A stretch of DNA of 64,000 nucleotides from Polycyclovorans algicola TG408 (GTDB lineage: Bacteria > Pseudomonadota > Gammaproteobacteria > Nevskiales > Nevskiaceae): NCBI RefSeq assembly GCF_000711245.1, contig NZ_JOMH01000001.1, forward strand, positions 1,792,830-1,856,829. Reading direction: 5' to 3'. A model generated the notes under the pieces. The model was not told the origin of the DNA. It saw only the letters and a program-made list of their open reading frames with translations, and did no database searches. Each line of letters opens with the position of its first letter. Positions within the stretch are counted from its first letter, which is position 1. Of the stretch, positions 1-64,000 are shown piece after piece. The translations under genes and the position numbers were made by a program.

Positions 1-2
1 TT

Positions 3-341
3 TTTGGGCCTGATCTATTCAAGATAATTTTTGGAGCGCAATGGAGTAATGCCGGCGAGTATGCGCGCTGGTTGGCCTTGTTCTTTCTGTTTAACTTCAT
101 CAATAAGCCTTGTGTGGCGAGCGTACCCGTACTCGGCATTCAGCGCGGATTGCTTATTTATGAGTTGTTCAGTACCGCGGGGAAATCTTTAGCACTTGTA
201 GCTGGTTTTTATTGGTTTAGCAGCGATATATGGGCGGTTGCGCTGTTCTCCATAAGTGGTGTAGCTACTTACGCTTTTATGATGTTGTGGATTTATTTGA
301 ATGCAAGAAACTGGAGCTCTGATGCAAAAGCAAGTAGATAA
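3..341 (+). CDS. O-antigen flippase (Wzx-type), C-terminal part only
   Basis: This is the last 112 residues of a gene that begins before the window; the frame is open from base 3. The segment has two or three hydrophobic helices and the short loop 'PDLFKIIFGAQW', typical of the C-terminal half of polysaccharide flippases (Polysacc_synt/MATE-like fold). Such proteins move undecaprenyl-PP-linked O units across the inner membrane. Its end overlaps the preferred start of the methyltransferase by 20 bases, so the two are probably co-transcribed. The sequence is AT-richer than most of the window, as is usual for exchanged O-antigen genes. The N-terminal part is not visible, so the family call rests on the tail and the context. 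Confidence 0.75.
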   Translation, partial: FGPDLFKIIFGAQWSNAGEYARWLALFFLFNFINKPCVASVPVLGIQRGLLIYELFSTAGKSLALVAGFYWFSSDIWAVALFSISGVATYAFMMLWIYLNARNWSSDAKASR

Positions 342-966
342 AAGTCATTACGATTTCGAGAGATATATCCGAAAGCCGCGGTGGGCAAGTATGTGGCATC
401 AGGTGGCTGAGGTCTTGGCATTCGAGCCTTCCACGGTGCTTGAAATCGGTCCGGGACCAGGTGTATTCAAGGCTTTGGCAAGCCGATTTGGGCCCCGGGT
501 TGAAACGCTGGACATTGATCCTGATTTGAAGCCAGATCATGTTGTCCCAGCCGATGAAATGCCTTTTGAAGATAATGCTTTTGATGTCGTTTGTGCTTTT
601 CAGATGCTGGAGCATGTTCCTTACGAAAAGAGCCTGGCCATCTTTGCCGAAATGTCAAGAGTTTCCAGCAAAGGACTTGTAATATCTTTGCCCGATGCCG
701 CAAGCCGCTGGCCACTGGCGGTCCATATACCCCGAATCGGATTAAAGTGGTTATCCATTCCCAGGCCCCGTCTTCGTCCAATGGTTCATAATTTTGACGG
801 AGAGCACTACTGGGAAATTAATAAGGCAGGCTATCCTGCATCAAAAGTGGCGGAAGATTTATTAAGTGCAGCGTCCGTAAAATTGATTAAAACCTTTCGA
901 GTAGATGAAAATCCCTATCATCGTTTCTTTGTATTTAGTACCTCCCAAAAGTCCGTGATCTCATGA
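322..966 (+). CDS. Class I SAM-dependent methyltransferase
   Basis: A 214-residue protein with the Methyltransf_11 pattern: motif I 'VLEIGPGPGVF' near residue 42, an acidic residue after strand 2 ('TLDIDPD'), then 'FDVVCAFQMLEHV', the usual motif II/post-II of small-molecule methyltransferases. ATG 322 is preferred over ATG 301 because CTGGAG lies six bases before it. In this locus the likely acceptor is a sugar, giving O- or N-methylation of the repeat unit or a methyl cap on the chain; the sequence does not decide which. It follows the flippase with a short overlap and is followed by about 285 bases without a gene. Confidence 0.8.
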   Translation: MQKQVDKSHYDFERYIRKPRWASMWHQVAEVLAFEPSTVLEIGPGPGVFKALASRFGPRVETLDIDPDLKPDHVVPADEMPFEDNAFDVVCAFQMLEHVPYEKSLAIFAEMSRVSSKGLVISLPDAASRWPLAVHIPRIGLKWLSIPRPRLRPMVHNFDGEHYWEINKAGYPASKVAEDLLSAASVKLIKTFRVDENPYHRFFVFSTSQKSVIS

Positions 967-1251
967 ATAAGTATGAGTAATGGGGGATTGCCCAGTCGGT
1001 CGATGCTGTCTGAAGCTTGACCGTATGATGTGTCGCCAACTTGCGAATAGATTATATTACTACAGACGGACAAAGTCCCGACAGCCTAGATTTTTTGGCA
1101 TTAGGTTCACGGCAAAGCATTAGAATTTAAAATCATCAGCATCAGGTTGGGTTATTTTTTGTCAACAGCATAAGTTTAATGTCTATTGAACAAAAAATGT
1201 ACAGCATGGGCGGTAGTGCGTAAATTAAAAAAATATTTCAGCGTCACTTAC
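967..1251 (+). other. AT-rich intergenic stretch with an ops-like octamer
   Basis: No gene is supported in these 285 bases. The in-frame TTG at 1186 would add 22 residues to the next gene, but they do not resemble the start of a GT4 enzyme. The sequence GGCGGTAG at 1209-1216 matches the core of the ops/JUMPstart element used by RfaH to suppress pausing in polysaccharide operons. One octamer is expected by chance about twice in a window of this size, counting both strands, so this is only a candidate. Confidence 0.35.
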
Positions 1252-2409
1252 ATGAATATATTAATATTAAATCTTGCTTTTTTTCCTAGAATAGGCGGAG
1301 TTGAAAATTCTATTAGGTCGATCTGTGAGCTGTATTCAGCTCGCGGAGACGCAGTTGTGGCGGTGGCTGCCGACGTTGTTGATGCGACAGGAGTGAGATA
1401 TCCGGATAATCAGATGCAATTTGGGGCCCGTGTGAGACGTTTCAGGAAGGGGCCTATGGGAACCTACTACCTTTACTGCTACATGCTTCTTAGAAAGTTG
1501 CGCAGAGCTGAGAGGTTCGATCTTGTCATTTCTAGGAGCCACGTTACCACTCTGCTAGGCTATATGGCTGGATTCAGGGAAATTAACTATGTCGTGCCTG
1601 GCATAGTGAAGAACCAACAGATAGTCACTTTTAATGGATTGAAAAGTTTCTACGTAATTTTGAAAAAGAAAATCAACGAACTTATCCAGAAGTTGAGTTT
1701 TAGTGTTGCGGAAAGAGTTTTTGTATTTAGCGAAACAATGGCCATTCAAGTTCGTCAGATCTGCGCATCGGCAAACATTATAAAAACATTTCCAGGGTGT
1801 GATGTCGTTCGCTTCAATTACTCTTCCGAAAAAAGGGAGACTTTAAGAAGATTTTACAATATCTCTCCATCTGAAAAGATCGTTTTATGCGTTGGCCGTT
1901 TAAGTCCTGAGAAGGGTTTTGATCACGCAATTAGAGCGATTTCCAGACTCCCGGAGAATTATAAGTTATGGATTGTTGGCTCCGGGCCGTATGAGAGCCA
2001 TTTAAGGGTGGTGGCAGCAGCGGTCAACTCAGTTGACCGAGTGCACTTTGTCAGGCAAACAACAGAGCCAGAACAATATTACAAGATCGCTGATGTTTTT
2101 CTCTTTACGTCGTCTTACGAACCTTTCGGGCAAGTGCTGCTTGAGGCGGCGTTTTCCGAGTTGCCAATCGTCGCTTTTGACCCGCAAAGAATGGGTGGCG
2201 TTAACACCGCCACTCGAGAGATATTCGTGGGTTTCGATGGCTTAGTTCACTTTGTCGACCAGCATTCTAACTTGCCGCTTGCAATAATGCATGTTAACAA
2301 AGGAAACATTAATAGCCTAATTTGTCAAAACTTCAAAGAAAAGTACACTTGGCTTCAATTGGTACGGTACTTGGACATGAGTACAGATCGATTTGGTGAT
2401 GATCACTAG
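1252..2409 (+). CDS. Glycosyltransferase family 4 (GT-B)
   Basis: A 385-residue GT-B glycosyltransferase. The N terminus 'MNILILNLAFFPRIGGVE' is the usual GT4 opening with the Gly-Gly-Val/Ile-Glu donor loop. The C-terminal domain carries 'VGRLSPEKGFD', then 'GSGPYESHL', and the donor-binding 'SSYEPFGQVLLEAAFSELPIVAFD' region with the E-x7-E pattern (EPFGQVLLE). ATG 1252 is chosen because the family N terminus starts there; no strong ribosome site is seen. The role is transfer of one sugar of the O unit from a nucleotide donor at the inner face of the inner membrane; donor and acceptor cannot be read. It is AT-rich and is followed by an IS relic, so the locus around it has been rearranged. Confidence 0.85.
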   Translation: MNILILNLAFFPRIGGVENSIRSICELYSARGDAVVAVAADVVDATGVRYPDNQMQFGARVRRFRKGPMGTYYLYCYMLLRKLRRAERFDLVISRSHVTTLLGYMAGFREINYVVPGIVKNQQIVTFNGLKSFYVILKKKINELIQKLSFSVAERVFVFSETMAIQVRQICASANIIKTFPGCDVVRFNYSSEKRETLRRFYNISPSEKIVLCVGRLSPEKGFDHAIRAISRLPENYKLWIVGSGPYESHLRVVAAAVNSVDRVHFVRQTTEPEQYYKIADVFLFTSSYEPFGQVLLEAAFSELPIVAFDPQRMGGVNTATREIFVGFDGLVHFVDQHSNLPLAIMHVNKGNINSLICQNFKEKYTWLQLVRYLDMSTDRFGDDH

Positions 2410-3012
2410 AACACGTAACCAACCTATTCAGTGGATAGGATATTTCGATAGTCGAGATTCTGGCGTTGTCAGTTTCCCGGAAACCGGAAGGTTCTTAACT
2501 AGGGTCTGCCTGATAATCACACACCATGGGTAAATCAGTATTGCTCGGATGATCTATTGAGAGCCGGATCTCGATGAGGCAGTTGAGCCTTGCGTTTTGG
2601 TTTGTGGTGTTGTCAAGCGGACCCGCGATCGGTTCTTTCCAGAAGAGTCGGATGAGGTGGTGCGTTACGGGAGCCGTGAGCCCTGACTTGGTGGAAAAGG
2701 AGGTCCTGAATGATGTTCCCCTGTATAGCGAATTTATCGGAATTGAGCTGGTGTAGATTGGATGCCCGTCCAGAGCCACGCCGTGCGTTTCCGGCACCTG
2801 CTTGGCCAGCACAGGTCTGTTCCAACCGTGATACCAGGGCGCATCAACTAATTGCTCGCTACACGGTGGCTAGTGCTGCGGGCGGGCATGTAGGCCCAGT
2901 TTCAACCTGAGCCGAATTTTCACGAGAGTGTGAGTGCCCACTAGAATGTTCAATCGCAGGCTTGACTTACTTCGCGGTACATTTAGCAATGCTGTTTTGT
3001 ATGAGTCCTTAG
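2410..3012 (+). other. 603-base gap with an IS relic and no intact gene
   Basis: This gap separates the GT4 gene from the polymerase gene. The only recognisable content is a broken IS5-type transposase, listed separately. Open frames on the minus strand across 2495-2825 are antisense to the relic and have no family features. No terminal inverted repeat of an insertion sequence could be assigned with confidence. Confidence 0.6.
2571..2835 (+). pseudogene. Decayed IS5-family transposase fragment
   Basis: Three reading frames of the plus strand together recall the N-terminal part of IS5-type transposases. They are 'MRQLSLA' at 2574, then 'VKRTRDRFFPEESDEVVRYG' at about 2604-2663, matching the KxTRRExFLxEMDxVVPW block. 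Next is 'LVEKEVLNDVPLYSEFIGIEL' at about 2688-2750, matching the LxDxxxxREFxGIxL block, and 'VRFRHLLGQH' at about 2783-2812, matching TxxxFRHLLExH. The frame changes at least twice, the segment between blocks 2 and 3 is missing, and no DDE catalytic domain follows. It is therefore a dead remnant of an insertion inside the O-antigen locus. The assignment is by eye from remembered family motifs. Confidence 0.55.
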
Positions 3013-3990
3013 ATGACTGCTAAAGATAAAAGAGCTATGTCAGCAGCGATATTAACTTCGATAATTCTCGCTTCACTAGTGGTTTTTCTTTACAGCTATT
3101 TCTTATCTGCGCATTATGTTGGTGGTGATCAGGAGATCTATCGCTTAGCTTATTCGGAGCTCAGTAAACTTTCCATTTCTGATGGCATCAGAGTTTACGC
3201 GGCGAGAATACTCACACTTGAGTTGGGTCACTACGTCATCACTTGGGTTGCAAGTCGATTCTTTGACAAAGATCTTTTTATGGCGATATCTAACGCCATT
3301 TTGGCCTATTATGCAATAAAAGTGTTGAGGGGGTGGGGAGGGTCCCTCTTAATTGTAATTTGGATAGTGCTATTTAGTTTTTATTTTATCGCATTGTACT
3401 TGTCTGCTGAGCGGCTAAAATTCGCATTTCTTTTCTTTGCTATAGCGATTAATTGCACTTCGAGAGTAAGGGCTGGTGGATTTTTTATAGTTTCTTTGCT
3501 GACTCATTTGCAAATGCTTCTTGCTGTCGTTATGGGAATAATTTCAAAGTCCGGCCCATTACTAAAAAGTCTTCTGATCAAGGGGCGATTGAAGTTTGGC
3601 GCAGCAATATCTGCTATTGCTATTTTTTTGATTTCTGGCTGCTTGTTTCTATATTTTGACAGGCATATTTATTCTAAAATAAGCGCATATCACGGCGGCA
3701 CAGATGCTGTTGATTATCTTAGAATTGCCATTTTTTTTTTATTATCACTCTTGTATGCTAATGGAAGAAGGCTCCATGTTGTTTTTTTGTTTTTAATTCT
3801 ATCTATTGCAGTTCTTTTTGTCGGTGAAACAAGGATAAACATATTCGGATACTTCGCATTTCTCCACTTTGCGTTGCCATATAAGGGTGGTTTTAATATT
3901 GGAGTTCTGTCAACTACCGCTTATTATTCATATGGATGGGCTAAGTATGCTATGACTGTACTCCAGTGTGGCTCTAACATTCCGTGTTAA
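3013..3990 (+). CDS. Membrane polymerase, EpsG/Wzy-like
   Basis: A 325-residue, very hydrophobic protein with about nine predicted membrane helices. The first ends just before the periplasmic loop 'HYVGGDQEIYR'. A Gly-Gly-Asp...Tyr segment after helix 1 and an overall length of 320-370 residues are usual for EpsG/Wzy-type polymerases. Wzy joins O units at the periplasmic face. It is the only polymerase candidate in the locus, which supports the role. ATG 3013 is used; ATG 3037 with AAAGAG just before it is an alternative. It is strongly AT-rich, as Wzy genes usually are. A different polytopic envelope protein, such as an acyltransferase, is less likely because no acyltransferase motifs are seen. 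Confidence 0.65.
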   Translation: MTAKDKRAMSAAILTSIILASLVVFLYSYFLSAHYVGGDQEIYRLAYSELSKLSISDGIRVYAARILTLELGHYVITWVASRFFDKDLFMAISNAILAYYAIKVLRGWGGSLLIVIWIVLFSFYFIALYLSAERLKFAFLFFAIAINCTSRVRAGGFFIVSLLTHLQMLLAVVMGIISKSGPLLKSLLIKGRLKFGAAISAIAIFLISGCLFLYFDRHIYSKISAYHGGTDAVDYLRIAIFFLLSLLYANGRRLHVVFLFLILSIAVLFVGETRINIFGYFAFLHFALPYKGGFNIGVLSTTAYYSYGWAKYAMTVLQCGSNIPC

Positions 3991-4129
3991 GGAGCAGTTA
4001 CAGTAAAAATGGATTGTCGTGTTTTTAACGAATAGCTGCCCTAATTTCTCTGCTCTCCCTTTAAATCACGCGCCCATTTACAGGTTTTGGGGAATGAAGT
4101 TTTCAAAATATTTTTTTGAGGTCATTTAG

Positions 4130-5737
4130 ATGATATCAGTAAAAGTACTCGATTGCACCCTGCGTGATGGTGGATATTACAATGCTTGGGATTTTTCGAC
4201 TGAGCTTATACGGCAGTATCTATATGCCATGCAGTCTGCTCAAGTTGACGTCGTTGAGCTGGGTTTCCGGACCTTAAAGAACCAGGGCTTCCAGGGCCCC
4301 TGCGCCTTTACTACCGACAAATTCATCCGAGACGTTAAAATACCATGTGGGTTGACAATAGGCGTTATGATAAACGCTAGTGAGCTTGTCAGTGAAATTC
4401 CTCAAGAGGAGGTGTTGGAACGGTTGTTTCCGAATGTCGCAACAGACTCACCAATCTCATTAGTGCGTGTTGCGTGTCATGTGCATGAGTTTGAAAAATC
4501 ACTTCCGGCTTCTACTTGGCTCAAAGCGCGAGGCTATCAGGTGGGATTCAACTTAATGCAAGTTGCAGATCGGACGGAGAATGAGATTAAGACGCTTGCG
4601 CGTCTGGCCAATAACTATCCCTTAGACGTACTTTATTTTGCAGATAGCATGGGGAGTATGAGCCCCAATCAAACAGCGCAGATATTGCGGTGGTTTCAAA
4701 GTGAATGGACTGGAGCGATGGGTATTCATACACACGATAATCTGGGGCTCGCGCTTTCCAATACCTTACGTGCTTTAGAAGAAGGAGTAACTTGGGTGGA
4801 TTCCACAGTCACTGGCATGGGTCGCGGCCCAGGTAATGCTCGCACAGAGGAGCTCGTCATCGAAGTTGCTGAGCGACGGAGCAAGGCGATGAACTTAATT
4901 CCATTGATGTCGTTAATTCGTGAACACTTTAAGCCGATGCAGGCCAGTTATGGTTGGGGCACAAATGCTTATTACTATCTCGCAGGCAAGTATGGCATTC
5001 ACCCAACTTACGTTCAGGAGATGCTTGGTGACCCCCGCTACAGTGAAGAGGATGTTCTGGCAGTTATTGATCACTTGCGGGTTGTGGGGGGGAAGAAGTA
5101 TAGCCAGAATGCACTCGATGTTGCACGCCACTTTTATCGTGGTCAGGCAAAAGGAAATTGGTCTCCAAAAGCATTGTTTTCTGGCCGTGAAGTGCTACTT
5201 CTAGGTACCGGCCCAGGAGTGGCGAGGCATCGGAGTGCGTTGCAGCGTTATATCATTTCGAAGAGGCCGTTGGTAGTTGCGCTCAATACGCAGAGCGCAA
5301 TAGATGCTGAGTTGGTTGACTTGCGTGTAGCGTGTCACCCGATACGTCTATTAGCGGACAGTGATGTTCACAGAAAACTGCCCCAGCCATTGGTTACTCC
5401 GTATTCCATGTTGCCAAAGCTTGTGCGTGAATCCCTTGGCGATAAAGACGTATTGGACTTTGGTTTAAGCGTAGAAGAGGATCTGTTTGACTTCGCGAAT
5501 ACTCATTGCACAATACCTACATCATTAGTGGTTGCTTACGCTTTGGCTATTGTTACTAGCGGATCAGCTGTGGGTGTATTTATGGCTGGCTTTGATGGCT
5601 ATGGCGCTGACGATCCTCGTAGCCGTGAAATGCAGCAATTGCTGGAAAAATATCAGACTGCTAAAGGGGCATTGCAGATCACCGCAATCACCCCAACCAG
5701 CTATGGGCTGCATACCGAGTCGGTTTACGCGCTCTGA
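4130..5737 (+). CDS. HMGL/DmpG-like aldolase fused to a C-terminal Rossmann-like domain
   Basis: A 535-residue two-part protein. Residues 1-300 are a DRE-TIM aldolase barrel of the 4-hydroxy-2-oxovalerate aldolase type: 'LDCTLRDGGYYNAW' at residues 7-20 carries the RD pair, 'GIHTHDNLGLALSN' carries the metal-binding HxH, and 'GMGRGPGNARTEEL' is the family glycine loop. Known relatives split or form a C-C bond between pyruvate and an aldehyde. Residues about 355-535 begin 'GREVLLLGTGPGV' and contain 'MAGFDGYG', recalling MptE/DUF115-like domains; this part is unassigned. The start has GAGGT seven bases upstream. The CMP-sugar synthetase and HAD phosphatase next to it suggest synthesis of a 2-keto-3-deoxy sugar acid, with this enzyme in place of a NeuB/KdsA-type synthase. 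That is an inference. Confidence 0.75.
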   Translation: MISVKVLDCTLRDGGYYNAWDFSTELIRQYLYAMQSAQVDVVELGFRTLKNQGFQGPCAFTTDKFIRDVKIPCGLTIGVMINASELVSEIPQEEVLERLFPNVATDSPISLVRVACHVHEFEKSLPASTWLKARGYQVGFNLMQVADRTENEIKTLARLANNYPLDVLYFADSMGSMSPNQTAQILRWFQSEWTGAMGIHTHDNLGLALSNTLRALEEGVTWVDSTVTGMGRGPGNARTEELVIEVAERRSKAMNLIPLMSLIREHFKPMQASYGWGTNAYYYLAGKYGIHPTYVQEMLGDPRYSEEDVLAVIDHLRVVGGKKYSQNALDVARHFYRGQAKGNWSPKALFSGREVLLLGTGPGVARHRSALQRYIISKRPLVVALNTQSAIDAELVDLRVACHPIRLLADSDVHRKLPQPLVTPYSMLPKLVRESLGDKDVLDFGLSVEEDLFDFANTHCTIPTSLVVAYALAIVTSGSAVGVFMAGFDGYGADDPRSREMQQLLEKYQTAKGALQITAITPTSYGLHTESVYAL

Positions 5738-5788
5738 GCTGTTTATCCTTGATGCCTTTTTTTTCACAAATATAATTACGAGTCCGTC

Positions 5789-6535
5789 ATGCGTAGTGTG
5801 GTTATAATTCCTGCCCGATATGCTTCTAGTCGATACCCGGGAAAACCTCTGGTGCCACTGCTGGGAAAGCCCATGATTTTATGGGTTGCTGAGCTTTCAG
5901 CCCGTGCTGTGGGCGTGGAGCACGTCTACGTCGCGACCGATGATGGTCGTATTGCCGATGTCGTGGAAATGGCAGGATTCCAGTCGGTTATGACTTCTTG
6001 TGAGGCCCTAACCGGCACCGACCGGCTTGCTCAAGCCGCAAAAAATATAGAGGCCGACATTTATATAAACGTTCAGGGTGATGAACCGCTGGCCGACCCT
6101 TCCGATATCATAAAGGTGCGTAATTCAAAGCTGGCAGCTATGGACATGATTATAAATGGCTTCAGCCGTGTGAGTGACGGCGAAGACCCAAATAGTGTAA
6201 ACATACCCAAAGTAATCACCAACGAGCGAGACGAATTAGTATACATGTCGCGGGTAGCATTGCCGGGTTTTAAGGACGTAAAATGTGCTCCTAGTTATTA
6301 CAAGAAGCAGGTTTGTATTTACGCCTTCACAAGGGAAGAACTAAATATTTTTCATGGCTTTGGTCGTAAAAGTGAACTTGAGCGTGCAGAAGATATAGAA
6401 ATTTTGCGTTTCCTGGAGCTCGGTAGCACTGTAAAAATGGTTGAAACACGGCCGGGTAGCTTGGCGGTGGATGTGCCTGCTGATGTCGCCAAAGTGGAAG
6501 CGTTATTAAATAAGTTTGTTAAGAGTTATAAATGA
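5789..6535 (+). CDS. CMP-Kdo synthetase-like cytidylyltransferase (locus paralogue)
   Basis: A 248-residue CTP-transferase of the KdsB/NeuA group. 'VVIIPARYASSRYPGKPLVPLLGKPM' opens the protein, with the CTP-binding R and PGKP; 'GTDRLAQA' and 'NVQGDEPL' follow, and 'VDVPADVAKVEAL' closes it, all in KdsB order. The family joins a 2-keto sugar acid to CMP, releasing PPi. A second gene of the family, kdsB at 58242, sits with lpxK and msbA and is the better core enzyme. Here the usual H-[IV]-G-[IL]-YAYR block reads 'KKQVCIYAFTREEL', lacking the His-x-Gly, so the acid substrate probably differs from Kdo. It lies 51 bases after the aldolase gene and overlaps the next gene by 4 bases (ATGA). Confidence 0.85.
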   Translation: MRSVVIIPARYASSRYPGKPLVPLLGKPMILWVAELSARAVGVEHVYVATDDGRIADVVEMAGFQSVMTSCEALTGTDRLAQAAKNIEADIYINVQGDEPLADPSDIIKVRNSKLAAMDMIINGFSRVSDGEDPNSVNIPKVITNERDELVYMSRVALPGFKDVKCAPSYYKKQVCIYAFTREELNIFHGFGRKSELERAEDIEILRFLELGSTVKMVETRPGSLAVDVPADVAKVEALLNKFVKSYK

Positions 6536-7227
6536 AGCATCAATTACTAGATTACGCTACTTTAGTGTTTGACTGTGATGGGGTAATTCTGGATTCCAAC
6601 AAAGTTAAAACTGAGGCTTTCTTTCAAGCGACTCTCCCGTATGGTGAGGCCGCTGCGCGGTCCATGATTGACTATCATATTGCAAATGGTGGAGTGTCGC
6701 GCTATAAAAAATTTGCTCACTTTCAGCAGCACATCGTTCGGGCAGAGAGCTCACATAGACAGGCCTCTGATCTGGAAGCCCTGTTGCAGACCTATGCGAG
6801 TCATGTGCGAAAGGGACTCTTATGTTGTAGTTTGGCCCCGAGTTTAGAGGCGCTGCGAAAAGGAAACCCCAGCTCGGTATGGTTAATTGTATCGGGTGGT
6901 GATCAGTCTGAGTTGCGCGACGTATTTAACCAACGCGGCATTTTTGACTGGTTCGATGGAGGCATCTTCGGTAGCCCCGACACCAAAGATGAAATTCTTG
7001 CGCGTGAACTCGTATCCGGAAATATTAAAAGTCCTGCCTTGTTCTTGGGGGATAGCAAGTACGATTACGAGGCTGCAAGGGAAGCGGGCTTAGATTTTGT
7101 GTTCGTAAGCTCCTGGAGTGAGGTAAAAAACTGGCAACATTGGGTGCAAGCAAGCGACATAACCGTGATTGATTCGATTGCATGTCTTTTATCGGGAAGT
7201 CACAAACGCGGTGACGCCAATCATTGA
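6532..7227 (+). CDS. HAD-superfamily phosphatase
   Basis: A 231-residue HAD hydrolase with a helical (C1) cap. Motif I is 'VFDCDGVILDSNK', motif II the Ser of 'LIVSGGDQSE', and motif IV 'LFLGDSKYDYEAAREAG'; the Asp of motif I is the expected nucleophile. Relatives include phosphoglycolate phosphatase and sugar-phosphate phosphatases. The start overlaps the stop of the cytidylyltransferase gene as ATGA, so the two are translationally coupled. In Kdo and sialic-type pathways a phosphatase acts between the aldol step and CMP activation, and this gene fits that position. It is not the short cap-less KdsC type, again pointing away from ordinary Kdo. The substrate is unknown. Confidence 0.8.
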   Translation: MKHQLLDYATLVFDCDGVILDSNKVKTEAFFQATLPYGEAAARSMIDYHIANGGVSRYKKFAHFQQHIVRAESSHRQASDLEALLQTYASHVRKGLLCCSLAPSLEALRKGNPSSVWLIVSGGDQSELRDVFNQRGIFDWFDGGIFGSPDTKDEILARELVSGNIKSPALFLGDSKYDYEAAREAGLDFVFVSSWSEVKNWQHWVQASDITVIDSIACLLSGSHKRGDANH

Positions 7228-7382
7228 AGTATAATTTGTAGTGTCAGGCCAAGGCAGTCAATTAGAGCTGACGCTGGCCCAAGTGTTCGCATGCGCTGCG
7301 AGTAACGCGCCACTTCGCTCTGGATATGTCGTCCGGTTAATTGATCGATGGCAATATCATTGACCATATAAATGTCAAAAAA

Positions 7383-8768
7383 ATGGAGGGAATTATTCTT
7401 ACAGACAATATAGATGATTGTTACACCGAAGATTTCATTGCCAAAGTGAATGAGCATTCCTTCACTACGTCTTCTGATTTCTCGAACGAACTTTTTTTAT
7501 ACTTTTATTTGAAGTTTTCTGAATATTGTGCAATTTTGGGTAAGGGATTGCCCTTGCAAGGGGGTATGAAACGTAGCATAGTGGATTCGGCGATTGTCGT
7601 ACGTGCGCGAAAGGCATGTAATGATGAAGATTCATTTACAAAAATCTTACTTTTAAATACAAAGATCGGCGGCCAATTAATTATTTATCTTCTGCAAACG
7701 CTCGCGCTTTCAATTCTTTTGCCGTTATATTTCTTGTGGAAGACAAGGAAGTACGATTCCATAAGTCAAAAAAAGGAAAAACTTCAATTTATTTATTTGA
7801 TACGATCTGAGGCCTCATATCGTAAATGCAAATTCAGTATTGATGAAGTAAAGTCAGCAATGGTGCTTGTTGATAACTGGCGTGAAATTAATGTCGTTGG
7901 ACACCCAATATACGCAGCCATAACGCTAGGAAACGTTTTAAAGGTAACATTCGAAACGTTATTGTATTCCATTCGAGATATCCGCGCGTTTTTTATTGAT
8001 GGAAATAGAATGCTCGGCATTAGTTGTTCAGCTGCTATTCTTTCTTTCTATTCAAAGAGAATTTCTCATAAAGCGATTTATGAAGCTTGTTTGACTCAAG
8101 TCCTTAGGCTTCATCCTGGGGCGACGTTTATTACGGGAGATAAAGATGATCGTTTCGCGCTAATGCAAACTAGGGTTTGTAAGAAGGCGGATGTCAATCT
8201 TATTTGTTTGCCTCATGGGCTAGAATATGGGTTTAATTTCCCCGGGGGCTTGGCTGGCACTATATTCTTTTGTCTTGCAGAAGAAAGCGCAAATTTTCTG
8301 AGTTCTTTGTACAAAAGCAAAAAATTCTTGTACTCGGAGGAAATTGCAAGGAGTATGTGCGGTGTGAATATTGAAGCAGCTCAAGCTCAGAAAATCAGCA
8401 GGTGTTGTTTTTTTACTGAGCCGCGCGATCCTCAGGTGAATTATGCGATCATAGAATATTTTAGGATGGCAGACTTGGAGATCTCCATTAAGTTGCATCC
8501 ATTAGAGAATGCGGCAATTTATTCACAGAAATTCCCTGATGTGAACCAGATCGCAGATTATTCTGAAGCGATACGTTCATCAGTCTGTGTTGCTAGAAAA
8601 TCGTCAGTTTTACTTGAGGCTTCTATGCGTGGTTCTGCCGCAATCGCCGCTCTTGTAGCGAAGAAGGACCGTGTTTATGTTGAAAAAATATTCCCCTCGC
8701 TTCTCTCTTCGGCTATATCTAGAGCTTATAATTATGCGGAACTTTCCAGCTTAGTCAAAGGCGAGTGA
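7383..8768 (+). CDS. Unclassified GT-B glycosyltransferase, possibly CMP-sugar dependent
   Basis: A 461-residue protein without an obvious named family. Features seen: a hydrophobic stretch near residue 100 ('IIYLLQTLALSILLPLYFLW'), 'ITGDKDDR', 'LPHGLEYG' at about 275-282, 'KLHP' with His at about 372, and near the end 'ARKSSVLLEASMRGSAAIAA'. The HP motif and a later Ser-Ser...Glu-Ala...Gly segment occur in bacterial sialyltransferases and Kdo transferases with a GT-B fold, where they bind the CMP part of the donor. Next to a CMP-sugar synthetase this suggests transfer of the activated acid made by the cassette, which is inference. ATG 7383 is chosen; the frame is open back to TTG 7341, and no good ribosome site is seen for either. 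Very AT-rich. Confidence 0.6.
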   Translation: MEGIILTDNIDDCYTEDFIAKVNEHSFTTSSDFSNELFLYFYLKFSEYCAILGKGLPLQGGMKRSIVDSAIVVRARKACNDEDSFTKILLLNTKIGGQLIIYLLQTLALSILLPLYFLWKTRKYDSISQKKEKLQFIYLIRSEASYRKCKFSIDEVKSAMVLVDNWREINVVGHPIYAAITLGNVLKVTFETLLYSIRDIRAFFIDGNRMLGISCSAAILSFYSKRISHKAIYEACLTQVLRLHPGATFITGDKDDRFALMQTRVCKKADVNLICLPHGLEYGFNFPGGLAGTIFFCLAEESANFLSSLYKSKKFLYSEEIARSMCGVNIEAAQAQKISRCCFFTEPRDPQVNYAIIEYFRMADLEISIKLHPLENAAIYSQKFPDVNQIADYSEAIRSSVCVARKSSVLLEASMRGSAAIAALVAKKDRVYVEKIFPSLLSSAISRAYNYAELSSLVKGE

Positions 8769-8801
8769 AGAAAGTTTTGTGATTTTTAATCAGGTTATAT
8801 T

Positions 8802-9830
8802 ATGTTTGCAAATGAAACGTTGCTTATTGTCGGGGGAACTGGGTCCTTTGGTAACGCAGTTCTTGAGCGTTTTATTGAATCCGATTTCAAAGAGATTCGA
8901 ATCTTCAGTCGCGATGAAAAAAAACAAGATGATATGCGCCGTCGATACAGGAGCGATAAATTAAAGTTTTATATTGGTGATGTGCGAGATTATCAATCGG
9001 TGTTGAATGCAGTGCGTGGTGTAGATTTCATCTACCATGCAGCTGCGCTTAAACAGGTCCCGTCCTGTGAATTCCATCCGCTAGAGGCTGTCAAGACCAA
9101 CGTGTTGGGCACTGAGAACGTGCTTGAGTCAGCGATCAATTGCAATGTTAGGCGCGTTGTGGTGTTGAGTACTGACAAGGCGGTATACCCCATCAACGCC
9201 ATGGGTATTAGCAAGGCTATGATGGAAAAGGTAGCGGTGGCCAAATCGCGTAGCGCCAACGGTACGGTTATCAACGTGACGCGCTACGGCAACGTCATGT
9301 GTTCACGCGGGTCGGTCATTCCCCTGTTCGTGAATCAGATCCGCGCCGGGCTGCCAATTACCATTACCGATCCGTCGATGACGCGCTTCATGATGACCTT
9401 GGATGACGCTGTGGACTTGGTGCTCTACGCGTTTCTGCACGGTCAGCCAGGCGAGATTTTTGTGCAGAAAGCGCCCGCAGCGACGATTGAAACCTTGGCC
9501 CATGCCCTGACCGACTTGCTTTGCAAGCCAGAGCATGAGGTGCGCGTCATTGGCACGCGCCACGGTGAGAAGCTCTACGAGGCCTTGCTCAGCCGGGAGG
9601 AGATCGTCGCAGCGGAAGATTTAGGCGGGTATTACCGTGTGCCGCCTGACTTGCGTGATCTGAATTATGACAAGTTTGTGGAGAAGGGGGAAGTCAGAAT
9701 TTCGGCTGCGGCCGACTACAACTCCCATAACACCACGCGCTTGGACGTTGACGGAATGAAAGCATTGCTAATGAAGCTGCGCTTCATGCAGGCCGCCGTC
9801 CGCGGTGAAGTGGTAGAAGCTGAGGAGTGA
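8802..9830 (+). CDS. wbjB: UDP-GlcNAc 4,6-dehydratase/5-epimerase (L-FucNAc pathway, step 1)
   Basis: A 342-residue SDR of the WbjB/FnlA/CapE group. 'LLIVGGTGSFGNAVL' binds NADP, 'YHAAALKQVPSCE' is the family signature, and 'STDKAVYPINAMGISKAMMEK' holds the Ser-Met-Lys form of the catalytic triad usual for soluble inverting dehydratases. It makes UDP-2-acetamido-2,6-dideoxy-L-arabino-4-hexulose from UDP-GlcNAc. wbjC and wbjD follow at 4 and 2 bases, forming a complete UDP-L-FucNAc pathway. Base composition changes inside the gene: the first 300 bases are AT-rich like the genes before it, and the rest is GC-rich like those after it. This suggests a recombination joint near 9.1 kb. Confidence 0.92.
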   Translation: MFANETLLIVGGTGSFGNAVLERFIESDFKEIRIFSRDEKKQDDMRRRYRSDKLKFYIGDVRDYQSVLNAVRGVDFIYHAAALKQVPSCEFHPLEAVKTNVLGTENVLESAINCNVRRVVVLSTDKAVYPINAMGISKAMMEKVAVAKSRSANGTVINVTRYGNVMCSRGSVIPLFVNQIRAGLPITITDPSMTRFMMTLDDAVDLVLYAFLHGQPGEIFVQKAPAATIETLAHALTDLLCKPEHEVRVIGTRHGEKLYEALLSREEIVAAEDLGGYYRVPPDLRDLNYDKFVEKGEVRISAAADYNSHNTTRLDVDGMKALLMKLRFMQAAVRGEVVEAEE

Positions 9831-9834
9831 CGAA

Positions 9835-10968
9835 ATGACTGCGCCTCCCCTCCGTGTTTTAATCACTGGAGCCAACGGTTTTCTTGGCAGGAACCTTTCG
9901 GTTCGCTTGGAGGAGCTGCCTGGCTTCAGCGTGCTCCCCTTTGTGCGTGGTGATGACGCAGGGGGGTTGCCAGGACTGGTCGCAGAATGCGATGCGGTTG
10001 TTCACCTTGCCGGTGAAAACCGCCCACAGGACGAGGCGGCCTTTGCCCAGGTCAATACGTGGCTCACGGTGGCGCTATGCGAGGCGATTGCACAAGTTAT
10101 GCTCCAAAAAGGGCGGGCCATTCCTTTGTTGATGGCGTCCACCACCCAGGCGGATCGCGACAACGCGTATGGCTGCAGCAAGCTTGCCGCCGAGCACGCA
10201 GTACAGGCATTGGCAGAGAAAACGAGCAATCCCTGCGTGGTGTTTCGCCTGCCTGGCGTTTTTGGTAAGTGGTGCAGGCCCAACTACAACTCCGTGGTGG
10301 CGACTTTTTGTCACAACATTGCGCGTGGCTTGCCGATACAGGTCAACGACCCTGCAGCTGCCGTGCAACTGGTGTACGTGGATGATGTGGTTTCCGCCTT
10401 CATACGCGCCCTGGAAGCCCCGGCTGAGGGCCTGGTGCGAGGCGTCGTTCAGCCGGAATATCGCGTGACGCTGGGCGAGTTAGTGGCGCAGATTCGCGCC
10501 TTTGGTCAGTGCCGCACCAGTCTACTAACTGAGCGAGTGGGCACGGGCTTCGTAAGAGCGTTGTATGCCACTTACGTTAGCTACCTGCCCAACGAGAAGT
10601 TCTCCTATGAGGTGCCGCAGCACGCGGACCCGCGCGGCGTCTTTGTGGAAATGCTAAAGACGCCAGACAGCGGACAGTTTTCGTTCTTCACCGCTCACCC
10701 CGGGGTAACACGCGGCGGGCATTACCACCACACCAAGACTGAGAAGTTTCTGGTCGTCAAGGGCGTGGCGCTGTTCCGCTTCCGCCATTTGCTAACCGGG
10801 GAGCAGGTTGAGTTGCGCACTTATGGGGACAAGCCTGTGGTGGTGGATACGATTCCTGGCTGGGTGCATGACATCACCAACGTCGGGGGCGACGAGATGG
10901 TGGTGATGCTGTGGGCCAATGAGAACTTTGATCGAGACCGCCCGGACACCATCGCCAGCAGGCTTTAA
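9835..10968 (+). CDS. wbjC: UDP-L-FucNAc pathway reductase/epimerase
   Basis: A 377-residue two-domain enzyme of the WbjC/FnlB/CapF family. Residues 1-250 are an NADPH-binding SDR ('[14 protein letters not shown]', Tyr-Lys in '[12 protein letters not shown]'). Residues about 265-377 form a cupin with the metal-binding pattern '[15 protein letters not shown]', then '[17 protein letters not shown]'. Known members epimerise C3 in the cupin and reduce C4 in the SDR domain, giving UDP-6-deoxy-L-talose-NAc. GAGGAG lies 8 bases before ATG 9835. It sits between wbjB and wbjD in the usual order. Both domains appear intact. Confidence 0.93.
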
Positions 10969-10970
10969 AA

Positions 10971-12101
10971 ATGAAAAAACTCAAAGTGATGTCGGTGGTC
11001 GGGACGCGGCCAGAGATCATTCGTTTGTCTCGTGTGATGGCGGCTCTTGATCGCAACTGCGACCATGTGCTGGTACACACCTGCCAGAATTATGACTACG
11101 AACTCAACCAGATCTTTTTTAATGATCTGGGCATCCGAAAGCCCGATCACTTCTTGAATGCTGCAGGTGCGACGGGCGCCGAGACCATCGGCAAGGTCAT
11201 CATCGCGGTTGACCAGGTGCTGGCTATGGTGCAACCCGAGGCCATGCTGGTCTTAGGTGATACCAATAGCTGTCTGTCGGTGATCCCGGCCAAGCGGCGC
11301 AAGATCCCGACCTTTCATATGGAGGCCGGCAATCGCTGCTTCGACATGCGGGTGCCGGAGGAGATCAACCGCCGGATCGTCGACCACACGGCGGATATTA
11401 ATCTCACCTACAGCACTATCGCCCGGGACTATCTGCTGCGAGAGGGGCTGCCACCGGATCTGGTGATCAAGACCGGCAGCCCGATGTTTGAGGTGCTGCA
11501 GCACTACCTCAGCAAGATTGTGGCTTCCGACGTGCTGGTTCGGCTGGGCTTGGAGGCCGAGCGATTCTTCGTGGTAAGCGCGCACCGGGAGGAGAACGTC
11601 GACTCGCACCGCAACTTCTTGCGCCTGGTCGAGACACTGAATGCGATCGCTGAGACTTACGACCACCCAGTGATCGTGTCCACCCATCCGCGAACGCAGA
11701 AGCGGGTGGATGCCATGAACATCCAGTTTGACCCGCGTGTGCGCCTACTCAAGCCACTGGGCTTTACCGACTACAACCACCTGCAAATGCAGGCCAAGGC
11801 GGTTCTGTCTGACAGCGGCACCATCAATGAGGAGTCCTCCATCCTCAACTTTCCAGCACTCAACATTCGCGAAGCCCACGAGCGGCCTGAGGGCATGGAA
11901 GAGGCCGCGGTGATGATGACCGGGCTGGGCGTGGAGCGGGTGCTGCAGGGGCTGCAGGTGTTGGAGGGACAGTCGCGTGGCGAAGAACGCTCGTTGCGTC
12001 TTGTGGCGGACTACAGCATGCCTAACGTGAGTGAAAAGGTGGTACGGATTATCCTGAGCTATACCGACTATGTGAAGCGTGTGGTGTGGAAGCAGTTTTA
12101 G
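10971..12101 (+). CDS. wbjD: UDP-GlcNAc 2-epimerase-like, forms UDP-L-FucNAc
   Basis: A 376-residue GT-B-fold epimerase of the WecB family, WbjD/FnlC/CapG branch. '[15 protein letters not shown]' is the N-terminal signature, '[20 protein letters not shown]' the catalytic loop, and '[10 protein letters not shown]' and '[11 protein letters not shown]' bind the UDP. It catalyses the last step, C2 epimerisation to UDP-N-acetyl-L-fucosamine. The gene starts 2 bases after wbjC, and its TAG stop shares one base with the GTG start of the next glycosyltransferase. Length and motifs are complete. Confidence 0.93.
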
Positions 12102-13261
12102 TGAAGAAACCTCGCATCGCTATCATTAATAGAAGCTTCTGGCCAATCTATCCAGTTATCGGCGAAGCCCTTTTGCTTCTGGCCGAAGAGTTGGCGCCTT
12201 TTTACGATGTCAGTGTAATTCTGCAGGATCAGGTAGGAATACGAGAGCGTCTTCTGCGTGAGAAGCGTGGTGAAGGGGTCCGTTTTTATTCTATCGATGC
12301 ATGGTCTACCTCAGCCAGTGGTGTCTTGCGGCGAGTTATAGATGCGGTGAGGTTCATGGGATGGGTTTTGGGTGTGCTGCTATGGCTGCGCCCAAAGGTG
12401 GTTTATGTTTCGACTGACCCGCCGATTCTTGCTCCATTCGTCGTTGCTATTTATTCAAAGCTTTCCGGCGCGCGTTTCATTTACCATCTTCAGGATATTC
12501 ACCCTGAGGCTGCGCATGTCGTTATTAAAGTGAGGCCTGCTCTGTTTAAGTTGCTCAAGGCTATTGATGGCTTTACGATGCGAAGAGCGCACAAGCTGAT
12601 CACCCTGACTCGAGTAATGGCGAAGCAGATCGTTGAAAGGTCTGGAGCGGGCGGGGAGGTGATGCTACTAGAAAATCCTTCAGTCCCATTTGAGTCCATA
12701 GCGCTGCCTGCCGCGAAGAGTCGAGGTTTTTCTTTCTGTGGAAATGCTGGTCGGCTGCAAAGAATTCCACTATTGATCGATGCAATTGATAGCTATCATT
12801 CAGCGGGTGGATCTCTAGAATTTGCGTTTGCCGGAGGAGGAGTTTACGCAAAAGAACTGGAGTCCCTCGCGCAGCGTAACTCCAAAGTTACTTACCTCGG
12901 GAAAGTATCCTCACGAGAGGCTGCTGAACTCTCAAGTCGATATGAATGGGCAATCCTTCCTATTGAAGATGAAGTTACCGAATATGCTTTTCCCAGCAAA
13001 ACCTCGTCTTATGTTTTTGCTGATGCGCGGATTATTGCGATCTGTGGACACAACACTAGTGTCGCAGAATGGGTTAATTTCAATCACGTAGGTGTTGTTG
13101 TCCCGCCCACGGTGGACGAAGTCGTGCAATGCTTTAAAAGAGTTGAAGCGGGCGAATTATCTGATCTAACAGGGACGAGTAAGCGTGCGGAACTCATGGA
13201 ACGTTTGTCTATGCCTAGATTTGTGGGTGTGCTGAAGAATCAGATCGAAGCGATTGTTTGA
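12101..13261 (+). CDS. wbuB: Glycosyltransferase, WbuB-like (probable L-FucNAc transferase)
   Basis: A 386-residue GT4-type glycosyltransferase. The opening 'PRIAIINRSFWPIYPVIGEAL' and the segment 'FIYHLQDIHPEAA' are like WbuB/WbjE proteins that follow the fnl/wbj genes and transfer L-FucNAc. The donor-binding end is shorter than in typical GT4, with 'YEWAILPIEDEVTEYAFPSKTSSY' holding the family's PSK segment. GTG 12101 is preferred over GTG 12086: GGAAG lies just before it and it overlaps the wbjD stop by one base. The gene is clearly AT-richer than wbjBCD, so it may have a separate history. The transferred sugar is inferred from position and resemblance. Confidence 0.78.
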   Translation: MKKPRIAIINRSFWPIYPVIGEALLLLAEELAPFYDVSVILQDQVGIRERLLREKRGEGVRFYSIDAWSTSASGVLRRVIDAVRFMGWVLGVLLWLRPKVVYVSTDPPILAPFVVAIYSKLSGARFIYHLQDIHPEAAHVVIKVRPALFKLLKAIDGFTMRRAHKLITLTRVMAKQIVERSGAGGEVMLLENPSVPFESIALPAAKSRGFSFCGNAGRLQRIPLLIDAIDSYHSAGGSLEFAFAGGGVYAKELESLAQRNSKVTYLGKVSSREAAELSSRYEWAILPIEDEVTEYAFPSKTSSYVFADARIIAICGHNTSVAEWVNFNHVGVVVPPTVDEVVQCFKRVEAGELSDLTGTSKRAELMERLSMPRFVGVLKNQIEAIV

Positions 13262-13313
13262 TCACCCAATAATCTTTGGATCGATTCGTTCTCATCATTG
13301 AGAGGAAACTTGA

Positions 13314-14255
13314 ATGATATTGGTAACCGGCGCGACCGGCCTAGTGGGTGCTGCCTTGGTGCGCCGTCTCTGCATTGATGGCGTATCCCAGGTCGTCGCG
13401 GCAGTGCGAAACGCTGCTTCAGGGCTGCCCAGCCAAGTGCATTTGGTAGGCGGGCTCGAACTCACCGGCCAAACTGACTGGACACCTGCGCTGCAGAATG
13501 TAGAGGCGGTTGTTCATTGTGCCGCCAGGGCCCACGTTATGAAGGATCATGAGGCGGATCCACTAGACGTCTACCGCAGAGTGAACGTGGAGGGCACTTT
13601 AAACCTAGCCCGACAAGCCGCTGCGGCTGGGGCTCGTCGTTTTTTGTTTGTAAGTTCCGTGAAAGTTAATGGCGAGGGTACTGGGCCAGGGTGTTTGTTT
13701 AAAGTGGGAGACATTCCAGCGCCGCTTGATCCTTATGGCCAATCGAAGTTTGAGGCAGAGCAGGGTCTACGTGAGGTTGCGACCGAAACCGGAATGGAGA
13801 TCGTAATTATACGCCCACCCGTCGTTTATGGCCCCGGAGTCAAGGCTAACTTTGCGACGATGATGCGGTGGGTAGCACGAGGCGCACCGTTGCCATTGGG
13901 CGCTGTTCGTTCGAATCGCCGAAGTCTGGTGGCGTTGGATAATTTGGTCGATCTGATGGTGACTTGCTTGGATCACCCAGCCGCTGCAAATCAGACTTTC
14001 TTGGTCAGCGATGATGAGGATTTGTCCACCGCAGACCTGCTCGAGCGCTTGGGGCAGGCGATGGGAAGGCCAGCCAAGTTGATTCCGGTACCGATGGGAG
14101 TATTAATGGCGGGGGCAGCGATGCTAGGCAAGCGTTCGGTGGCGCAGCGGCTGTTGGGTTCTTTACAGGTTGATATCTCCAAGACGCGTGAGCTCCTTGG
14201 GTGGCAGCCACCGATTGGCGTGGATGAGGGCTTTAGACGGGCAGTGGGGCGATAG
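13314..14255 (+). CDS. NAD-dependent epimerase/reductase, WbpV-like
   Basis: A 313-residue extended SDR. 'MILVTGATGLVGAAL' binds the dinucleotide, 'VHCAARAHVM' is the strand-4 signature of this group, Ser of 'FVSSVKVNGEG' and Tyr-Lys of 'PYGQSKFEAE' form the active site, and 'IIRPPVVYGPGVKANF' completes the pattern. It looks like WbpV and related 4-reductases/epimerases that act on UDP-4-keto-6-deoxy-GlcNAc from WbpM to give UDP-QuiNAc or UDP-FucNAc. Both partners seen with WbpV in Pseudomonas loci, a WbpM and an initiating transferase, lie just downstream. GAGAGGA precedes the ATG. A lipid-linked GlcNAc 4-epimerase is a possible alternative. Confidence 0.75.
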   Translation: MILVTGATGLVGAALVRRLCIDGVSQVVAAVRNAASGLPSQVHLVGGLELTGQTDWTPALQNVEAVVHCAARAHVMKDHEADPLDVYRRVNVEGTLNLARQAAAAGARRFLFVSSVKVNGEGTGPGCLFKVGDIPAPLDPYGQSKFEAEQGLREVATETGMEIVIIRPPVVYGPGVKANFATMMRWVARGAPLPLGAVRSNRRSLVALDNLVDLMVTCLDHPAAANQTFLVSDDEDLSTADLLERLGQAMGRPAKLIPVPMGVLMAGAAMLGKRSVAQRLLGSLQVDISKTRELLGWQPPIGVDEGFRRAVGR

Positions 14256-14256
14256 C

Positions 14257-14811
14257 GTGCTGATACGACTGTTCGATCTGCTGTTCTCGTTTCTGGGGCT
14301 GGTGTTCGGCTTGCCGATCTTGGTGCTGCTCTGGCTGATCGGTTTGTCTGATACAGGGTCGCCGTTGTTCAGGCAGGAACGTATAGGGATACATCAGCGG
14401 CCGTTCACTCTGGTCAAGTTCAGGACCATGAAGCTGGATACCGCTTCGGTTGCGACACACTTGGCCAGTAGTCATGCGGTGACGCCCTTTGGTCGTTTTT
14501 TACGGCGGACCAAGCTGGATGAGCTGCCTCAGCTCTGGAACGTGTTGATGGGGGACATGAGTTTGGTGGGGCCCCGGCCGGGCTTGTTCAACCAAGAGGA
14601 GCTGACGCAGGCGCGGGCCCGCCGGGGGGTCTTTGAGGTGCGTCCGGGTATTACTGGTCTTGCGCAAGTGAGCGAGATTGATATGTCAACGCCGGAGCTT
14701 TTGGCGGAGACGGACGAGCGGATGATGAAAACGCTCACGCTGCGGCGCTATTTTCAGTACATCTTCATGACGGTTGTTGGGCGAGGGTCTGGGGATCGCT
14801 TGAAGGGCTAG
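14257..14811 (+). CDS. Initiating phosphoglycosyl transferase (small PglC-type)
   Basis: A 184-residue member of the bacterial sugar transferase family (PF02397) in its short, single-hairpin form. A hydrophobic re-entrant helix spans residues about 1-27, followed by 'GSPLFRQERIG', 'FTLVKFRTM', 'TKLDELPQLWNVLMGDMSLVGPRPGL' with the catalytic Asp-Glu pair, and 'RPGITGLAQV'. It starts O-unit synthesis by moving a sugar-1-phosphate onto undecaprenyl phosphate; with WbpM and the WbpV-like gene nearby, QuiNAc-1-P is the best guess. GTG 14257 is chosen: the reading frame is open to 14170, but that part lies inside the preceding gene and lacks family features. The start lies one base after the previous stop codon. 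Confidence 0.88.
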   Translation: MLIRLFDLLFSFLGLVFGLPILVLLWLIGLSDTGSPLFRQERIGIHQRPFTLVKFRTMKLDTASVATHLASSHAVTPFGRFLRRTKLDELPQLWNVLMGDMSLVGPRPGLFNQEELTQARARRGVFEVRPGITGLAQVSEIDMSTPELLAETDERMMKTLTLRRYFQYIFMTVVGRGSGDRLKG

Positions 14812-15218
14812 CGTTTGTGCGGGCTCTTGAGTTGCTGACCGTGGGTTAGACTCTGAAGAAGGCTATTTGAAAGTTGTTAAGGCGCCACGGTCTCCGACGT
14901 CGACAAAGCAATCGTTTGGGCTCCATGGTGTCAGCGGTTGGTTGAAGGTGTATCGCTCGATCGTGGATGCCGGATCGGGGTCCGGCATGACTAAGGTGAG
15001 ATTCGGGCTGATGAAAGTGGGTCCGGCATGACGATGTTGAGGCCAAAGAGACGTGTTGCTTGGTTTGGGGACGATGCGGCTTGTTGCGGGCGGGACTTGA
15101 TTGGGTGCTTGGGCGGGCCCTTCTTCGCGGCTCGGGCTTCAGGCACTACATCGTCGGGCTGTGCGTACAATCGCGCCCGAACTTGGCCGCTTCGTAGAGT
15201 TTGAGAACCCTTTCGCGA
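14812..15218 (+). other. 407-base gap with a small palindromic repeat
   Basis: No gene is supported. The gap separates the glycan assembly genes from wzz and wbpM and may hold their promoter, although no clear -35/-10 pair stands out. It contains one complete small palindrome and one half copy, listed separately. Confidence 0.6.
14965..15032 (+). repeat. Short palindromic repeat with a second half copy
   Basis: ATGCCGGA at 14967-14974 and TCCGGCAT at 14981-14988 form a perfect 8-base stem around TCGGGG. The right half, GTCCGGCATGAC, recurs at 15021-15032. Sequences of the type GTCATGCCGG...CCGGCATCCA are common scattered repeats in proteobacterial genomes. This one is unrelated in sequence to the REP family at 28-31 kb. 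Confidence 0.6.
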
Positions 15219-16124
15219 ATGAATGATCAGCAGCAGTTGGCGCCCGTGCATAGCGGCTATGCAGACGATGAGATTGACCTGCGCGAGCTGGTTGCGGCGC
15301 TTTGGCGCGGCAAGTGGTGGATCATGTTGTTTACCCTGCTGGCGACGGTTCTGGCCGGCGTTTATGCGTTTACGGCGACGCCGCAGTTCAAGTCGGAGGC
15401 GACGCTGCAGTTGCGGGATGACAACTCATCCGGCGGCATGGGTGGGCAGCTCGGCGGGCTTGCTGCGTTGGCGGGGGTGTCGCTGGGCAGCGGGGGCGGA
15501 TCGGATCAGATTTATGCTTCGGCCTACGTGGAATCGCGCGCCTTTATTCAGGGCTTCATCGACACGCACGATGTGATGCAGCATCTGTATGCCGACCGGT
15601 GGGATGCTGAGGCGCAAGACTGGCGCCCCGAGACCAAGCGTTTCTCTGACGAGCCGGCCCCGCCGCCGACCCCTTGGCATGCGTATTCAAAGTTTATGGA
15701 GGAGGTCTTCTCGATTGCAGTGGACACCCAGACGGGCACCCAAACCTGGGCAGTGACCTGGCACGACCCGGTGCTGGCGGCGGAGTGGCTCAAGGCATTG
15801 ATCGAGCGGGCCAATGTTGAATTGAACCGCGCGGTGCTGGATGAGGCCACGAACAACCTGCGGTATCTCGAAGGCCAGTTGCAGGCGGCGGGCACCGTCG
15901 AGGTGCGCCAGACGGTGGCCAGCATGATGGAGTCAGAGCTCAATCAATTGATGATGGCCCGCAACGCCGAGCGCGGCACATTGGTGGTGGTGGACCCGCC
16001 GCTGGAGCCTCAGGCGCCGTTCAAGCCCAAGAAGCCCTTGATTCTGGTGTTGGGTTTCATGTTGGGCGGCATGTTGGGTGTGATGTTTGTGCTGGTGAAG
16101 AACGCGCTGCGGGCGCCGCGCTGA
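15219..16124 (+). CDS. wzz: Chain-length determinant protein (Wzz family)
   Basis: A 301-residue inner-membrane protein of the Wzz/PCP type. 'DEIDLRELVAALWRGKWWIM' is the family's N-terminal cytoplasmic segment, followed by a membrane helix (about 33-53). A periplasmic domain contains 'SEATLQLRDDNSSGGMGGQLGG', the segment 'PPLEPQAPFKPKKPLILVLGF' is the Pro-rich lead into the second helix, and a short cytoplasmic tail ends the protein. It sets the modal length of polymer made by Wzy. ATG 15219 is used because the family start MNDQ...EIDL lies there. No C-terminal tyrosine-kinase domain is present, so it is a Wzz-type and not a Wzc-type protein. wbpM follows after 25 bases. Confidence 0.9.
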   Translation: MNDQQQLAPVHSGYADDEIDLRELVAALWRGKWWIMLFTLLATVLAGVYAFTATPQFKSEATLQLRDDNSSGGMGGQLGGLAALAGVSLGSGGGSDQIYASAYVESRAFIQGFIDTHDVMQHLYADRWDAEAQDWRPETKRFSDEPAPPPTPWHAYSKFMEEVFSIAVDTQTGTQTWAVTWHDPVLAAEWLKALIERANVELNRAVLDEATNNLRYLEGQLQAAGTVEVRQTVASMMESELNQLMMARNAERGTLVVVDPPLEPQAPFKPKKPLILVLGFMLGGMLGVMFVLVKNALRAPR

Positions 16125-16149
16125 GGCGAGTGAGCCGAAGGGGAAGGGC

Positions 16150-18138
16150 ATGAATCACATCAAAGACCTACTGAACACGCTGCTGGCCAGTGGCCGCCGC
16201 GAGAAGTTGCTGATTCTGGTGGTCATGGACGCATTGATGATTCCCGCTGTGCTGTGGCTCACCTGGACCCAGTTGGCGGGCTATTGGTGGTTGCCCATTC
16301 GCGGCGGTGCTGAGTTGCTGGTGGTGGCCACGGTGGCGTCGGTGGCCTGTTTGGCAATCAGCGGCGTCTACAAGGCCGTGGTCCGCGCCTTTGACGAGAC
16401 GTTTTTACGAACCCTGCTGTTGGCCATGCTGCTGTACAGCGTGGTGCTGATTGCGGCTTTGACCTTGCTGCCATGGGCGAAGCAGCCGTTCAGTGCCGCG
16501 TTCTTGAGTACGGTGTTCAGCACCTCACTCATCTTCTTTTGGGTGTGGGGCAGCCGCACGGCCATTCGCGCCCTGGGCTTGTTTCTGGGGCAGGTGGGCT
16601 CGGCGCCGGCACGGGTGGTGATTTACGGCGCCGGCGCGGCAGGGCGGCAACTGCTGGCCGCTTTGCGACGCGAAACCGGTCATCGCCCGGTGGCGTTTCT
16701 GGATGACGACGCCAGCCTGCACGGCAGCGTGATTGCCGGCCTGCCGGTGCGCCGGGGCACGTTGGCGAAACAGGTTATTCAGCGGTTCAAGGCCAACAAG
16801 GTCTTCATCGCCATGCCGGGGGCGTCCCGGCAAAAGCGGCGCGAGGTGATTCAGCGGCTCGAACCATTGCCGGTGCACGTGCGGGTGCTGCCCGGTTTCT
16901 CGGAGTTGGCGCACGGGCATATTCAATTCAACGATTTACGCGAGGTCGAGATTGAAGACCTTTTGGGGCGCGAGAGCGTGGCGCCCAAACCATTGCTGTT
17001 TAGCGCCAACATTGCCGGGCTTAACGTGATGGTGACGGGAGCGGGTGGCTCCATCGGGGCTGAGTTGTGCCGGCAGATTTTGGTGGCGGCCCCGCGCCGG
17101 CTGGTGCTGCTCGACCACAGCGAATACGCGCTGTACGCCATTCATCAGGAACTGGAGGGGCTGGCTTCGGCCATCGAGATTGTGCCGGTGCTGGGCAATG
17201 TGGTGGATGAGCAGCGCATGGCCTTTGTGATGGACAGCCAGCAGGTGCAGACCGTGTACCACGCCGCCGCTTACAAACACGTGCCGCTGGTCGAGAGCAA
17301 CCCGTTTCAGGGTGTGCGCAACAACGCCATGGGTACCTTGCACCTGGCGCGAGCGGCGATGGCCTGCGGGGTCGACACCTTTGTGCTGATCTCGACCGAC
17401 AAGGCCGTGCGCCCCACCAATGTGATGGGCGCGTCGAAGCGCCTGGCCGAGCTGGTGCTGCAAATGTGGGCGGCCGATGCCAATGTGGGCAAGACGCGCT
17501 TCACGATGGTGCGCTTTGGCAACGTGCTGGCGTCGTCGGGGTCGGTGGTGCCGCTATTCCGAAAGCAAATTGCCGCAGGCGGGCCCATCACCCTGACGCA
17601 TGCCGAAGTCACCCGGTACTTCATGACCATCAACGAGGCGGCGCAGTTGGTGATTCAGGCCGGGGCGATGGGGCGCGGTGGCGATGTGTTTGTGCTGGAC
17701 ATGGGTTCACCGATCAAGATCATTGATCTGGCGCGGTTGATGATTCGCCTCAGCGGGCTCGACGAGCGCACCCTTGATAACCCCGATGGCGACATCGAGA
17801 TCAAGACCGTGGGCCTGCGCCCGGGCGAGAAGCTTTATGAAGAACTGCTGATTGGCACCGGCGATGCCCAGGAAACGCAGCACCCCAAAATCATGAAGGT
17901 GTTTGAGCCCTCCGCAGGGCGCGACGCTTTGATGGGTTTCTTTGATGAGCTTGAGGCGCGCGCCCAGCAGTTCGATGTGCCCTGGTTGAAGGATCGGCTT
18001 GCCGAGCTCGTCGAGGGGTATGCGCCCGCCGCCGAACCGCTAGGCTCGGTGGATCGGCGACGCCCGGGGCCACGCTTGGGTGTGGCGGCACGCGGTGGCG
18101 CGACCGTGGTGACGGGCAGTTTTGGGCAGCGTGGATAG
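16150..18138 (+). CDS. wbpM: Membrane UDP-GlcNAc 4,6-dehydratase (WbpM/CapD family)
   Basis: A 662-residue enzyme. The N-terminal 140 residues hold four membrane helices, residues about 155-270 are a first Rossmann domain ('VVIYGAGAAGRQLLAAL'), and from about 290 comes the catalytic SDR domain: 'VMVTGAGGSIGAELCRQ', 'YHAAAYKHVPLVESNP' and 'STDKAVRPTNVMGASKRLAE' (Ser-Met-Lys type). It converts UDP-GlcNAc to UDP-4-keto-6-deoxy-GlcNAc without C5 inversion, the substrate for the WbpV-like reductase at 13314. WbpM commonly closes O-antigen loci, and here it does the same. Length and domains are complete; AAGGGG precedes the start. Confidence 0.92.
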   Translation: MNHIKDLLNTLLASGRREKLLILVVMDALMIPAVLWLTWTQLAGYWWLPIRGGAELLVVATVASVACLAISGVYKAVVRAFDETFLRTLLLAMLLYSVVLIAALTLLPWAKQPFSAAFLSTVFSTSLIFFWVWGSRTAIRALGLFLGQVGSAPARVVIYGAGAAGRQLLAALRRETGHRPVAFLDDDASLHGSVIAGLPVRRGTLAKQVIQRFKANKVFIAMPGASRQKRREVIQRLEPLPVHVRVLPGFSELAHGHIQFNDLREVEIEDLLGRESVAPKPLLFSANIAGLNVMVTGAGGSIGAELCRQILVAAPRRLVLLDHSEYALYAIHQELEGLASAIEIVPVLGNVVDEQRMAFVMDSQQVQTVYHAAAYKHVPLVESNPFQGVRNNAMGTLHLARAAMACGVDTFVLISTDKAVRPTNVMGASKRLAELVLQMWAADANVGKTRFTMVRFGNVLASSGSVVPLFRKQIAAGGPITLTHAEVTRYFMTINEAAQLVIQAGAMGRGGDVFVLDMGSPIKIIDLARLMIRLSGLDERTLDNPDGDIEIKTVGLRPGEKLYEELLIGTGDAQETQHPKIMKVFEPSAGRDALMGFFDELEARAQQFDVPWLKDRLAELVEGYAPAAEPLGSVDRRRPGPRLGVAARGGATVVTGSFGQRG

Positions 18139-18249
18139 CGCCCGTCAGGGAATGCATTCGCTTTACGGCCTCGCCATCGGGTTGTCTCGCGTGGCATCGG
18201 CACGAAACATGCTAGGGGTAACAACAATGAACAGTGGAACGGAGTAGCA

Positions 18250-18597
18250 ATGGGCGTAAGGCAGGGCCAACGAATTTTTCTGGGGTATGCCCTCGTCGGT
18301 TTGCTCAGCGGCATGCTGGTGGGCGGCCATGCATTGGCTGAGGCGCCCGAGGCGGCAGACGCTCAGCCCCTGTCGGCCATGCCCACCGGCTACGCAATTG
18401 CCGATCTGGGTGATTTGAGCGAAGAGGGCAAAACGGCGCGGGCGCGCACTGCGCTGATTCGGGGGGCACTGTATGGCGGTGACCAGCCCGGCCTTGCGCA
18501 AATGCCCAGCGTGATGTTTTTTGCTGCGCTGTCGGTGTTCATGGGTGGGTCAGACGCACCGAAAGATTTGGCTCGCCCGGTGGACGAGCTGCGCTGA
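18250..18597 (+). CDS. Small secreted hypothetical protein
   Basis: A 115-residue protein I do not recognise. It has a basic start (MGVRQGQR), a hydrophobic core and a probable signal peptidase I site after 'GHALA' near residue 30. The mature part is short and has a hydrophobic segment 'MPSVMFFAALSVFMGG' near residues 85-100. CGGAG lies a few bases before ATG 18250. It stands between wbpM and the yjb-type operon in the same direction, so a role at the envelope is likely but unproven. Confidence 0.6.
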   Translation: MGVRQGQRIFLGYALVGLLSGMLVGGHALAEAPEAADAQPLSAMPTGYAIADLGDLSEEGKTARARTALIRGALYGGDQPGLAQMPSVMFFAALSVFMGGSDAPKDLARPVDELR

Positions 18598-18676
18598 CGC
18601 ATGATCAGGATCGGCTTGAGGCGCAAGGTCTCGCTTCAAAGCGGTCACCTGGTCATAAATTGATCACGAACAGATG

Positions 18677-18706
18677 TTGAAATGGCGACTTTATTCACCT
18701 GACAAT
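18677..18706 (+). promoter_or_regulatory. Candidate promoter for the yjb-type operon
   Basis: TTGAAA at 18677-18682 and GACAAT at 18701-18706 are 18 bases apart in an AT-richer part of the 226-base gap before the operon. They are a plausible sigma-70 pair with one base more spacing than optimal. The gap also contains GTCATAAATT (18653-18662), which recurs before the wza-like gene at 23226-23235. Both observations are weak. Confidence 0.3.
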
Positions 18707-18823
18707 GCGCCGTTCGTCGGCCGGTAGCCTGCAACACGATTTAACGCTTGCGATGATTTCTTACAAAAGCCACACTAGTGTCATCCATTAAAACGATCTA
18801 ACAGTTCCCTAGGGGTATGTGAA

Positions 18824-19600
18824 ATGAAAAAACTGCTTGTTGCCGCGATGGCAGGTGCACTTGTTGCCCCGGTCTCCATGTTCTTGACGTCCGGTCTTGC
18901 CCAGGCGCAAGGCGAATCGCAGAGCAGTTCCACCACCCAGGGTGACGTGAGCGCCGGTGTGTTGGATCAGGCTAACGCTGAGCGTGTCGCCCAGCGAATG
19001 GACATGTCACTGGAGGACGCCATCGGCGCCGGGTTCATCGAGCCCTCCTCCCCCGGCGCAAGCACCTTTGTGGTGACGCAAAAGGGCGCCACCCGTCTCG
19101 GTCTCGCCACTCAGGCAGGGCTGACGGCACAGCAGATCACCGCCATTGTCGCGACGCTGGTCGTTGGCGTCTTCATCATTTCCGAGTTTGATAGCAGCGA
19201 AGATGTTCGTTCGCCGCTTTTGCCAGTGACGCCGCCTCCGGCCACCCCGACCCCAACGCCGCCGCCACCCACCGTGACGCCGACGGCTACGCCAACCGCG
19301 ACGCCGACTGCGACACCAACGGCTACCCCGACCGCAACGCCCACCGCGACGCCGACGGCCACCCCGACTGCGACACCAACGGCTACTCCGACTGCGACGC
19401 CTACGGCCACCCCGACTGCGACCCCAACCGCGACGCCAACGGCCACGCCGACTGCGACCCCGACGGCCACGCCGACCGCAAGTCCGGTACCCACCGTTCA
19501 GCCACCGGTGAACACCAACACCAACACGAATACCAACACGAATACCAACACCAACACCAACACCAACACCAACACGAACACGAATACTTCGACGCCGTGA
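18824..19600 (+). CDS. Exported low-complexity protein at the yjbE/gfcA position
   Basis: A 258-residue protein. Residues 1-28 are a signal peptide (MKK..., cleavage after 'AQA'), and residues about 30-100 are a small unique part. A hydrophobic stretch 'ITAIVATLVVGVFII' lies near 105-120, and the rest is almost entirely Pro-Thr-Ala-Thr repeats (about 145-222) and Asn-Thr repeats (about 230-256). In E. coli the first gene of the yjbEFGH/gfcABCD group likewise codes for a small Thr-rich exported protein, so position and composition agree with a distant counterpart; I see no true sequence match. Pro/Thr/Asn-rich tails often form extended, possibly glycosylated stalks. Its TGA stop overlaps the GTG start of the next gene. 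Confidence 0.7.
   Translation: MKKLLVAAMAGALVAPVSMFLTSGLAQAQGESQSSSTTQGDVSAGVLDQANAERVAQRMDMSLEDAIGAGFIEPSSPGASTFVVTQKGATRLGLATQAGLTAQQITAIVATLVVGVFIISEFDSSEDVRSPLLPVTPPPATPTPTPPPPTVTPTATPTATPTATPTATPTATPTATPTATPTATPTATPTATPTATPTATPTATPTATPTATPTATPTASPVPTVQPPVNTNTNTNTNTNTNTNTNTNTNTNTNTSTP
19254..19490 (+). repeat. Tandem 12-base repeat coding for Thr-Pro-Thr-Ala
   Basis: About 18 imperfect copies of a 12-base unit (ACGCCGACNGCN and third-base variants) code for an almost perfect TPTA protein repeat. DNA copies differ mostly at third positions while the protein repeat is kept. Copy-number change would alter stalk length by four residues without a frameshift. The antisense frame reads VGVAVGVA and is an artefact. 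Confidence 0.85.
19511..19586 (+). repeat. Hexamer repeat coding for Asn-Thr
   Basis: About 12 copies of AACACC/AACACG code for an (Asn-Thr)n tail at the C terminus of the same protein. Hexamer tracts of this purity are prone to slippage, which here would keep the frame. Confidence 0.85.
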
Positions 19601-20376
19601 GCACGTTGGAACATAAGGGCCGGCAGTCGCCGGCCTTTTTTTTGAGCAATGGTGCCGTTTATGCGGTGATTGCCTGGGCTGCCATGCTGGTGTCGGGCGG
19701 GGCCAACCTGGCGTTGGCCCAGAGCGACACGCGGGACAGCGTGGTCACTGTGACCGGTGCGGTCGAAAAGCCGATTCGCGTCAATGGCCCCGTGAAGCTC
19801 AGTGATGCCATCAAGGTGGCGGGCGGCTACCGGGAGGGGGCGTACCCGTACGGCTCGCTGCTGCTGCGCAGGAGTGATTTGCAGGTGGGCATGACCGTGT
19901 GCATGGCGTCGGCCGCAGAATTGCTGCGCATGCAGTTGGCCCTCTCCGGGGGGAGTGAGCTGACAGGTGCCGGCAGCCTGACGGCTGGAATCGACCTGGG
20001 GCAATACATCCGCATTCCGATCTCACTCTCACCGGGGCCGACCATTGCCGAGGCGCAGGCCGACGTGACGCTCGTTACTGGGGACATTCTCTACGTGCCG
20101 TTTCGGCCGACGTCGGTGGCCATTATCTCGCCTGGCAATGACGAGACGGTGATCGTCAATTATCGGCCCGGCTGGAAAGCGGATGAGTATTTGAACGCCG
20201 CCGACATTAAAACCAATTGGTCAAGCAATGAGTTCCGCATTTACTTGCCGAACGGTGATCAAGATCTGTTGAAGCTGAATCTTTGGAATTACGAGTTGCA
20301 GGTTGTGCCGCCGGGCTCGGTCATCACAAGCCGTGACAAGAAAAAGAAAATTGATGACAGCTGCCTTGGTCTTTAG
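19597..20376 (+). CDS. GfcC/YjbG-family periplasmic capsule protein
   Basis: A 259-residue exported protein. The signal peptide has a basic N region (K, R in the first 10 residues), a hydrophobic core 'AVYAVIAWAAMLV' and a site after 'LALA' near residue 41. The body has beta-grasp/SLBB-like character: 'VTVTGAVEKPIRVNGPVKLSDAI' and 'GDILYVPFRPTSVAI', as in GfcC/YjbG. Such proteins act in the periplasm with the YjbH-type outer-membrane partner coded next. The GTG start overlaps the previous stop (GTGA), so translation is coupled. A perfect intrinsic terminator lies inside codons 8-16; if the start is wrong, GTG 19666 would give a shorter signal peptide without the basic residues. Confidence 0.68.
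   Translation: MSTLEHKGRQSPAFFLSNGAVYAVIAWAAMLVSGGANLALAQSDTRDSVVTVTGAVEKPIRVNGPVKLSDAIKVAGGYREGAYPYGSLLLRRSDLQVGMTVCMASAAELLRMQLALSGGSELTGAGSLTAGIDLGQYIRIPISLSPGPTIAEAQADVTLVTGDILYVPFRPTSVAIISPGNDETVIVNYRPGWKADEYLNAADIKTNWSSNEFRIYLPNGDQDLLKLNLWNYELQVVPPGSVITSRDKKKKIDDSCLGL
19615..19643 (+). terminator. Intrinsic terminator inside the start of the gfcC-like gene
   Basis: GGCCGGC (19618-19624), loop AGTC, GCCGGCC (19629-19635), then eight T. The stem is perfect and the U tract is long, so it should stop RNA polymerase strongly unless ribosomes cover it. It lies 15-45 bases inside the coupled downstream gene. It may set the ratio of the abundant first protein to the rest of the operon. Confidence 0.85.
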
Positions 20377-22566
20377 ATGTTTATGGGTCCAGCGCCGGGT
20401 CGTGCGCTCGCCGCGATGCGGCAATTGATGCGCGTCTTTCTGGCCAAGGTATGTGGGCCGCGTGCGCTTTGGCTCGGGCTGTTTGGCTTTGTCGTTACCA
20501 ACGCCAATGCGGAGCAAATTACCCCCATGGGTTTTCCGGGGCTGGTGCAGACGCCGGTCGCACGCATGCCCCAGGCCGGGTCGGTGGGCTTGGGCTTTGC
20601 GCGCCAAGAGCCTTACGACAGCCTCAACTTTTATGCGTCGCCATTTGACTGGTTGCACGCATCGGTGCGCTACACCGACACCAACGTGGCGCAATCGCGC
20701 GTCAACACCGTGCACGATAAAGGGATCAACCTGCAGTTTCGGCTTGCGCAGGAGTCATTGTGGCGCCCGCAAATTGCCGTGGGTTTGATTGATGCCGCCG
20801 GCACCGGCCTGTTCAGCTCCGAATATTTGGTGATGAACAAGCGCATTCACGATTTCGACTTTTCGCTGGGCATGGGTTGGGGCCGGTTTGCGGCCGGCCG
20901 CGACATGACCAACCCATTGGGTCAGATTGATGACCGCTTCGAAACCCGCGAAAGCGCAACCCGCGGCGAAGGCGGCGTTCCGGCAGTTTCAAGCTGGTTT
21001 TCGGGGCGTGAGGTGGCACTGTTTGGCGGCGTGCGTTATTCGCTGTTGGGCGGCCGGCTCGACCTCAAGGCCGAGTGGGAGGGCAACGACTACTCCGATG
21101 AGTTTCGGCGTGGTGAATCACTCAAGTCGTCAACACGGTTGAATGTGGGGGCTGATTACAGCGTCACCGACAACATCAAGCTGAAGCTGAGCTACGAGCG
21201 CGGGGAGGTGCTTGGGTTTGGCGTGTTGATTCACGCGTCCTTGAACCGGCAGCTTGAACGCAGCCGCCGGGCCGTGCGCCCGCCCAAGCCCCTTGATGAG
21301 GTGGGCTTTCCGGAGGTCAGGGCAGAATCCGAGGGCCTTCAACGACCCGAGCAATTGCGGCGCTTCCACCAGCGGCTGCGGGAGGACCGGGTGTTTGTCC
21401 ATGCGCTGGACCTCGACACGGTCAATAAGGAGGCCACGGTTTGGCAAACCAATAATCTGACACGTGAATCGGCTGTGGCGGCCGGGCGCTCGGCGCGCGC
21501 GCTGCTGGACACTTACGGGCGCGAGTTTGAAAAGCTGAACGTGGTCAGCGTGGTGGCGGGTCGGGAGCGGTCTAACGTAACGCTCGACACCGAGATCTTC
21601 AGGCAGGCCGCGTTGGGCGCGCTGTCAGTCGAGGAGCTGTTGCTCGAAACCGACGTGGCGCCCGTGCCGGAGAAAGATTGGCAAGAGGCCACCTATACCG
21701 GCTTGGCCAAGTATCCGACCTTTGCCTTTGGCATCACGCCGGCCTTGCGGTCGAACATCGGTGGCCCGGTGAATTTCTATGTCGGGCAGTTGCAGCTCAA
21801 GCCGTTTGCCAGTATCCAGTTGTCACGCAATCTCAACGTGACCACCAGTTGGGCCTTTGACTTTCTTTACGACGACTTTGACCGTCTGCAGCCGCGTGAA
21901 ACCAGTTTGTTGCCACCGGTGCGCACCGACCTCGAGCGTTACCAAAGAGAGAGCGGCGGCAGCTATCTGGACAAACTGGAGGCCAACTACTACTTCACGG
22001 TAGCGCCGTCGGTGTACGGGCGGGTTTCGGCCGGTATCTTTGAAGAAATGTACGGCGGCATTGGCCACGAGATGCTCTACATGCCGCCGGGTTCAAGGTT
22101 TGCCGTGGGCTACAACATCAACCGGGTGAAGAAGCGCGACTTTGACCTGCGGTTTGGCTTTCAGGATTTTGAGGCCACCACGGGGCATGTGACGGGCTAC
22201 TACGAATCGCCGTTCAGCCGTATTCGGGTGGTTCTCAGTGTGGGCCGCTACCTGGCCGGTGACACCGGGGCGACGCTTGATCTGTCCAAGTCGTTCCGCA
22301 ACGGGCTGCGCTTTGGCGTGTTTGCCACCAAGACCAATGTGTCGTCACGCGAATTTGGCGAGGGCTCGTTCGACAAGGGGGTTTACATGTTCATCCCCAT
22401 CAACGTGTTTTCAACGCGCGAGGCGGCGGGTGGCGTGTCGATCTCGCACCGGTTCATCCTGCGCGATGGCGGTGCCAAGGTCAGTGACGGGCGCGCGCTT
22501 TATCCGACGCTCAGCAACGAAGGCGTGGACCGCTATTACGAATCGGCCTCGGAGATTCTCGAGTGA
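20377..22566 (+). CDS. yjbH: YjbH/GfcD-type outer-membrane exopolysaccharide protein
   Basis: A 729-residue exported protein of the YjbH family. After a signal peptide ending near 'TNANA' comes 'GFPGLVQTPVARMPQAGSVGLGFA', then 'PYDSLNFYASPFDWLHASVRYTD', which is typical of the family. The rest has alternating amphipathic strands as expected for outer-membrane barrels, and the C terminus has aromatic and hydrophobic strand residues. It is predicted to form the outer-membrane part of a polysaccharide secretion or modification device with the GfcC-like and YjbF-like proteins. ATG 20377 follows the previous stop directly; ATG 20383 is an alternative. In E. coli the operon order is E-F-G-H; here H comes before F. 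Confidence 0.88.
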   Translation: MFMGPAPGRALAAMRQLMRVFLAKVCGPRALWLGLFGFVVTNANAEQITPMGFPGLVQTPVARMPQAGSVGLGFARQEPYDSLNFYASPFDWLHASVRYTDTNVAQSRVNTVHDKGINLQFRLAQESLWRPQIAVGLIDAAGTGLFSSEYLVMNKRIHDFDFSLGMGWGRFAAGRDMTNPLGQIDDRFETRESATRGEGGVPAVSSWFSGREVALFGGVRYSLLGGRLDLKAEWEGNDYSDEFRRGESLKSSTRLNVGADYSVTDNIKLKLSYERGEVLGFGVLIHASLNRQLERSRRAVRPPKPLDEVGFPEVRAESEGLQRPEQLRRFHQRLREDRVFVHALDLDTVNKEATVWQTNNLTRESAVAAGRSARALLDTYGREFEKLNVVSVVAGRERSNVTLDTEIFRQAALGALSVEELLLETDVAPVPEKDWQEATYTGLAKYPTFAFGITPALRSNIGGPVNFYVGQLQLKPFASIQLSRNLNVTTSWAFDFLYDDFDRLQPRETSLLPPVRTDLERYQRESGGSYLDKLEANYYFTVAPSVYGRVSAGIFEEMYGGIGHEMLYMPPGSRFAVGYNINRVKKRDFDLRFGFQDFEATTGHVTGYYESPFSRIRVVLSVGRYLAGDTGATLDLSKSFRNGLRFGVFATKTNVSSREFGEGSFDKGVYMFIPINVFSTREAAGGVSISHRFILRDGGAKVSDGRALYPTLSNEGVDRYYESASEILE

Positions 22567-23213
22567 TGCGCGGGCTCACCTTGTTGGTCGTGACGGTGGC
22601 GTTGGCCGGGTGCGCCAATTTCAGCTATCGCTCGTTGGCCGAAGAAGCCCTGGGCAAGCCCAAGAGCGGGGCGAAAAGCGAGGACATTGCCGGGTATCTG
22701 GATGAGTTTCCGTTTGCTTACTTGCTGGTCGAAAGGCCGGGGCGTTTGGGAACTGCATTCATCATGGTGGACACGGCCAATGGCGCCGAGCGCTGGATGG
22801 ACGCCGCAGGCAACCTGCTGTTTCGTGAAGGGGTGTTCTCACTGTCGTCCAGCGGCGTCACCGGCTTGAACGTGGCCACTTTGGACAGCGATCTGCCCAA
22901 CCGTGACGACGTACGGCAACTGATTGACGGCCAGGTTGATGCGTTGTCTGGCGTTAGAATCGTCGAAGTCTTGGGTGCGCTTGACGAGCAGCGGATCGAG
23001 TTCGTCTATGTTGGCGCGGCGCCGGTTGCGGTGAATGACCTGTGGGTGCAAACCCACCAGATTGAAGAGCGGGTGGTTGATGCGCGCGGCAATCGATGGG
23101 CCAATACGCACGCGCTGCTGGTCGACACGCTCTACAACGTTCGTTCGCGCGCAAAATATTCGGCCGAGGACTCGCACACCGTCATTCAGTTGTACAAGGC
23201 GCCAGGTCGATAG
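22566..23213 (+). CDS. yjbF: YjbF/GfcB-type lipoprotein
   Basis: A 215-residue lipoprotein: 'MRGLTLLVVTVALAGC' is a short signal with the lipobox LAGC, cleaved before Cys 16. The body fits the YjbF/GfcB family, with beta-rich content and segments such as 'GNLLFREGVFSLSSSGVTGLNV'. ATG 22566 is preferred; it overlaps the yjbH stop by one base (TGATG), and GTG 22563 is an alternative. It probably sits in the outer-membrane inner leaflet and works with YjbH and the GfcC-like protein. The wza-like gene follows after 27 bases. Confidence 0.82.
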   Translation: MRGLTLLVVTVALAGCANFSYRSLAEEALGKPKSGAKSEDIAGYLDEFPFAYLLVERPGRLGTAFIMVDTANGAERWMDAAGNLLFREGVFSLSSSGVTGLNVATLDSDLPNRDDVRQLIDGQVDALSGVRIVEVLGALDEQRIEFVYVGAAPVAVNDLWVQTHQIEERVVDARGNRWANTHALLVDTLYNVRSRAKYSAEDSHTVIQLYKAPGR

Positions 23214-23240
23214 GGCGCGGTTCTGTCATAAATTAAGTGG

Positions 23241-25997
23241 ATGCAAGAAATGCGCATTGATCAAGCAGGCCGGACGCGCCTAACACGCGGTTTCTGGGCG
23301 GTAACGTTGCTGTTGTCCTTGATGACGCCGCTGCACGTTGCGGCGCAGGGCGGTGCAGCCGCCGGTCTAAGCGGCCTGTCGCAGTCCGATATTCAGGCGC
23401 TGAGCGAGAAATACCGTGATCCGAATGCCGCTCAGGCCATGCCCTCCGGGCTGGGTCAGACTGGCGATCGTTCGTCGATGGGCTCTGCCGCGGTCAACGG
23501 CGGCTACGGCGACCCGCGGTTGGGCTCGGCGCAGGCACCACGGGATGCAACGCAGCCAATGGATGAGCCCCGGGTGGTCGAAGCGGGCATCGGCGTCATT
23601 GTCGAGTTGACCCAGCAGCCGGATGAGGATGAGCCGCGTACGAGCGCCCCGCGTGACGATCAGGCGCCGCCGGTCAAACGCATCTATGTGGTGCCTAACA
23701 ATCAGGGCCAGATCAATCTGGACGCGTTTGGGCGCTACGAAGTGATGGGCTATAGCGCGGACGAGATCGTCGCGCGGTTGTCGGTCGACCCCAGGCTGTC
23801 GAACTACGACATCTCGGTCATGTTGTTGCCGGCAGACACCGTGAGCGTCAATCGGCTTCGCCCGTTTGGCTCTGACGTGTTTGGCCACGAAAACATTGTC
23901 GGGCGCAATATCAATGAAAACTTGGTGCCGCCACCGGGCTATGTGTATGGGCCGGGCGACTCGTTCATTGTTCAGTACTACGGTAAAACCAACTCCGTTT
24001 ATGAGTTGACGGTTCTGCGCGATGGGCGCATCAACCTGCCCGAGCTGGGCCCGATCACCGTGGCCGGAATGACCTTTGACGACATTCGCGATGCGATCAG
24101 TCAGAAGGTTTCCGAAGGGCTGATCGGGGTCAACACCAGCATTTCGGTCGGCGCGCTGCGGTCGATTGGTGTTCTGGCGCTGGGCGAGTTTGCCTCGCCC
24201 GGGCCGGTGTCGGTGCCTGCCGGCGCCTCCATCATCGACGTGATCATCGCTGCGGGCGGTCTGCTCGACACCGCGTCCTACCGGAAGATTTCAATACGGC
24301 GTGGCGGGTCGCTGGTGCGGTCAATCGACCTCTATGACGTGCTGACCAGCAGCCGGAATGTGGGCGACCTTCAGGTCATGCAGGAGGACGTGGTGATCGT
24401 GCATCCGGCCGGGCCACGCATCAGCGTGTTGGGTGAGGTGCGCAAGCCGGCGCTTTACGAGCTCGACGGTGCGCCGTCGGTTGAGCAGGTGGTTGGTATG
24501 GCAGGCGGGCTGTCAGACAACGCCGCGGGCGGCTTTTCGATTGAGCGACTGAATGAGCGCGGTGAGACTGATCTGGTCACCGGTAATCTGCGTGGTGCCG
24601 ATGGCGACTTGCGGTTGCAGCGTGGCGATGTGGTCCGGGTGGATCGCGCCCTGAGCCGGCGTGATAACGCGGTGGTGCTGTCGGGACATTTCGAAAACCC
24701 CGGCTACCGTGAGTGGCGTCAAGGCATGACGGTGCTGGATGTGTTGCCTTCGATCCGGGAGTTTATGCCGCGTGCGGACCTCGGATATTTGCTGATCTTG
24801 CGCGAGTCCGGGCCTTCGCGAGAGATCAAGGTGCTGAGCGTCGACTACGCCAGTGTCGCCGCCGGTGACGGCGGCAATGTAACGCTGGAGGCGCGCGACG
24901 AGATTGTTGCGCTGCCGTTGGGCGAGCAGCGGACCATGGCCATGGAGCGCTTGTTGCTCAAGGTCAACGGTGCCGATGCGTTCCGGCAGCAGCCGACGGT
25001 GACCATTTCGGGCGCGGTGCGATTCCCGGGCGTGTATTTCTATGAAGAAGGCAGCTCGGTTGATTCGTTGATCCAGAAGGCAGGCGGACTGCTCGAATCG
25101 GCTTATGAAGACACTGCCGAGCTGGTGCGCTATTCAGTGGGCGACGACCGCGGTCGGCAGAACGTCAAGGCCAGCTTCTCACTGGCCGACGAGGCCGAGC
25201 GTACGTCGCTGAAACTGATGCCCGATGACGTGGTGAACATTTTCAGCATTCCCAACTGGACCGAGCCGATGTTCGTCGAGGTCAAGGGCGAAGTTCGCTT
25301 CCCGGGTCGCTACACGATCACCAAGGGCGAGCGCCTGAGCGACCTGCTGGAGCGGGTGGGCGGGGTCACCGATGAGGGTTATCTCAACGGTGCGGTGTTC
25401 CAGCGTGAACGGCTGAAGGAGCGTGAGCGTGAGGAGTTGGCACGGTTGCGGCAGAGGCTGAGTGATGACCTTCGCGCCATGGCGGTTCAGGTCGAGGCAT
25501 CGCCAGATGAACAAGAAGGCTTGATGACGGCGCGCAGGCTGCTGCAGGAGTCAGACGGCATGGAGCCAGTCGGCCGTTTGGTGATTGACTTTGATCAGGT
25601 TGCTGACGGTGGTTCGGACGATGTTCTGCTGAGCCCCGGCGACACGCTGGTGGTGCCGCCGAAGCTTGAGACGGTGTCGGTGATTGGCGAAGTGAACATG
25701 ACCATCAGCCATCGCTGGCGTGAAAACCGTACGGCCAAGGAGTATCTGGAGTTGTCCGGCGGGCTGACGCAACGGGCGGATAACGATCAGGTTTACGTGG
25801 TCCGCGCCAGTGGTGAAGTGCGTTCGCTGGACACCGGGTGGTTTGGCACGCCGCCGGAGATCAGGCCGGGTGACACCATCGTGGTGCCGCTGGACACGAC
25901 GGCCATTAGGCCCATGCAGTTGGCGCGCGACATCACGCAGATTCTGTCGCAGGTGGCGATCACTGTTGCGGCCTTCAATTCGGTCGGGGTGTTCTGA
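23241..25997 (+). CDS. Large Wza-like polysaccharide export protein with several SLBB domains
   Basis: A 918-residue exported protein. After a signal peptide (site near 'HVAAQ', residue 36) and a Pro/Gln/Asp-rich linker comes the Poly_export domain ('GYVYGPGDSFIVQYYGKTN', about residues 233-251). Several SLBB beta-grasp repeats follow, each with a 'V.V.GEV..PG' opening; one is 'TVTISGAVRFPGVYFYEEGSSV' near 590 and another 'MFVEVKGEVRFPGRYTITKG' near 675. A last hydrophobic segment ends the protein. It is about 2.5 times longer than E. coli Wza and lacks a lipobox. It is likely the outer-membrane channel for the polymer served by the yjb-type genes. No Wzc kinase is present in the window. ATG 23250 is an alternative start. 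Confidence 0.85.
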   Translation: MQEMRIDQAGRTRLTRGFWAVTLLLSLMTPLHVAAQGGAAAGLSGLSQSDIQALSEKYRDPNAAQAMPSGLGQTGDRSSMGSAAVNGGYGDPRLGSAQAPRDATQPMDEPRVVEAGIGVIVELTQQPDEDEPRTSAPRDDQAPPVKRIYVVPNNQGQINLDAFGRYEVMGYSADEIVARLSVDPRLSNYDISVMLLPADTVSVNRLRPFGSDVFGHENIVGRNINENLVPPPGYVYGPGDSFIVQYYGKTNSVYELTVLRDGRINLPELGPITVAGMTFDDIRDAISQKVSEGLIGVNTSISVGALRSIGVLALGEFASPGPVSVPAGASIIDVIIAAGGLLDTASYRKISIRRGGSLVRSIDLYDVLTSSRNVGDLQVMQEDVVIVHPAGPRISVLGEVRKPALYELDGAPSVEQVVGMAGGLSDNAAGGFSIERLNERGETDLVTGNLRGADGDLRLQRGDVVRVDRALSRRDNAVVLSGHFENPGYREWRQGMTVLDVLPSIREFMPRADLGYLLILRESGPSREIKVLSVDYASVAAGDGGNVTLEARDEIVALPLGEQRTMAMERLLLKVNGADAFRQQPTVTISGAVRFPGVYFYEEGSSVDSLIQKAGGLLESAYEDTAELVRYSVGDDRGRQNVKASFSLADEAERTSLKLMPDDVVNIFSIPNWTEPMFVEVKGEVRFPGRYTITKGERLSDLLERVGGVTDEGYLNGAVFQRERLKEREREELARLRQRLSDDLRAMAVQVEASPDEQEGLMTARRLLQESDGMEPVGRLVIDFDQVADGGSDDVLLSPGDTLVVPPKLETVSVIGEVNMTISHRWRENRTAKEYLELSGGLTQRADNDQVYVVRASGEVRSLDTGWFGTPPEIRPGDTIVVPLDTTAIRPMQLARDITQILSQVAITVAAFNSVGVF

Positions 25998-26022
25998 GCC
26001 TGCTCTTGGCCAGCGTGTGGGC

Positions 26023-28200
26023 GTGAGACGTCCGGGCTTTGGTGCCACGGGTTGGGTCCGGCATGTTGCCGCCGGGCTTTTGCTGGCCTCGCTGACGGTG
26101 CGTGCAGGGTCGTTGGTCGAGCCACGGTCGGAAGCGCCGACTTCGTTTCGCGGTGACCAGGTCGACACCTTGCACGGCGTGGGCCTTGCCGATCCGTACC
26201 GCTGGCTTGAGGACAGCGACAGCGCCGCCACGCGTGAATGGGTGGCGGCACAGAACGCCTACAGCGCCCCGCAGTTGGCTGCGCTGCCGGCGCGCGCCTG
26301 GTTTGAACAGCGCTTGACCGCACTTTGGCAACAACCGCGTCACAGCTTGCCGCAGCGTGTCGGCGACCGGATGTACTTCGAGTTCAGCGACGGCCGGCAA
26401 AACCAGCCGGTGCTGATGGTGCTGCAGACCGGCGAGACCGAGCCGCACGTGGTGCTCGATCCCAACCAACTGTCCGCCGATGGTCTGGTGTCGCTGGCGC
26501 AGTGGCGGGTTTCGCCGGACGGCAAGCGGCTGGCTTACGCGCTGTCAACGGCGGGGTCGGACTGGCAGCAGATCAACGTCATCAACCTGGCGGACGGCGC
26601 GAAGGTGTCGGGGCCACTGAAGCGGGTCAAGTTCTCGGGGTTGGCGTGGCTGCCCGACAGCTCGGGGCTTTATTACGCGCGTTATCCCGATCCGCCGGAG
26701 GGCGCTACCGACGACTTTGATCCGCTGACCCATCAGGCGCTTTACGTGCACCGGCTGGGCGAGCCGCAGTCGGCAGACCGGCAAATGTTTGCGCAGCCCG
26801 ATCATCCCGACCGCGGCTTTCATGGCGAAGTGACCGATGACGGCCGTTACCTGGTGGTCAGCGTGTGGCGTGGTGCCGCCAGCGAGAACGCGCTGATCAT
26901 CAAGCCGCTGTTTGACGATGTGCCGCCCTGGGATGCCGGTAACGCGACCGAAGTCGTCCCCAACTTCGAGGCGCAGTACACGCTGATCGGTAACGACGGG
27001 TCGGTGCTGTACTTCACCACCACCGCCGAGGCGCCGCGCGGCCGCGTGGTGGCCATTGACATGAACAACCCGGATGCGGGCTGGCAGTCGGTCATTCCGC
27101 AAGGTCGCGACACGCTGCAGTCGGCCGTACGTGCCGGGCCGTACTTGGTCACCCGCGTGATGCGCGACGCCACCCACGTGTTGCAGCGGCACGCGCTGGA
27201 TGGCACGCCCAAAGGCGCCCTGACCTTGCCCGGTATTGGCGCGGTCAGCGCGCTGGGCGGTGAAGCCGGTCGTGCCGAGGTGGATGTGGTCTACACCGCC
27301 TTCAACCAACCCGCCGTGCTGTTGTCGACCGATGTGACGCGCCGCGTTGACCGGCTGGCCCCGCTGTTTCCCGCTGAGCTGCCGTTTGACCCCGACCGAT
27401 TCGTCACCGAGCAGGTGTTTGTGACCAGCCGTGACGGAACGCGTGTGCCGATGTTCATCAGCCATCGCAAGGGGCTGGACCGCAGCGCGCCCAACGCCGT
27501 GCACCTTTACGGCTACGGGGGGTTCAATGTGGCGCTGACGCCGCACTTCTCGGCCGCCAACCTGGCGTGGATGGAGGCGGGCGGCGTTTACGCGGTCGCC
27601 AATTTGCGTGGCGGCGGCGAGTACGGTCGCGAGTGGCACCGTGCCGGCACCGGGGCCAACAAGCAGAACGTGTTTGACGATTTTATTTCGGCAGCGGGTT
27701 ACCTGATTGACCGCGGGTGGACGACCGCTTCGCAGTTGGCGATCAGTGGCCATTCCAACGGCGGTTTGCTGGTGGGCGCCGTGCTCAATCAGCAGCCGCG
27801 CCTGTTCGGTGCCGCCGTGGCAGGGGTCGGGGTGATGGACATGCTGCGCTTTCACCGCTTCACCATCGGCCGCGCCTGGACCGGCGACTACGGCTCGCCC
27901 GATGACCCGGACGACTTCAAGCACCTGCTGGCCTATTCGCCGCTGCACAACCTGAAGCCCGGCACCCGCTATCCGCCGGTGCTGATCACCACCGCCGATC
28001 ACGATGACCGTGTCGTGCCTGCCCACAGCTACAAATATGTCGCCGCCCTTCAGTGGGCCCAGGCCGGCCCCGCGCCCGCCTTGATCCGCATCGAAACCGA
28101 TGCCGGTCACGGCGCCGGCAAACCCCTCTCAAAGCGCATCGAAGAAGCCGCCGACCAGATGGCCTTCCTCGCCCACCATGTGGGCCTTGAAGCGCCCTGA
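26023..28200 (+). CDS. Exported prolyl oligopeptidase (S9A)
   Basis: A 725-residue serine peptidase. After a probable signal peptide (hydrophobic 'HVAAGLLLASLTVRAGS') comes the family start 'DPYRWLEDSDSAATREWVAAQN', then a seven-bladed propeller, then the hydrolase domain. 'ISGHSNGGLL' holds Ser 578, 'TADHDDRVVP' the Asp, and 'DAGHGAGKP' His 696. The nucleophile elbow has His where many S9A enzymes have Gly (GGSNGG). It cleaves short peptides after Pro, here in the periplasm. GTG 26023 is used; GTG 26017 is possible, and the open frame back to 25810 overlaps the wza-like gene and is not coding. The gene lies 25 bases after the wza-like gene, so it may be co-transcribed with it. Confidence 0.9.
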   Translation: MRRPGFGATGWVRHVAAGLLLASLTVRAGSLVEPRSEAPTSFRGDQVDTLHGVGLADPYRWLEDSDSAATREWVAAQNAYSAPQLAALPARAWFEQRLTALWQQPRHSLPQRVGDRMYFEFSDGRQNQPVLMVLQTGETEPHVVLDPNQLSADGLVSLAQWRVSPDGKRLAYALSTAGSDWQQINVINLADGAKVSGPLKRVKFSGLAWLPDSSGLYYARYPDPPEGATDDFDPLTHQALYVHRLGEPQSADRQMFAQPDHPDRGFHGEVTDDGRYLVVSVWRGAASENALIIKPLFDDVPPWDAGNATEVVPNFEAQYTLIGNDGSVLYFTTTAEAPRGRVVAIDMNNPDAGWQSVIPQGRDTLQSAVRAGPYLVTRVMRDATHVLQRHALDGTPKGALTLPGIGAVSALGGEAGRAEVDVVYTAFNQPAVLLSTDVTRRVDRLAPLFPAELPFDPDRFVTEQVFVTSRDGTRVPMFISHRKGLDRSAPNAVHLYGYGGFNVALTPHFSAANLAWMEAGGVYAVANLRGGGEYGREWHRAGTGANKQNVFDDFISAAGYLIDRGWTTASQLAISGHSNGGLLVGAVLNQQPRLFGAAVAGVGVMDMLRFHRFTIGRAWTGDYGSPDDPDDFKHLLAYSPLHNLKPGTRYPPVLITTADHDDRVVPAHSYKYVAALQWAQAGPAPALIRIETDAGHGAGKPLSKRIEEAADQMAFLAHHVGLEAP

Positions 28201-28207
28201 CGCAGTC

Positions 28208-28357
28208 GTAGGCTGGGTAGAGCCTGCGAAACCCAGCGGGGTTGGCCGGAGTCTGCTGGGTTTTCGCTACGCTGCAACCCAGCCTACGGGGGTTTTCCTA
28301 CCCGGCCTGCGGTTTCGTTGCATGGTTGTAGGCTGGGTAGAGTCGGCGAAACCCTGC
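28208..28357 (+). repeat. REP pair and one REP half copy
   Basis: At 28208-28287 a left arm GTAGGCTGGGT...GCGAAACCCAGC and a right arm GCTGGGTTTTCGC...ACCCAGCCTAC face each other and can fold as one long imperfect hairpin. At 28328-28357 a left arm alone recurs with changes. These match the units of the tandem array at 30.5-31.2 kb. They lie directly behind the peptidase gene and before the Fic gene. Confidence 0.85.
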
Positions 28358-28454
28358 GGGGTGCCCGAAGCCGTGCAGCAACTTGGCCGACAGCCCCGAA
28401 AGCGAAACCCGGTGGCCCTCAGTCTCGAGCCGCCTGCGGCGAATATTCATGATT

Positions 28455-28530
28455 ATCGCCGCATGATATGCGGTGATCCTCTGCAAGCGCGGTGATAATG
28501 CCGCATTATCTCCGCATGTATCGCGGCGAT
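28455..28530 (+). promoter_or_regulatory. Three palindromes around the fic start (candidate autoregulatory operator)
   Basis: ATCGCCGCAT-gat-ATGCGGTGAT at 28455-28477 is a near-perfect inverted repeat. GATAATGC-c-GCATTATC at 28494-28510 is a perfect 17-base palindrome. ATCTCCGC...GCGGCGAT at 28508-28530 is a third. All share the half-site CCGCAT/ATGCGG with ATC at the ends. They cover every possible start codon of the Fic gene, whose C terminus looks like a winged helix. Binding by the Fic protein itself is an inference. Confidence 0.6.
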
Positions 28531-29664
28531 TATAAGTACATCTGGCAGGCCACCGACTGGCCCAACTGGCGTTATGACCTCGCCGCGTTGGCGAGTCCCA
28601 TGGCCGAGGTGAGCCGTGCTCAGGGCCTGCTGCTGGGGCGACTCGCTGATGTTGGCTTGGTACTGCGCGATCAAGCTGCTTTGGCCACCCTCACCGAGGA
28701 CGTGGTGAAGACCAGCGAGATTGAGGGGGAGCAGCTCAATGTGGCGTCCGTACGCTCGTCCATCGCCAGGCGGTTGGGCGTGGACATCGGTGCCCTGGCG
28801 CCGGTGGATCGTCATGTCGAGGGTGTGGTGGAGATGGTGCTGGATGCCACCGCCCAATGCGACGCAACAGTATTGCGAGAGCGGTTGTTCGGTTGGCATG
28901 CCGCGCTGTTTCCGACGGGCTACGCGGGTCTCTCCAAGATCAGAGTCGGCGGCTGGCGCGATGACGTAGACGGCCCCATGCAGGTGGTCTCCGGTCCCAT
29001 CGGTCGCCCGAAGGTGCATTTCGAAGCACCGCCCGCCAGCGGGCTGGACGATGAGATGAACAAGTTCCTCGACTGGCTGAATGGCGCGTCGAGAGAGCCC
29101 GCACTGATCAAGGCCGGACTGGGCCATCTTTGGTTCGTGACGGTGCATCCGTTTGACGACGGAAACGGCCGTATCGCGCGAGCCATCGGTGATCTATTGC
29201 TGTCGCGCGCTGATGGCAGCCCGCAACGCTTTTACAGCATGTCCGCCCAGATCCAGCGGGAGCGCAAGGCCTACTACGACATTCTCGAGCGCACGCAGAA
29301 AGGCTCGATGGATGTCACGGAGTGGCTGGCGTGGTTTCTCGACACTCTGCATCGCGCAGTCGACCAGGCGCATCACACCCTGGACGCCGTACTGAGCAAA
29401 GCACGCTTCTGGCAACGCTGGGCAACAACCCCGCTGAATGAGCGCCAGCTAAAACTGCTGAATCGATTGCTCGACGGATTTGACGGCAAGCTCACCAGCA
29501 GCAAGTGGGCGGCCATCGCCAAGTGTTCGGCCGATACGGCGCTGCGAGACATCAATGATCTGTTGGACAAAGGTGTGCTGAGAAAACTAGAGGCGGGTGG
29601 GCGTAGCACCGGGTACACCCTTTGCGATGCAGCAGGGAAGCGAAGCGCTGGCTCCGTGCTGTGA
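28498..29664 (+). CDS. Fic-family protein with N-terminal DUF4172-like and C-terminal winged-helix parts
   Basis: About 388 residues. The N terminus 'YIWQATDWPNWRYD...RAQGLLLG' fits the DUF4172 domain found before many Fic domains. 'TSEIEGEQL' near residue 76 has the (S/T)xxxE(G/N) pattern of an inhibitory helix placed before the Fic core (class II). The Fic motif 'HPFDDGNGRIAR' is complete, with catalytic His at about 217, so AMP transfer should be possible once inhibition is released. Residues about 320-380 ('LTSSKWAAIAKCSADTALRDINDLLDKGVLRK') read as a winged helix. ATG 28498 is used; GTG 28492 and ATG 28516 are also in frame, and none has a good ribosome site. It stands alone between REP elements, with no antitoxin gene beside it. 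The target is unknown. Confidence 0.85.
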   Translation: MPHYLRMYRGDYKYIWQATDWPNWRYDLAALASPMAEVSRAQGLLLGRLADVGLVLRDQAALATLTEDVVKTSEIEGEQLNVASVRSSIARRLGVDIGALAPVDRHVEGVVEMVLDATAQCDATVLRERLFGWHAALFPTGYAGLSKIRVGGWRDDVDGPMQVVSGPIGRPKVHFEAPPASGLDDEMNKFLDWLNGASREPALIKAGLGHLWFVTVHPFDDGNGRIARAIGDLLLSRADGSPQRFYSMSAQIQRERKAYYDILERTQKGSMDVTEWLAWFLDTLHRAVDQAHHTLDAVLSKARFWQRWATTPLNERQLKLLNRLLDGFDGKLTSSKWAAIAKCSADTALRDINDLLDKGVLRKLEAGGRSTGYTLCDAAGKRSAGSVL

Positions 29665-29670
29665 GCCTTT

Positions 29671-29856
29671 CCCAGCGTTGAGGGTTGATCGAGAGGGATG
29701 CTGGGTTTTCGCTTCGCTACAACCCAGCCTACGGGGGCTTTCTTCAAACCGCTCATGGCGTCGATATGCGGTCGTAGGCTGGGTAGAGCTTGCGAAACCC
29801 AGCGGTGAGGTTGGCCAAGGCGTCCGGGGTTTCTGTTTCGCGGCAACCGGGCCTAC
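29671..29856 (+). repeat. REP elements upstream of the RAYT gene
   Basis: A partial unit at 29671-29742 (right arm 29700-29732) is followed by a left arm at 29774-29803 and a worn right arm ending at 29856. They are the same family as the downstream array, so the transposase gene is bracketed by its probable substrates. Confidence 0.8.
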
Positions 29857-29897
29857 GATGCCAGCGAGTGTTCCTCGTCCCCGCAAGGAGGCGTGCC

Positions 29898-30428
29898 ATG
29901 CGTCGCTACATTCGCAGCCGCAACGCCGCAGGTTGCTATTTTTTCACCGTCAATCTCTCCGATCGCCGCGGCAATGACCTGCTGGTGCGGAATATTGGGG
30001 CGCTTCGCGAGGCATTTCGTGATGTGCAACGCCGCCACCCGTTCACCGTTGATGCCGTTGTCATCCTGCCTGAACACCTGCACGTCATCTGGACGTTGCC
30101 ACCCAACGATGCCGATTTCTCTACCCGCTGGCGGCTGATCAAGTCTGGGTTCTCGCGCGCGCTGCCGCCGGGCGAGCGGGTCAACGCCAGCCGTGCACGT
30201 CGACAAGAGCGTGGCATTTGGCAGCGTCGATTTTGGGAGCACGCGATTCGCGATGAAGGCGATTGGCGTGCGCACGTTGATTACATTCATTACAACCCCG
30301 TCAAGCATGGCCATGCGACCCGGGCCGTGGATTGGCCGTATTCGAGCATTCACCGCCACATTCGCGAGGGGTTATGCATCCCCAATTGGGCGGTCGGCGC
30401 CGATATCCTCGCGATGGATCGAGAATGA
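29898..30428 (+). CDS. REP-associated tyrosine transposase (RAYT, Y1/HUH)
   Basis: A 176-residue Y1 transposase of the TnpA-REP group. 'GCYFFTVNLSDRR' is the N-terminal strand, 'PEHLHVIWTLP' holds the HUH metal site (His-Leu-His), 'ERGIWQRRFWEHAIRDE' is the family's central signature, and 'HVDYIHYNPVKHG' holds the catalytic Tyr. RAYTs are single-copy domesticated transposases thought to cut and spread REP hairpins. ATG 29898 has AAGGAGG seven bases upstream; the open frame to 29790 runs into REP sequence and is not used. The gene is intact and surrounded by matching REP pairs on both sides, so it probably drives this family in the genome. Confidence 0.92.
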   Translation: MRRYIRSRNAAGCYFFTVNLSDRRGNDLLVRNIGALREAFRDVQRRHPFTVDAVVILPEHLHVIWTLPPNDADFSTRWRLIKSGFSRALPPGERVNASRARRQERGIWQRRFWEHAIRDEGDWRAHVDYIHYNPVKHGHATRAVDWPYSSIHRHIREGLCIPNWAVGADILAMDRE

Positions 30429-30457
30429 TCCACTCGATTGGCCTGTTTCGCGCATTC

Positions 30458-31186
30458 GTAGGCTGGGTAGAGCCTGCGAAACCCAGCGTTGAGGGTGATC
30501 GAGGAGATGCTGGGTTTTCGCTTCGCTGCAACCCAGCCTACGGGGGCGTTCTCGAAACCAGCCGGGGTGTTGACGTGCGGTTGTAGGCTGGGTAGAGCCT
30601 GCGAAACCCAGCGGTGAGGGTTGATCGAGGAGATGCTGGGTTTTCGCTTCGCTGCAACCCAGCCTACGGGGGGCGCTCTCGAAACCAGCCGGGGTGTTGA
30701 TGTGTTGCCGTAGGCTGGATAGAGCCTGCGAAACCCAGCGTTGAGGGTGATCGAGGAGATGCTGGGTTTTCGCTTCGCTGCAACCCAGCCTACGGGGGCG
30801 TTCTCGAAACCAGCCGGGGTGTTGACGTGCGGTTGTAGGCTGGGTAGAGCCTGCGAAACCCAGCGGTGAGGGTTGATCGAGGAGATGCTGGGTTTTCGCT
30901 TCGCTGCAACCCAGCCTACGGGGGCGTTCTCGAAACCAGCCGGGGTGTTGACGTGCGGTTGTAGGCTGGGTAGAGCCTGCGAAACCCAGCGGTGAGGGTT
31001 GATCGAGGAGATGCTGGGTTTTCGCTTCGCTGCAACCCAGCCTACGGGGGCGTTCTCGAAACCAGCCGGGGTGTTGACGTACGGTTGTAGGCTGGGTAGA
31101 GCCTGCGAAACCCAGCGGTGAGGGTTGATCGAGGAGATGCTGGGTTTTCGCTTCGCTGCAACCCAGCCTACGGGGGGCGCTCTCGA
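30458..31186 (+). repeat. Six tandem REP-pair units of about 126 bases
   Basis: Units start at 30458, 30583, 30710, 30835, 30961 and 31087 (periods 125, 127, 125, 126, 126). Each holds the left arm GTAGGCTGGGTAGAGCCTGC, the inner CCCAGC, a spacer 'GAGGGTTGATCGAGGAGAT', the right arm ending ACCCAGCCTAC, and an outer spacer 'TTCTCGAAACCAGCCGGGG'. The units are nearly identical, indicating recent tandem growth. Each can fold as a cruciform or RNA hairpin. Unlike CRISPR, both the hairpins and the spacers repeat. The array ends about 65 bases from the tRNA-Asn gene. Confidence 0.95.
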
Positions 31187-31213
31187 GACCCGCGCGGCGC
31201 GTCAGCGGCGCAC

Positions 31214-31240
31214 AAAAAACCCAGCACTGGGCTGGGCTTT
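31214..31240 (-). terminator. Intrinsic terminator of tRNA-Asn
   Basis: Read on the minus strand, CCCAGC and GCTGGG (31220-31225 and 31231-31236) form a stem with a five-base loop, followed by six T. It lies 10 bases past the CCA end of the tRNA gene, as expected. Confidence 0.85.
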
Positions 31241-31250
31241 TCTGAGTAAG

Positions 31251-31326
<76 letters not shown>

Positions 31327-31383
31327 ACAGTTGGGGCGCGAAGTGTAGTCAACGCGACTCCGTGATGCAACGCTTTTTGTCGA

Positions 31384-32568
31384 TCAGCCGCCTGCAATCT
31401 TGCGCAGGCGCTCCACGCTTTGCTTGAGAACCGCGTCGCTGGTGGCGAACGACAGGCGCAGGTGTCCGGGCGTGCCAAAGGCAGAGCCGGGCACGACGGC
31501 CAGCAGGGCTTCGTTGAGCAGCTTGTCGGAAAGCGCCAGGTCGGTCTCGCAACCCAGTTTGGCCATCAGGCCTTCGACGTTGGGGAACACGTAAAAGGTG
31601 CCGTCGCCGCTGGGGCAGTTCACACCGGGGACGGTGTTGAGGTCGGCCACCAGCGCGTCGTGGCGTCGCTTGAACGCGGCGACCATTTCGGTGACGCAGC
31701 TTTGATCGCCGTTCAGGGCTTCAACCGCCGCGGCCTGGGCGATGGAGGTGGGGTTGGAGGTGCTCTGGCTCTGGATGTCGGACATGGCGGTGATCAGCTT
31801 CACCGGGCCGCAAGCCCAGCCGAGTCGCCAGCCGGTCATCGAGTAGGTTTTCGACACGGCGTGGATGATCACGGTGCGGTCGTAGAGGTCGGGGCAGGCA
31901 TTGATGATGTTGCTGTACGACTCGCCGCTCCAGAGAATCTTTTCGTACATGTCGTCGCTGGCGATGACGATGCCGGGGTGTTCGCGCAGCACGGCGCCCA
32001 GGGCGGCCAGCTCGGCCTTGGTGTAGGCCATGCCGGATGGGTTGGACGGCGAGTTGAGCCAGATCATCCGGGTCCGCGGCGTGATGGCGGCTGCCAACTG
32101 TTCGGGGGTGATCTTGAAGCGGGTGTCGACGGTGGTCGGCATGATCACCGGGGTGCCGTCGGCGAGCAGCACCATGTCGGGGTAGCTGACCCAGAACGGC
32201 GCCGGAATCAGCACCTCGTCGCCCCCATTGAGCAACGCCTGGCACAGGTTGTAGCAAGCCTGTTTACCGCCCACCGATGCCAGCACCTGTTTGGGGGTGT
32301 AGGTCAGGCCGTTGTCGCGCGCCATCTTGTCGATGATGGCCTGCTTCATCGCCGGGGTGCCGCCGACCGGGGTGTACTTGGTTTGGCCCTTGTTGATGGC
32401 CTGGCGTGCGGCTTCCTTGATGTGCTCAGGCGTGTCGAAGTCGGGTTCGCCGGCGCCCAGGCTGAGCACGTCCTTGCCCTGGGCTTTGAGTTCGCCCGCC
32501 TTGGCGGTGACGGCCAGCGTCGGGGAGGGTTTGATACGCATTACACGGCGGGCCAGCGTCAGTTCCAT
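31384..32568 (-). CDS. PLP-dependent aminotransferase, aspartate aminotransferase class I-beta
   Basis: A 394-residue fold-type I aminotransferase. 'LSLGAGEPDFDTPEHI' and 'GQTKYTPVGGTPAMKQAI' are typical of the I-beta branch (Thermus/Rhizobium-type AspAT). 'NSPSNPSG' holds the substrate-contacting Asn, 'HAVSKTYSMTGWRLGW' the PLP Lys, and 'GHLRLSFA' the carboxylate-binding Arg. It moves an amino group between aspartate, and perhaps prephenate or aromatic acids, and 2-oxoglutarate in the cytoplasm. It ends 57 bases before the tRNA-Asn gene on the same strand and starts 73 bases after the flippase gene. Complete length. Confidence 0.92.
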   Translation of the reverse strand: MELTLARRVMRIKPSPTLAVTAKAGELKAQGKDVLSLGAGEPDFDTPEHIKEAARQAINKGQTKYTPVGGTPAMKQAIIDKMARDNGLTYTPKQVLASVGGKQACYNLCQALLNGGDEVLIPAPFWVSYPDMVLLADGTPVIMPTTVDTRFKITPEQLAAAITPRTRMIWLNSPSNPSGMAYTKAELAALGAVLREHPGIVIASDDMYEKILWSGESYSNIINACPDLYDRTVIIHAVSKTYSMTGWRLGWACGPVKLITAMSDIQSQSTSNPTSIAQAAAVEALNGDQSCVTEMVAAFKRRHDALVADLNTVPGVNCPSGDGTFYVFPNVEGLMAKLGCETDLALSDKLLNEALLAVVPGSAFGTPGHLRLSFATSDAVLKQSVERLRKIAGG

Positions 32569-32641
32569 CGGGGCGACCTATGAGCGGGGAATAATGAACC
32601 GCGCGCATCATAAAGGATGACCATGCGCCGGTCCGCGCAAT

Positions 32642-33979
32642 TCAAGCGGCGACCCGCAAACCCAGCGCGGTGCTGTCGATCCCCAGCCGCCGACGCACCG
32701 CCTGCCACAGCAGCACGTTCCAGATCAGCAGGGTGATGGCGGTGGCTACAGCCGCGCCATTGATGCCGAAGGTGGGGATTAACGCCAGGTTGAGCAGGGC
32801 ATTCACCACCACGCCGATGGACAGGCCTTTCACGGTGTCGCGCTCGTGGCCGGTCATGTTGAGCAGAAACACCACCGACCCGAATGCGGCGTTCAACAAC
32901 TGGCCGATGGCGAGAATGCGCAGCGCCGTGCCGCTGCCGCCGTAGGCGTCACCGAACACCAGGGTGACGATGGGTTCGGCAACGAACAGAAACAGCAGCA
33001 TGATCGGCAGCGTCAGCAGCAGCACCAATCGTGCGCTCAGCGTGGTCACCTGCTGCAGACGGGCGCGGTCGCCTCGTGCGTAATCGCGGGCAAACTGCGG
33101 GGCCACGATCAGGTTCACCGCCAGCAGCCCGAAGCCCACACACAACGACGCCTGCGCCGCCACCCGGTAGAGACCCACGGTTTCGCTGTCGAGGAAGAAG
33201 CCAAGCATCACCAGATCGGTGTACTGGAGGATCACCTGCATCGCCGAGAGCAGCGTCAGCGGCATCATGCTGCGCAGCCACTCGGGCGGTCGTTCGCCCT
33301 CCGGCGCGCGCGCGGTCGAGGTTGTCGGGCGCGCCCGCCACAGCATGGGCACGCTGATCAGCAGCGCCACGGCCGCCGCCAGCGTGTGCAGACCGACGGC
33401 GACGTCGGCGCGCATGTCGTCGCGCCCCAGCCACAGGTAGGCCAGGATCGCCAGCAGCAGCAGCGCAGGTCGCAACACATACTCCGGCAACTGGCCCAGC
33501 AGCACGCGGTGCACACCGCGCAGTGCCGCGCCGGCGAGATTGCCGAGGATGATCAGCGGCACCAGCAGCAGCGCCAGCACGAAGCTGTTGAAGGCCACCG
33601 GCTCAAAGTGGGCGCGAAACCCCCACGCAATCGGCAGCGTGATCAACGCCACGGACAGCGCCAAACCTACGGTGAAGGTCGTTGCCCAGCGCCACAGCCG
33701 GTAGACAAGGTCGACGCGCGACTGCGCCAGCGCGGCAGCGGTCTCACGCACCAGCAGAATCGGCAGGCCGCCCTGGGTGGGCACATTCAACAGAATCACC
33801 AGCGCCAGCGCATAGGTGTAGATGCCGTAACCCGAGGGCCCGAGGTATCGCGCCATCAAGATGGTCAGGCTTGACGCCGCCACCGCATTGAGCGCGCGCA
33901 AGACAAAGCTGGCCATGCCGTTGCGGAACAGCAAGGCGCGCAGGGCCTCGGTTTTACTCAGCGGTGATCGAAGGCTCAT
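32642..33979 (-). CDS. Second polysaccharide flippase (Wzx/MVF family)
   Basis: A 445-residue integral membrane protein with 12-14 helices. 'ARYLGPSGYGIYTYALALVILL' near residue 45 and 'RILAIGQLLNAAFGSVVFLLNMTGHE' near 355 are typical of polysaccharide flippases. It is separate from the O-antigen flippase at the window start and is GC-rich like the backbone, so it is probably an older, stable gene. The genes just to the right (sulfotransferase, GT4, membrane phosphotransferase) suggest it exports a second surface glycan, but they run in other directions or operons, so the link is by proximity. The start overlaps no other gene. Confidence 0.85.
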   Translation of the reverse strand: MSLRSPLSKTEALRALLFRNGMASFVLRALNAVAASSLTILMARYLGPSGYGIYTYALALVILLNVPTQGGLPILLVRETAAALAQSRVDLVYRLWRWATTFTVGLALSVALITLPIAWGFRAHFEPVAFNSFVLALLLVPLIILGNLAGAALRGVHRVLLGQLPEYVLRPALLLLAILAYLWLGRDDMRADVAVGLHTLAAAVALLISVPMLWRARPTTSTARAPEGERPPEWLRSMMPLTLLSAMQVILQYTDLVMLGFFLDSETVGLYRVAAQASLCVGFGLLAVNLIVAPQFARDYARGDRARLQQVTTLSARLVLLLTLPIMLLFLFVAEPIVTLVFGDAYGGSGTALRILAIGQLLNAAFGSVVFLLNMTGHERDTVKGLSIGVVVNALLNLALIPTFGINGAAVATAITLLIWNVLLWQAVRRRLGIDSTALGLRVAA

Positions 33980-34043
33980 CAGGTTTCAGTCATCGGGGCT
34001 TTGTTAGCCTCGTGTCATGTTTTTGTCACTGCAAATGCCCGTC

Positions 34044-34076
34044 GCCGGCTGGGTTGAAGCGCAGCGCAAGCCCGGC
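34044..34076 (+). repeat. Diverged single REP-like hairpin
   Basis: GCCGGCTGGGTTGAAGCGCA followed by GCAAGCCCGGC resembles the left arm of the local REP family and can pair end to end. It is one copy between divergent genes. Confidence 0.45.
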
Positions 34077-34099
34077 AGATCCCGAGGCATCACTGGCGC

Positions 34100-35407
34100 A
34101 TGACGTTACCCCTGAAAGCCTTGGTGATGCGTTGGGGTGGCGGTCACGGTGGGAGAGTCTATCGCGGCCTGTCACGCCGCCTGCCGACTCGGCGCCGTTG
34201 GTGGGCCGCCGCCGTGCCCGTGCTCGCGGTTGGGTTTGTGCTGGTGGTCGGCACCCGGTCGATGGACGTCTTCTCGGGCGAAATGCGCGAGCGCCTTGAA
34301 AGCCACAGCTTCAGCAACCTTGACGAAGCCGCCTACCGCCTGCGCTACCCGGCCCTTGCCGGTTTGAAGGTCGATGGCCACGTGGTGCCGGGCCTGCACG
34401 CCAACTTTGTGCCGCAAGGTGTCGACTATCTGCCGGGCGACACGCACCGCGCGGTGATCTCCGGATATTTTTGCCAGCGCTTCGAGCGGGCACCGCTGCG
34501 TCGCGCATTGATCTCGCAGTGCGGCCAGAAGCAGTCGGCGCTGTATCTCGTGGACCTCGACAACGGCAAGGCGCTGCGACTGGCAATGCTTGAAGAGCGC
34601 GACGGCGAGCCGATGCGCCGCCATGCCGGCGGGGTGGCGATCCTGCACGAGCGGGTTTGGCTGCCCGACAACTTCGAGCTGCTGCGCTTCGACCTCGACA
34701 AGCTGCTGACCGCCTGGCGCGACGTGATCACCCTGCAGCCCGAAAACGAACGACGGATCGGCGTCGACAGCAGTGGTGACTTCATTACCGCGCGCGGCAA
34801 CGCGCTTTGGATTGGCAACTTTCAGCGTGCCCAGCGCGGCGCGCCTTTGCCGCCGCATTACCGCTCGCTGGGCGGCGGCACCACCGGGTGGACCGCCGCC
34901 TACCGCATCGATGACGAGACGCTGCGGCCGGTTAACACCGACCAGTACACGGTCCGCTGGTCAGCGCGCGACTTCGAGGTTTATCGGCCCGATGCCGGTT
35001 TGCACCATCGCAACATCGTGCAGGGCATGACGTTTATCGACGAGCGGCGCATCGTGCTCAGCACCTCGTGGGGCGACCGGCCAAGCGCGCTCAGCTTTCA
35101 TCGGCTGCCGGACGATCCGCTGCGTCCGCCCGACAAAGTGACGCGCGTGACCCTGCCGGACGGCAGCAAGTTGCCGGTGTGGGCTCTGTTGCGGGCGACG
35201 CGTGAGATGCAGATTTTTGCCCCGCCGGGCGCCGAGGGCGTGAGCTTCGACGGGCAATTGCTGATGTCGGTCTTCGAGGGCGGCGCGCTGCCTTACCGCG
35301 AGCGCTGGGGCGACATCGAAGACCGCATGCTGATGTTTCAGCCGCCGGGCGTGACCCGCCGCGACATCCCCATCGTGCCGTTGGTGGCGCCCAAGGCCAG
35401 CCAGTGA
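34100..35407 (+). CDS. Membrane-anchored protein of unknown function
   Basis: A 435-residue protein I do not recognise. Residues about 30-52 (RRRWWAAAVPVLAVGFVLVV after basic residues) form a signal anchor; the rest should be periplasmic. The body has regularly spaced short strands and segments such as 'HAGGVAILHERVWLPD' and 'HRNIVQGMTFIDERRIVLSTSWGD', which suggests a beta-propeller of six or seven blades; this is a fold impression only. Two Cys near residues 125 and 141 could form a disulphide. Its last 70 bases overlap, antisense, the end of the sulfotransferase gene. Neighbours point to surface glycan metabolism. ATG 34100 is used; ATG 34127 is possible. Confidence 0.7.
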   Translation: MTLPLKALVMRWGGGHGGRVYRGLSRRLPTRRRWWAAAVPVLAVGFVLVVGTRSMDVFSGEMRERLESHSFSNLDEAAYRLRYPALAGLKVDGHVVPGLHANFVPQGVDYLPGDTHRAVISGYFCQRFERAPLRRALISQCGQKQSALYLVDLDNGKALRLAMLEERDGEPMRRHAGGVAILHERVWLPDNFELLRFDLDKLLTAWRDVITLQPENERRIGVDSSGDFITARGNALWIGNFQRAQRGAPLPPHYRSLGGGTTGWTAAYRIDDETLRPVNTDQYTVRWSARDFEVYRPDAGLHHRNIVQGMTFIDERRIVLSTSWGDRPSALSFHRLPDDPLRPPDKVTRVTLPDGSKLPVWALLRATREMQIFAPPGAEGVSFDGQLLMSVFEGGALPYRERWGDIEDRMLMFQPPGVTRRDIPIVPLVAPKASQ

Positions 35408-36282
35408 GACAGGTCGCGATCCAGCAGTGCGCCGAGTCGCGTCACGTCGTCGGCAAAGTAAGCCCGCAGCGTCTGCTGCATCTGTGGCGAGACCGGTGGC
35501 CGCGGCGCATCGTGACTGTTGAGCCGGCGCAGCGCGGCGACGATGCCCCAATCGCCGTGGATGCCCAGCGCACTGCGCAACTGGCTGCTGTGACGCATCC
35601 AGCGCGACAGCATCGGCCAACGGGTGGGCCGCGCGGCGTTGACCACCGGAAAGTCACTGCGCCCGTCGTCGGTCACGCCGAGAAAGGTCAGGACCTCGCG
35701 GTAGCGCTGTCGCGGGTCTTCGCGCAGGTCGTCGAGCAACAACGGCAGAACACGATGTTTCGGTACCCGGTCGTAGAGCCGCGCGAGTTGTTCGCCAAGG
35801 CGGCAGTAGGCCCCGTACTGCAGCCGGTCAGGGTCACCGCGCACCGTGCGCGGCAGCGATTGGCCGCGCTTGCGCGCGGGTTGCAGGGCCCAGGCACGCT
35901 CGAAATCGGTTTCGTTTTCCCACCCCTGGGCGACGCTTTCACCGTGCAGCGACGGCGCCATCTGCAGGGGGTTGCGCAGGCAGACGATAAACTTGGCGTC
36001 GGGGTTGTAGTCGAGAATGCCCGGCACCGCCTCGGGTGCGAACAGGTAGTGCGTCGAGGCCTCGCCGATGGCGCGGTGCTGAGGGCCAGCGCCGACAAAC
36101 AAGGCTTCGTAGTCGGTCAGCGACCGGGTGGCCGGCATGCTGTCGACATTGAAGAAATGCGGCTCCTTGCGCGGGCTGACGAACACCTCGGGGTGCTCGC
36201 CCAGCCACTGCGCGAGCGCGGTCGTGCCACATTTAGGGGCACCAACAATGAAAAACGTGGGTCTGTTTGAGATGGCCATCAT
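35338..36282 (-). CDS. Sulfotransferase (PAPS-dependent)
   Basis: A 314-residue sulfotransferase. 'FFIVGAPKCGTTALAQWL' is the 5'-phosphosulfate loop at residues 10-27; 'KFIVCLRNPLQMAPSLH' near 97-113 is the 3'-phosphate-binding motif with the conserved Arg-Asn-Pro and later Ser; 'KEPHFFN' near 39 carries the usual catalytic-side residues. It transfers sulfate from PAPS to a hydroxyl or amino group, in this context probably a glycan or glycolipid in the cytoplasm before export. No PAPS synthesis genes are in the window. The 3' end overlaps the convergent gene at 34100 by 70 bases; both frames look real, since both proteins keep plausible C termini. Confidence 0.9.
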   Translation of the reverse strand: MMAISNRPTFFIVGAPKCGTTALAQWLGEHPEVFVSPRKEPHFFNVDSMPATRSLTDYEALFVGAGPQHRAIGEASTHYLFAPEAVPGILDYNPDAKFIVCLRNPLQMAPSLHGESVAQGWENETDFERAWALQPARKRGQSLPRTVRGDPDRLQYGAYCRLGEQLARLYDRVPKHRVLPLLLDDLREDPRQRYREVLTFLGVTDDGRSDFPVVNAARPTRWPMLSRWMRHSSQLRSALGIHGDWGIVAALRRLNSHDAPRPPVSPQMQQTLRAYFADDVTRLGALLDRDLSHWLALGATNGTMGMSRRVTPGG

Positions 36283-36327
36283 GAATTCAGTAACGGGCGG
36301 CAGCAGCGCGGACGAGGGACCGGTTTA

Positions 36328-37440
36328 GTGCAAACGACCCACAAGCTCAAGGTCATGCATGTGGTGCGAACGCCCGATTTGAGTGCCGGCGGCTTCATCA
36401 GCTACATCGACAGCCTGCGTGCCGGACTGGCCGAACACCCGGTCAGTCTGTCGATGGAAAGTGTTTTTCCGCGCAACCAAAGCGCCCGGGTGCTGGCACT
36501 GAAGACGCCGGTGAGTTTCTTCCGCCGCGTGCAGCGCAAGCTGGTCGACACCGACGTGCTGCATGTGCATGGCATTTTCGGCTGGCACGTGCTGCTCGGG
36601 GTCTGGGCTGCGCGGCGGGTCGGGCGCCCCTATGTGCTGACGATGCATGGCCACCTGCACGCCGAGATGATGCGCGAGCGCCAACTGTCCAAGCGCGTCT
36701 ACCTGGCCCTGATCGGCAACGCCATTCTCCGCGATGCTGCGGCGATCCTGGTCACTGCGCCGGCCGAGGCGGCCATCGTTGAACAGCGCGTGCCGCAGGC
36801 GCGGATTCACCAGATCGTCCCCGGCCTGGCCGTGCCCGCCGCCGCGCCGCGCCGGGATGCGGCGCAGGCCGGGCAGCCGTTGCGGCTGTTCTTCGTTGGT
36901 CGGCTGCATCCGCACAAAGGTCTGCGTGAGCTGTTGCAGGCGGTCGCCAACGCGACAGCGCAAGGCATGGTCCTCCACCTGCAGGTGGCCGGCCACGGGC
37001 ACGCCCACGAGCTTCGGCGGGTGCAGGGCGATATCAAGCGCCTGGGACTCGCCGACCAGGTCGAACTGTTGGGTTACATCGAGCCCGCCGAGCGCGATCG
37101 CCTGCTGCTACAGGCCGATGTGTTGCCGCTGCCGTCGCGCTCCGAAAATTTTGGCTTCGTTGTCGCCGAGGCGCTGCGGGTGGGTGTGCCGGTGATCGTC
37201 ACCGAAGGCGTCGGCTTGGCGCCACTGGTCCGCGAGCACGGGTGCGGCACGGTGATTCCGGTCGGCGACGTGGAGGCCCTGACCGACGCGCTGCTCAGCT
37301 ACCGCGAGGCGGATCGCCGGGCCGCGGAAAGCGCGCGCGCCCACGCCGCCGCGGTGGCGTGTTTCTCGCTGGAAAAAATGGGCGCCGAATGTGCGGCGGT
37401 GTATGCCGATGCGGCGCGCGCAGGCCGGTTGCAATCATGA
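36328..37440 (+). CDS. Glycosyltransferase family 4
   Basis: A 370-residue GT-B enzyme. 'KVMHVVRTPDLSAGGFISYI' is the N-terminal donor loop, 'LTMHGHLHAEMM' the acceptor-side motif, 'FVGRLHPHKGLRELLQAV' the start of the C-terminal domain, and 'PSRSENFGFVVAEALRVGVPVIVTEGVG' the E-x7-E donor site. It starts with GTG 36328, with GAGGGA upstream, 45 bases from the divergent sulfotransferase gene; ATG 36355 is an internal alternative. It likely builds the glycan handled by the sulfotransferase and the second flippase. Donor sugar unknown. Confidence 0.88.
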   Translation: MQTTHKLKVMHVVRTPDLSAGGFISYIDSLRAGLAEHPVSLSMESVFPRNQSARVLALKTPVSFFRRVQRKLVDTDVLHVHGIFGWHVLLGVWAARRVGRPYVLTMHGHLHAEMMRERQLSKRVYLALIGNAILRDAAAILVTAPAEAAIVEQRVPQARIHQIVPGLAVPAAAPRRDAAQAGQPLRLFFVGRLHPHKGLRELLQAVANATAQGMVLHLQVAGHGHAHELRRVQGDIKRLGLADQVELLGYIEPAERDRLLLQADVLPLPSRSENFGFVVAEALRVGVPVIVTEGVGLAPLVREHGCGTVIPVGDVEALTDALLSYREADRRAAESARAHAAAVACFSLEKMGAECAAVYADAARAGRLQS

Positions 37441-37498
37441 TGTGGCGGGCAAATTTGTCGGGTGAACCGTGCCAACACCCCCTGCGGACCCTGAAGCC

Positions 37499-39718
37499 AT
37501 GACCGGCACGCTGAAGCTTTGGGCGCTGGCCTTTGTCGGTTTACTGGTGATGCGTGGCCTGCTGCTGATGCAGGGCGCGGTGCCGCTGTATCTGCCCGGC
37601 ATGATGGTGCTGGCGGACGGCGTGACCGCACTGGCGCTGGTGCTGGCGCGGCGACTGCTTTTGCCGACACCGTGGCTGATCGCGTTTTATGCGCCGTTGA
37701 TTGCGTTGATTTATCACGCCGCCGGCATGCACGCCGAGATTCACGGCAGCTTCTTCCGTCTGGCGCACATCCTGCAGGCGATGGACAGCGAGTTTTTGTC
37801 ATCGACGCTGTCGTGGCATTTTTTTGGCTATTTCCCGCTCTACCTGCTGACCGCCACGGCGTGGTTGTTTGCCCTGACGGACCGCGCCGAGTCCAAGACC
37901 CTGCGTCGCGGGCTGCCGCCGGTTCCGGCCGCGATGGTGTTGTTGGGGATGTTGCTCGGCTACTACGCGGCGACCCCCAGCCCGACCTATCTGATCAACA
38001 ACCCGCTAATGGCCACGGGTGTGCAGGTGCCCGGCGCTTTCTGGCGCGCCACGGCACGCGACGAAGAAACCATGCTGGTGGTCGACGACGCCGACACCGA
38101 CCCGGTGTTCTTTCTGCGCGACCAGCCCGGTCAGGCGCACAGCGGGCGCCCCAACATCTTGCTGGTCATGGTCGAAGGCCTGTCCGGCGCCTACCTGCCG
38201 TCAGTGGCCGAGCATCACGGCGTGCACGCCGATCTGGCGCTGCCGGAGCTTGACCGGCACTTGCAAGATCACGGCTTTCAGCTCTTCCCCAACACGGTGG
38301 CCATGCAGCGGCAGACCAATCGGGGCAGTTACTCGATCATCTGTGGCGACTACCCGCGCATCACCACCAGCGTGCCAAAAATGACGCTGATCGCCTCGGC
38401 CGGCGAGCCGGTCGAGTGCCTGCCGCGCACCCTGCAGAATGCCGGATACCGCACGGCGTACATCCAGGCGGCGTCGCTGGCATTCATGAACAAGGACGTG
38501 TTCATGCCGCTTGCCGGCTACCAGGCGGTGATCGGCCGCGAAGCCTTGGAGGTCACCGGCGTGCCTTCCGAAGGGTGGGGCCCCGATGACGCACCCTTTT
38601 TCGACGCCGTCGCCGAACAGCTCGCCGAGCTCGACGCCGGTGACACGCCGTGGTTTGCGACGGTGCTCAATGTCGCCACGCACCATCCGTTCACGCCCGA
38701 AGACGAAGACCTGGTGGGTGAAGCGCTGCTGACCCGCCGCACCCATGCATTCGAGCAACTGACCGATGCCCTCGGCGGGCTGCTCGACACGCTGCAGGCG
38801 CAGGGCGTGCTCGACAACACGTTCGTGGTCATCACCTCCGACGAAGCCGGCGGTCATGCCGAAGAAGGCGAGTCAGAAAAACCCATGCGCAGCAACTTTG
38901 GCGTGATGGCCCTGCGCATGCCGTCGCAGGGCCGCTGGCCGGCGCTTGCGCCCGCCGAAACCCTGGTCGCGCACATGGACGTGGCGGTCACCGTGCTCGA
39001 CCTGTTGGGCCTCGACGAGGCCGGCAACATGATCGGCAGCAGCATGTTGAACAACCCCCGACGACGGCCGCGCGGCCTGTTGTTTGGCGACACGTACAGC
39101 GCCCAGTCGTACTTTTTGTATGACCACGGCGAGCTGCTGGCCTGCGATGAAACGCTTTTGCGCTGCCAGCAATGGGCGTTCGATCCGACGCGCATGTTCG
39201 GCACCCTGCAAGCCAGCGAGATCGCACCGCGACTCGACCTTGCAGCGCGTAACCGCATCGTCAGCGAGGCGTCGCTGATTCGCGATGCCGGGGTGGCCAG
39301 CGATGACCGTTACCGTGTGGCGCCGGGGACCATCACCCGGCGGCGCGCCTACCACGGGCGGCAGAACCTGTCGGTGGCCGAGGCCGAGCTGCTGGAGGTC
39401 ACGGTTGAAGCGCAGGCGCTGCCCGGCGGCCGCAGCGCCGACTATGAAGGCGACTTGTGGGTGGTCATGCGCGACCGGGGCAACGGCGATCTGCTGGCCG
39501 AAAGGGCGATTCGTGTACAGGGCGTCTACCCCTTGACCACGACCCTGGTGATGCCGCCGCCGGTACGCGCCGCCAGCATCGACGTGAACCTGCATTGGGA
39601 GCCGGTCAACGACGATGACGAACTGGCGATTCGCTCGCTGGACGTCCGCCGCAAACCCACGACCAGTCCGCTGCCCGCCGAGGGCGTGGTGCGCCCCGAG
39701 GTCATCCCGCCCGAGTAG
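37499..39718 (+). CDS. Membrane phosphoglycerol/phosphoethanolamine transferase-like (LtaS/OpgB family)
   Basis: About 739 residues. Four or five membrane helices fill residues 1-165, then a periplasmic alkaline-phosphatase-fold domain begins at 'RPNILLVMVEGLSGAYLP' with the metal Glu. 'QRQTNRGSYSIICGDYP' holds the probable Thr nucleophile (Thr 273), 'VITSDEAGGHAEE' sits near the second metal site, and 'DVAVTVLDLLG' follows. A C-terminal part of about 180 residues is extra. Family members move phosphoglycerol or phosphoethanolamine from phospholipids to glycans or lipids; some are sulfatases, but no sulfatase Cys/Ser signature is present. ATG 37499 is used; GTG 37469 is in frame. It follows the GT4 gene by 58 bases, so it may decorate that glycan. 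Confidence 0.78.
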   Translation: MTGTLKLWALAFVGLLVMRGLLLMQGAVPLYLPGMMVLADGVTALALVLARRLLLPTPWLIAFYAPLIALIYHAAGMHAEIHGSFFRLAHILQAMDSEFLSSTLSWHFFGYFPLYLLTATAWLFALTDRAESKTLRRGLPPVPAAMVLLGMLLGYYAATPSPTYLINNPLMATGVQVPGAFWRATARDEETMLVVDDADTDPVFFLRDQPGQAHSGRPNILLVMVEGLSGAYLPSVAEHHGVHADLALPELDRHLQDHGFQLFPNTVAMQRQTNRGSYSIICGDYPRITTSVPKMTLIASAGEPVECLPRTLQNAGYRTAYIQAASLAFMNKDVFMPLAGYQAVIGREALEVTGVPSEGWGPDDAPFFDAVAEQLAELDAGDTPWFATVLNVATHHPFTPEDEDLVGEALLTRRTHAFEQLTDALGGLLDTLQAQGVLDNTFVVITSDEAGGHAEEGESEKPMRSNFGVMALRMPSQGRWPALAPAETLVAHMDVAVTVLDLLGLDEAGNMIGSSMLNNPRRRPRGLLFGDTYSAQSYFLYDHGELLACDETLLRCQQWAFDPTRMFGTLQASEIAPRLDLAARNRIVSEASLIRDAGVASDDRYRVAPGTITRRRAYHGRQNLSVAEAELLEVTVEAQALPGGRSADYEGDLWVVMRDRGNGDLLAERAIRVQGVYPLTTTLVMPPPVRAASIDVNLHWEPVNDDDELAIRSLDVRRKPTTSPLPAEGVVRPEVIPPE

Positions 39719-39800
39719 GCGATGACCCCCGGGCCCGGCTCGCGCAGTGCGGCCGCCGCGTCGGATTGGCGGTGCCGGGTCGGGCTGCCGACGTGCATGG

Positions 39801-39824
39801 AATGATTCTTCAATAAGAATCATT
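39801..39824 (+). promoter_or_regulatory. Probable Fur box
   Basis: AATGATTCTT (39801-39810), CAAT, AAGAATCATT (39815-39824) is a perfect 10-base inverted repeat of the type seen in Fur boxes (AATGATnnn...ATCATT). It lies about 110 bases before the lipoprotein gene that opens an iron-type locus. The candidate promoter follows it directly, so repression by Fur-Fe would be expected. Confidence 0.75.
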
Positions 39825-39852
39825 TGCAAAACCGATCGATTGCTTGTTAGAT
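39824..39852 (+). promoter_or_regulatory. Candidate promoter next to the Fur box
   Basis: TTGCAA at 39824-39829 and TTAGAT at 39847-39852 are 17 bases apart. The -35 element starts on the last base of the Fur-box palindrome. The -10 match is only moderate (3 of 6). Confidence 0.4.
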
Positions 39853-39933
39853 TCAGCGCCCGTCACGGATAGGTCATGTGACGACGATTTCTACTCAGGC
39901 GCGCAGCGCCGGCAATACGAAGGGAGTTCTCTG

Positions 39934-41469
39934 ATGAAGGCATTACCCAAACTTGGAATGATTGCGTTGGTTGCAAGCATGTCGATGGCGATCACCGCCT
40001 GCGACGACGGCAATGACGGCGCGCCCGGCCCTGCGGGTCCAGAAGGTCCTGCCGGTCCGGGCGGCGACAGCGGCAGCGCGGTGTCAGTCGCGGCAGACCG
40101 CGTCACCACGTCAGCCAACGACCTGCGCGGCCTGACCTACGCCACCGTGGCGCCGAACGCCGGCAAAATCTACGCCTCGGGCTTTGTTGGCACCAGTGAC
40201 GCGACGCGTCAGACCGTGATTGCCCGCTTCAATGCCGATGGCTCGCCCGACACCAGCTTTGGCATTGACGGCTTCGTCGAAATCGAAACCACCGCCGCCG
40301 TGGGTAGTGGCGACGAACAGTCGCTGGGCGTCACCGAGCTGCAGAGCGGCGACGTGATTGCCGCCGTCAATGCCGTGGACGATGACGGGGGCCGCTCGGT
40401 CTACCTGCTGCGCGTCACTGCCGACGGCACCCAGGCTGCCGGCTGGGGCGACGCCGACGGCAAGGTCGAAGTGCCGTTCGGCTGGGCCAACGCCGACAAC
40501 GCCGACTTCCCCGGCGCGCCGGCAGCCCTGCCGACCGACACCGCATGGGACGTCCAGACCGACAAGAGCGTGGGCAGTGACCGCGTGGTGGTCTTCGGCC
40601 TCGGCTCGGCCGGTCCCAACGATGCCAGCCGCACCGACAACGACCGCTTCGTCACGCGGATGAACATCACCGCCACCGGCGCCGAAGTGGACCCGACCTT
40701 CAACGGCGGCGAATCGTCGACCTTCAATGCGACCGGCACGCTGGGTGACAACGCCCGTCGCGGCACGGTTGAAGCCGATGGTTCGATCATGTCGGCCGGC
40801 TACACCAACCTTGGCGAGGGCCTGGGCAACCACGTCATCCTCATCAAGCTCGATGCCAGCGGCGCACCCGACAGCAGCTTCGGCGGCTTCAGTTCGGCGT
40901 CTGACGTGGTGCCGGCGCAGCCGGGTATCGCGGTGTTCAACCCGCTGCTCGTCGATGGGGGGCAGGCGGAAGCCTACGCCGCGGCCCGTCAGAGCACGGG
41001 TGCTTACGTGACCACCGGTTACGGCAATGCTACCGGCGCCGACACGCCGTCGACGCTGGGTTTCGAGACCTCGCTGGCGCAAGACGTCGTGTCGTTCCGT
41101 GCCGATGGCGGCACCGCCACCGACGTCGACACCGGCTGGGGCAGCAACGGCAGCCTCGCCATCCAGAGCGAAGGCAAGGGCTTCCCGTCCAATGAAGATC
41201 GCGGCCGCCACCTGGTGACCTTGCCGGATGACCGCACCGTGCACATTGGCCGCTTTGGCGGTGTGCCCGCGGCCTTCGTCGTGACGGCTGGCGGCGCACC
41301 GGACGCCAGCGTGTTTGGCGACGGCGTGATCGAACTGCCCAGCGACACCATCGACAGCCAGTTCTTCGGCGTCGCCCTCTCGGCCGACGGCAAGCGTGTG
41401 GCGATGACCACCAACAGCAACGCCAATGGCGCGCGGCTGGTGGTACTCAAAGTTGCCGCGTCTGACTGA
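39934..41469 (+). CDS. Lipoprotein with collagen-like segment and delta-60 repeats
   Basis: A 511-residue lipoprotein. The signal peptide 'MKALPKLGMIALVASMSMAITAC' ends in a lipobox-like ITAC. Next comes a short Gly-Pro-rich collagen-like stretch 'GAPGPAGPEGPAGPGGDSG', then repeats of about 60 residues with the pattern 'ARFNADGSPDTSFGIDGF', as in delta-60 repeat proteins, probably a propeller. ATG 39934 has AAGGGAG 7 bases before it; the upstream in-frame ATG 39844 is not used. It opens the probable Fur-controlled locus. The function is unknown; a surface-exposed binding role is possible. A strong hairpin follows the gene. Confidence 0.82.
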   Translation: MKALPKLGMIALVASMSMAITACDDGNDGAPGPAGPEGPAGPGGDSGSAVSVAADRVTTSANDLRGLTYATVAPNAGKIYASGFVGTSDATRQTVIARFNADGSPDTSFGIDGFVEIETTAAVGSGDEQSLGVTELQSGDVIAAVNAVDDDGGRSVYLLRVTADGTQAAGWGDADGKVEVPFGWANADNADFPGAPAALPTDTAWDVQTDKSVGSDRVVVFGLGSAGPNDASRTDNDRFVTRMNITATGAEVDPTFNGGESSTFNATGTLGDNARRGTVEADGSIMSAGYTNLGEGLGNHVILIKLDASGAPDSSFGGFSSASDVVPAQPGIAVFNPLLVDGGQAEAYAAARQSTGAYVTTGYGNATGADTPSTLGFETSLAQDVVSFRADGGTATDVDTGWGSNGSLAIQSEGKGFPSNEDRGRHLVTLPDDRTVHIGRFGGVPAAFVVTAGGAPDASVFGDGVIELPSDTIDSQFFGVALSADGKRVAMTTNSNANGARLVVLKVAASD

Positions 41470-41535
41470 ATCGTCAGGCGGGGCATTAGAATTGCGTCCG
41501 CCAGCGAATGCATGGCGTATGCGAATGCGAATGAG

Positions 41536-41573
41536 TCGTCGGCCGGGCTATTGCCCGGCCGACGATTCTGTTT
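41536..41573 (+). terminator. Strong hairpin between lipoprotein and imelysin genes
   Basis: TCGTCGGCCGGGC (41536-41548) and GCCCGGCCGACGA (41553-41565) pair perfectly over 13 bases with a TATT loop. The tail TTCTGTTT is a poor U tract. It could be a terminator or a partial stop lowering expression of the genes after it. Confidence 0.6.
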
Positions 41574-41620
41574 GAGGGCATGACGGGCCTCTCTCGACCT
41601 CGAGGGGCCACCTCACTTTA

Positions 41621-42946
41621 ATGACGAGCGAACCCATGGAACGAATCGACCTCTCTTCAATTCTCCGGCACACCGTGCAGCGCACCGTGGGCGTCGGTCT
41701 GTTGGCCAGTGTCTCGATGCTGGCGGCGTGTGGTGGTGGGGGAGGTGGTGGTGGCGGCGGTAACCCCGATCCGAGTCCGACCCCCAATCCCAGTGTCAGT
41801 CCCAGCCCCACGCCCGACCCCGGCGGCTTGGTCGGCGACGCGGCGCGCCGCGCGGTGCTGGCCGACATTGGTGACGACATCATCCTGCCGGCGCTGCGTG
41901 ATTTCGATGCGCAGGCGGCAAGTCTGGTCACCGCTGCCGAGGCTTATGCCGACGCGCCGGCTGACGTTGCACTGCGGCAGGCGACCCAAGCGGCCTGGGA
42001 CGCAGCCATGACCTCATGGCAGCGCAACGAAGTGCTGCAGGTAGGCCCCGCAGGTCGCTCAACCAATCCGGACATGGTCGCCGGGGGGCAGGATTTTCGT
42101 GACCTCATCTATTCATGGCCGGTGACGCTGAATGCCTGTGCGCTGGAAGCGGCCGCAGATGCCGGCACCGAGGTCAATGCCGCCACACCCATTAACCGGG
42201 TTGGGCTGGGCGCGCTGGAGCATTTGCTCTTTACCGACGTGCCGCCTGCCGCATGTGATGCGCAGCCCGACACCGCAGCGCGCGCCGCACACGTGGTGCG
42301 CCTTGCCCAGCGGGTGGCGGTGGTGGCCAGCGCCTTGCGTGATCGTTGGGAGCCGGACGCGGGCAATTTCATCGAACAGTGGCGCACCGCCGGTGATGGC
42401 AGCAACGTCTACATGTCGCCGCAGGCTGGCCTCAACGCGGTGTCGATCGCGCTGTTCTACGCCGAGAAGAGCAGCAAGGACCGGAAGATTGCTTATCCCA
42501 GCGGCTTGCCGGCGGCAGGGCTGGAGTGCACGGACGAGGTGGCGTGCCCGGAGTTCCTCGAGTCACGGCTGTCGCGACGCTCGGGGGAGAACCTGATCGC
42601 CAACTACCAGGCGTTTCGTGACGTGTTTACCGGGGTCAACGACGGCCTCGGCATGAACGACTTGCTGGAAGGCATCGGTCGCGAAGAACTCGCTGCCCAG
42701 ATCGTCGCCGAGCTGGATGACCTGCTGGCGGCGCTGGCCGCGATCGAAGACGACGGTGGCTTCGACGCTGCGGTCGAAGGCATTGATGACAGCACCGAGT
42801 GCATGAACGCGTTTTCCAGTTCCAGCGGCCTTGCGCCGTGCGCGTTGCTGGGTGTGTCCAAAACGGCGATGGACACCTTCCGTGGGCCCATCGTCTCGGC
42901 GCTGAACCTGGCCGTGCCCCAGGCGGCGGCGGGTGACAACGACTGA
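41621..42946 (+). CDS. Imelysin-family (M75/EfeO-like) lipoprotein
   Basis: A 441-residue lipoprotein. A long signal ends 'SVSMLAACGGGG' with lipobox LAAC, followed by a ten-Gly and Pro/Ser-rich tether, then the all-helical imelysin domain. 'AWDAAMTSWQRNEVLQVGP' and 'DFRDLIYSWPVTLNACALE' are typical of the family. The place of its GxHxxE motif reads 'GLGALEHLLF', without the His, a change seen by eye that may affect metal binding. Imelysins occur with iron uptake genes and are thought to bind or hand over iron at the cell surface or in the periplasm. ATG 41621 is used; ATG 41636 is possible. The HTTM gene follows at 17 bases. Confidence 0.82.
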   Translation: MTSEPMERIDLSSILRHTVQRTVGVGLLASVSMLAACGGGGGGGGGGNPDPSPTPNPSVSPSPTPDPGGLVGDAARRAVLADIGDDIILPALRDFDAQAASLVTAAEAYADAPADVALRQATQAAWDAAMTSWQRNEVLQVGPAGRSTNPDMVAGGQDFRDLIYSWPVTLNACALEAAADAGTEVNAATPINRVGLGALEHLLFTDVPPAACDAQPDTAARAAHVVRLAQRVAVVASALRDRWEPDAGNFIEQWRTAGDGSNVYMSPQAGLNAVSIALFYAEKSSKDRKIAYPSGLPAAGLECTDEVACPEFLESRLSRRSGENLIANYQAFRDVFTGVNDGLGMNDLLEGIGREELAAQIVAELDDLLAALAAIEDDGGFDAAVEGIDDSTECMNAFSSSSGLAPCALLGVSKTAMDTFRGPIVSALNLAVPQAAAGDND

Positions 42947-42963
42947 ACCCGGAGCCTGAATCG

Positions 42964-44361
42964 GTGGGAGAACGGCTGCTGCGGACCCTGACCGCGCCGC
43001 GTGACATCGCGGCGCTGGCGGTGTTTCGCATGCTCATCGGCGCGCTGATGTGTGTCGGCGCGCTGCGCTTCATGCGCAACGGCTGGATCGAGCGGCTGTA
43101 TGTCGAGCCGACGTTCCACTTCAAGTATTGGGGGTTCGGCTGGGTGCAGGTGCCGGGTGAAACCGGCTTGTATCTGCTTTATGCCGGTATCGCGTTCACC
43201 GCCTTCATGGTCGCCATCGGCGCGCTCTACCGCGTCGCCATCATCGCCTTCTGGTGCCTGTTCACCTACGCCGAGCTGATGGATGTCACCACCTACCTGA
43301 ATCACTATTATTTCATCAGCCTGCTGACCTTGATTCTGTGTTTTCTGTCGCCGCACCGTGCGTGGTCGGTCGATGCATGGCTGCGACCGAAGTTGCGCGC
43401 GATGACGCTGCCGGCGTGGCAGACGTACTGGCTGCGCTTCCAGGTGGGCCTGCTGTACTTCTACGCGGGCTGGGCCAAGTTCGAGCCGGACTGGTTGCTG
43501 CATGCCCAGCCGCTGAACATCTGGCTGCCGCCGCACAGCGGTCTGCCGCTGCTTGGGCCATTGCTCGAATTTTCTTGGGTGCATTACGCGTTCTCGTGGT
43601 TCGCGTTCATGTTCGATGTGACCATCATCGGTTTCATGCTGTGGCGGCGCACGCGGCTGTTGGCGTTCGCAGTGATTCTGGTGTTCCACTGGTTCACGCA
43701 TCTGTTTTTCAACATCGGCCTGTTCCCGTTCATCATGGTGTTTGCGGTGCTGGTGTTCTTCGACGCCGACTGGCCACGTACCTTGCTCGCGCGCCTGCGT
43801 TTGCCGTCGCCAGCACCGGCCGCCGTGGCCAACGTCGGCGCGGCCGGGGCGCCGCGCTGGTCGCCTCTGGCGACGACCTTCGCCCTGATGGTGCTGGTGT
43901 TTTCGATGATCCAGTTCGTGTTGCCGCTGCGGCAGTGGTGGTATCCCGGCACGGTGATCTGGCACGAGCAGGGCATGCGCTTTTCGTGGCGGGTGATGCT
44001 GCGCGAGAAGTCGGGTGTTCTGGAATACCGTGTGGTCACTGCGGATGGGCGCACGCGGCTGGTGTTTCCGCGTGATTACCTCACCGAACAGCAATACCGC
44101 GAGATGGCCGGCCAGCCCGACCTGATCCTGCAATTGGCCCACCACATTCGCGATGACTTTGACGCGCGCGGTCTGGGCCCGGTGCAGGTGTACGCCGACT
44201 CACAAGTGTCACTGAACGGCCGCGCCGCCCAGCGGATGATCGACCCTGCCGTCGATCTCGCCCATGTCGAAGATGGCCTGGCCCGCGCGGAGTGGATCTT
44301 GCCGGCACCGGAGGGTCCACCGCCATTGCACCGGCCGCTGCGCCTGGCGGTGACGCCGTGA
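42964..44361 (+). CDS. HTTM-domain membrane protein (vitamin K-dependent gamma-carboxylase-like)
   Basis: A 465-residue inner-membrane protein with about nine helices in the first 310 residues and a soluble C-terminal part. 'AALAVFRMLIGALMCVGALRF', 'LNHYYFISLLTLILCFLSP', 'RFQVGLLYFYAGWAKFEPDWL' and 'FHWFTHLFFNIGLFPFIMVF' are hallmarks of HTTM domains, distant relatives of the vertebrate gamma-glutamyl carboxylase. The bacterial role is mostly unknown. It starts with GTG 42964, 17 bases after the imelysin gene, and its stop overlaps the start of the DCC gene (GTGA), so the two are coupled. The pair recalls the carboxylase and thiol-redox partnership, but that comparison is speculative. Confidence 0.82.
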   Translation: MGERLLRTLTAPRDIAALAVFRMLIGALMCVGALRFMRNGWIERLYVEPTFHFKYWGFGWVQVPGETGLYLLYAGIAFTAFMVAIGALYRVAIIAFWCLFTYAELMDVTTYLNHYYFISLLTLILCFLSPHRAWSVDAWLRPKLRAMTLPAWQTYWLRFQVGLLYFYAGWAKFEPDWLLHAQPLNIWLPPHSGLPLLGPLLEFSWVHYAFSWFAFMFDVTIIGFMLWRRTRLLAFAVILVFHWFTHLFFNIGLFPFIMVFAVLVFFDADWPRTLLARLRLPSPAPAAVANVGAAGAPRWSPLATTFALMVLVFSMIQFVLPLRQWWYPGTVIWHEQGMRFSWRVMLREKSGVLEYRVVTADGRTRLVFPRDYLTEQQYREMAGQPDLILQLAHHIRDDFDARGLGPVQVYADSQVSLNGRAAQRMIDPAVDLAHVEDGLARAEWILPAPEGPPPLHRPLRLAVTP

Positions 44362-44786
44362 GCGAAACCCCCGACGCTGCCGTACTGCTGTTTGACGGTG
44401 ACTGCGCCTTCTGCAACGGCTGTGTGCGCTGGTTGCTGCGCCACGAACGGCGACCGCGCTATCAATTTGCCGCGTTGCAGTCAGACGCCGCGCAACCGCT
44501 GCTAGCCCGCTTTGAGGTGCCCCCCGGCGATCTCGGCAGCGTGCTGGTGATCGACCACGGCCGGCTGTACCGCAAAACCGCGGCCGTCTTGCATCTGTTG
44601 CCCGAGCTGCGCTGGCCGTGGCCGCTGCTGCGCGTGTTTGTGCTGGTGCCGCGTGTCCTCCGCGACGCGGTCTACGACTTTGTTGGCGCGCGCCGCTACC
44701 GCTGGTGGGGGCGCGCGACCTCCTGTGTGATTGCCGACCCGGCGTGGCACAGCCGTGTCCTGACCCTTCCTTCTTCCGTCTCCTGA
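44358..44786 (+). CDS. DCC-family thiol-disulfide protein (DUF393)
   Basis: A 142-residue protein with 'LLFDGDCAFCNGCVRWLL' at residues 10-27: the DxxCxxC motif that names the DCC family, in a thioredoxin-like fold. The rest ('FAALQSDAAQPLLARF', 'RVLRDAVYDFVGARRY') matches the family pattern and length. No signal peptide is seen, so it should act in the cytoplasm or at the membrane's inner face. GTG 44358 overlaps the HTTM stop, and the TonB receptor gene starts 2 bases after its stop codon. It probably works with the HTTM protein. Confidence 0.88.
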   Translation: MSETPDAAVLLFDGDCAFCNGCVRWLLRHERRPRYQFAALQSDAAQPLLARFEVPPGDLGSVLVIDHGRLYRKTAAVLHLLPELRWPWPLLRVFVLVPRVLRDAVYDFVGARRYRWWGRATSCVIADPAWHSRVLTLPSSVS

Positions 44787-44788
44787 TC

Positions 44789-46978
44789 ATGACCCCACGA
44801 TTTGCCTTTGCCGCCGCGCTGCTTGGTTTTGCCGTCTCGCCGGTATTCGCCCAAGACGCCACCCCCGAGGCGTCGCCGCCACCTGCCGACCGCGAGCCGA
44901 TGACCGAGATCACCGTGTTCGGCGTGCGCAGCGACCCGGACCGGGTTGCCGGTTCAGCGCATCGCATTGATCAGGAGACCTTGGAGGAATACCGCTACGA
45001 CGACATCAACCGGGTGCTCAATTTCGTGCCCGGGGTGTACGTGCGCGAAGAAGACGGTGAGGGCCTGCGCCCCAACATCGGCCTGCGCGGTGCCAGCGCC
45101 GACCGCAGCCAGAAAGTGACGTTGATGGAAGACGGCATTCTCATCGGCCCGGCGCCGTATTCAGCGCCGGCGGCCTACTTTTTTCCGCTGACCACGCGCA
45201 TGGTGGGCGTCGAGGTGTTCAAGGGGCCGGCGTCGATTCAGCACGGTCCGCAGACCATCGGCGGCGCGGTGAACCTGGTGTCGGCGCCGATTCCCGACAA
45301 GACCGAGGCGATGATCGATGCGGCAGGCGGCAGTGACGCCTTCCGCCGTCTGCACCTGCGCGGCGGCTCGCGCTGGGGCGACACCGGGCTGATGGGCGAA
45401 TTCGTCCACCTCGGCAGCGACGGCTTCAAGCAACTCGACGGCGGTGGTGACACCGGCTTCGAGAAGAACGAGCTGCTCGCCAAAGGCGCTTGGAACCTGG
45501 GCGTCGGCACCCTGGAAGTGCGCGTGGGCTATGCCGACGAGGTGTCCAACGAAACCTATCTGGGCCTCACCGAGGCCGATTTTCGTGACAACGCCACCCG
45601 TCGCTACCGCGCCAGTGCGCTGGACCGCATGGACTGGGAATGGAGCGGTGGCCGCATCGGCTGGAGCCAGCCGTTGCTGGGCGGCTCGCTGAAGCTGACC
45701 GGCTACGCCCAGAACTTCACCCGGGCCTGGCGCAAGTTCAACAACTTTGGCGGCGCCGACATTCGCGAAGTGCTGGCCAACCCGGAGACGCCGTTCAACC
45801 AGTTGTTCGTCGGCGTGTTGCAGGGCGAGGACACCGACGGCGTGGCCGGGTCGCCCGATGACCTGCGCATCGGCACCAACGACCGTGACTTTGTGGCCAG
45901 CGGCGTGCAGGGCGAGATGAACTGGGAATTTGGCGAGCGCGTGACCCACCTGTTGCAGGTCGGTTTGCGCTTTCACTACGACGAGATCGAGCGTCTGCAC
46001 GACGAATTCGCCTTCGAGCAGATCAACGGCCAGTTGGTCGACAACGGGCGCTCGCGCGCCATCCTCACCGACAACATGGCCGACACCGAAGCCTTGGCGC
46101 TGTGGCTGCGCGACGAAATCATCATTGATCGCTGGACCTTTGTGCCGGGCGTGCGGGTCGAGTCCATCCGCTCAACGATCGAAGACCGCCTGGCCGGCGG
46201 CGCGCGCGACAACGACTACACGGTGGTGCTGCCCGGCCTGGGTGTGAGCTACGAGTTGACCGCCGATCTGCGTCTGTTGGCCGGCGTTCACCGCGGCTTT
46301 GCCCCGGCCGCACCTTCGGTGACCGCCGAAAACGATCCCGAAAAGTCGGTCAACTACGAGGCCGGCGCCCGTTGGCAGAGCCTGTTCGGCCAGTTCGAGG
46401 CCATCGCCTTTTTCAATGACTACAGCAACCTCACCGCCATTTGCACGGTGTCGTCGGGGTGCTCGCCGTCAGACCTCGACACCCAGACCAATGCCGGCGC
46501 GGTCGAGGCCTACGGACTTGAAGCGGGCTGGCATCACAGCTTCGCCGTCCGGCCGGGGCTGTCGGTGCCGCTGCGCTTGACCTACACCTTCACCGAGGCC
46601 GAGTTTGGCGAGTCGTTCGTGTCGTCCGACCCGCAGTTTGGCAACGTCGAGGCGGGCTTTGAGCTGCCGTATGTGCCGCGCGACCGTGCCAACGCCATGT
46701 TGGGGCTCGACGGTGGAAAGTGGGGCGCCGACCTGTCGGTCTCTTACCTGTCGCGCATGCGTGACCGTGCCGGCAGCGGGGCGTTCTCGAGCAGCGAGGG
46801 GTCTGACGACTTCGTGGTGCTGGACCTGGCCGCGCGCTATCAGGTCCTGCCGAAGCTGGAACTCAACGGTCGCATCGACAATCTGCTGGATGAGGAATAT
46901 GTGGTGGCGCGGCGGCCTTACGGTGCGCGGCCGGGCAAGTCGCAGGTCTTCCAGGTGGGTGTGGTCTACCGCTATTGA
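44789..46978 (+). CDS. TonB-dependent receptor, FecA-like
   Basis: A 729-residue outer-membrane receptor. The signal peptide ends at 'SPVFAQ'. A TonB-box-like 'MTEITVFG' lies near residue 36. The plug follows ('INRVLNFVPGVYVREEDGEGLRPNIGLRGASADRSQKVTLMED') with 'GPQTIGGAVNLVS', then the 22-strand barrel ending 'GKSQVFQVGVVYRY' with the usual aromatic C terminus. The plug is most like ferric-citrate type receptors, but the ligand cannot be read. There is no N-terminal signalling domain, so it does not drive a sigma/anti-sigma pair. The Fur box at the head of the locus and the imelysin gene support iron uptake. ATG 44789 is used; the open frame before it overlaps the DCC gene. Confidence 0.9.
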   Translation: MTPRFAFAAALLGFAVSPVFAQDATPEASPPPADREPMTEITVFGVRSDPDRVAGSAHRIDQETLEEYRYDDINRVLNFVPGVYVREEDGEGLRPNIGLRGASADRSQKVTLMEDGILIGPAPYSAPAAYFFPLTTRMVGVEVFKGPASIQHGPQTIGGAVNLVSAPIPDKTEAMIDAAGGSDAFRRLHLRGGSRWGDTGLMGEFVHLGSDGFKQLDGGGDTGFEKNELLAKGAWNLGVGTLEVRVGYADEVSNETYLGLTEADFRDNATRRYRASALDRMDWEWSGGRIGWSQPLLGGSLKLTGYAQNFTRAWRKFNNFGGADIREVLANPETPFNQLFVGVLQGEDTDGVAGSPDDLRIGTNDRDFVASGVQGEMNWEFGERVTHLLQVGLRFHYDEIERLHDEFAFEQINGQLVDNGRSRAILTDNMADTEALALWLRDEIIIDRWTFVPGVRVESIRSTIEDRLAGGARDNDYTVVLPGLGVSYELTADLRLLAGVHRGFAPAAPSVTAENDPEKSVNYEAGARWQSLFGQFEAIAFFNDYSNLTAICTVSSGCSPSDLDTQTNAGAVEAYGLEAGWHHSFAVRPGLSVPLRLTYTFTEAEFGESFVSSDPQFGNVEAGFELPYVPRDRANAMLGLDGGKWGADLSVSYLSRMRDRAGSGAFSSSEGSDDFVVLDLAARYQVLPKLELNGRIDNLLDEEYVVARRPYGARPGKSQVFQVGVVYRY

Positions 46979-47087
46979 TCAGCCGTGACGCGTCGGTGGG
47001 CCCGCCACGTCGGGCCGCGTTCATCCGTTAAGCCGACCGCTTCGTAGTGTGTGCCATCGTGATCGTCACTGATGCTCGGAGTTGACC

Positions 47088-47504
47088 ATGTCAAACATTT
47101 CCCTGTCGCGCCCGCTGGCAAGCGGGCTTGTCATGATCCTTTGCCTCGGCCTCGTGGGGGGCTGCGCCAGCCGTTCGGAGTCGCCGGGCCCGCGCGATGA
47201 CGATGCGCGGGCCGAGCAATGCGGCGTCTGCGGCAAGGTCCGCTTCGTTCAGCAAGTGGTGCAGCAAAGCGGCCCGAGTGCGCCCAGCGCCGATGGAGGT
47301 TTGCTAGGCGGCGTGACCGGCGGCGTGGTCCGCGCACCCGGAGTTGGGGTGGCCAACAGCCGTCAGGTATTGGACCGCCTGACCATCGACATGGACTTTG
47401 GCGGTTCGCAAATCGTTGAAATCCCGGGCCCCAGTGGCATCCGTCGCGGTGATCGGGTCGAGGTGCGCGGTAACTTCGTGACCGTGATTCGCGACGAATT
47501 CTGA
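47088..47504 (+). CDS. Small outer-membrane-type lipoprotein
   Basis: A 138-residue lipoprotein: 'LVMILCLGLVGGC' ends in the lipobox VGGC. The mature part begins with a polar tail, has a Cys pair 'QCGVCGKV', a short glycine-rich stretch 'GGLLGGVTGGVV', and a C-terminal strand region 'GIRRGDRVEVRGNFVTVIRDEF' like the end of SlyB/glycine-zipper lipoproteins. ATG 47088 has CGGAG seven bases before it. It stands alone between the TonB receptor and uvrB. The role is unknown, perhaps envelope stability. Confidence 0.72.
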   Translation: MSNISLSRPLASGLVMILCLGLVGGCASRSESPGPRDDDARAEQCGVCGKVRFVQQVVQQSGPSAPSADGGLLGGVTGGVVRAPGVGVANSRQVLDRLTIDMDFGGSQIVEIPGPSGIRRGDRVEVRGNFVTVIRDEF

Positions 47505-47560
47505 GCACCTGTACTCGGCGGCTGTGGCACCCTGAGCAGTCCGTCTGACAAGCCGTGCCT

Positions 47561-49606
47561 ATGTCCGAATTCCCCAAAGTCGTTCGTCTTCATCACCGCG
47601 CCGACGAGGCGTTTCGACTGCAGTCCGATTGGGGGCCGGCAGGCGATCAGCCGACCGCCATCGCCAAGCTGGTCGAAGGGCTGGACGACGGCCTGCCGCA
47701 CCAGACGCTGCTGGGCGTCACCGGCTCGGGCAAGACCTTCACCATTGCCAACGTCATCGCCCAGGTGCAGCGACCGACCCTGATCATGGCGCCCAACAAG
47801 ACGTTGGCCGGGCAGTTGTACGGCGAGTTCAAGGAGTTCTTTCCGAACAACGCCGTCGAGTATTTCGTCAGCTACTACGACTATTACCAGCCCGAGGCCT
47901 ATGTGCCGTCCTCGGACACGTACATCGAGAAAGATTCGGCGATCAACGAGCACATCGAGCAGATGCGGCTGTCGGCGACCAAGGCGCTGATCACCCGCAA
48001 GGACGCCATCATCATCGCCAGTGTGTCGGCGATTTATGGCCTCGGTGACCCGGATGCCTATTTCCAGATGGTGCTGCACCTGATCAAGGGCGAACGCCTG
48101 CCGCAGCGCGACCTGATCAAGCAGCTTACTGCCATGCAGTACAGTCGCAATGAGGTGGCGCTGGAACGCGGCACCTACCGGGTGCGCGGCGAGATCATCG
48201 ACATTCACCCCGCCGAGTCCGACGACGAAGCGGTGCGGGTGGAGTTGTTCGACGACGAGATCGAGCAACTGAGCTTTTTCGACCCGCTCACCGGCGAGGT
48301 GAAGCGCAAGGTGCCGCGGCTCACGGTGTTTCCGAAATCGCACTACGTCACGCCGCGCGAGCGCACCCTGGGCATGATCGCGTCGATTCGCAGCGAGTTG
48401 CAGGAGCGCATCGCCCACTTCAAGCGGCTCGACAAATTGATCGAGGCGCAGCGCATCGAGCAGCGCACACTGTTTGATCTGGAGATGATTCAGGAGATCG
48501 GCTACTGCAAGGGCGTCGAGAACTACTCGCGCTATCTGTCAGGCCGTGGCCAGGGTCAGCCGCCGCCCACCTTGTTTGACTACCTGCCGCCCGATGCACT
48601 GGTGGTGCTGGACGAAAGTCACGTCACCGTGCCGCAGATTGGCGCCATGTACAAAGGCGACCGCAGCCGCAAGGAAACGCTGGTGGAGTTCGGCTTTCGC
48701 CTGCCGTCGGCGCTGGACAACCGGCCGCTGAAGTTCGAAGAGTTCGAGAAGATCTGTCCGCAGACGATTCACGTGTCGGCCACGCCGGGACCTTATGAAA
48801 TCGAGCACGCGCAGGGCGCGGTGGCCGAGCAGGTGGTGCGCCCCACCGGGCTGGTCGATCCCGAAATCGAAATACGCCCTGCCGGTTCGCAGGTTGATGA
48901 CGTGCTCGGTGAGATCAAGCTGCGCGCCGACCGCAAGGAGCGGGTGCTGATCACCGTGCTCACCAAGCGCATGGCCGAAGACCTGACCGACTATCTCAAC
49001 GACAACGGCGTGCGCGTGCGTTACATGCACTCCGATGTCGACACCGTGGAGCGCGCCGAGATCGTTCGCGACCTGCGCCTCGGCGTGTTTGACGTGCTGG
49101 TGGGCATCAACCTGCTGCGCGAGGGTCTGGACATTCCCGAAGTGTCGCTGGTGGCGATTCTCGATGCCGACAAGGAAGGTTTTCTGCGCTCCGAGCGGTC
49201 ATTGATCCAGACCATTGGCCGCGCCGCCCGTCACCTCACCGGCCGGGCGATTCTTTACGCCGACCGCATCACCGGCTCGATGCAGCGTGCCATTGATGAA
49301 ACCAACCGGCGCCGCGAAAAGCAGGTGGCCTTCAATCTCGAACACGGCATCACGCCCAAGGGCATCATTAAGCGCGTGCAAGATGTGATGCGGCTGGGCT
49401 ATGAAGACACCGCCGTGGCGCTGAAAGCCGCCGAGGCCAAGGCGCGTTACGACGTGCTGATTCCGCCCGAGCTGATGGCCAAGAAGATCAGCAAGCTGGA
49501 AAAAGAGATGAAGCAGGCGGCGTTGAACCTCGAATTCGAGAAGGCCGCCAAGCTGCGTGACGAGCTGCGCAAGCTGCGTGAACAGGCGATTGTTCATGCC
49601 GCCTGA
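47561..49606 (+). CDS. uvrB: Excinuclease ABC subunit B
   Basis: A 681-residue UvrB. The helicase core has '[11 protein letters not shown]' (Walker A), '[21 protein letters not shown]' (the beta-hairpin that clamps damaged DNA) and 'VVLDESHVT' (DESH box). Motifs '[10 protein letters not shown]', '[30 protein letters not shown]' and 'QTIGRAARH' follow. The C-terminal UVR domain is '[21 protein letters not shown]'. With UvrA it finds lesions and with UvrC it makes the dual incisions of nucleotide excision repair. ATG 47561 gives the usual start; the in-frame GTG 47555 is less likely. Complete. Confidence 0.98.
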
Positions 49607-49731
49607 CCCCTCTCTGATGGCGCGCTTCAGCAAGGTGTCATGCGGCGTCCGGACAATGGTTGCATGAGTGTTCATCTGAGCGCTCGGAGGGCCGCCGGCC
49701 CTTCTCTTTTGTCCTAGCCAAGGAGGTAGGT

Positions 49732-50028
49732 ATGTCATCCAACAACACCCAGGATCAGGCGAAGAAAGCGGCTGATGATGTGGCCCACAGCGGCAAGGCC
49801 GATCAGGCCAAGGGCCACGCCAAGGAAACGGCAGGTTCCGTCCGTGCAAAGGTCGGTAGCTTCATCGGTGATGAAGAGATGGAAGCCAAAGGCCGGATGC
49901 AGCAGGCCGAAGGCAAGGGTGATCGTCTGAAAGGCGAGATCAAGGAAAAGATTGAAGACGTGAAAGACCACGTCAAAGCCGGGGTCGACGCTGTGAAAGA
50001 GACGTTTGAAGAAGCCCGCAAAAAGTAG
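49732..50028 (+). CDS. CsbD-like stress protein
   Basis: A 98-residue, highly charged, probably helical protein rich in Lys, Ala, Asp and Glu. 'DEEMEAKGRMQQAEGKGDRLKGEIKEKIEDVKDHV' matches the CsbD pattern (MxxxGKxxQxxGxxKG...). CsbD proteins rise in stress or stationary phase; their mechanism is unknown. AAGGAGGT lies just before ATG 49732, so translation should be strong. A good terminator follows, making it a single-gene unit. Confidence 0.85.
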   Translation: MSSNNTQDQAKKAADDVAHSGKADQAKGHAKETAGSVRAKVGSFIGDEEMEAKGRMQQAEGKGDRLKGEIKEKIEDVKDHVKAGVDAVKETFEEARKK

Positions 50029-50046
50029 CGTCAAGGCGGTTCGAAA

Positions 50047-50074
50047 AAGCCACGGTTCCGCCGTGGCTTTTTTG
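50047..50074 (+). terminator. Intrinsic terminator after the CsbD-like gene
   Basis: GCCACGG (50050-50056) and CCGTGGC (50062-50068) form a seven-base stem extended by A-T pairs, with a five-base loop and a run of six T. Confidence 0.9.
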
Positions 50075-50192
50075 TGCGCCCGCGCGGCGGGACGCGGGAA
50101 CAGTATTCGCGGACGGCTGGACATGGCCCATCCGGAACGCAGGCACCACCGTATGGGTCTATGAACGCATTCAATTCTTGGGAGCACACGTT

Positions 50193-50726
50193 ATGCAGCG
50201 TCGCAATCTGATCGTCGGTGTTGGGGCGTTGGGCGGTTTGGCGATGGCCGGCTTCGGTTTGCCATTGGTTTGGGCGCGAGACGGGACGCCAGTCGCCAAG
50301 GGCGCCCAGGCCCCCTACGACCTTGACGCCGAAGGCTGGCAGTCGAGGCTGTCAAAGGCGGCCTACGACGTGCTGTTTGAGCACGACACCGAACGCCCCG
50401 GCACCAGCCCGCTGGATCGCGAGACGCGTGACGGGCAGTTCATCTGCGCTGCGTGCTATCTGCCGTTGTTCAGCTCGGCCCACAAATACGACAGCGGCAC
50501 CGGCTGGCCGAGCTTCTGGCAGCCGATCAGCGACGAGGTGCTGGGCACGCAAACCGACTTCAAGTTGATCCTGCCGCGCACCGAGTACCACTGCATTCGC
50601 TGCAAGGGTCATCAGGGTCACGTCTTTGATGACGGCCCCGAGCCCACCGGCAAGCGCTACTGCAATAACGGCGTCGCCCTGCAGTTTGTGCCCGAGGGCG
50701 AGGCATTACCGGAGTGGACGGCATGA
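50193..50726 (+). CDS. msrB: Peptide-methionine (R)-S-oxide reductase, exported
   Basis: A 177-residue MsrB with an N-terminal export signal 'MQRRNLIVGVGALGGLAMAG', whose double Arg and mild hydrophobicity suggest the Tat route. The catalytic domain has two zinc Cys pairs ('CAACY' and 'CIRCKG'), 'SGTGWPSFWQPI', and the catalytic Cys in 'GKRYCNNGVALQFVPE'; most MsrB proteins read RYC-[IV]-N-S there. It repairs the R form of oxidised Met in periplasmic proteins. GGGAG lies before ATG 50193. It overlaps msrA by four bases (ATGA), so the two stereospecific enzymes are made together. Confidence 0.93.
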   Translation: MQRRNLIVGVGALGGLAMAGFGLPLVWARDGTPVAKGAQAPYDLDAEGWQSRLSKAAYDVLFEHDTERPGTSPLDRETRDGQFICAACYLPLFSSAHKYDSGTGWPSFWQPISDEVLGTQTDFKLILPRTEYHCIRCKGHQGHVFDDGPEPTGKRYCNNGVALQFVPEGEALPEWTA

Positions 50727-51349
50727 TCGAGCAAAAGCGTTTTCTGAGTGGCCTGTTGGGTTTGGCACTTGCGCTCGGTAGCGCCCCCGGGCGGGCCCAG
50801 GCCGAAGGTGTGGCGGTACTCGCGGGGGGCTGTTTCTGGTGCATCGAACATGACTTGGAGAAACTCGAGGGCGTGAAGGATGTGGTCTCCGGCTATGCCG
50901 GCGGTCCGGCATCCAAGGCCAACTACAGCGCGGTGTCGACCGGTCGCAGCGGCCACATCGAAGTGGTTGAGGTGCGCTTTGACCCCGCAGTGATCAGTTA
51001 CGCGCAACTGCTCGACGTGTTCTGGCGGGAGGTCGATCCCACCGACGGGGGTGGCCAGTTCTGCGACCGAGGTCCGCAATACCGTACGGCCATCTTTGCC
51101 CTCGACGACGAACAGGCCGAGATCGCCAAGGCAAGCAAGGCGGCGCTGGACGACAGTGGCTGGTTGCCGGCGCCGATTGCCACCGAAATCCTGCCCGCTG
51201 CGACGTTCTACGAGGCCGAAGCCGGCCATCAGGACTACGCCGAACGCAACGCCCTGCGTTACAAGTACTACCGCTTCAGTTGCGGTCGCGACAAGCGCAT
51301 CGACGAGGTGTGGCAGAAGGCGCCGCCGCTGAAGGGCAGCGCGTCCTGA
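50723..51349 (+). CDS. msrA: Peptide-methionine (S)-S-oxide reductase, exported
   Basis: A 208-residue MsrA with a signal peptide (MIEQKRF, hydrophobic core, site after 'GRAQA'). 'VLAGGCFWCIEHDLEKLEGVKDVVSGYAGG' is the active-site block with the catalytic Cys of GCFWC; 'GGGQFCDRGPQYRTAIF' and 'EAGHQDYAERN' follow as usual. It reduces the S form of Met sulfoxide, complementing the exported MsrB. ATG 50723 overlaps the msrB stop; ATG 50714 is possible. Electron supply for a periplasmic pair is not coded nearby. Confidence 0.94.
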   Translation: MIEQKRFLSGLLGLALALGSAPGRAQAEGVAVLAGGCFWCIEHDLEKLEGVKDVVSGYAGGPASKANYSAVSTGRSGHIEVVEVRFDPAVISYAQLLDVFWREVDPTDGGGQFCDRGPQYRTAIFALDDEQAEIAKASKAALDDSGWLPAPIATEILPAATFYEAEAGHQDYAERNALRYKYYRFSCGRDKRIDEVWQKAPPLKGSAS

Positions 51350-52071
51350 AGCGGTAAACCAGACGCGGTCGGGTCTGAGGTCGTCATCCCGGCAGCTGGA
51401 GGAATCCTGGGTTTGGACCAGGGTGCACCTTTGTGAGATGAAACGGTCGTCGAGCAGGTTGTTGATGCGGGCCTTGTAGGTCAGTGCATCCGTGACGGTG
51501 CGTGCAGCGCCGAGGAAGAACAGGGCGCAATCCTTGCACTGGCGCGTCTCACCGGTTTCGGCGTTGGTTTCGCTGCAGCGGTTGTGGTGCTCTGGCGAAA
51601 CCCACGAAAGCCCAGCGCAGTCCGGCCCGGTTCGATGTCGGCGCAGGGTTGCCCGGGTGAGGCAATTTGTCGGCTGACACGGCTTTCACCCGTGGCGATC
51701 TTTCCTTGAAGCGGGCCATGAACACCGTCGCATCGGCGTCTTAACCCGCCGCAGGGGCCTCAGCATTCGCCGCAGTCTGGGTTGACGCCGCTCTTGACGG
51801 TCAGGTGGTCGTAGCGGGTCCACATTTGACAGCGCCGAGCGAACCCAATGCGACTGGCGCAGGGTTTTCAGCCATGCGGCGCGCCGAACGAGAAGAAGCT
51901 TGGGAGGTGGACATGCGAAGAGTTCAATAAGTGATCGAGTCGACAAAAACGAACGAAACGCAATAGCAATAAAGAGGCTGGAATCGTTCTGAGATAAAGC
52001 ACTTGGCTCGCAGACTGCATCTTACACAGCGAGGGGCTAGAATCCGCGCCCCTTTACCTGGGTATCGATCC
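51350..52071 (+). other. 722-base gap, probably decayed sequence
   Basis: No intact gene is supported. On the minus strand about 51350-51640 is an open stretch with protein-like content, including 'HNRCSETNAETGETRQCKDC', but without a plausible start. 51650-51900 has similar short pieces broken by stops. It may be a worn gene or mobile remnant of a family I do not recognise. A degenerate CGTCATCCCGGCA repeat half lies near 51380. The last 100 bases should hold the nhaD promoter, but no convincing pair was found. Confidence 0.45.
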
Positions 52072-53550
52072 ATGTCGCGAGTTTTGATGGGGTTTGTTTT
52101 GTTTGCATCGGCCTTGATTCCAGGCCTTGCGCTGGCCGCCGTGGCGCCCGAAAACGGACCGGATCTGACGCAGCACTGGATCGGCTTTCTCTGCATCGGC
52201 CTGTTCATCGCCGCCTACACCCTGGTGGTGATGGAAGAGTGGATTCACCTGCGCAAATCCATCCCGGTGTTGATCGCGGCGGCGCTGATCTGGATTCTTA
52301 TCGGCGTGGCCTACGCCGGCGCCGGCGATACCGAGACGGTCAGCAACACGGTGCGCCACAGCCTGCTGGAATATGCCGAGCTGTTCCTGTTCCTGCTGGT
52401 GGCGATGACCTACATCAACACCTTGGACGAGCGCGGTGTGTTCGACGCGCTGCGCGGCTGGCTGGTGTCGCGCGGCTTTTCGCTGCGCACCCTGTTCTGG
52501 TTGACCGGCACCCTCGCGTACTTCATTTCACCGGTGGCCGACAACATGACCACCGCACTGGTCATGGCCTCGGTGGCCATGGCGGTGGGCAAGGGCTATC
52601 CGACCTTTGTGGTGGTGGCGTGTATCAACATTGTGGTGGCGGCCAACGCCGGCGGCGCGTGGAGCCCGTTCGGCGACATCACGACCCTCATGGTCTGGCA
52701 GAAGGGCATCTTCCCGGCGCATGAGTTTCTGGTGCTGTTCCTGCCGTCGCTGGTCAGTTGGCTGATTCCGGCCACGATCATGTCGCTGAGTCTGCCCAAG
52801 GCGACGCCGGAGCCGCTGAAGGAGCGGCCGGTGGTGGCGTTTGGCGGCTACTTCATCATCTTCATGTTCATCGGCACCATCGCCACCACGGTGGCGCTGC
52901 ACAGCTTTCTGCACCTGCCGCCGGTGCTCGGCATGATGGGCGGACTGGGCGCACTGATGCTGATGAGCTACGTGCTGAATCGCATCGGAAAGGGCGCCAT
53001 GCGCCATCAGATGATGGACCAGGGCGCTTTTGGTGAGACGGGCAATGATGAGCCGCGCCCAAGCGTGCCGGGGCAGCAGCCGCGCCTCAACACCTTCAAC
53101 CAGGTGGCACGTTCGGAGTGGGACACCCTGCTGTTCTTCTACGGCATCATCATGTGCGTCGGCGGTTTGGGCACGCTGGGGTATCTGGCCATCGGCTCCG
53201 AACTGCTCTACGTCGATCTGGGCGCCACGCCGGCCAACATTCTGGTCGGCATCATCTCGGCGGTGATCGACAACATTCCGGTGATGTTCGCGGTGCTGAC
53301 GATGTTCCCCGACATGAGCGACGGCCAGTGGCTGCTGGTCACGTTGACCGCCGGCATCGGCGGATCGCTGCTGTCCATCGGCTCGGCGGCCGGCGTTGCG
53401 GTGATGGGCGCGGCACGCGGGCAATACACCTTCTTTGGCCACCTGAAGTGGACCTGGGCCATCGCCCTCGGCTACGCCGCCGGCATTGCGCTGCACTTCT
53501 GGATCAACGCCGAGTACTTCGAGATTTTCCGCCACGGCGTATCGCCGTAG
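52072..53550 (+). CDS. nhaD: Na+/H+ antiporter NhaD
   Basis: A 492-residue membrane protein of the ion-transporter superfamily, NhaD type. A cleavable-looking N-terminal helix ('MSRVLMGFVLFASALIPGLALA') is followed by about twelve helices. 'FLFLLVAMTYINTLDERGVFDALRGWL', 'TGTLAYFISPVADNMTTALVMASVAMAVG', 'NAGGAWSPFGDITTLMVW' and 'IGGSLLSIGSAAGVAVMGAARG' are typical. It expels Na+ (or Li+) in exchange for protons at the inner membrane, common in marine and alkaliphilic bacteria. ATG 52072 is the family start. It converges with the SDR gene, 7 bases apart, with no clear terminator between. Confidence 0.95.
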   Translation: MSRVLMGFVLFASALIPGLALAAVAPENGPDLTQHWIGFLCIGLFIAAYTLVVMEEWIHLRKSIPVLIAAALIWILIGVAYAGAGDTETVSNTVRHSLLEYAELFLFLLVAMTYINTLDERGVFDALRGWLVSRGFSLRTLFWLTGTLAYFISPVADNMTTALVMASVAMAVGKGYPTFVVVACINIVVAANAGGAWSPFGDITTLMVWQKGIFPAHEFLVLFLPSLVSWLIPATIMSLSLPKATPEPLKERPVVAFGGYFIIFMFIGTIATTVALHSFLHLPPVLGMMGGLGALMLMSYVLNRIGKGAMRHQMMDQGAFGETGNDEPRPSVPGQQPRLNTFNQVARSEWDTLLFFYGIIMCVGGLGTLGYLAIGSELLYVDLGATPANILVGIISAVIDNIPVMFAVLTMFPDMSDGQWLLVTLTAGIGGSLLSIGSAAGVAVMGAARGQYTFFGHLKWTWAIALGYAAGIALHFWINAEYFEIFRHGVSP

Positions 53551-53557
53551 TCCCGAG

Positions 53558-54334
53558 TCACTGTGCGGTGTAGCCGCCGTCGATGACCAGCTCGGAGCCA
53601 GTAACGAATTTCGATTCGTCGCTGGCAAGGTAGAGAATGCCGTAGGCCACATCGTTCGGTTCGCCGACGTAGCCGATGGGATGTTTGGCATCGAGCGTCT
53701 TGCGACCTTCGTCAACATCGCCAATGGTGGCGAGGGCGCCCGACACCATTGGGGTCCAGATGTAGCCGGGATGCACAGAATTGACCCGCACCTTGTAGCC
53801 CGATTGGCCGCAATGCAGCGCCGCCGATTTGGAGAACAGGCGCACGCCGCCTTTGCTGGCGTTGTAGGCCGCAAGATTTGCATCGGCGACCAGGCCCATG
53901 GCCGACGAAATATTGATGATCGAGCCCACCCCGTCCTTCATCGCCTTGATGCCGTGCTGGGTTCCCAGATAAACGGCATCGAGGTTCACCGACAGCACAT
54001 TGCGCCAGTCGTCCAGCGGCGTGTCTTCGGCAGACCCGAAAATGGCGATGCCGGCACTGTTGACCAGCACATGCAGGCCGCCCAGCTTTTTCTTGACTTG
54101 GGCGATCACCTTGGGCCAGCGGGTTTCGTCAGTCACATCTTGCTGGATGAAGATGGCCTCACCGCCGGCCTTGTTGATGGCGGCGGCCACGGCCTTGCCG
54201 GCCTTGGTGTCCAAATCGCTGACGGCGATCTTGGCGCCTTCACGCGCCAGTAAATGGGCCGTTGCTTCGCCGAGGCCTTTACCGCCGCCGGTGATCAGCG
54301 CCACCTTGCCTGCCACACGTCCGTTAGACGCCAT
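53558..54334 (-). CDS. Short-chain dehydrogenase/reductase
   Basis: A 258-residue classical SDR. 'VALITGGGKGLGEATAHLL' binds the cofactor, an Asp after strand 2 ('IAVSDLDTK') suggests NAD over NADP, 'NSAGIAIFG' follows, Ser of 'IINISSAMGL' and Tyr-Lys of 'AYNASKGGVRLFS' form the active site, and 'SVHPGYIWTPMV' and 'TGSELVIDGGYTAQ' close the pattern. The substrate is open; cyclic alcohol or hydroxysteroid dehydrogenases look similar. The start at 54334 has GGAG nine bases before it. The frame runs open to 54592 but that part overlaps the NlpC gene in another frame. Confidence 0.9.
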   Translation of the reverse strand: MASNGRVAGKVALITGGGKGLGEATAHLLAREGAKIAVSDLDTKAGKAVAAAINKAGGEAIFIQQDVTDETRWPKVIAQVKKKLGGLHVLVNSAGIAIFGSAEDTPLDDWRNVLSVNLDAVYLGTQHGIKAMKDGVGSIINISSAMGLVADANLAAYNASKGGVRLFSKSAALHCGQSGYKVRVNSVHPGYIWTPMVSGALATIGDVDEGRKTLDAKHPIGYVGEPNDVAYGILYLASDESKFVTGSELVIDGGYTAQ

Positions 54335-54407
54335 CTTGTTTCTCCGTGCATGTTGTCGTGAGTGCACGGCGATAGTGCCCCAGCGTCGGAGAATTGAAGC
54401 CCCCTCA

Positions 54408-54872
54408 CTAGGGTAGGACGCGCACCGTTTTGAGTCGCCGCTTCTGCCACCAGTCACTGTCGATGCGGGCGATCTCCACGGTGCGGCCCGGCGCAGGTGC
54501 GTGCACACCGCGGCCATCGCCGATGTCGACCACCACGTGATGACCGCCGTTGATGCGGAAGAACTGCAGGTCGCCCGGGCGTGCATCGCCAACGCGGATC
54601 GACCGGCCCACCTTCATCTGCTGGGCGGCCGTGCGCGGCAGTTGAATGCCGGCATCGGCGTACACGTGCAGGGCCAGACCACTGCAGTCGAAGCCGGCGC
54701 CGTCACCGCCACCGTAGCGATACGGCCGGCCGATCTGGCCCAGCGTTTCGACCAAGATCTGCTGGCGCAGCGCGTGGGTGGCCGGACTGTCGGGCGGCGA
54801 GCGGCCGGCGCCACCGGTCCAGGCGCAGCCGGCCAGGAAGGCCGCTAAAAGCAGGACGCAACAGACTTTCAC
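54408..54872 (-). CDS. NlpC/P60 cell-wall peptidase lipoprotein
   Basis: A 154-residue lipoprotein. The start 'MKVCCVLLLAAFLAGC' has the lipobox LAGC. The NlpC/P60 domain has 'GRPYRYGGGDGAGFDCSGLALHVY' with the catalytic Cys, 'LPRTAAQQMKVG', and the His of 'GGHHVVVDIGDGRGVHAP'. Members cut stem peptides of peptidoglycan between D-Glu and the diamino acid. GTG 54872 is preferred over GTG 54896: it gives a compact signal peptide right after the HIT stop. The long frame upstream to 55274 is a shadow of the HIT gene. Confidence 0.88.
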   Translation of the reverse strand: MKVCCVLLLAAFLAGCAWTGGAGRSPPDSPATHALRQQILVETLGQIGRPYRYGGGDGAGFDCSGLALHVYADAGIQLPRTAAQQMKVGRSIRVGDARPGDLQFFRINGGHHVVVDIGDGRGVHAPAPGRTVEIARIDSDWWQKRRLKTVRVLP

Positions 54873-54880
54873 CGACCCGC

Positions 54881-55222
54881 TTAGCCGGGTGGCCACTTGA
54901 GCGGTCGCCCCGCCAGGATGTGCAGGTGCAGGTGAAACACCGACTGCCCGGCCTCGGCGCCGTTGTTGACCACCACACGAAAGGCCCCACCAAAACCCTC
55001 GGCCTCGGCGATTTTGTTGGCCGTCAACATCAGGTGGCCGAGCAGCGCCTGATCCTCGACCGTGGCGTCGCAGAGTCGGGGGATGGGCTTGCGGGGAATC
55101 ACCAGGATATGCACCGGCGCACCGGGGTTGATGTCGCGAAACGCGAGGCAATGCTCGTCTTCGAAGACGATGGTGGCCGGCAGTTCGCGGTCGATAATTT
55201 TCTGGAAAAGGGTCTTGGCCAT
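54881..55222 (-). CDS. hinT: HIT-family nucleotide hydrolase (HinT-like)
   Basis: A 113-residue HIT protein of the HinT branch. 'TLFQKIIDRELPATIVFEDEHCLAFRDINPGAPVHILVIPRKPI' and the histidine triad 'SVFHLHLHILAGRPLKWPPG' are complete. HinT cleaves adenosine phosphoramidates and acyl-adenylates in the cytoplasm. It lies upstream of the NlpC gene on the same strand and is divergent from msbA, with 42 bases between their starts. Confidence 0.93.
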   Translation of the reverse strand: MAKTLFQKIIDRELPATIVFEDEHCLAFRDINPGAPVHILVIPRKPIPRLCDATVEDQALLGHLMLTANKIAEAEGFGGAFRVVVNNGAEAGQSVFHLHLHILAGRPLKWPPG

Positions 55223-55264
55223 GAGGTCTCGGAGCGGTCGGGCTCGGGGTCTGATTTGGGGCCG

Positions 55265-57085
55265 ATGCTACCATTGCCGCCCGATGAAACCGACCTGCTG
55301 ATGGCCCGCAAACTGCTCTCTCCCGCTGCCGACGACCTGCGCCCCTGGTCGGTCTATCGACGCCTGCTGGGCTACTCGCTGGTGCACTGGCGGGTGCTGA
55401 TCGTGGCGGTGTTGTTCACCGCCGTCTTCGCGGTGGTGGACGCCAGCTTTGCGGCCTTGGTCAAGCCCCTGCTGGACGAGGCCTTTGTCGCCAAGGACGA
55501 AGCCTTTATCCGCTGGATGCCGGTGATGATCATCGCGCTGTTTTTTGTTCGCGGCATCTCGGCATTTGCCTCCACTTATGGCATGGCGTGGGTGGCGCGC
55601 CGCATCATCATGGCCTTGCGCGGCCAGCTTTATGGCCATCTGCTGCGGCTGCCGGTGAGCTACTTTGACGTCACCACGCCGGGTCAGGTGATCTCGCGAC
55701 TGACCTACCACGTCGAACAGGTGGCCGACGCGGTCACCGGGGTTTTGACCACGGTGCTCAAGCAGGGCTTGACCGTGGTTGCGCTGCTGGCGGTGATGCT
55801 GTGGCTCAACTGGCAGTTGACGCTGTTCGCGTTTGCGGTGATGCCGTTCATCGCCCTGGTGGTGCGCTACGTGAGTAAGCGTTTTCGCAAGATCAGCGGT
55901 CACGTGCAGCAGAGCGTCAGCGATGTCACCGATGCGGCTGAAGAGTCGGTGTCGGGTCAGCGTCTGATCAAGCTGGCCAACGCGCAAGCCCATGAAAGTC
56001 AGGAATTCGAGGCGCTCAACAACCGCAACCGGCAGTTGATGATGAAGGTGTCGGCCACCCAGGCGGGCAGCTCGGCGACGATCCAGTTCGTCGCATCCTG
56101 GGCGGTGGCGGCCATCATTTATTTCGCCACCACGCCAGGCATGATCGAGACCATGACCGCGGGCACCTTCGCCGCGTTCATGCTGGCGATGATGTCGCTG
56201 CTGCAGCCGATCAAAAGCATGGGCAACCTCAATGAGCGCCTGCAGCGCGGCATTGCCGCGGGCACCGAACTGTTTCGCACGCTCAACGTCGCCCAGGAGC
56301 CGCAGGGCGGCACACGCACCCTTGACCGTGCCCGGGGTGAGGTGGTGTTCGACGACGTGAAATTTCGCTACCGACCCGAGCTTGAGCCGGTGCTGCATGG
56401 CGTGAGTCTGCACATCCAGCCCGGCGAAACGGTGGCCTTTGTCGGCCGCTCGGGCAGCGGCAAGTCGACGCTGTTGGCATTGATGCCGCGCTTCTACGAT
56501 CCCAGCGACGGGCGCATCACCCTCGACGGCCACGACCTGCGCGATTACACCGTCAATGCGCTGCGCAGCCAGATTGCGCTGGTTGATCAGCATGTGCGGC
56601 TTTTCAACGCCAGCGTCGCCGACAACATTGCCTATGGCCAGCAGCCACGCCCCGACGCCGCCGCCATCGAACAGGCCGCGCGCGATGCCAATGCCTGGGA
56701 CTTCATCGCCGCCCTGCCGCAGGGGCTGGACACCCTCATCGGTCCGAACGGCCTGCAACTTTCGGGCGGCCAGCGGCAGCGGCTGGCCATTGCCCGGGCG
56801 CTGCTCAAGGACGCGCCGCTGCTGATTCTTGACGAAGCCACCTCGGCGCTGGACACCGAGTCCGAGCGGCTGGTGCAGGCCGCGCTGGACCGCTTGGTCA
56901 CCGGACGCACAACCTTGGTGATTGCCCATCGTTTGTCGACCATCCAGAGCGCTGATCGCATTGTGGTGATGCAGGACGGGCGGGTCGTGGAAGTCGGCAC
57001 CCATCCCGAATTGCTCGCCAGGAACGGCGTGTATGCAGCGCTGCACCAGATGCAGTTCAAGACCGACGATGTCGACGCGGCTTGA
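55265..57085 (+). CDS. msbA: Lipid A/phospholipid ABC exporter
   Basis: A 606-residue ABC half-transporter: six membrane helices in residues 35-320, then the ATPase. 'FVGRSGSGKSTLLALMPRFYDP' is Walker A, 'LSGGQRQRLAIARALL' the signature, 'LLILDEATSALDTESE' Walker B and 'VIAHRLSTI' the switch His. As a dimer it flips lipid A-core across the inner membrane. lpxK overlaps its end, the usual order in gammaproteobacteria. ATG 55265 is used; ATG 55301 would give 594 residues and is equally possible. Confidence 0.95.
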   Translation: MLPLPPDETDLLMARKLLSPAADDLRPWSVYRRLLGYSLVHWRVLIVAVLFTAVFAVVDASFAALVKPLLDEAFVAKDEAFIRWMPVMIIALFFVRGISAFASTYGMAWVARRIIMALRGQLYGHLLRLPVSYFDVTTPGQVISRLTYHVEQVADAVTGVLTTVLKQGLTVVALLAVMLWLNWQLTLFAFAVMPFIALVVRYVSKRFRKISGHVQQSVSDVTDAAEESVSGQRLIKLANAQAHESQEFEALNNRNRQLMMKVSATQAGSSATIQFVASWAVAAIIYFATTPGMIETMTAGTFAAFMLAMMSLLQPIKSMGNLNERLQRGIAAGTELFRTLNVAQEPQGGTRTLDRARGEVVFDDVKFRYRPELEPVLHGVSLHIQPGETVAFVGRSGSGKSTLLALMPRFYDPSDGRITLDGHDLRDYTVNALRSQIALVDQHVRLFNASVADNIAYGQQPRPDAAAIEQAARDANAWDFIAALPQGLDTLIGPNGLQLSGGQRQRLAIARALLKDAPLLILDEATSALDTESERLVQAALDRLVTGRTTLVIAHRLSTIQSADRIVVMQDGRVVEVGTHPELLARNGVYAALHQMQFKTDDVDAA

Positions 57086-58061
57086 GCGGTGCTGGTATGG
57101 CGAAGCGCCGTCGCCGCTGCTGACCCCGCTGGCCGCGCTGTACAGCGCCGTCGCGGCGCGTCGACGGCGCGCGATCCAGCCGCAAACGGTGGGCGTGCCG
57201 GTGATCATCGTCGGCAACATCAGCGTCGGCGGCACCGGCAAGACGCCGGTGGTGATCTGGCTGGTGCAACAACTCGCCGCCATGGGAATGCGCCCCGGCG
57301 TGGTCAGCCGTGGTTACGGCGGGCGGCTGGGTCAAACCCCGGTGCAGGTCTTGCCGCAGCACCGCCCCGACGAAGTGGGGGACGAGCCCTGTCTCATCGC
57401 CGCCCGCAGTGGCGTGCCGGTGGTGATTGGCCGTGACCGGGTTGCGGCGGCGCGCCTGCTGCGGGCGCAGACCGATGTCGACGTGATCGTCGCCGACGAT
57501 GGCCTTCAGCATTACCGCCTGGGCCGGACCCTGGAGATCTGCGTGGTCGATGGCGTGCGCGGCCTGGGCAACGGCGCCTGCCTGCCCGCCGGACCGCTGC
57601 GCGAGCCGCCCGCGCGGCTGGCGGCGGTGGACTTCATTTTGGTCAACGGCGGAACCTGGACACCGCCTTGCAGCGCGAAGCTGGTGCCGTGGGCGCGCTT
57701 CGGCTTGCAGGTCGCGCCGCTGCAACGCCTTGGTGATGGCCAAGATGCAGGCAGCCTCGCGTCTTTGGCCGGGCAGCGGGTGCACGCGGTGGCGGGCATT
57801 GGCCACCCGCAGCGCTTTTTCGACCTGCTGACGGCGGCGGGCTTGCAGGTGCAGCCGCAGGGTTTTGCCGACCATCACGCCTATACCGCGGCCGACTTTG
57901 CCGCGTTGACCGATGCGCCCATTCTGATGACCGAAAAAGACGCCGTGAAGGCCCGTGGCCTGGCACCCGACGCCGCACTGGTCGTGCCGGTGGCGATTGA
58001 TCTGCACGCGCCCGAACTGCTTTCATTACTTGAAGGAATTGTGTCCCATGACCGCACCTGA
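57069..58061 (+). CDS. lpxK: Tetraacyldisaccharide 4'-kinase
   Basis: A 330-residue LpxK. 'VPVIIVGNISVGGTGKTPVVIWL' is the P-loop, 'VSRGYGG' the family motif, 'VIVADDGLQHYRLGR' the DDGxQH catalytic block, and 'PILMTEKDAVKAR' near the end. It phosphorylates the 4' position of the lipid A precursor at the inner membrane, the step before Kdo addition. ATG 57069 overlaps msbA by 17 bases; the open frame to 57033 is not needed. Confidence 0.95.
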   Translation: MSTRLERCWYGEAPSPLLTPLAALYSAVAARRRRAIQPQTVGVPVIIVGNISVGGTGKTPVVIWLVQQLAAMGMRPGVVSRGYGGRLGQTPVQVLPQHRPDEVGDEPCLIAARSGVPVVIGRDRVAAARLLRAQTDVDVIVADDGLQHYRLGRTLEICVVDGVRGLGNGACLPAGPLREPPARLAAVDFILVNGGTWTPPCSAKLVPWARFGLQVAPLQRLGDGQDAGSLASLAGQRVHAVAGIGHPQRFFDLLTAAGLQVQPQGFADHHAYTAADFAALTDAPILMTEKDAVKARGLAPDAALVVPVAIDLHAPELLSLLEGIVSHDRT

Positions 58062-58245
58062 CCCCCGTATTCTCGCCCTGTTGGTCTGCCCGGTGACCAA
58101 GGCGCCGCTGGTCTGGAAGCCTGATGTCAGCGAGCTGTGGTGCCGCGCCTCGCGGTTGGCGTACCCGGTGCGCGACGGGGTACCGATGATGCTCGAAGAG
58201 GCCGCGCGCCCGCTCAGCGATGCCGAGCTGGAACAGTTGCGGTGA
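58048..58245 (+). CDS. Trm112-family zinc-ribbon-like protein (YcaR type)
   Basis: A 65-residue protein between lpxK and kdsB, the place of YcaR. 'ILALLVCPVTKAPLVW' and 'ELWCRASRLAYPVRDGVPMML' follow the Trm112 pattern, though only one Cys of each usual pair remains, as in many YcaR proteins. GAAGGA lies 10 bases before ATG 58048. It overlaps lpxK by 14 bases and kdsB by 4. Its exact role is not known. Confidence 0.88.
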   Translation: MTAPDPRILALLVCPVTKAPLVWKPDVSELWCRASRLAYPVRDGVPMMLEEAARPLSDAELEQLR

Positions 58246-58991
58246 GTGTTGCGTTCAAGGTGGTCATCCCGGCGCGGCTGAACAGCGCGCGTCTGCCCGG
58301 CAAGGTGCTGCTGCCGATCCTGGGCAAGCCGATGATCGAGCACGTCTGGCGCGCTGCCTGCGCCAGTGGCGCCGACGAAATCCTCATCGCCACCGACGAT
58401 GCGCGCGTGGCGAGCGCCGCGCAGGGCTTTGGCGCGACGGTGGTGATGACCCGTGCTGCGCATCAATCCGGCACCGACCGGTTGGCCGATGTGGCCGTGC
58501 AGCGCGGCTGGGCCGATGACGTGCTGATCGTCAACCTTCAGGGCGACGAGCCGCTGATGCCGCCCGCCTTGCTGGACGCGGCGGCGGCGCTGCTGGCCGC
58601 TGACCGCACGGCCGATATCGCCACCTTTGCCCATCCGCTCACGGCGGCGGACGACTTTGCCAACCCTAACGTCGTCAAGGTGGTGCGCGACGCGCGCGGC
58701 CATGCGCTGTACTTCTCACGCGCCGCCATTCCGTACTGGCGCGACGGCGGCGGTCAGCCACCCGGCGCGCCGTCGGCGCTGCGCCACATCGGGCTGTACG
58801 CCTATCGTGTCGCTGCCTTGAAAGCCTTCAGCGCCTTGCCGCCTGCACCGCTCGAAGCCTGCGAGGCGCTGGAGCAACTGCGCGCGCTGACCCACGGGTT
58901 GCGCATCCACGTCGGCTTGCTGGAGACCCCGCCGCCGCACGGCGTCGACACCCAGGCCGACCTTGAGGCGGTCATCAACCGGCTGTCATGA
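58242..58991 (+). CDS. kdsB: CMP-Kdo synthetase (core LPS copy)
   Basis: A 249-residue KdsB. '[25 protein letters not shown]' binds CTP, '[10 protein letters not shown]' and '[10 protein letters not shown]' follow, '[17 protein letters not shown]' keeps the H-x-G-x-YAYR block, and '[15 protein letters not shown]' ends the protein. It makes CMP-Kdo for the inner core. GTG 58242 overlaps the stop of the Trm112 gene (GTGA). The window has a second, divergent family member at 5789 in the O-antigen locus. The last 6 bases overlap, convergently, the TerC-CorC gene. Confidence 0.95.
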
Positions 58992-60539
58992 GCCGACCTG
59001 GGTGATACGCACCTGATCGATGCTGCGGCCGTCCAGCGAGGTGATCTCGAATTGCAGCGTGCCCTGGGTCACGCGTGCGCCCACTGTGGGCATGGTGCCG
59101 AGTTGCCAGAGCAAAAAACCCGCCAGGGTCGAGTAGCGATCGGCGTCATCCACCAGGTCGTAACCGATGCGGTGCGACAGGCGACGGATGTCGATCCAGC
59201 CGCTGGCGACCCAGCCACCGTCGGGTTGTTCGATGACCGGCAGCGGGCCATCGTCAGGGCCTGAAAACTCTCCGGCAATGGCCTCAAGGATGTCGATGGG
59301 CGTGATCAAACCCTCGACCGCGCCGTACTCGTCGAGCACCATCGCCATCTGCACCGGCGCCTGCCGCAGTTGCTCCATCAGGCGCAGCACGTTCATGCGT
59401 TCGTTGACGAGCAGCGGCTGGCGCAGCGAGCGTTCCAGGTTGATTTCGCCGGCCTCGATCAGGTCGTGCAGCAGGTCCTTGGCCATGGCCACGCCGATGA
59501 ACTGGTCGAGGCTGCCGCGCGCGATGGGGAAGCGTGAGCAGCCCAGTTCCAGAATGTGCTGGCGCAGGGTTTCGGCATCATCATCCAGGTCCAGCCAGTC
59601 GATTTCGGTGCGCGGGGTCATGACGGATCGCGCCGGACGCTCGGCCAGGGTGAGCACGCCCTGGATCATGTCGGCTTCGGCCGGGGCGAACAGCTTGCCA
59701 CTGGCGCTGCGCTCGGCCAGCGCCTCGGCGGCGTGGCCGAGGTCCATTACCTCGCGCTTGCCGCCCAGCAACGCCAGCACGGCATCGGCGGCGCGATCGC
59801 GCAGGTCGCCGGTGGTGGCGACGCGGCGGCTCTTGCTGCGGAGCATTTGGTTGAAGCCTTCCACCAATATCGAGAAGCCGATGGCGGCGTAGAGATAGCC
59901 TTTGGGCATGTGCAGGCCGAAGCCTTCGGCAATCAGCGACAGGCCGATCATCAGCAAGAAGCCGAGACACAGCACGACCACGGTCGGGTGCTTGCCGACA
60001 AAGCGGGTCAGCGGTTTGGAGGCCAGCAACATCACGCCGACCGCAACAATCACCGCAATCATCATGATTGACAGGTGATCGACCATGCCGACGGCGGTGA
60101 TGACGCTGTCGAGCGAGAACACCGCGTCGAGCACGAGAATCTGCACCAGCACTTGCCAGAACACCGCGTGCACCACCGAGCCGGCGCCGTGGTGCTTGGG
60201 TCCTTCGAGGCGCTCGTGCAACTCCATCGTCCCCTTGAAGACGAGGAAGAAGCCGCCGAACAGCAGAATCAGGTCACGCCCGGAAAAGTCATGGTCGAAC
60301 AGGCTGAACAGCGGCGCCGTCAGGGTGACAATCCACGCCACCGAGGCGAGCAGGCCGAGACGCATGAACAGCGCCAGTGACAGGCCAATGACGCGGGCCC
60401 TGTCGCGCTGATGTTCCGGCAGCTTGTCGGCCAGAATCGCGATGAACACGAGATTGTCGATGCCGAGAACGATCTCCAGCACAATCAACGTGGCCAGCCC
60501 GGCCCAGGCGGCGGGGTCGTTCATCCATTCAAAAATCAT
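58986..60539 (-). CDS. TerC-type membrane protein fused to CBS pair and CorC/HlyC domain
   Basis: A 517-residue protein of the YegH/YoaE type. Residues 1-235 are a TerC domain with seven helices and the acidic metal-site motifs '[13 protein letters not shown]' and '[13 protein letters not shown]'. Residues about 295-425 are a CBS pair ('[26 protein letters not shown]', '[25 protein letters not shown]'), and residues 430-517 the CorC/HlyC domain. TerC proteins are linked to Mn2+ export or metal loading of secreted proteins; the fused form's role is not settled. It faces kdsB tail to tail. Confidence 0.92.
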
Positions 60540-60690
60540 GATGCCGCGACCTGGGGCAGCAATCGCAAGGCGGAGAACCGGCGCGCAAACGGGGCAACAC
60601 AGGCACTACATCGCATGACAGTGAGAATGGCAGCGCAGGGTGCGCCAAAGGCACTCTAGCAGAGGTTCTGCCGGCTCAAATGCCGCTGCG

Positions 60691-61917
60691 CTACTCGTAG
60701 CGCAGCGCCTGGATGGGGTCGAGCCGCGAGGCCTTGAGCGCCGGATACAGCCCGAAAATGATGCCCACGGCACCGCTGACGCCCACCGACAGCAGCACCA
60801 CGTCGCCGCGAATGATGAGCAGCCATTCCAGCTTGCGCGCCAGCAACTCGGCAACACCGACCCCCAAGGCGACGCCGAGCAGGCCGCCGGCCACGGCCAG
60901 CACCAGCGATTCGACGAGAAACTGCGCGAGCACGTCATTGGGCCGCGCGCCAACGGCCATGCGGATGCCGATTTCGCGGGTCCGCTCGGTCACCGACACC
61001 AGCATGATGTTCATGATGCCGATGCCACCGACCGCCAGCGACACCAGGGCAATCGATGCCAGCAGCGCGGTCAGGGTGCGGGTGCTGTCGGCGCTGGCGG
61101 TGGCGATTTCACCGAGGTTGCGAATGGTGAAGTCATCGGGCGTGCCGCGTGCGATACGGTGGCGGTCGCGCAAAAGATCAGTGATGGCGCTCTCGGCACG
61201 TGCGGTGTCCTGTTCCGACATCGCGCTGAGCACGATTTGGCCGGGGACGAAGGTCGACAGGTTGCGCTCGACGCGGGTCAGGTAGGCGCTCACCGGGACA
61301 AACACCGTGTCGTCGTTGTCGCCGCCCCAGCCGCTCTGGCCCTTGGCGTCGAGCACGCCGATCACCTCGAACGGCGCCTGGCGAATGCGAACCAACTGGC
61401 CGACCGGGTCGGCATCCTTGCCGAACAATTCGGTCACCACGGTTTGCCCCAGCAGGGCAACGCGTGCGTTGTTGTTGACGTCGGCGTCGGTGATGGCGCG
61501 CCCCCAGGCCACAGCCCAGTTGCGGATCGGCAGGTAGTCGGGCGTGATGCCATGGACGTTGGTGGTCCAGTTGGCGGCTTCGCTGATCACATCGGCCGTC
61601 GTGCGAATCTGCGGCGCGGCGTGGCGCACGGTGGGCAGCGCGGCAATGGCGTCGAGGTCTTGCCAGGTGAGTGTGGGTTGGCTGCCCGCGCCGCCGCGCG
61701 CGCCGCCGGAACGTGACGAGCCCGAGGTCACGATCAGCATGTGCGTACCCATCGACGCGAAGGTGTCTTCCACCCGTTGCTTGGCGCCTTCGCCCAGCGA
61801 CACCATGGCGATGACCGCGGCGACGCCAATGATGATGCCCAGTGCGGTGAGAAACGCGCGCAGGCGGTTGCGCAGCAGGGCGCGCAGTGCAATCCGAACG
61901 GTCAGCAGCGGATTCAT
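60691..61917 (-). CDS. MacB-like ABC transporter permease
   Basis: A 408-residue permease: one N-terminal helix, a periplasmic MacB_PCD domain of about 220 residues ('GTHMLIVTSGSSRSGG', 'VVTELFGKDADPVGQLVRI'), then three helices of the FtsX type ('GGIGIMNIMLVSVTERTREIGIRMAVGA'). In MacB the ATPase and permease form one chain; here they are split between two genes, overlapping by four bases. With the adaptor gene upstream it should form a tripartite efflux pump needing an outer-membrane channel coded elsewhere. The substrate is unknown. Confidence 0.93.
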   Translation of the reverse strand: MNPLLTVRIALRALLRNRLRAFLTALGIIIGVAAVIAMVSLGEGAKQRVEDTFASMGTHMLIVTSGSSRSGGARGGAGSQPTLTWQDLDAIAALPTVRHAAPQIRTTADVISEAANWTTNVHGITPDYLPIRNWAVAWGRAITDADVNNNARVALLGQTVVTELFGKDADPVGQLVRIRQAPFEVIGVLDAKGQSGWGGDNDDTVFVPVSAYLTRVERNLSTFVPGQIVLSAMSEQDTARAESAITDLLRDRHRIARGTPDDFTIRNLGEIATASADSTRTLTALLASIALVSLAVGGIGIMNIMLVSVTERTREIGIRMAVGARPNDVLAQFLVESLVLAVAGGLLGVALGVGVAELLARKLEWLLIIRGDVVLLSVGVSGAVGIIFGLYPALKASRLDPIQALRYE

Positions 61918-62618
61918 GCGCGCACCGCCGTCTGCTGGCGATCGTGTTCGATGTGGCCGTCGCGCAGATTGATGACGCGGTCGGCGTGCGCGGCGATGTC
62001 GGACTCGTGGGTGACCAGCACCACGGTCATCCCCTCACCGTTGAGCTGCTGCAACAGTCGCATGATGTCGTTGCTGGTGGCCGAGTCGAGGTTGCCGGTC
62101 GGTTCGTCAGCCAGCAACAGCGGTGCCTCGGTGACCAGCGCGCGCGCAATGGCGACGCGCTGTTGCTGGCCGCCCGACAATTGGCTGGGGTGATGGTCGA
62201 GGCGCTCCCCCAGACCGACACGCTCCAACGCGGCGCGGGCACGGGCGTGCCGCTCGCGGGCACTGACATTGGCGTAGAGCAAGGGCAGCTCGACGTTCTC
62301 GAGTGCCGAGGTGCGGGCCAGCAGGTTGAAGCTCTGGAACACGAAGCCGATGAAGCGATTGCGGATGTCGGCAAGCTCGCGTCGGTTGAGACCGGCCACG
62401 TCCTGGCCTTGCAGCCGGTAGGCGCCCTCAGTGGGGCGGTCGAGACAGCCGAGGATGTTCATCAACGTCGACTTGCCCGAGCCGGAGCTGCCCATGATCG
62501 CGATGCACTCGCCGGTCTTGACCTCAAGGTCCACGCCGTTGAGAGCCCTCAGCGGGGTGCCCCCCATGGCGTAGACGCGGGTGACGCCTTGCAGTGACAG
62601 CAGCGCGGCGCCGGTCAT
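61914..62618 (-). CDS. MacB-like ABC transporter ATPase
   Basis: A 234-residue ATPase of the LolD/MacB group. 'GECIAIMGSSGSGKSTLMNILGCLD' is Walker A, 'FVFQSFNLLARTSALENVELPL' the Q-loop region, 'LSGGQQQRVAIARAL' the signature, and 'LLLADEPTGNLDS' Walker B. The start at 62618 overlaps the adaptor stop as ATGA, so the three genes form one coupled operon. The open frame back to 62792 is a shadow of the adaptor. Confidence 0.95.
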   Translation of the reverse strand: MTGAALLSLQGVTRVYAMGGTPLRALNGVDLEVKTGECIAIMGSSGSGKSTLMNILGCLDRPTEGAYRLQGQDVAGLNRRELADIRNRFIGFVFQSFNLLARTSALENVELPLLYANVSARERHARARAALERVGLGERLDHHPSQLSGGQQQRVAIARALVTEAPLLLADEPTGNLDSATSNDIMRLLQQLNGEGMTVVLVTHESDIAAHADRVINLRDGHIEHDRQQTAVRA

Positions 62619-63802
62619 CAGAACATCCGGAAGCGACGCGACGGACCGTCGGCTTCGGCATCGTCGCTGCGACCGATCAGCACACTCAGACCGGGCGCGG
62701 CATCGTCGTCGCGCCACTCGGTGTACTGGCCGTCGCTGAGGCCGATGCTGACTTGACGGGCCTCGGGCGCGCCACCGGGTGACAGCGTCCAAATCACGCC
62801 GCTACCGGGCTTGCGGGCCGGCGGGGTGCTGTCGGGTGGGCGGAACCGCAGCGCAGCGTTGGGGATGCGGACCGCGTCTCGTTTCTCGGCCACCAGGATG
62901 CTGACGTTGGCCGTCATGCCGGGGCGTAGCTGGAGTTCGGGGTTGTCGACGTCGATCACCGCATCGAAGGTGACCACGTTCTGCAGCACGTTGGCCGCGT
63001 TGCGAATCTGCCGCAGGGTGCCCTCGAAGGGTTGGTCGGGGAAGGCGTCCACCGTAAAGCTGACGCTCTGGCCTTCCTTGAGCTGGCCGATGTCGGCTTC
63101 GGAAATGGCCGCCACCACTTGCATGTCGCGCAGGTCCTGGGCGAGCGTGAACAGCACCGGGGCCTGCAATGAAGCCGCCACGGTCTGCCCGACATTGACC
63201 GCCCGCGAGATGACGATGCCGTCGGTCGGCGAGACGATGTTGGTGAACCGCAGATTGGCCTCGGCTTCGACCAGCGAGGCGCGCGTCTGCTGCACGCTCG
63301 CCTTGGACGAGCGCAGATCGGCGCGGGTGGTGGCCACCTGGGCCTTGGCGGTGTCGAGTTCGCTTTGCGACACCAGCTTGCGTTGCGTGAGTTCGGTGAT
63401 GCGGCGTTCCAGACGCTCGGCCTCGGCAAGCTGAATCTCGGCCCGCTCGACATTGGCCTCGGCAACGGCAAGATTGGCGCGTGCGCGCTGCACCGCGGCC
63501 TCGAACAGCGACGGGTCGATGCGGGCAATCAGATCGCCCTGTTTGACCTCGCTGTTGTAGTCGGCGTGCAACGACGCGATGCGCCCGCTGACCTGACTGC
63601 CGATTTCGACCGTCACCAGCGCCGACAGCGTGCCGGTGGCGGCCACCGTCAGGGCCAGATCACCACGGTCAAGGGTTGCGGTGGTAAAGCGCGGTCCGGG
63701 ATCGGGTTCACCCCGCAGCGCGCTGAAGGCCAGCCACGCCGCGCCCGACAGGATGACGGCGATGCCGAGGCGACGGGGCCAAACCGAGGGGACGTTGCTC
63801 AT
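62618..63802 (-). CDS. MacA-like membrane-fusion (RND adaptor) protein
   Basis: A 394-residue periplasmic adaptor: an N-terminal anchor helix ('RLGIAVILSGAAWLAFSAL'), a lipoyl half ('VEIGSQVSGRIASLHADYNSEVKQGDLIARID'), and a long coiled-coil hairpin (about residues 95-190, 'RANLAVAEANVERAEIQLAEAERLERRI'). The second lipoyl half ('NIVSPTDGIVISRAVNVGQTV') and the beta-barrel and membrane-proximal domains follow. It links the ABC permease to an outer-membrane channel. ATG 63802 is used; TTG 63808 adds two residues. It is the first gene of the operon. Confidence 0.94.
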   Translation of the reverse strand: MSNVPSVWPRRLGIAVILSGAAWLAFSALRGEPDPGPRFTTATLDRGDLALTVAATGTLSALVTVEIGSQVSGRIASLHADYNSEVKQGDLIARIDPSLFEAAVQRARANLAVAEANVERAEIQLAEAERLERRITELTQRKLVSQSELDTAKAQVATTRADLRSSKASVQQTRASLVEAEANLRFTNIVSPTDGIVISRAVNVGQTVAASLQAPVLFTLAQDLRDMQVVAAISEADIGQLKEGQSVSFTVDAFPDQPFEGTLRQIRNAANVLQNVVTFDAVIDVDNPELQLRPGMTANVSILVAEKRDAVRIPNAALRFRPPDSTPPARKPGSGVIWTLSPGGAPEARQVSIGLSDGQYTEWRDDDAAPGLSVLIGRSDDAEADGPSRRFRMF

Positions 63803-63842
63803 GGGCAATCGATGACCGAGTCAATAAAAAAGGCAGGGCATA

Positions 63843-63876
63843 GAAAAAAAGGCAGGGCATAGAGCGCCCTGCCTCA
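63843..63876 (-). terminator. Intrinsic terminator on the minus strand
   Basis: AGGCAGGGC (63850-63858) and GCCCTGCCT (63866-63874) form a nine-base stem; read on the minus strand it is followed by a run of T. It should end a minus-strand transcript from beyond the window edge, so the MacAB-like operon needs its own promoter in the 40 bases after it. The sequence AAAAAAGGCAGGGCATAG occurs twice in a row here (about 63825-63862), a local duplication of one arm. Confidence 0.8.
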
Positions 63877-64000
63877 TGAAAGTTGCAGTCGTGGTCGTCA
63901 CCGACGCTGAACGGGCGCCTTGCCGTCAGCCTCAGGGCGGGTTGCGTATGGCGGAAGCCTGCTCCTTGGCGCTATCAGCCGAGTCGGTTGCCGGCGGGCT
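63875..64000 (-). other. Window edge, possible 3' end of a minus-strand gene
   Basis: The terminator at 63843-63876 implies a minus-strand gene ending here. Two minus-strand frames are open from base 64000: one ends '...YATRPEADGKAPVQRR', stopping near 63899; another ends '...AKEQASAIRNPP', stopping near 63934. Too little sequence is present to choose or to name a product. Confidence 0.3.

Follow-up and report, generated by a model that had tools for sequence, protein, structure and literature searches.

The aldolase, the KdsB-like cytidylyltransferase and the HAD phosphatase encoded side by side in Polycyclovorans algicola TG408 form a functional unit that is uncharacterised and present in several bacterial phyla, a conclusion supported by a gene neighbourhood kept across these phyla and by single-polypeptide fusions. 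We consider it likely that this module is a dedicated three-enzyme route to one or more CMP-activated 2-keto-3-deoxy sugar acids. CMP-activated sugar acids, such as Kdo, sialic, legionaminic and pseudaminic acids, shape phage receptors and surface antigens, and their textbook routes involve the condensation of PEP with an aldose.

Layout and conservation of the module

The window, meaning the whole 64,000 nt stretch of contig NZ_JOMH01000001.1 that was analysed and whose numbering is used here, carries four genes in a row on the + strand, with no internal stops in their ORFs. The cytidylyltransferase and HAD genes share an ATGA overlap at 6532-6535, and the set is followed by O-antigen neighbours comprising FnlA/FnlB-like and 2-epimerase genes, a sugar transferase and Wzz, in agreement with the original prediction of four collinear genes, two of them overlapping, in an O-antigen locus. 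The features are as follows:

4130-5737, + strand, aldolase gene (535 aa; two domains)
4130-5134, + strand, aldolase N-terminal domain (residues 1-335; DRE-TIM/HMGL-like metal aldolase, DmpG-like)
5162-5737, + strand, aldolase C-terminal domain (residues 345-535; fold of Maf, MptE, SteA and the GT42 sialyltransferases)
5789-6535, + strand, KdsB-like cytidylyltransferase gene (248 aa; PF02348, NF009905, K-Q-I signature, tree)
6532-7227, + strand, HAD-IA phosphatase gene (231 aa; PF00702, motif residues)
7341-8768, + strand, candidate orphan glycosyltransferase gene (475 aa, TTG start; GT-B-like by motif)
8802-12101, + strand, FnlA-like dehydratase/epimerase, WbcJ/FnlB-like reductase and UDP-GlcNAc 2-epimerase of the UDP-L-FucNAc type (context, outside the module)
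58251-58967 (about 58.1-59.0 kb), + strand, canonical housekeeping KdsB with Arg-His-Gln (comparator)

Among 82 bacterial loci collected via the aldolase alone, a cytidylyltransferase is fused or nearby in 74 and a HAD is present in at least 57. The cytidylyltransferase lies no more than two genes from the aldolase in 64 of the 82 loci and the HAD in 46, against 22.4 and 15.3 expected when gene order was shuffled within loci. Four cytidylyltransferases that were fused or missed by ORF calling (L056, L066, L097 and L110) were recovered by tblastn, which showed the apparent lack of this gene in the first three to be an ORF-calling artefact; in the bacterial locus L110, aldolase and cytidylyltransferase share one ORF devoid of the C-terminal Maf/GT42-like domain. 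Furthermore, five full-length aldolase homologues were detected when 273 other genomes of the class were sampled, and in all five cases the cytidylyltransferase was adjacent or one gene off. A HAD is not recognisable in at least 14 of 70 loci with a cytidylyltransferase, and a single pyruvate aldolase leaves unaccounted for the extra HpcH/HpaI aldolase that seven loci contain. The aldolase search in E. coli gave no match.

All four genes had been expected to be conserved together. The aldolase, cytidylyltransferase and HAD genes do recur across genomes, but the fourth slot varies. Homologues of the 7341 product were found only in loci L045 and L055, both adjoining the module; beyond the window, this exact glycosyltransferase turned up only in Idiomarina and Rossellomorea, beside the module each time, and it occurs in 1 of 369 genomes of the class. 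The slot downstream of the module (n=32) is occupied by MptE-like proteins in four cases, GT29 sialyltransferases in two and polysialyltransferase-like proteins in two.

In viral contigs, aldolase and cytidylyltransferase form one polypeptide in 39 of 63 loci, corresponding to 28 distinct proteins, 26 of which carry K-Q-I. The viral fusions are devoid of the Maf/GT42-like domain, and a separate MptE/GT42-like protein is encoded in the viral loci. The combination of a fused enzyme with a nearby MptE/GT42-like transferase in contigs described as T4-like phage suggests that phages themselves make and transfer an acidic sugar. These fusions had been overlooked in the original prediction; a search for the aldolase in phage records returned nothing.

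Enzymes of the module

The assignment of the first gene to a DmpG/HMGL-like aldolase was borne out, as its product matches PF00682 (HMGL-like, E 1.2e-28 in Pfam) and its nearest solved structures are 3dxi and DmpG. In an AlphaFold2 model (mean pLDDT 92.7), the N-terminal domain aligns with 3dxi at Z 38.0 and with DmpG 1nvm at Z 32.9 over 319 residues. Residues R12, D13, H200 and H202, which correspond to the DmpG metal/pyruvate site, are kept in 67 of 67 aldolase homologues, with Y16 in 66 and H291 in 64. Tyr16 and His291 stand at the aligned positions of His21 and Tyr291, the catalytic pair of DmpG, so that the pair is exchanged and the chemistry could differ. In BphI, Tyr-290 determines C4 stereochemistry (PMC3962088). 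The protein also lies under the DmpG equivalog cut-off TIGR03217 (108 vs 286 bits).

The second gene was equally well identified as encoding a KdsB-like CMP transferase: its product matches PF02348 (8.4e-35) and clears the NCBIfam KdsB subfamily NF009905 (263.6 vs 255 bits), but fails the KdsB equivalog TIGR00466 (130 vs 155.2 bits). The catalytic residues R10, R15, K19, Q98, D100, R157, E210 and D235 (E. coli KdsB numbering) are kept. On the sugar side, K162, Q174 and I205 occupy the E. coli KdsB positions R164, H181 and Q211, which are presumably direct Kdo contacts and which are R-H-Q in every canonical KdsB compared and in KpsU. The exact K-Q-I combination is present in 40 of 49 KdsB-like proteins of bacterial loci, and the K-Q-I proteins form a single 45-member clade with moderate support (0.74). 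This replacement suggests that the substrate of the 5789 product is probably not Kdo. A KdsB-like match that comes without the module (in G093) was considered as an exception to the K-Q-I rule, and it has the canonical His, so the rule stands. A NeuA-like cytidylyltransferase takes the place of the KdsB-like one in 23 loci, and thus the product may differ between genomes.

With regard to the third gene, its predicted role as a HAD phosphatase agrees with a PF00702 match in Pfam and the full set of HAD-IA motifs: D14 and D16 (DxD), S121, K152, and D174 with D178 (GDxxxD), conserved among 55 HADs of module loci. The 7341 product gave no clear sequence match in Pfam, NCBIfam or the PDB. It contains the motifs PHG (291-293), KLHP (384-387) and RKSSVLLEA (419-427), and PHG, HP and RKS..LLEA are invariant across three homologues. 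The HP motif mentioned in its earlier description as a GT-B protein is present, and no family match accompanies it; the protein is a putative transferase of the CMP-activated acid, GT-B-like by motif.

Proposed route and alternatives

In the proposed route, the metal-dependent N-terminal domain of the aldolase would join pyruvate to a phosphorylated aldose of central metabolism, so that the phosphate of a 2-keto-3-deoxy acid would arise with no PEP synthase of the NeuB/KdsA type involved. The HAD enzyme, judging by its fold and motifs, would strip the phosphate, and the KdsB-like enzyme, with its catalytic side kept and a sugar side unlike that of KdsB, would join the free acid to CMP. A CMP-sugar-acid transferase would then pass it to a glycan; the likeliest candidates for this step in the present genome are the 7341 product, the Maf/GT42-like domain at the C terminus of the aldolase, or both. 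The gene content points to no named aldehyde acceptor.

The gene set holds no NeuB/KdsA-type synthase of the kind that marks a PEP-dependent ulosonic acid pathway. Their absence from the locus, already pointed out in the original prediction, extends to the whole genome for NeuB (none), and the sole KdsA lies about 1.6 Mb from the locus. Among the 82 bacterial loci, KdsA was found in one and NeuB in nine. In Rossellomorea, which has the module, searches for NeuB, KdsA and KdsD brought up nothing but DAHP-synthase-like and SIS-domain matches. The claim that the aldolase replaces NeuB/KdsA, followed by phosphatase and CMP activation, is thus the best-supported reading, because the genes form a functional unit, no PEP synthase accompanies them and the sugar side of the cytidylyltransferase is altered. 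Computed support comes from gene association and fusions, both aldolase folds, catalytic-residue conservation, the separate KdsB-like clade and the absence of NeuB.

A compatible version of this reading, which we regard as rather doubtful, makes the C-terminal domain of the aldolase the true transferase, so that the 4130 protein would start and end the pathway and the 7341 product would act on another sugar. This second domain had escaped the first description of the gene. Since the full-length model returned only N-terminal matches in Foldseek and VIA, the domain was modelled alone with AlphaFold2 (pLDDT 96, pTM 0.91). It matches the Maf flagellin glycosyltransferase 5mu5 (Z 13.8 over 180 residues) and CstII of GT42 (Z 11.5), both of which transfer CMP-activated sugar acids, and G487, D489 and G490 are conserved among aldolase homologues. 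However, SteA and the MptE-type kinase (8sd5, Z 12.4), which are not glycosyltransferases, match the fold nearly as well, the domain is absent from the viral fusions and from L110, with a separate MptE/GT42-like protein in the viral loci, and no catalytic His could be assigned in it. PF01973 is matched weakly in 13 of 31 family members, and by sequence CstII aligns weakly over a 32-residue stretch only. The domain could also have a regulatory role through binding of CTP or CMP.

It is unlikely that the module instead modifies or re-activates Kdo from the housekeeping KdsA, with the KdsB-like enzyme providing the O unit with activated Kdo or a Kdo derivative, while another substituent would be the product of the aldolase. 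The genome does contain KdsA, KdsD and KdsB, the 5789 product is above the NF009905 cut-off, and KdsA is close to the module in Bacillus sp. ISL-41. Nevertheless, the positions R164/H181/Q211, which sit in the KdsB domain that holds Kdo (PMC3149649), are K-Q-I here, and the fusion of aldolase and cytidylyltransferase argues that the activated compound comes from the aldolase. Plain Kdo supply is rejected by the altered cytidylyltransferase and by Rossellomorea, which carries the module but lacks both KdsA and KdsD.

Similarly improbable is a Claisen-type or other synthase (using acetyl-CoA or another enolate) or a lyase, the product of which would not be a simple 3-deoxy-2-keto acid. The HMGL-like fold is common to isopropylmalate, citramalate and homocitrate synthases and HMG-CoA lyase, and the DmpG His/Tyr pair is exchanged; yet synthases of this fold score lower against the model (Z 27 or less) than 3dxi (Z 38) and pyruvate aldolases of the DmpG type (Z 33), and the family of the fusion partner activates keto sugar acids. 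Finally, although all the genes lie in much-rearranged surface-polysaccharide clusters, an association that is a mere by-product of shared loci is very improbable, and chance neighbours are rejected, given a proximity clearly above the within-locus shuffles and the enzymes fused in 39 viral loci.

Beyond the three-enzyme route itself, we advance only tentatively the broader proposal of a third CMP-ulosonic acid route beside those of KdsA and NeuB, in several phyla and, as a bifunctional aldolase-cytidylyltransferase, in T4-like phage, leading to CMP-sugar acid(s) undescribed so far, and with a bacterial aldolase that, being fused to a Maf/GT42-type transferase, would both start and end the pathway. 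Full-text literature searches for an aldolase/cytidylyltransferase route found no description. If true, a pyruvate-type aldolase would be a further and widespread entry to CMP-sugar-acid chemistry. It would account for a family whose annotation goes no further than 'aldolase catalytic domain-containing protein', and synthesis would gain a phosphatase- and CMP-coupled enzyme set.

Comparison with known pathways

The proposed route resembles the Kdo pathway (KdsD, KdsA, KdsC, KdsB and Kdo transferase) in joining a three-carbon unit to a sugar phosphate, in HAD dephosphorylation and in KdsB-fold CMP activation followed by CMP-dependent transfer. It differs in that one metal aldolase apparently substitutes KdsA and KdsD, the HAD is of the IA capped type and not KdsC, and the cytidylyltransferase carries K-Q-I and not R-H-Q. 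The nonulosonic acid pathways (NeuB/LegI/PseI, NeuA, and a sialyltransferase or Maf) also yield a CMP-activated keto-deoxy acid, and they share a NeuA-like enzyme with some module loci, as well as sialyltransferase- and Maf-like transferase folds. Conversely, NeuB is absent from this genome and present in few module loci, and the module has no recurrent sugar-nucleotide-modifying gene.

At the level of single proteins, Maf 5mu5 and CstII have the fold of the aldolase C-terminal domain, which is here joined to an aldolase and whose catalytic residues are unmatched to theirs. The putative aldolase BVU_2661 of Bacteroides vulgatus (3dxi), known from its structure alone, is the top sequence and fold match of the aldolase N-terminal domain and has the CTLRDGGYY motif in common, with a Pro aligned to His291. 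The DmpG/BphI 4-hydroxy-2-oxovalerate aldolases, class II pyruvate aldolases, share the TIM-barrel and the Arg-Asp-His-His metal/pyruvate site with the 4130 aldolase, which differs from them in having Tyr16/His291 in place of His21/Tyr291, a score below the equivalog cut-off, an additional Maf/GT42-like domain and a cytidylyltransferase as its partner.

The four genes and their setting

The evidence supports an aldolase-based pathway dedicated to making a CMP-activated 2-keto-3-deoxy sugar acid. The four genes that the original prediction described are all present, on the + strand; the first three are hereafter the module.

4130-5737, +: HMGL-like aldolase, 535 aa
5789-6535, +: KdsB-like cytidylyltransferase, 248 aa
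6532-7227, +: HAD protein with a full set of catalytic motifs, 231 aa
7341-8768, +: orphan glycosyltransferase candidate, 475 aa, for which a family match was sought and none found

The predicted ATGA overlap is that shared by the second and third genes. The region had also been called an O-antigen locus, a fair description since FnlA-like, FnlB-like and 2-epimerase genes, a sugar transferase and Wzz lie downstream. The host genome is a single contig of 3.65 Mb. It encodes a canonical KdsB elsewhere in the window and one KdsA some 1.6 Mb from the four genes, and a search of the whole genome found no NeuB. In the open-access papers searched no prior description of an aldolase-based route was found; an earlier one may exist elsewhere.

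Conservation and spread of the module

Species genomes were searched with the aldolase only, which gave 80 loci, and a whole-genome search added 4, with 82 usable; expected values come from randomising the order of genes inside each locus. The aldolase has a cytidylyltransferase no more than one gene away in 51 of the 82 loci (11.6 after shuffling), at most two away in 64 (22.4) and at most five away in 70, and tblastn revealed others in L056, L066, L097 and L110, bringing the total to 74/82. With regard to the HAD, it is found within two genes in 46/82 loci (15.3 after shuffling) and within five in 57/82. Module hosts include Halomonas, Marinobacter, Pseudomonas, Idiomarina, Alteromonas, Roseovarius, Magnetospirillum, Prochlorococcus, SAR11, Bacillus, Rossellomorea, Bacteroidota and Omnitrophota. 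The same three genes also occur on a Leisingera plasmid, where they are labelled 'aldolase catalytic domain-containing protein', '3-deoxy-manno-octulosonate cytidylyltransferase' and 'HAD family hydrolase'. The full-length aldolase occurs in only 5 of the 273 other genomes sampled from the class, the cytidylyltransferase adjoining it or one gene off in all five; within the order it is found in 2 of 84 other genomes, and it is absent from the two other genomes searched in the genus. This patchy distribution is that of an O-antigen cassette spreading by horizontal transfer.

Several loci depart from this arrangement. In three SAR11 loci (L074, L075, L105) the gene after the two-domain aldolase encodes a radical-SAM-like protein instead of the cytidylyltransferase and HAD. 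Aldolases of Streptomyces and Mesorhizobium (L111, L113, L152, L153) match the N-terminal domain only; next downstream of the Streptomyces gene is a HAD-like match, with no cytidylyltransferase seen there. Seven module loci additionally encode an aldolase of the HpcH/HpaI type, which is a further family of pyruvate aldolases (L034, at 7868-8629, L035, L040, L046, L057, L076 and L082); in the first four it directly follows the module aldolase, ahead of a cytidylyltransferase.

The protein encoded downstream of the module varies: among 32 scanned, four are MptE-like, two are GT29 sialyltransferases and two are polysialyltransferase-like, and ordinary GT2/GT4 proteins also occur. Among the surveyed loci, the 7341 product has homologues in just two hosts, Idiomarina seosinensis and Rossellomorea aquimaris, beside the module in both; the rest of the 369 class genomes yielded none.

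As for PEP-dependent synthases, the module has none as a regular partner: one surveyed locus has KdsA and nine have NeuB. In the Gram-positive R. aquimaris, which carries the module, searches for NeuB, KdsA and KdsD returned only DAHP-synthase-like and SIS-domain matches; therefore, keeping the module requires neither PEP-made Kdo nor arabinose 5-phosphate. Another Gram-positive, Bacillus sp. ISL-41 (L099), has KdsA and KdsD within ~7 kb of the module, and in the same stretch an additional KdsB-like protein whose diagnostic positions (discussed below) read Lys-Phe-Ser. Since unrelated hosts share the same three enzymes and no sugar-modifying gene recurs with them, a common aldose phosphate is the probable acceptor.

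Fusions of the aldolase and the cytidylyltransferase

A scan of viral contigs yielded 63 loci, of which 39 encode an aldolase-cytidylyltransferase fusion, representing 28 distinct proteins of mostly 537-589 aa; the cytidylyltransferase is fused to or adjoins the aldolase in 50/63. All 28 keep aldolase residues D13, H200, H202 and H291, and 26 have Lys-Gln-Ile (K-Q-I) at the diagnostic cytidylyltransferase positions. T4 Gp23 capsid protein is present in 7 and terminase in 6 of 18 checked records. Furthermore, 37 viral loci encode a small HAD-like protein, and 25 viral loci contain relatives of one MptE/GT42-like protein, as do the bacterial module loci L058, L059, L081 and L098. Examples of the fusion include:

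L173 (among L167-L228), 5998-7695: fused aldolase-cytidylyltransferase
L171 (among L167-L228), 6001-7713: fused aldolase-cytidylyltransferase
L110 (Bacteroidetes single-cell genome, short contig), 1118-2896: 592-aa ORF, aldolase plus K-Q-I cytidylyltransferase

In L173 the fusion, a small HAD and an MptE/GT42-like transferase sit inside a glycosyltransferase cluster, while L110, which may itself be phage DNA, has an HP-motif protein upstream of the fusion and a small HAD downstream.

Comparison with KdsB and DmpG

Judged by its residues, the module cytidylyltransferase CYTIDYLYLTRANSFERASE differs from ordinary KdsB. It retains the CTP- and metal-binding residues, but at E. coli positions 164, 181 and 211 it has Lys162, Gln174 and Ile205 in place of the Arg, His and Gln seen in KpsU and in all canonical KdsB compared. 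In canonical KdsB the residues at these positions contact Kdo directly. In KdsB, Kdo is held by the C-terminal domain (PMC3149649). Exact K-Q-I is found in 40 of the 49 KdsB-like proteins of bacterial loci, the rest being two near-variants, extra copies or enzymes of HpcH-type loci; K-Q-I proteins and the near-variants form a 45-member clade (support 0.74). Of the KdsB-like matches in the unbiased class sample, the closest three are all K-Q-I and adjoin the aldolase, whereas the fourth has the canonical His and is not beside one. A NeuA-like enzyme is found instead in 23 loci, against 37 with KdsB-like only, so the product may differ among loci.

The AlphaFold2 model of the full aldolase (67 sequences) has a mean pLDDT of 92.7. 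Its residues 1-335 match 3dxi, a putative and uncharacterised aldolase from Bacteroides (Z 38.0, 2.2 A, 297 residues), and DmpG 1nvm (Z 32.9, 3.0 A, 319 residues). The original prediction had overlooked the C-terminal domain (345-535), which, modelled alone (pLDDT 96, pTM 0.91), resembles the Maf flagellin glycosyltransferase 5mu5 (Z 13.8, 3.3 A, 180/191 residues), SteA (Z 12.7), the MptE-type kinase 8sd5 (12.4) and the sialyltransferase CstII (11.5); 13 of 31 family members touch the Pfam MptE-like model (best 1.7e-6). It could be a transferase, a CMP/CTP-binding regulator or kinase-like.

R12, D13, H200, H202, D172, N236 and W276 are invariant in all 67 aldolase sequences, Y16 is present in 66 and H291 in 64. 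The metal/pyruvate residues of DmpG align with R12, D13, H200 and H202, whereas its His21 and Tyr291 correspond to Tyr16 and His291, the pair being exchanged. In BphI, the Tyr at the place of H291 governs C4 stereochemistry (PMC3962088).
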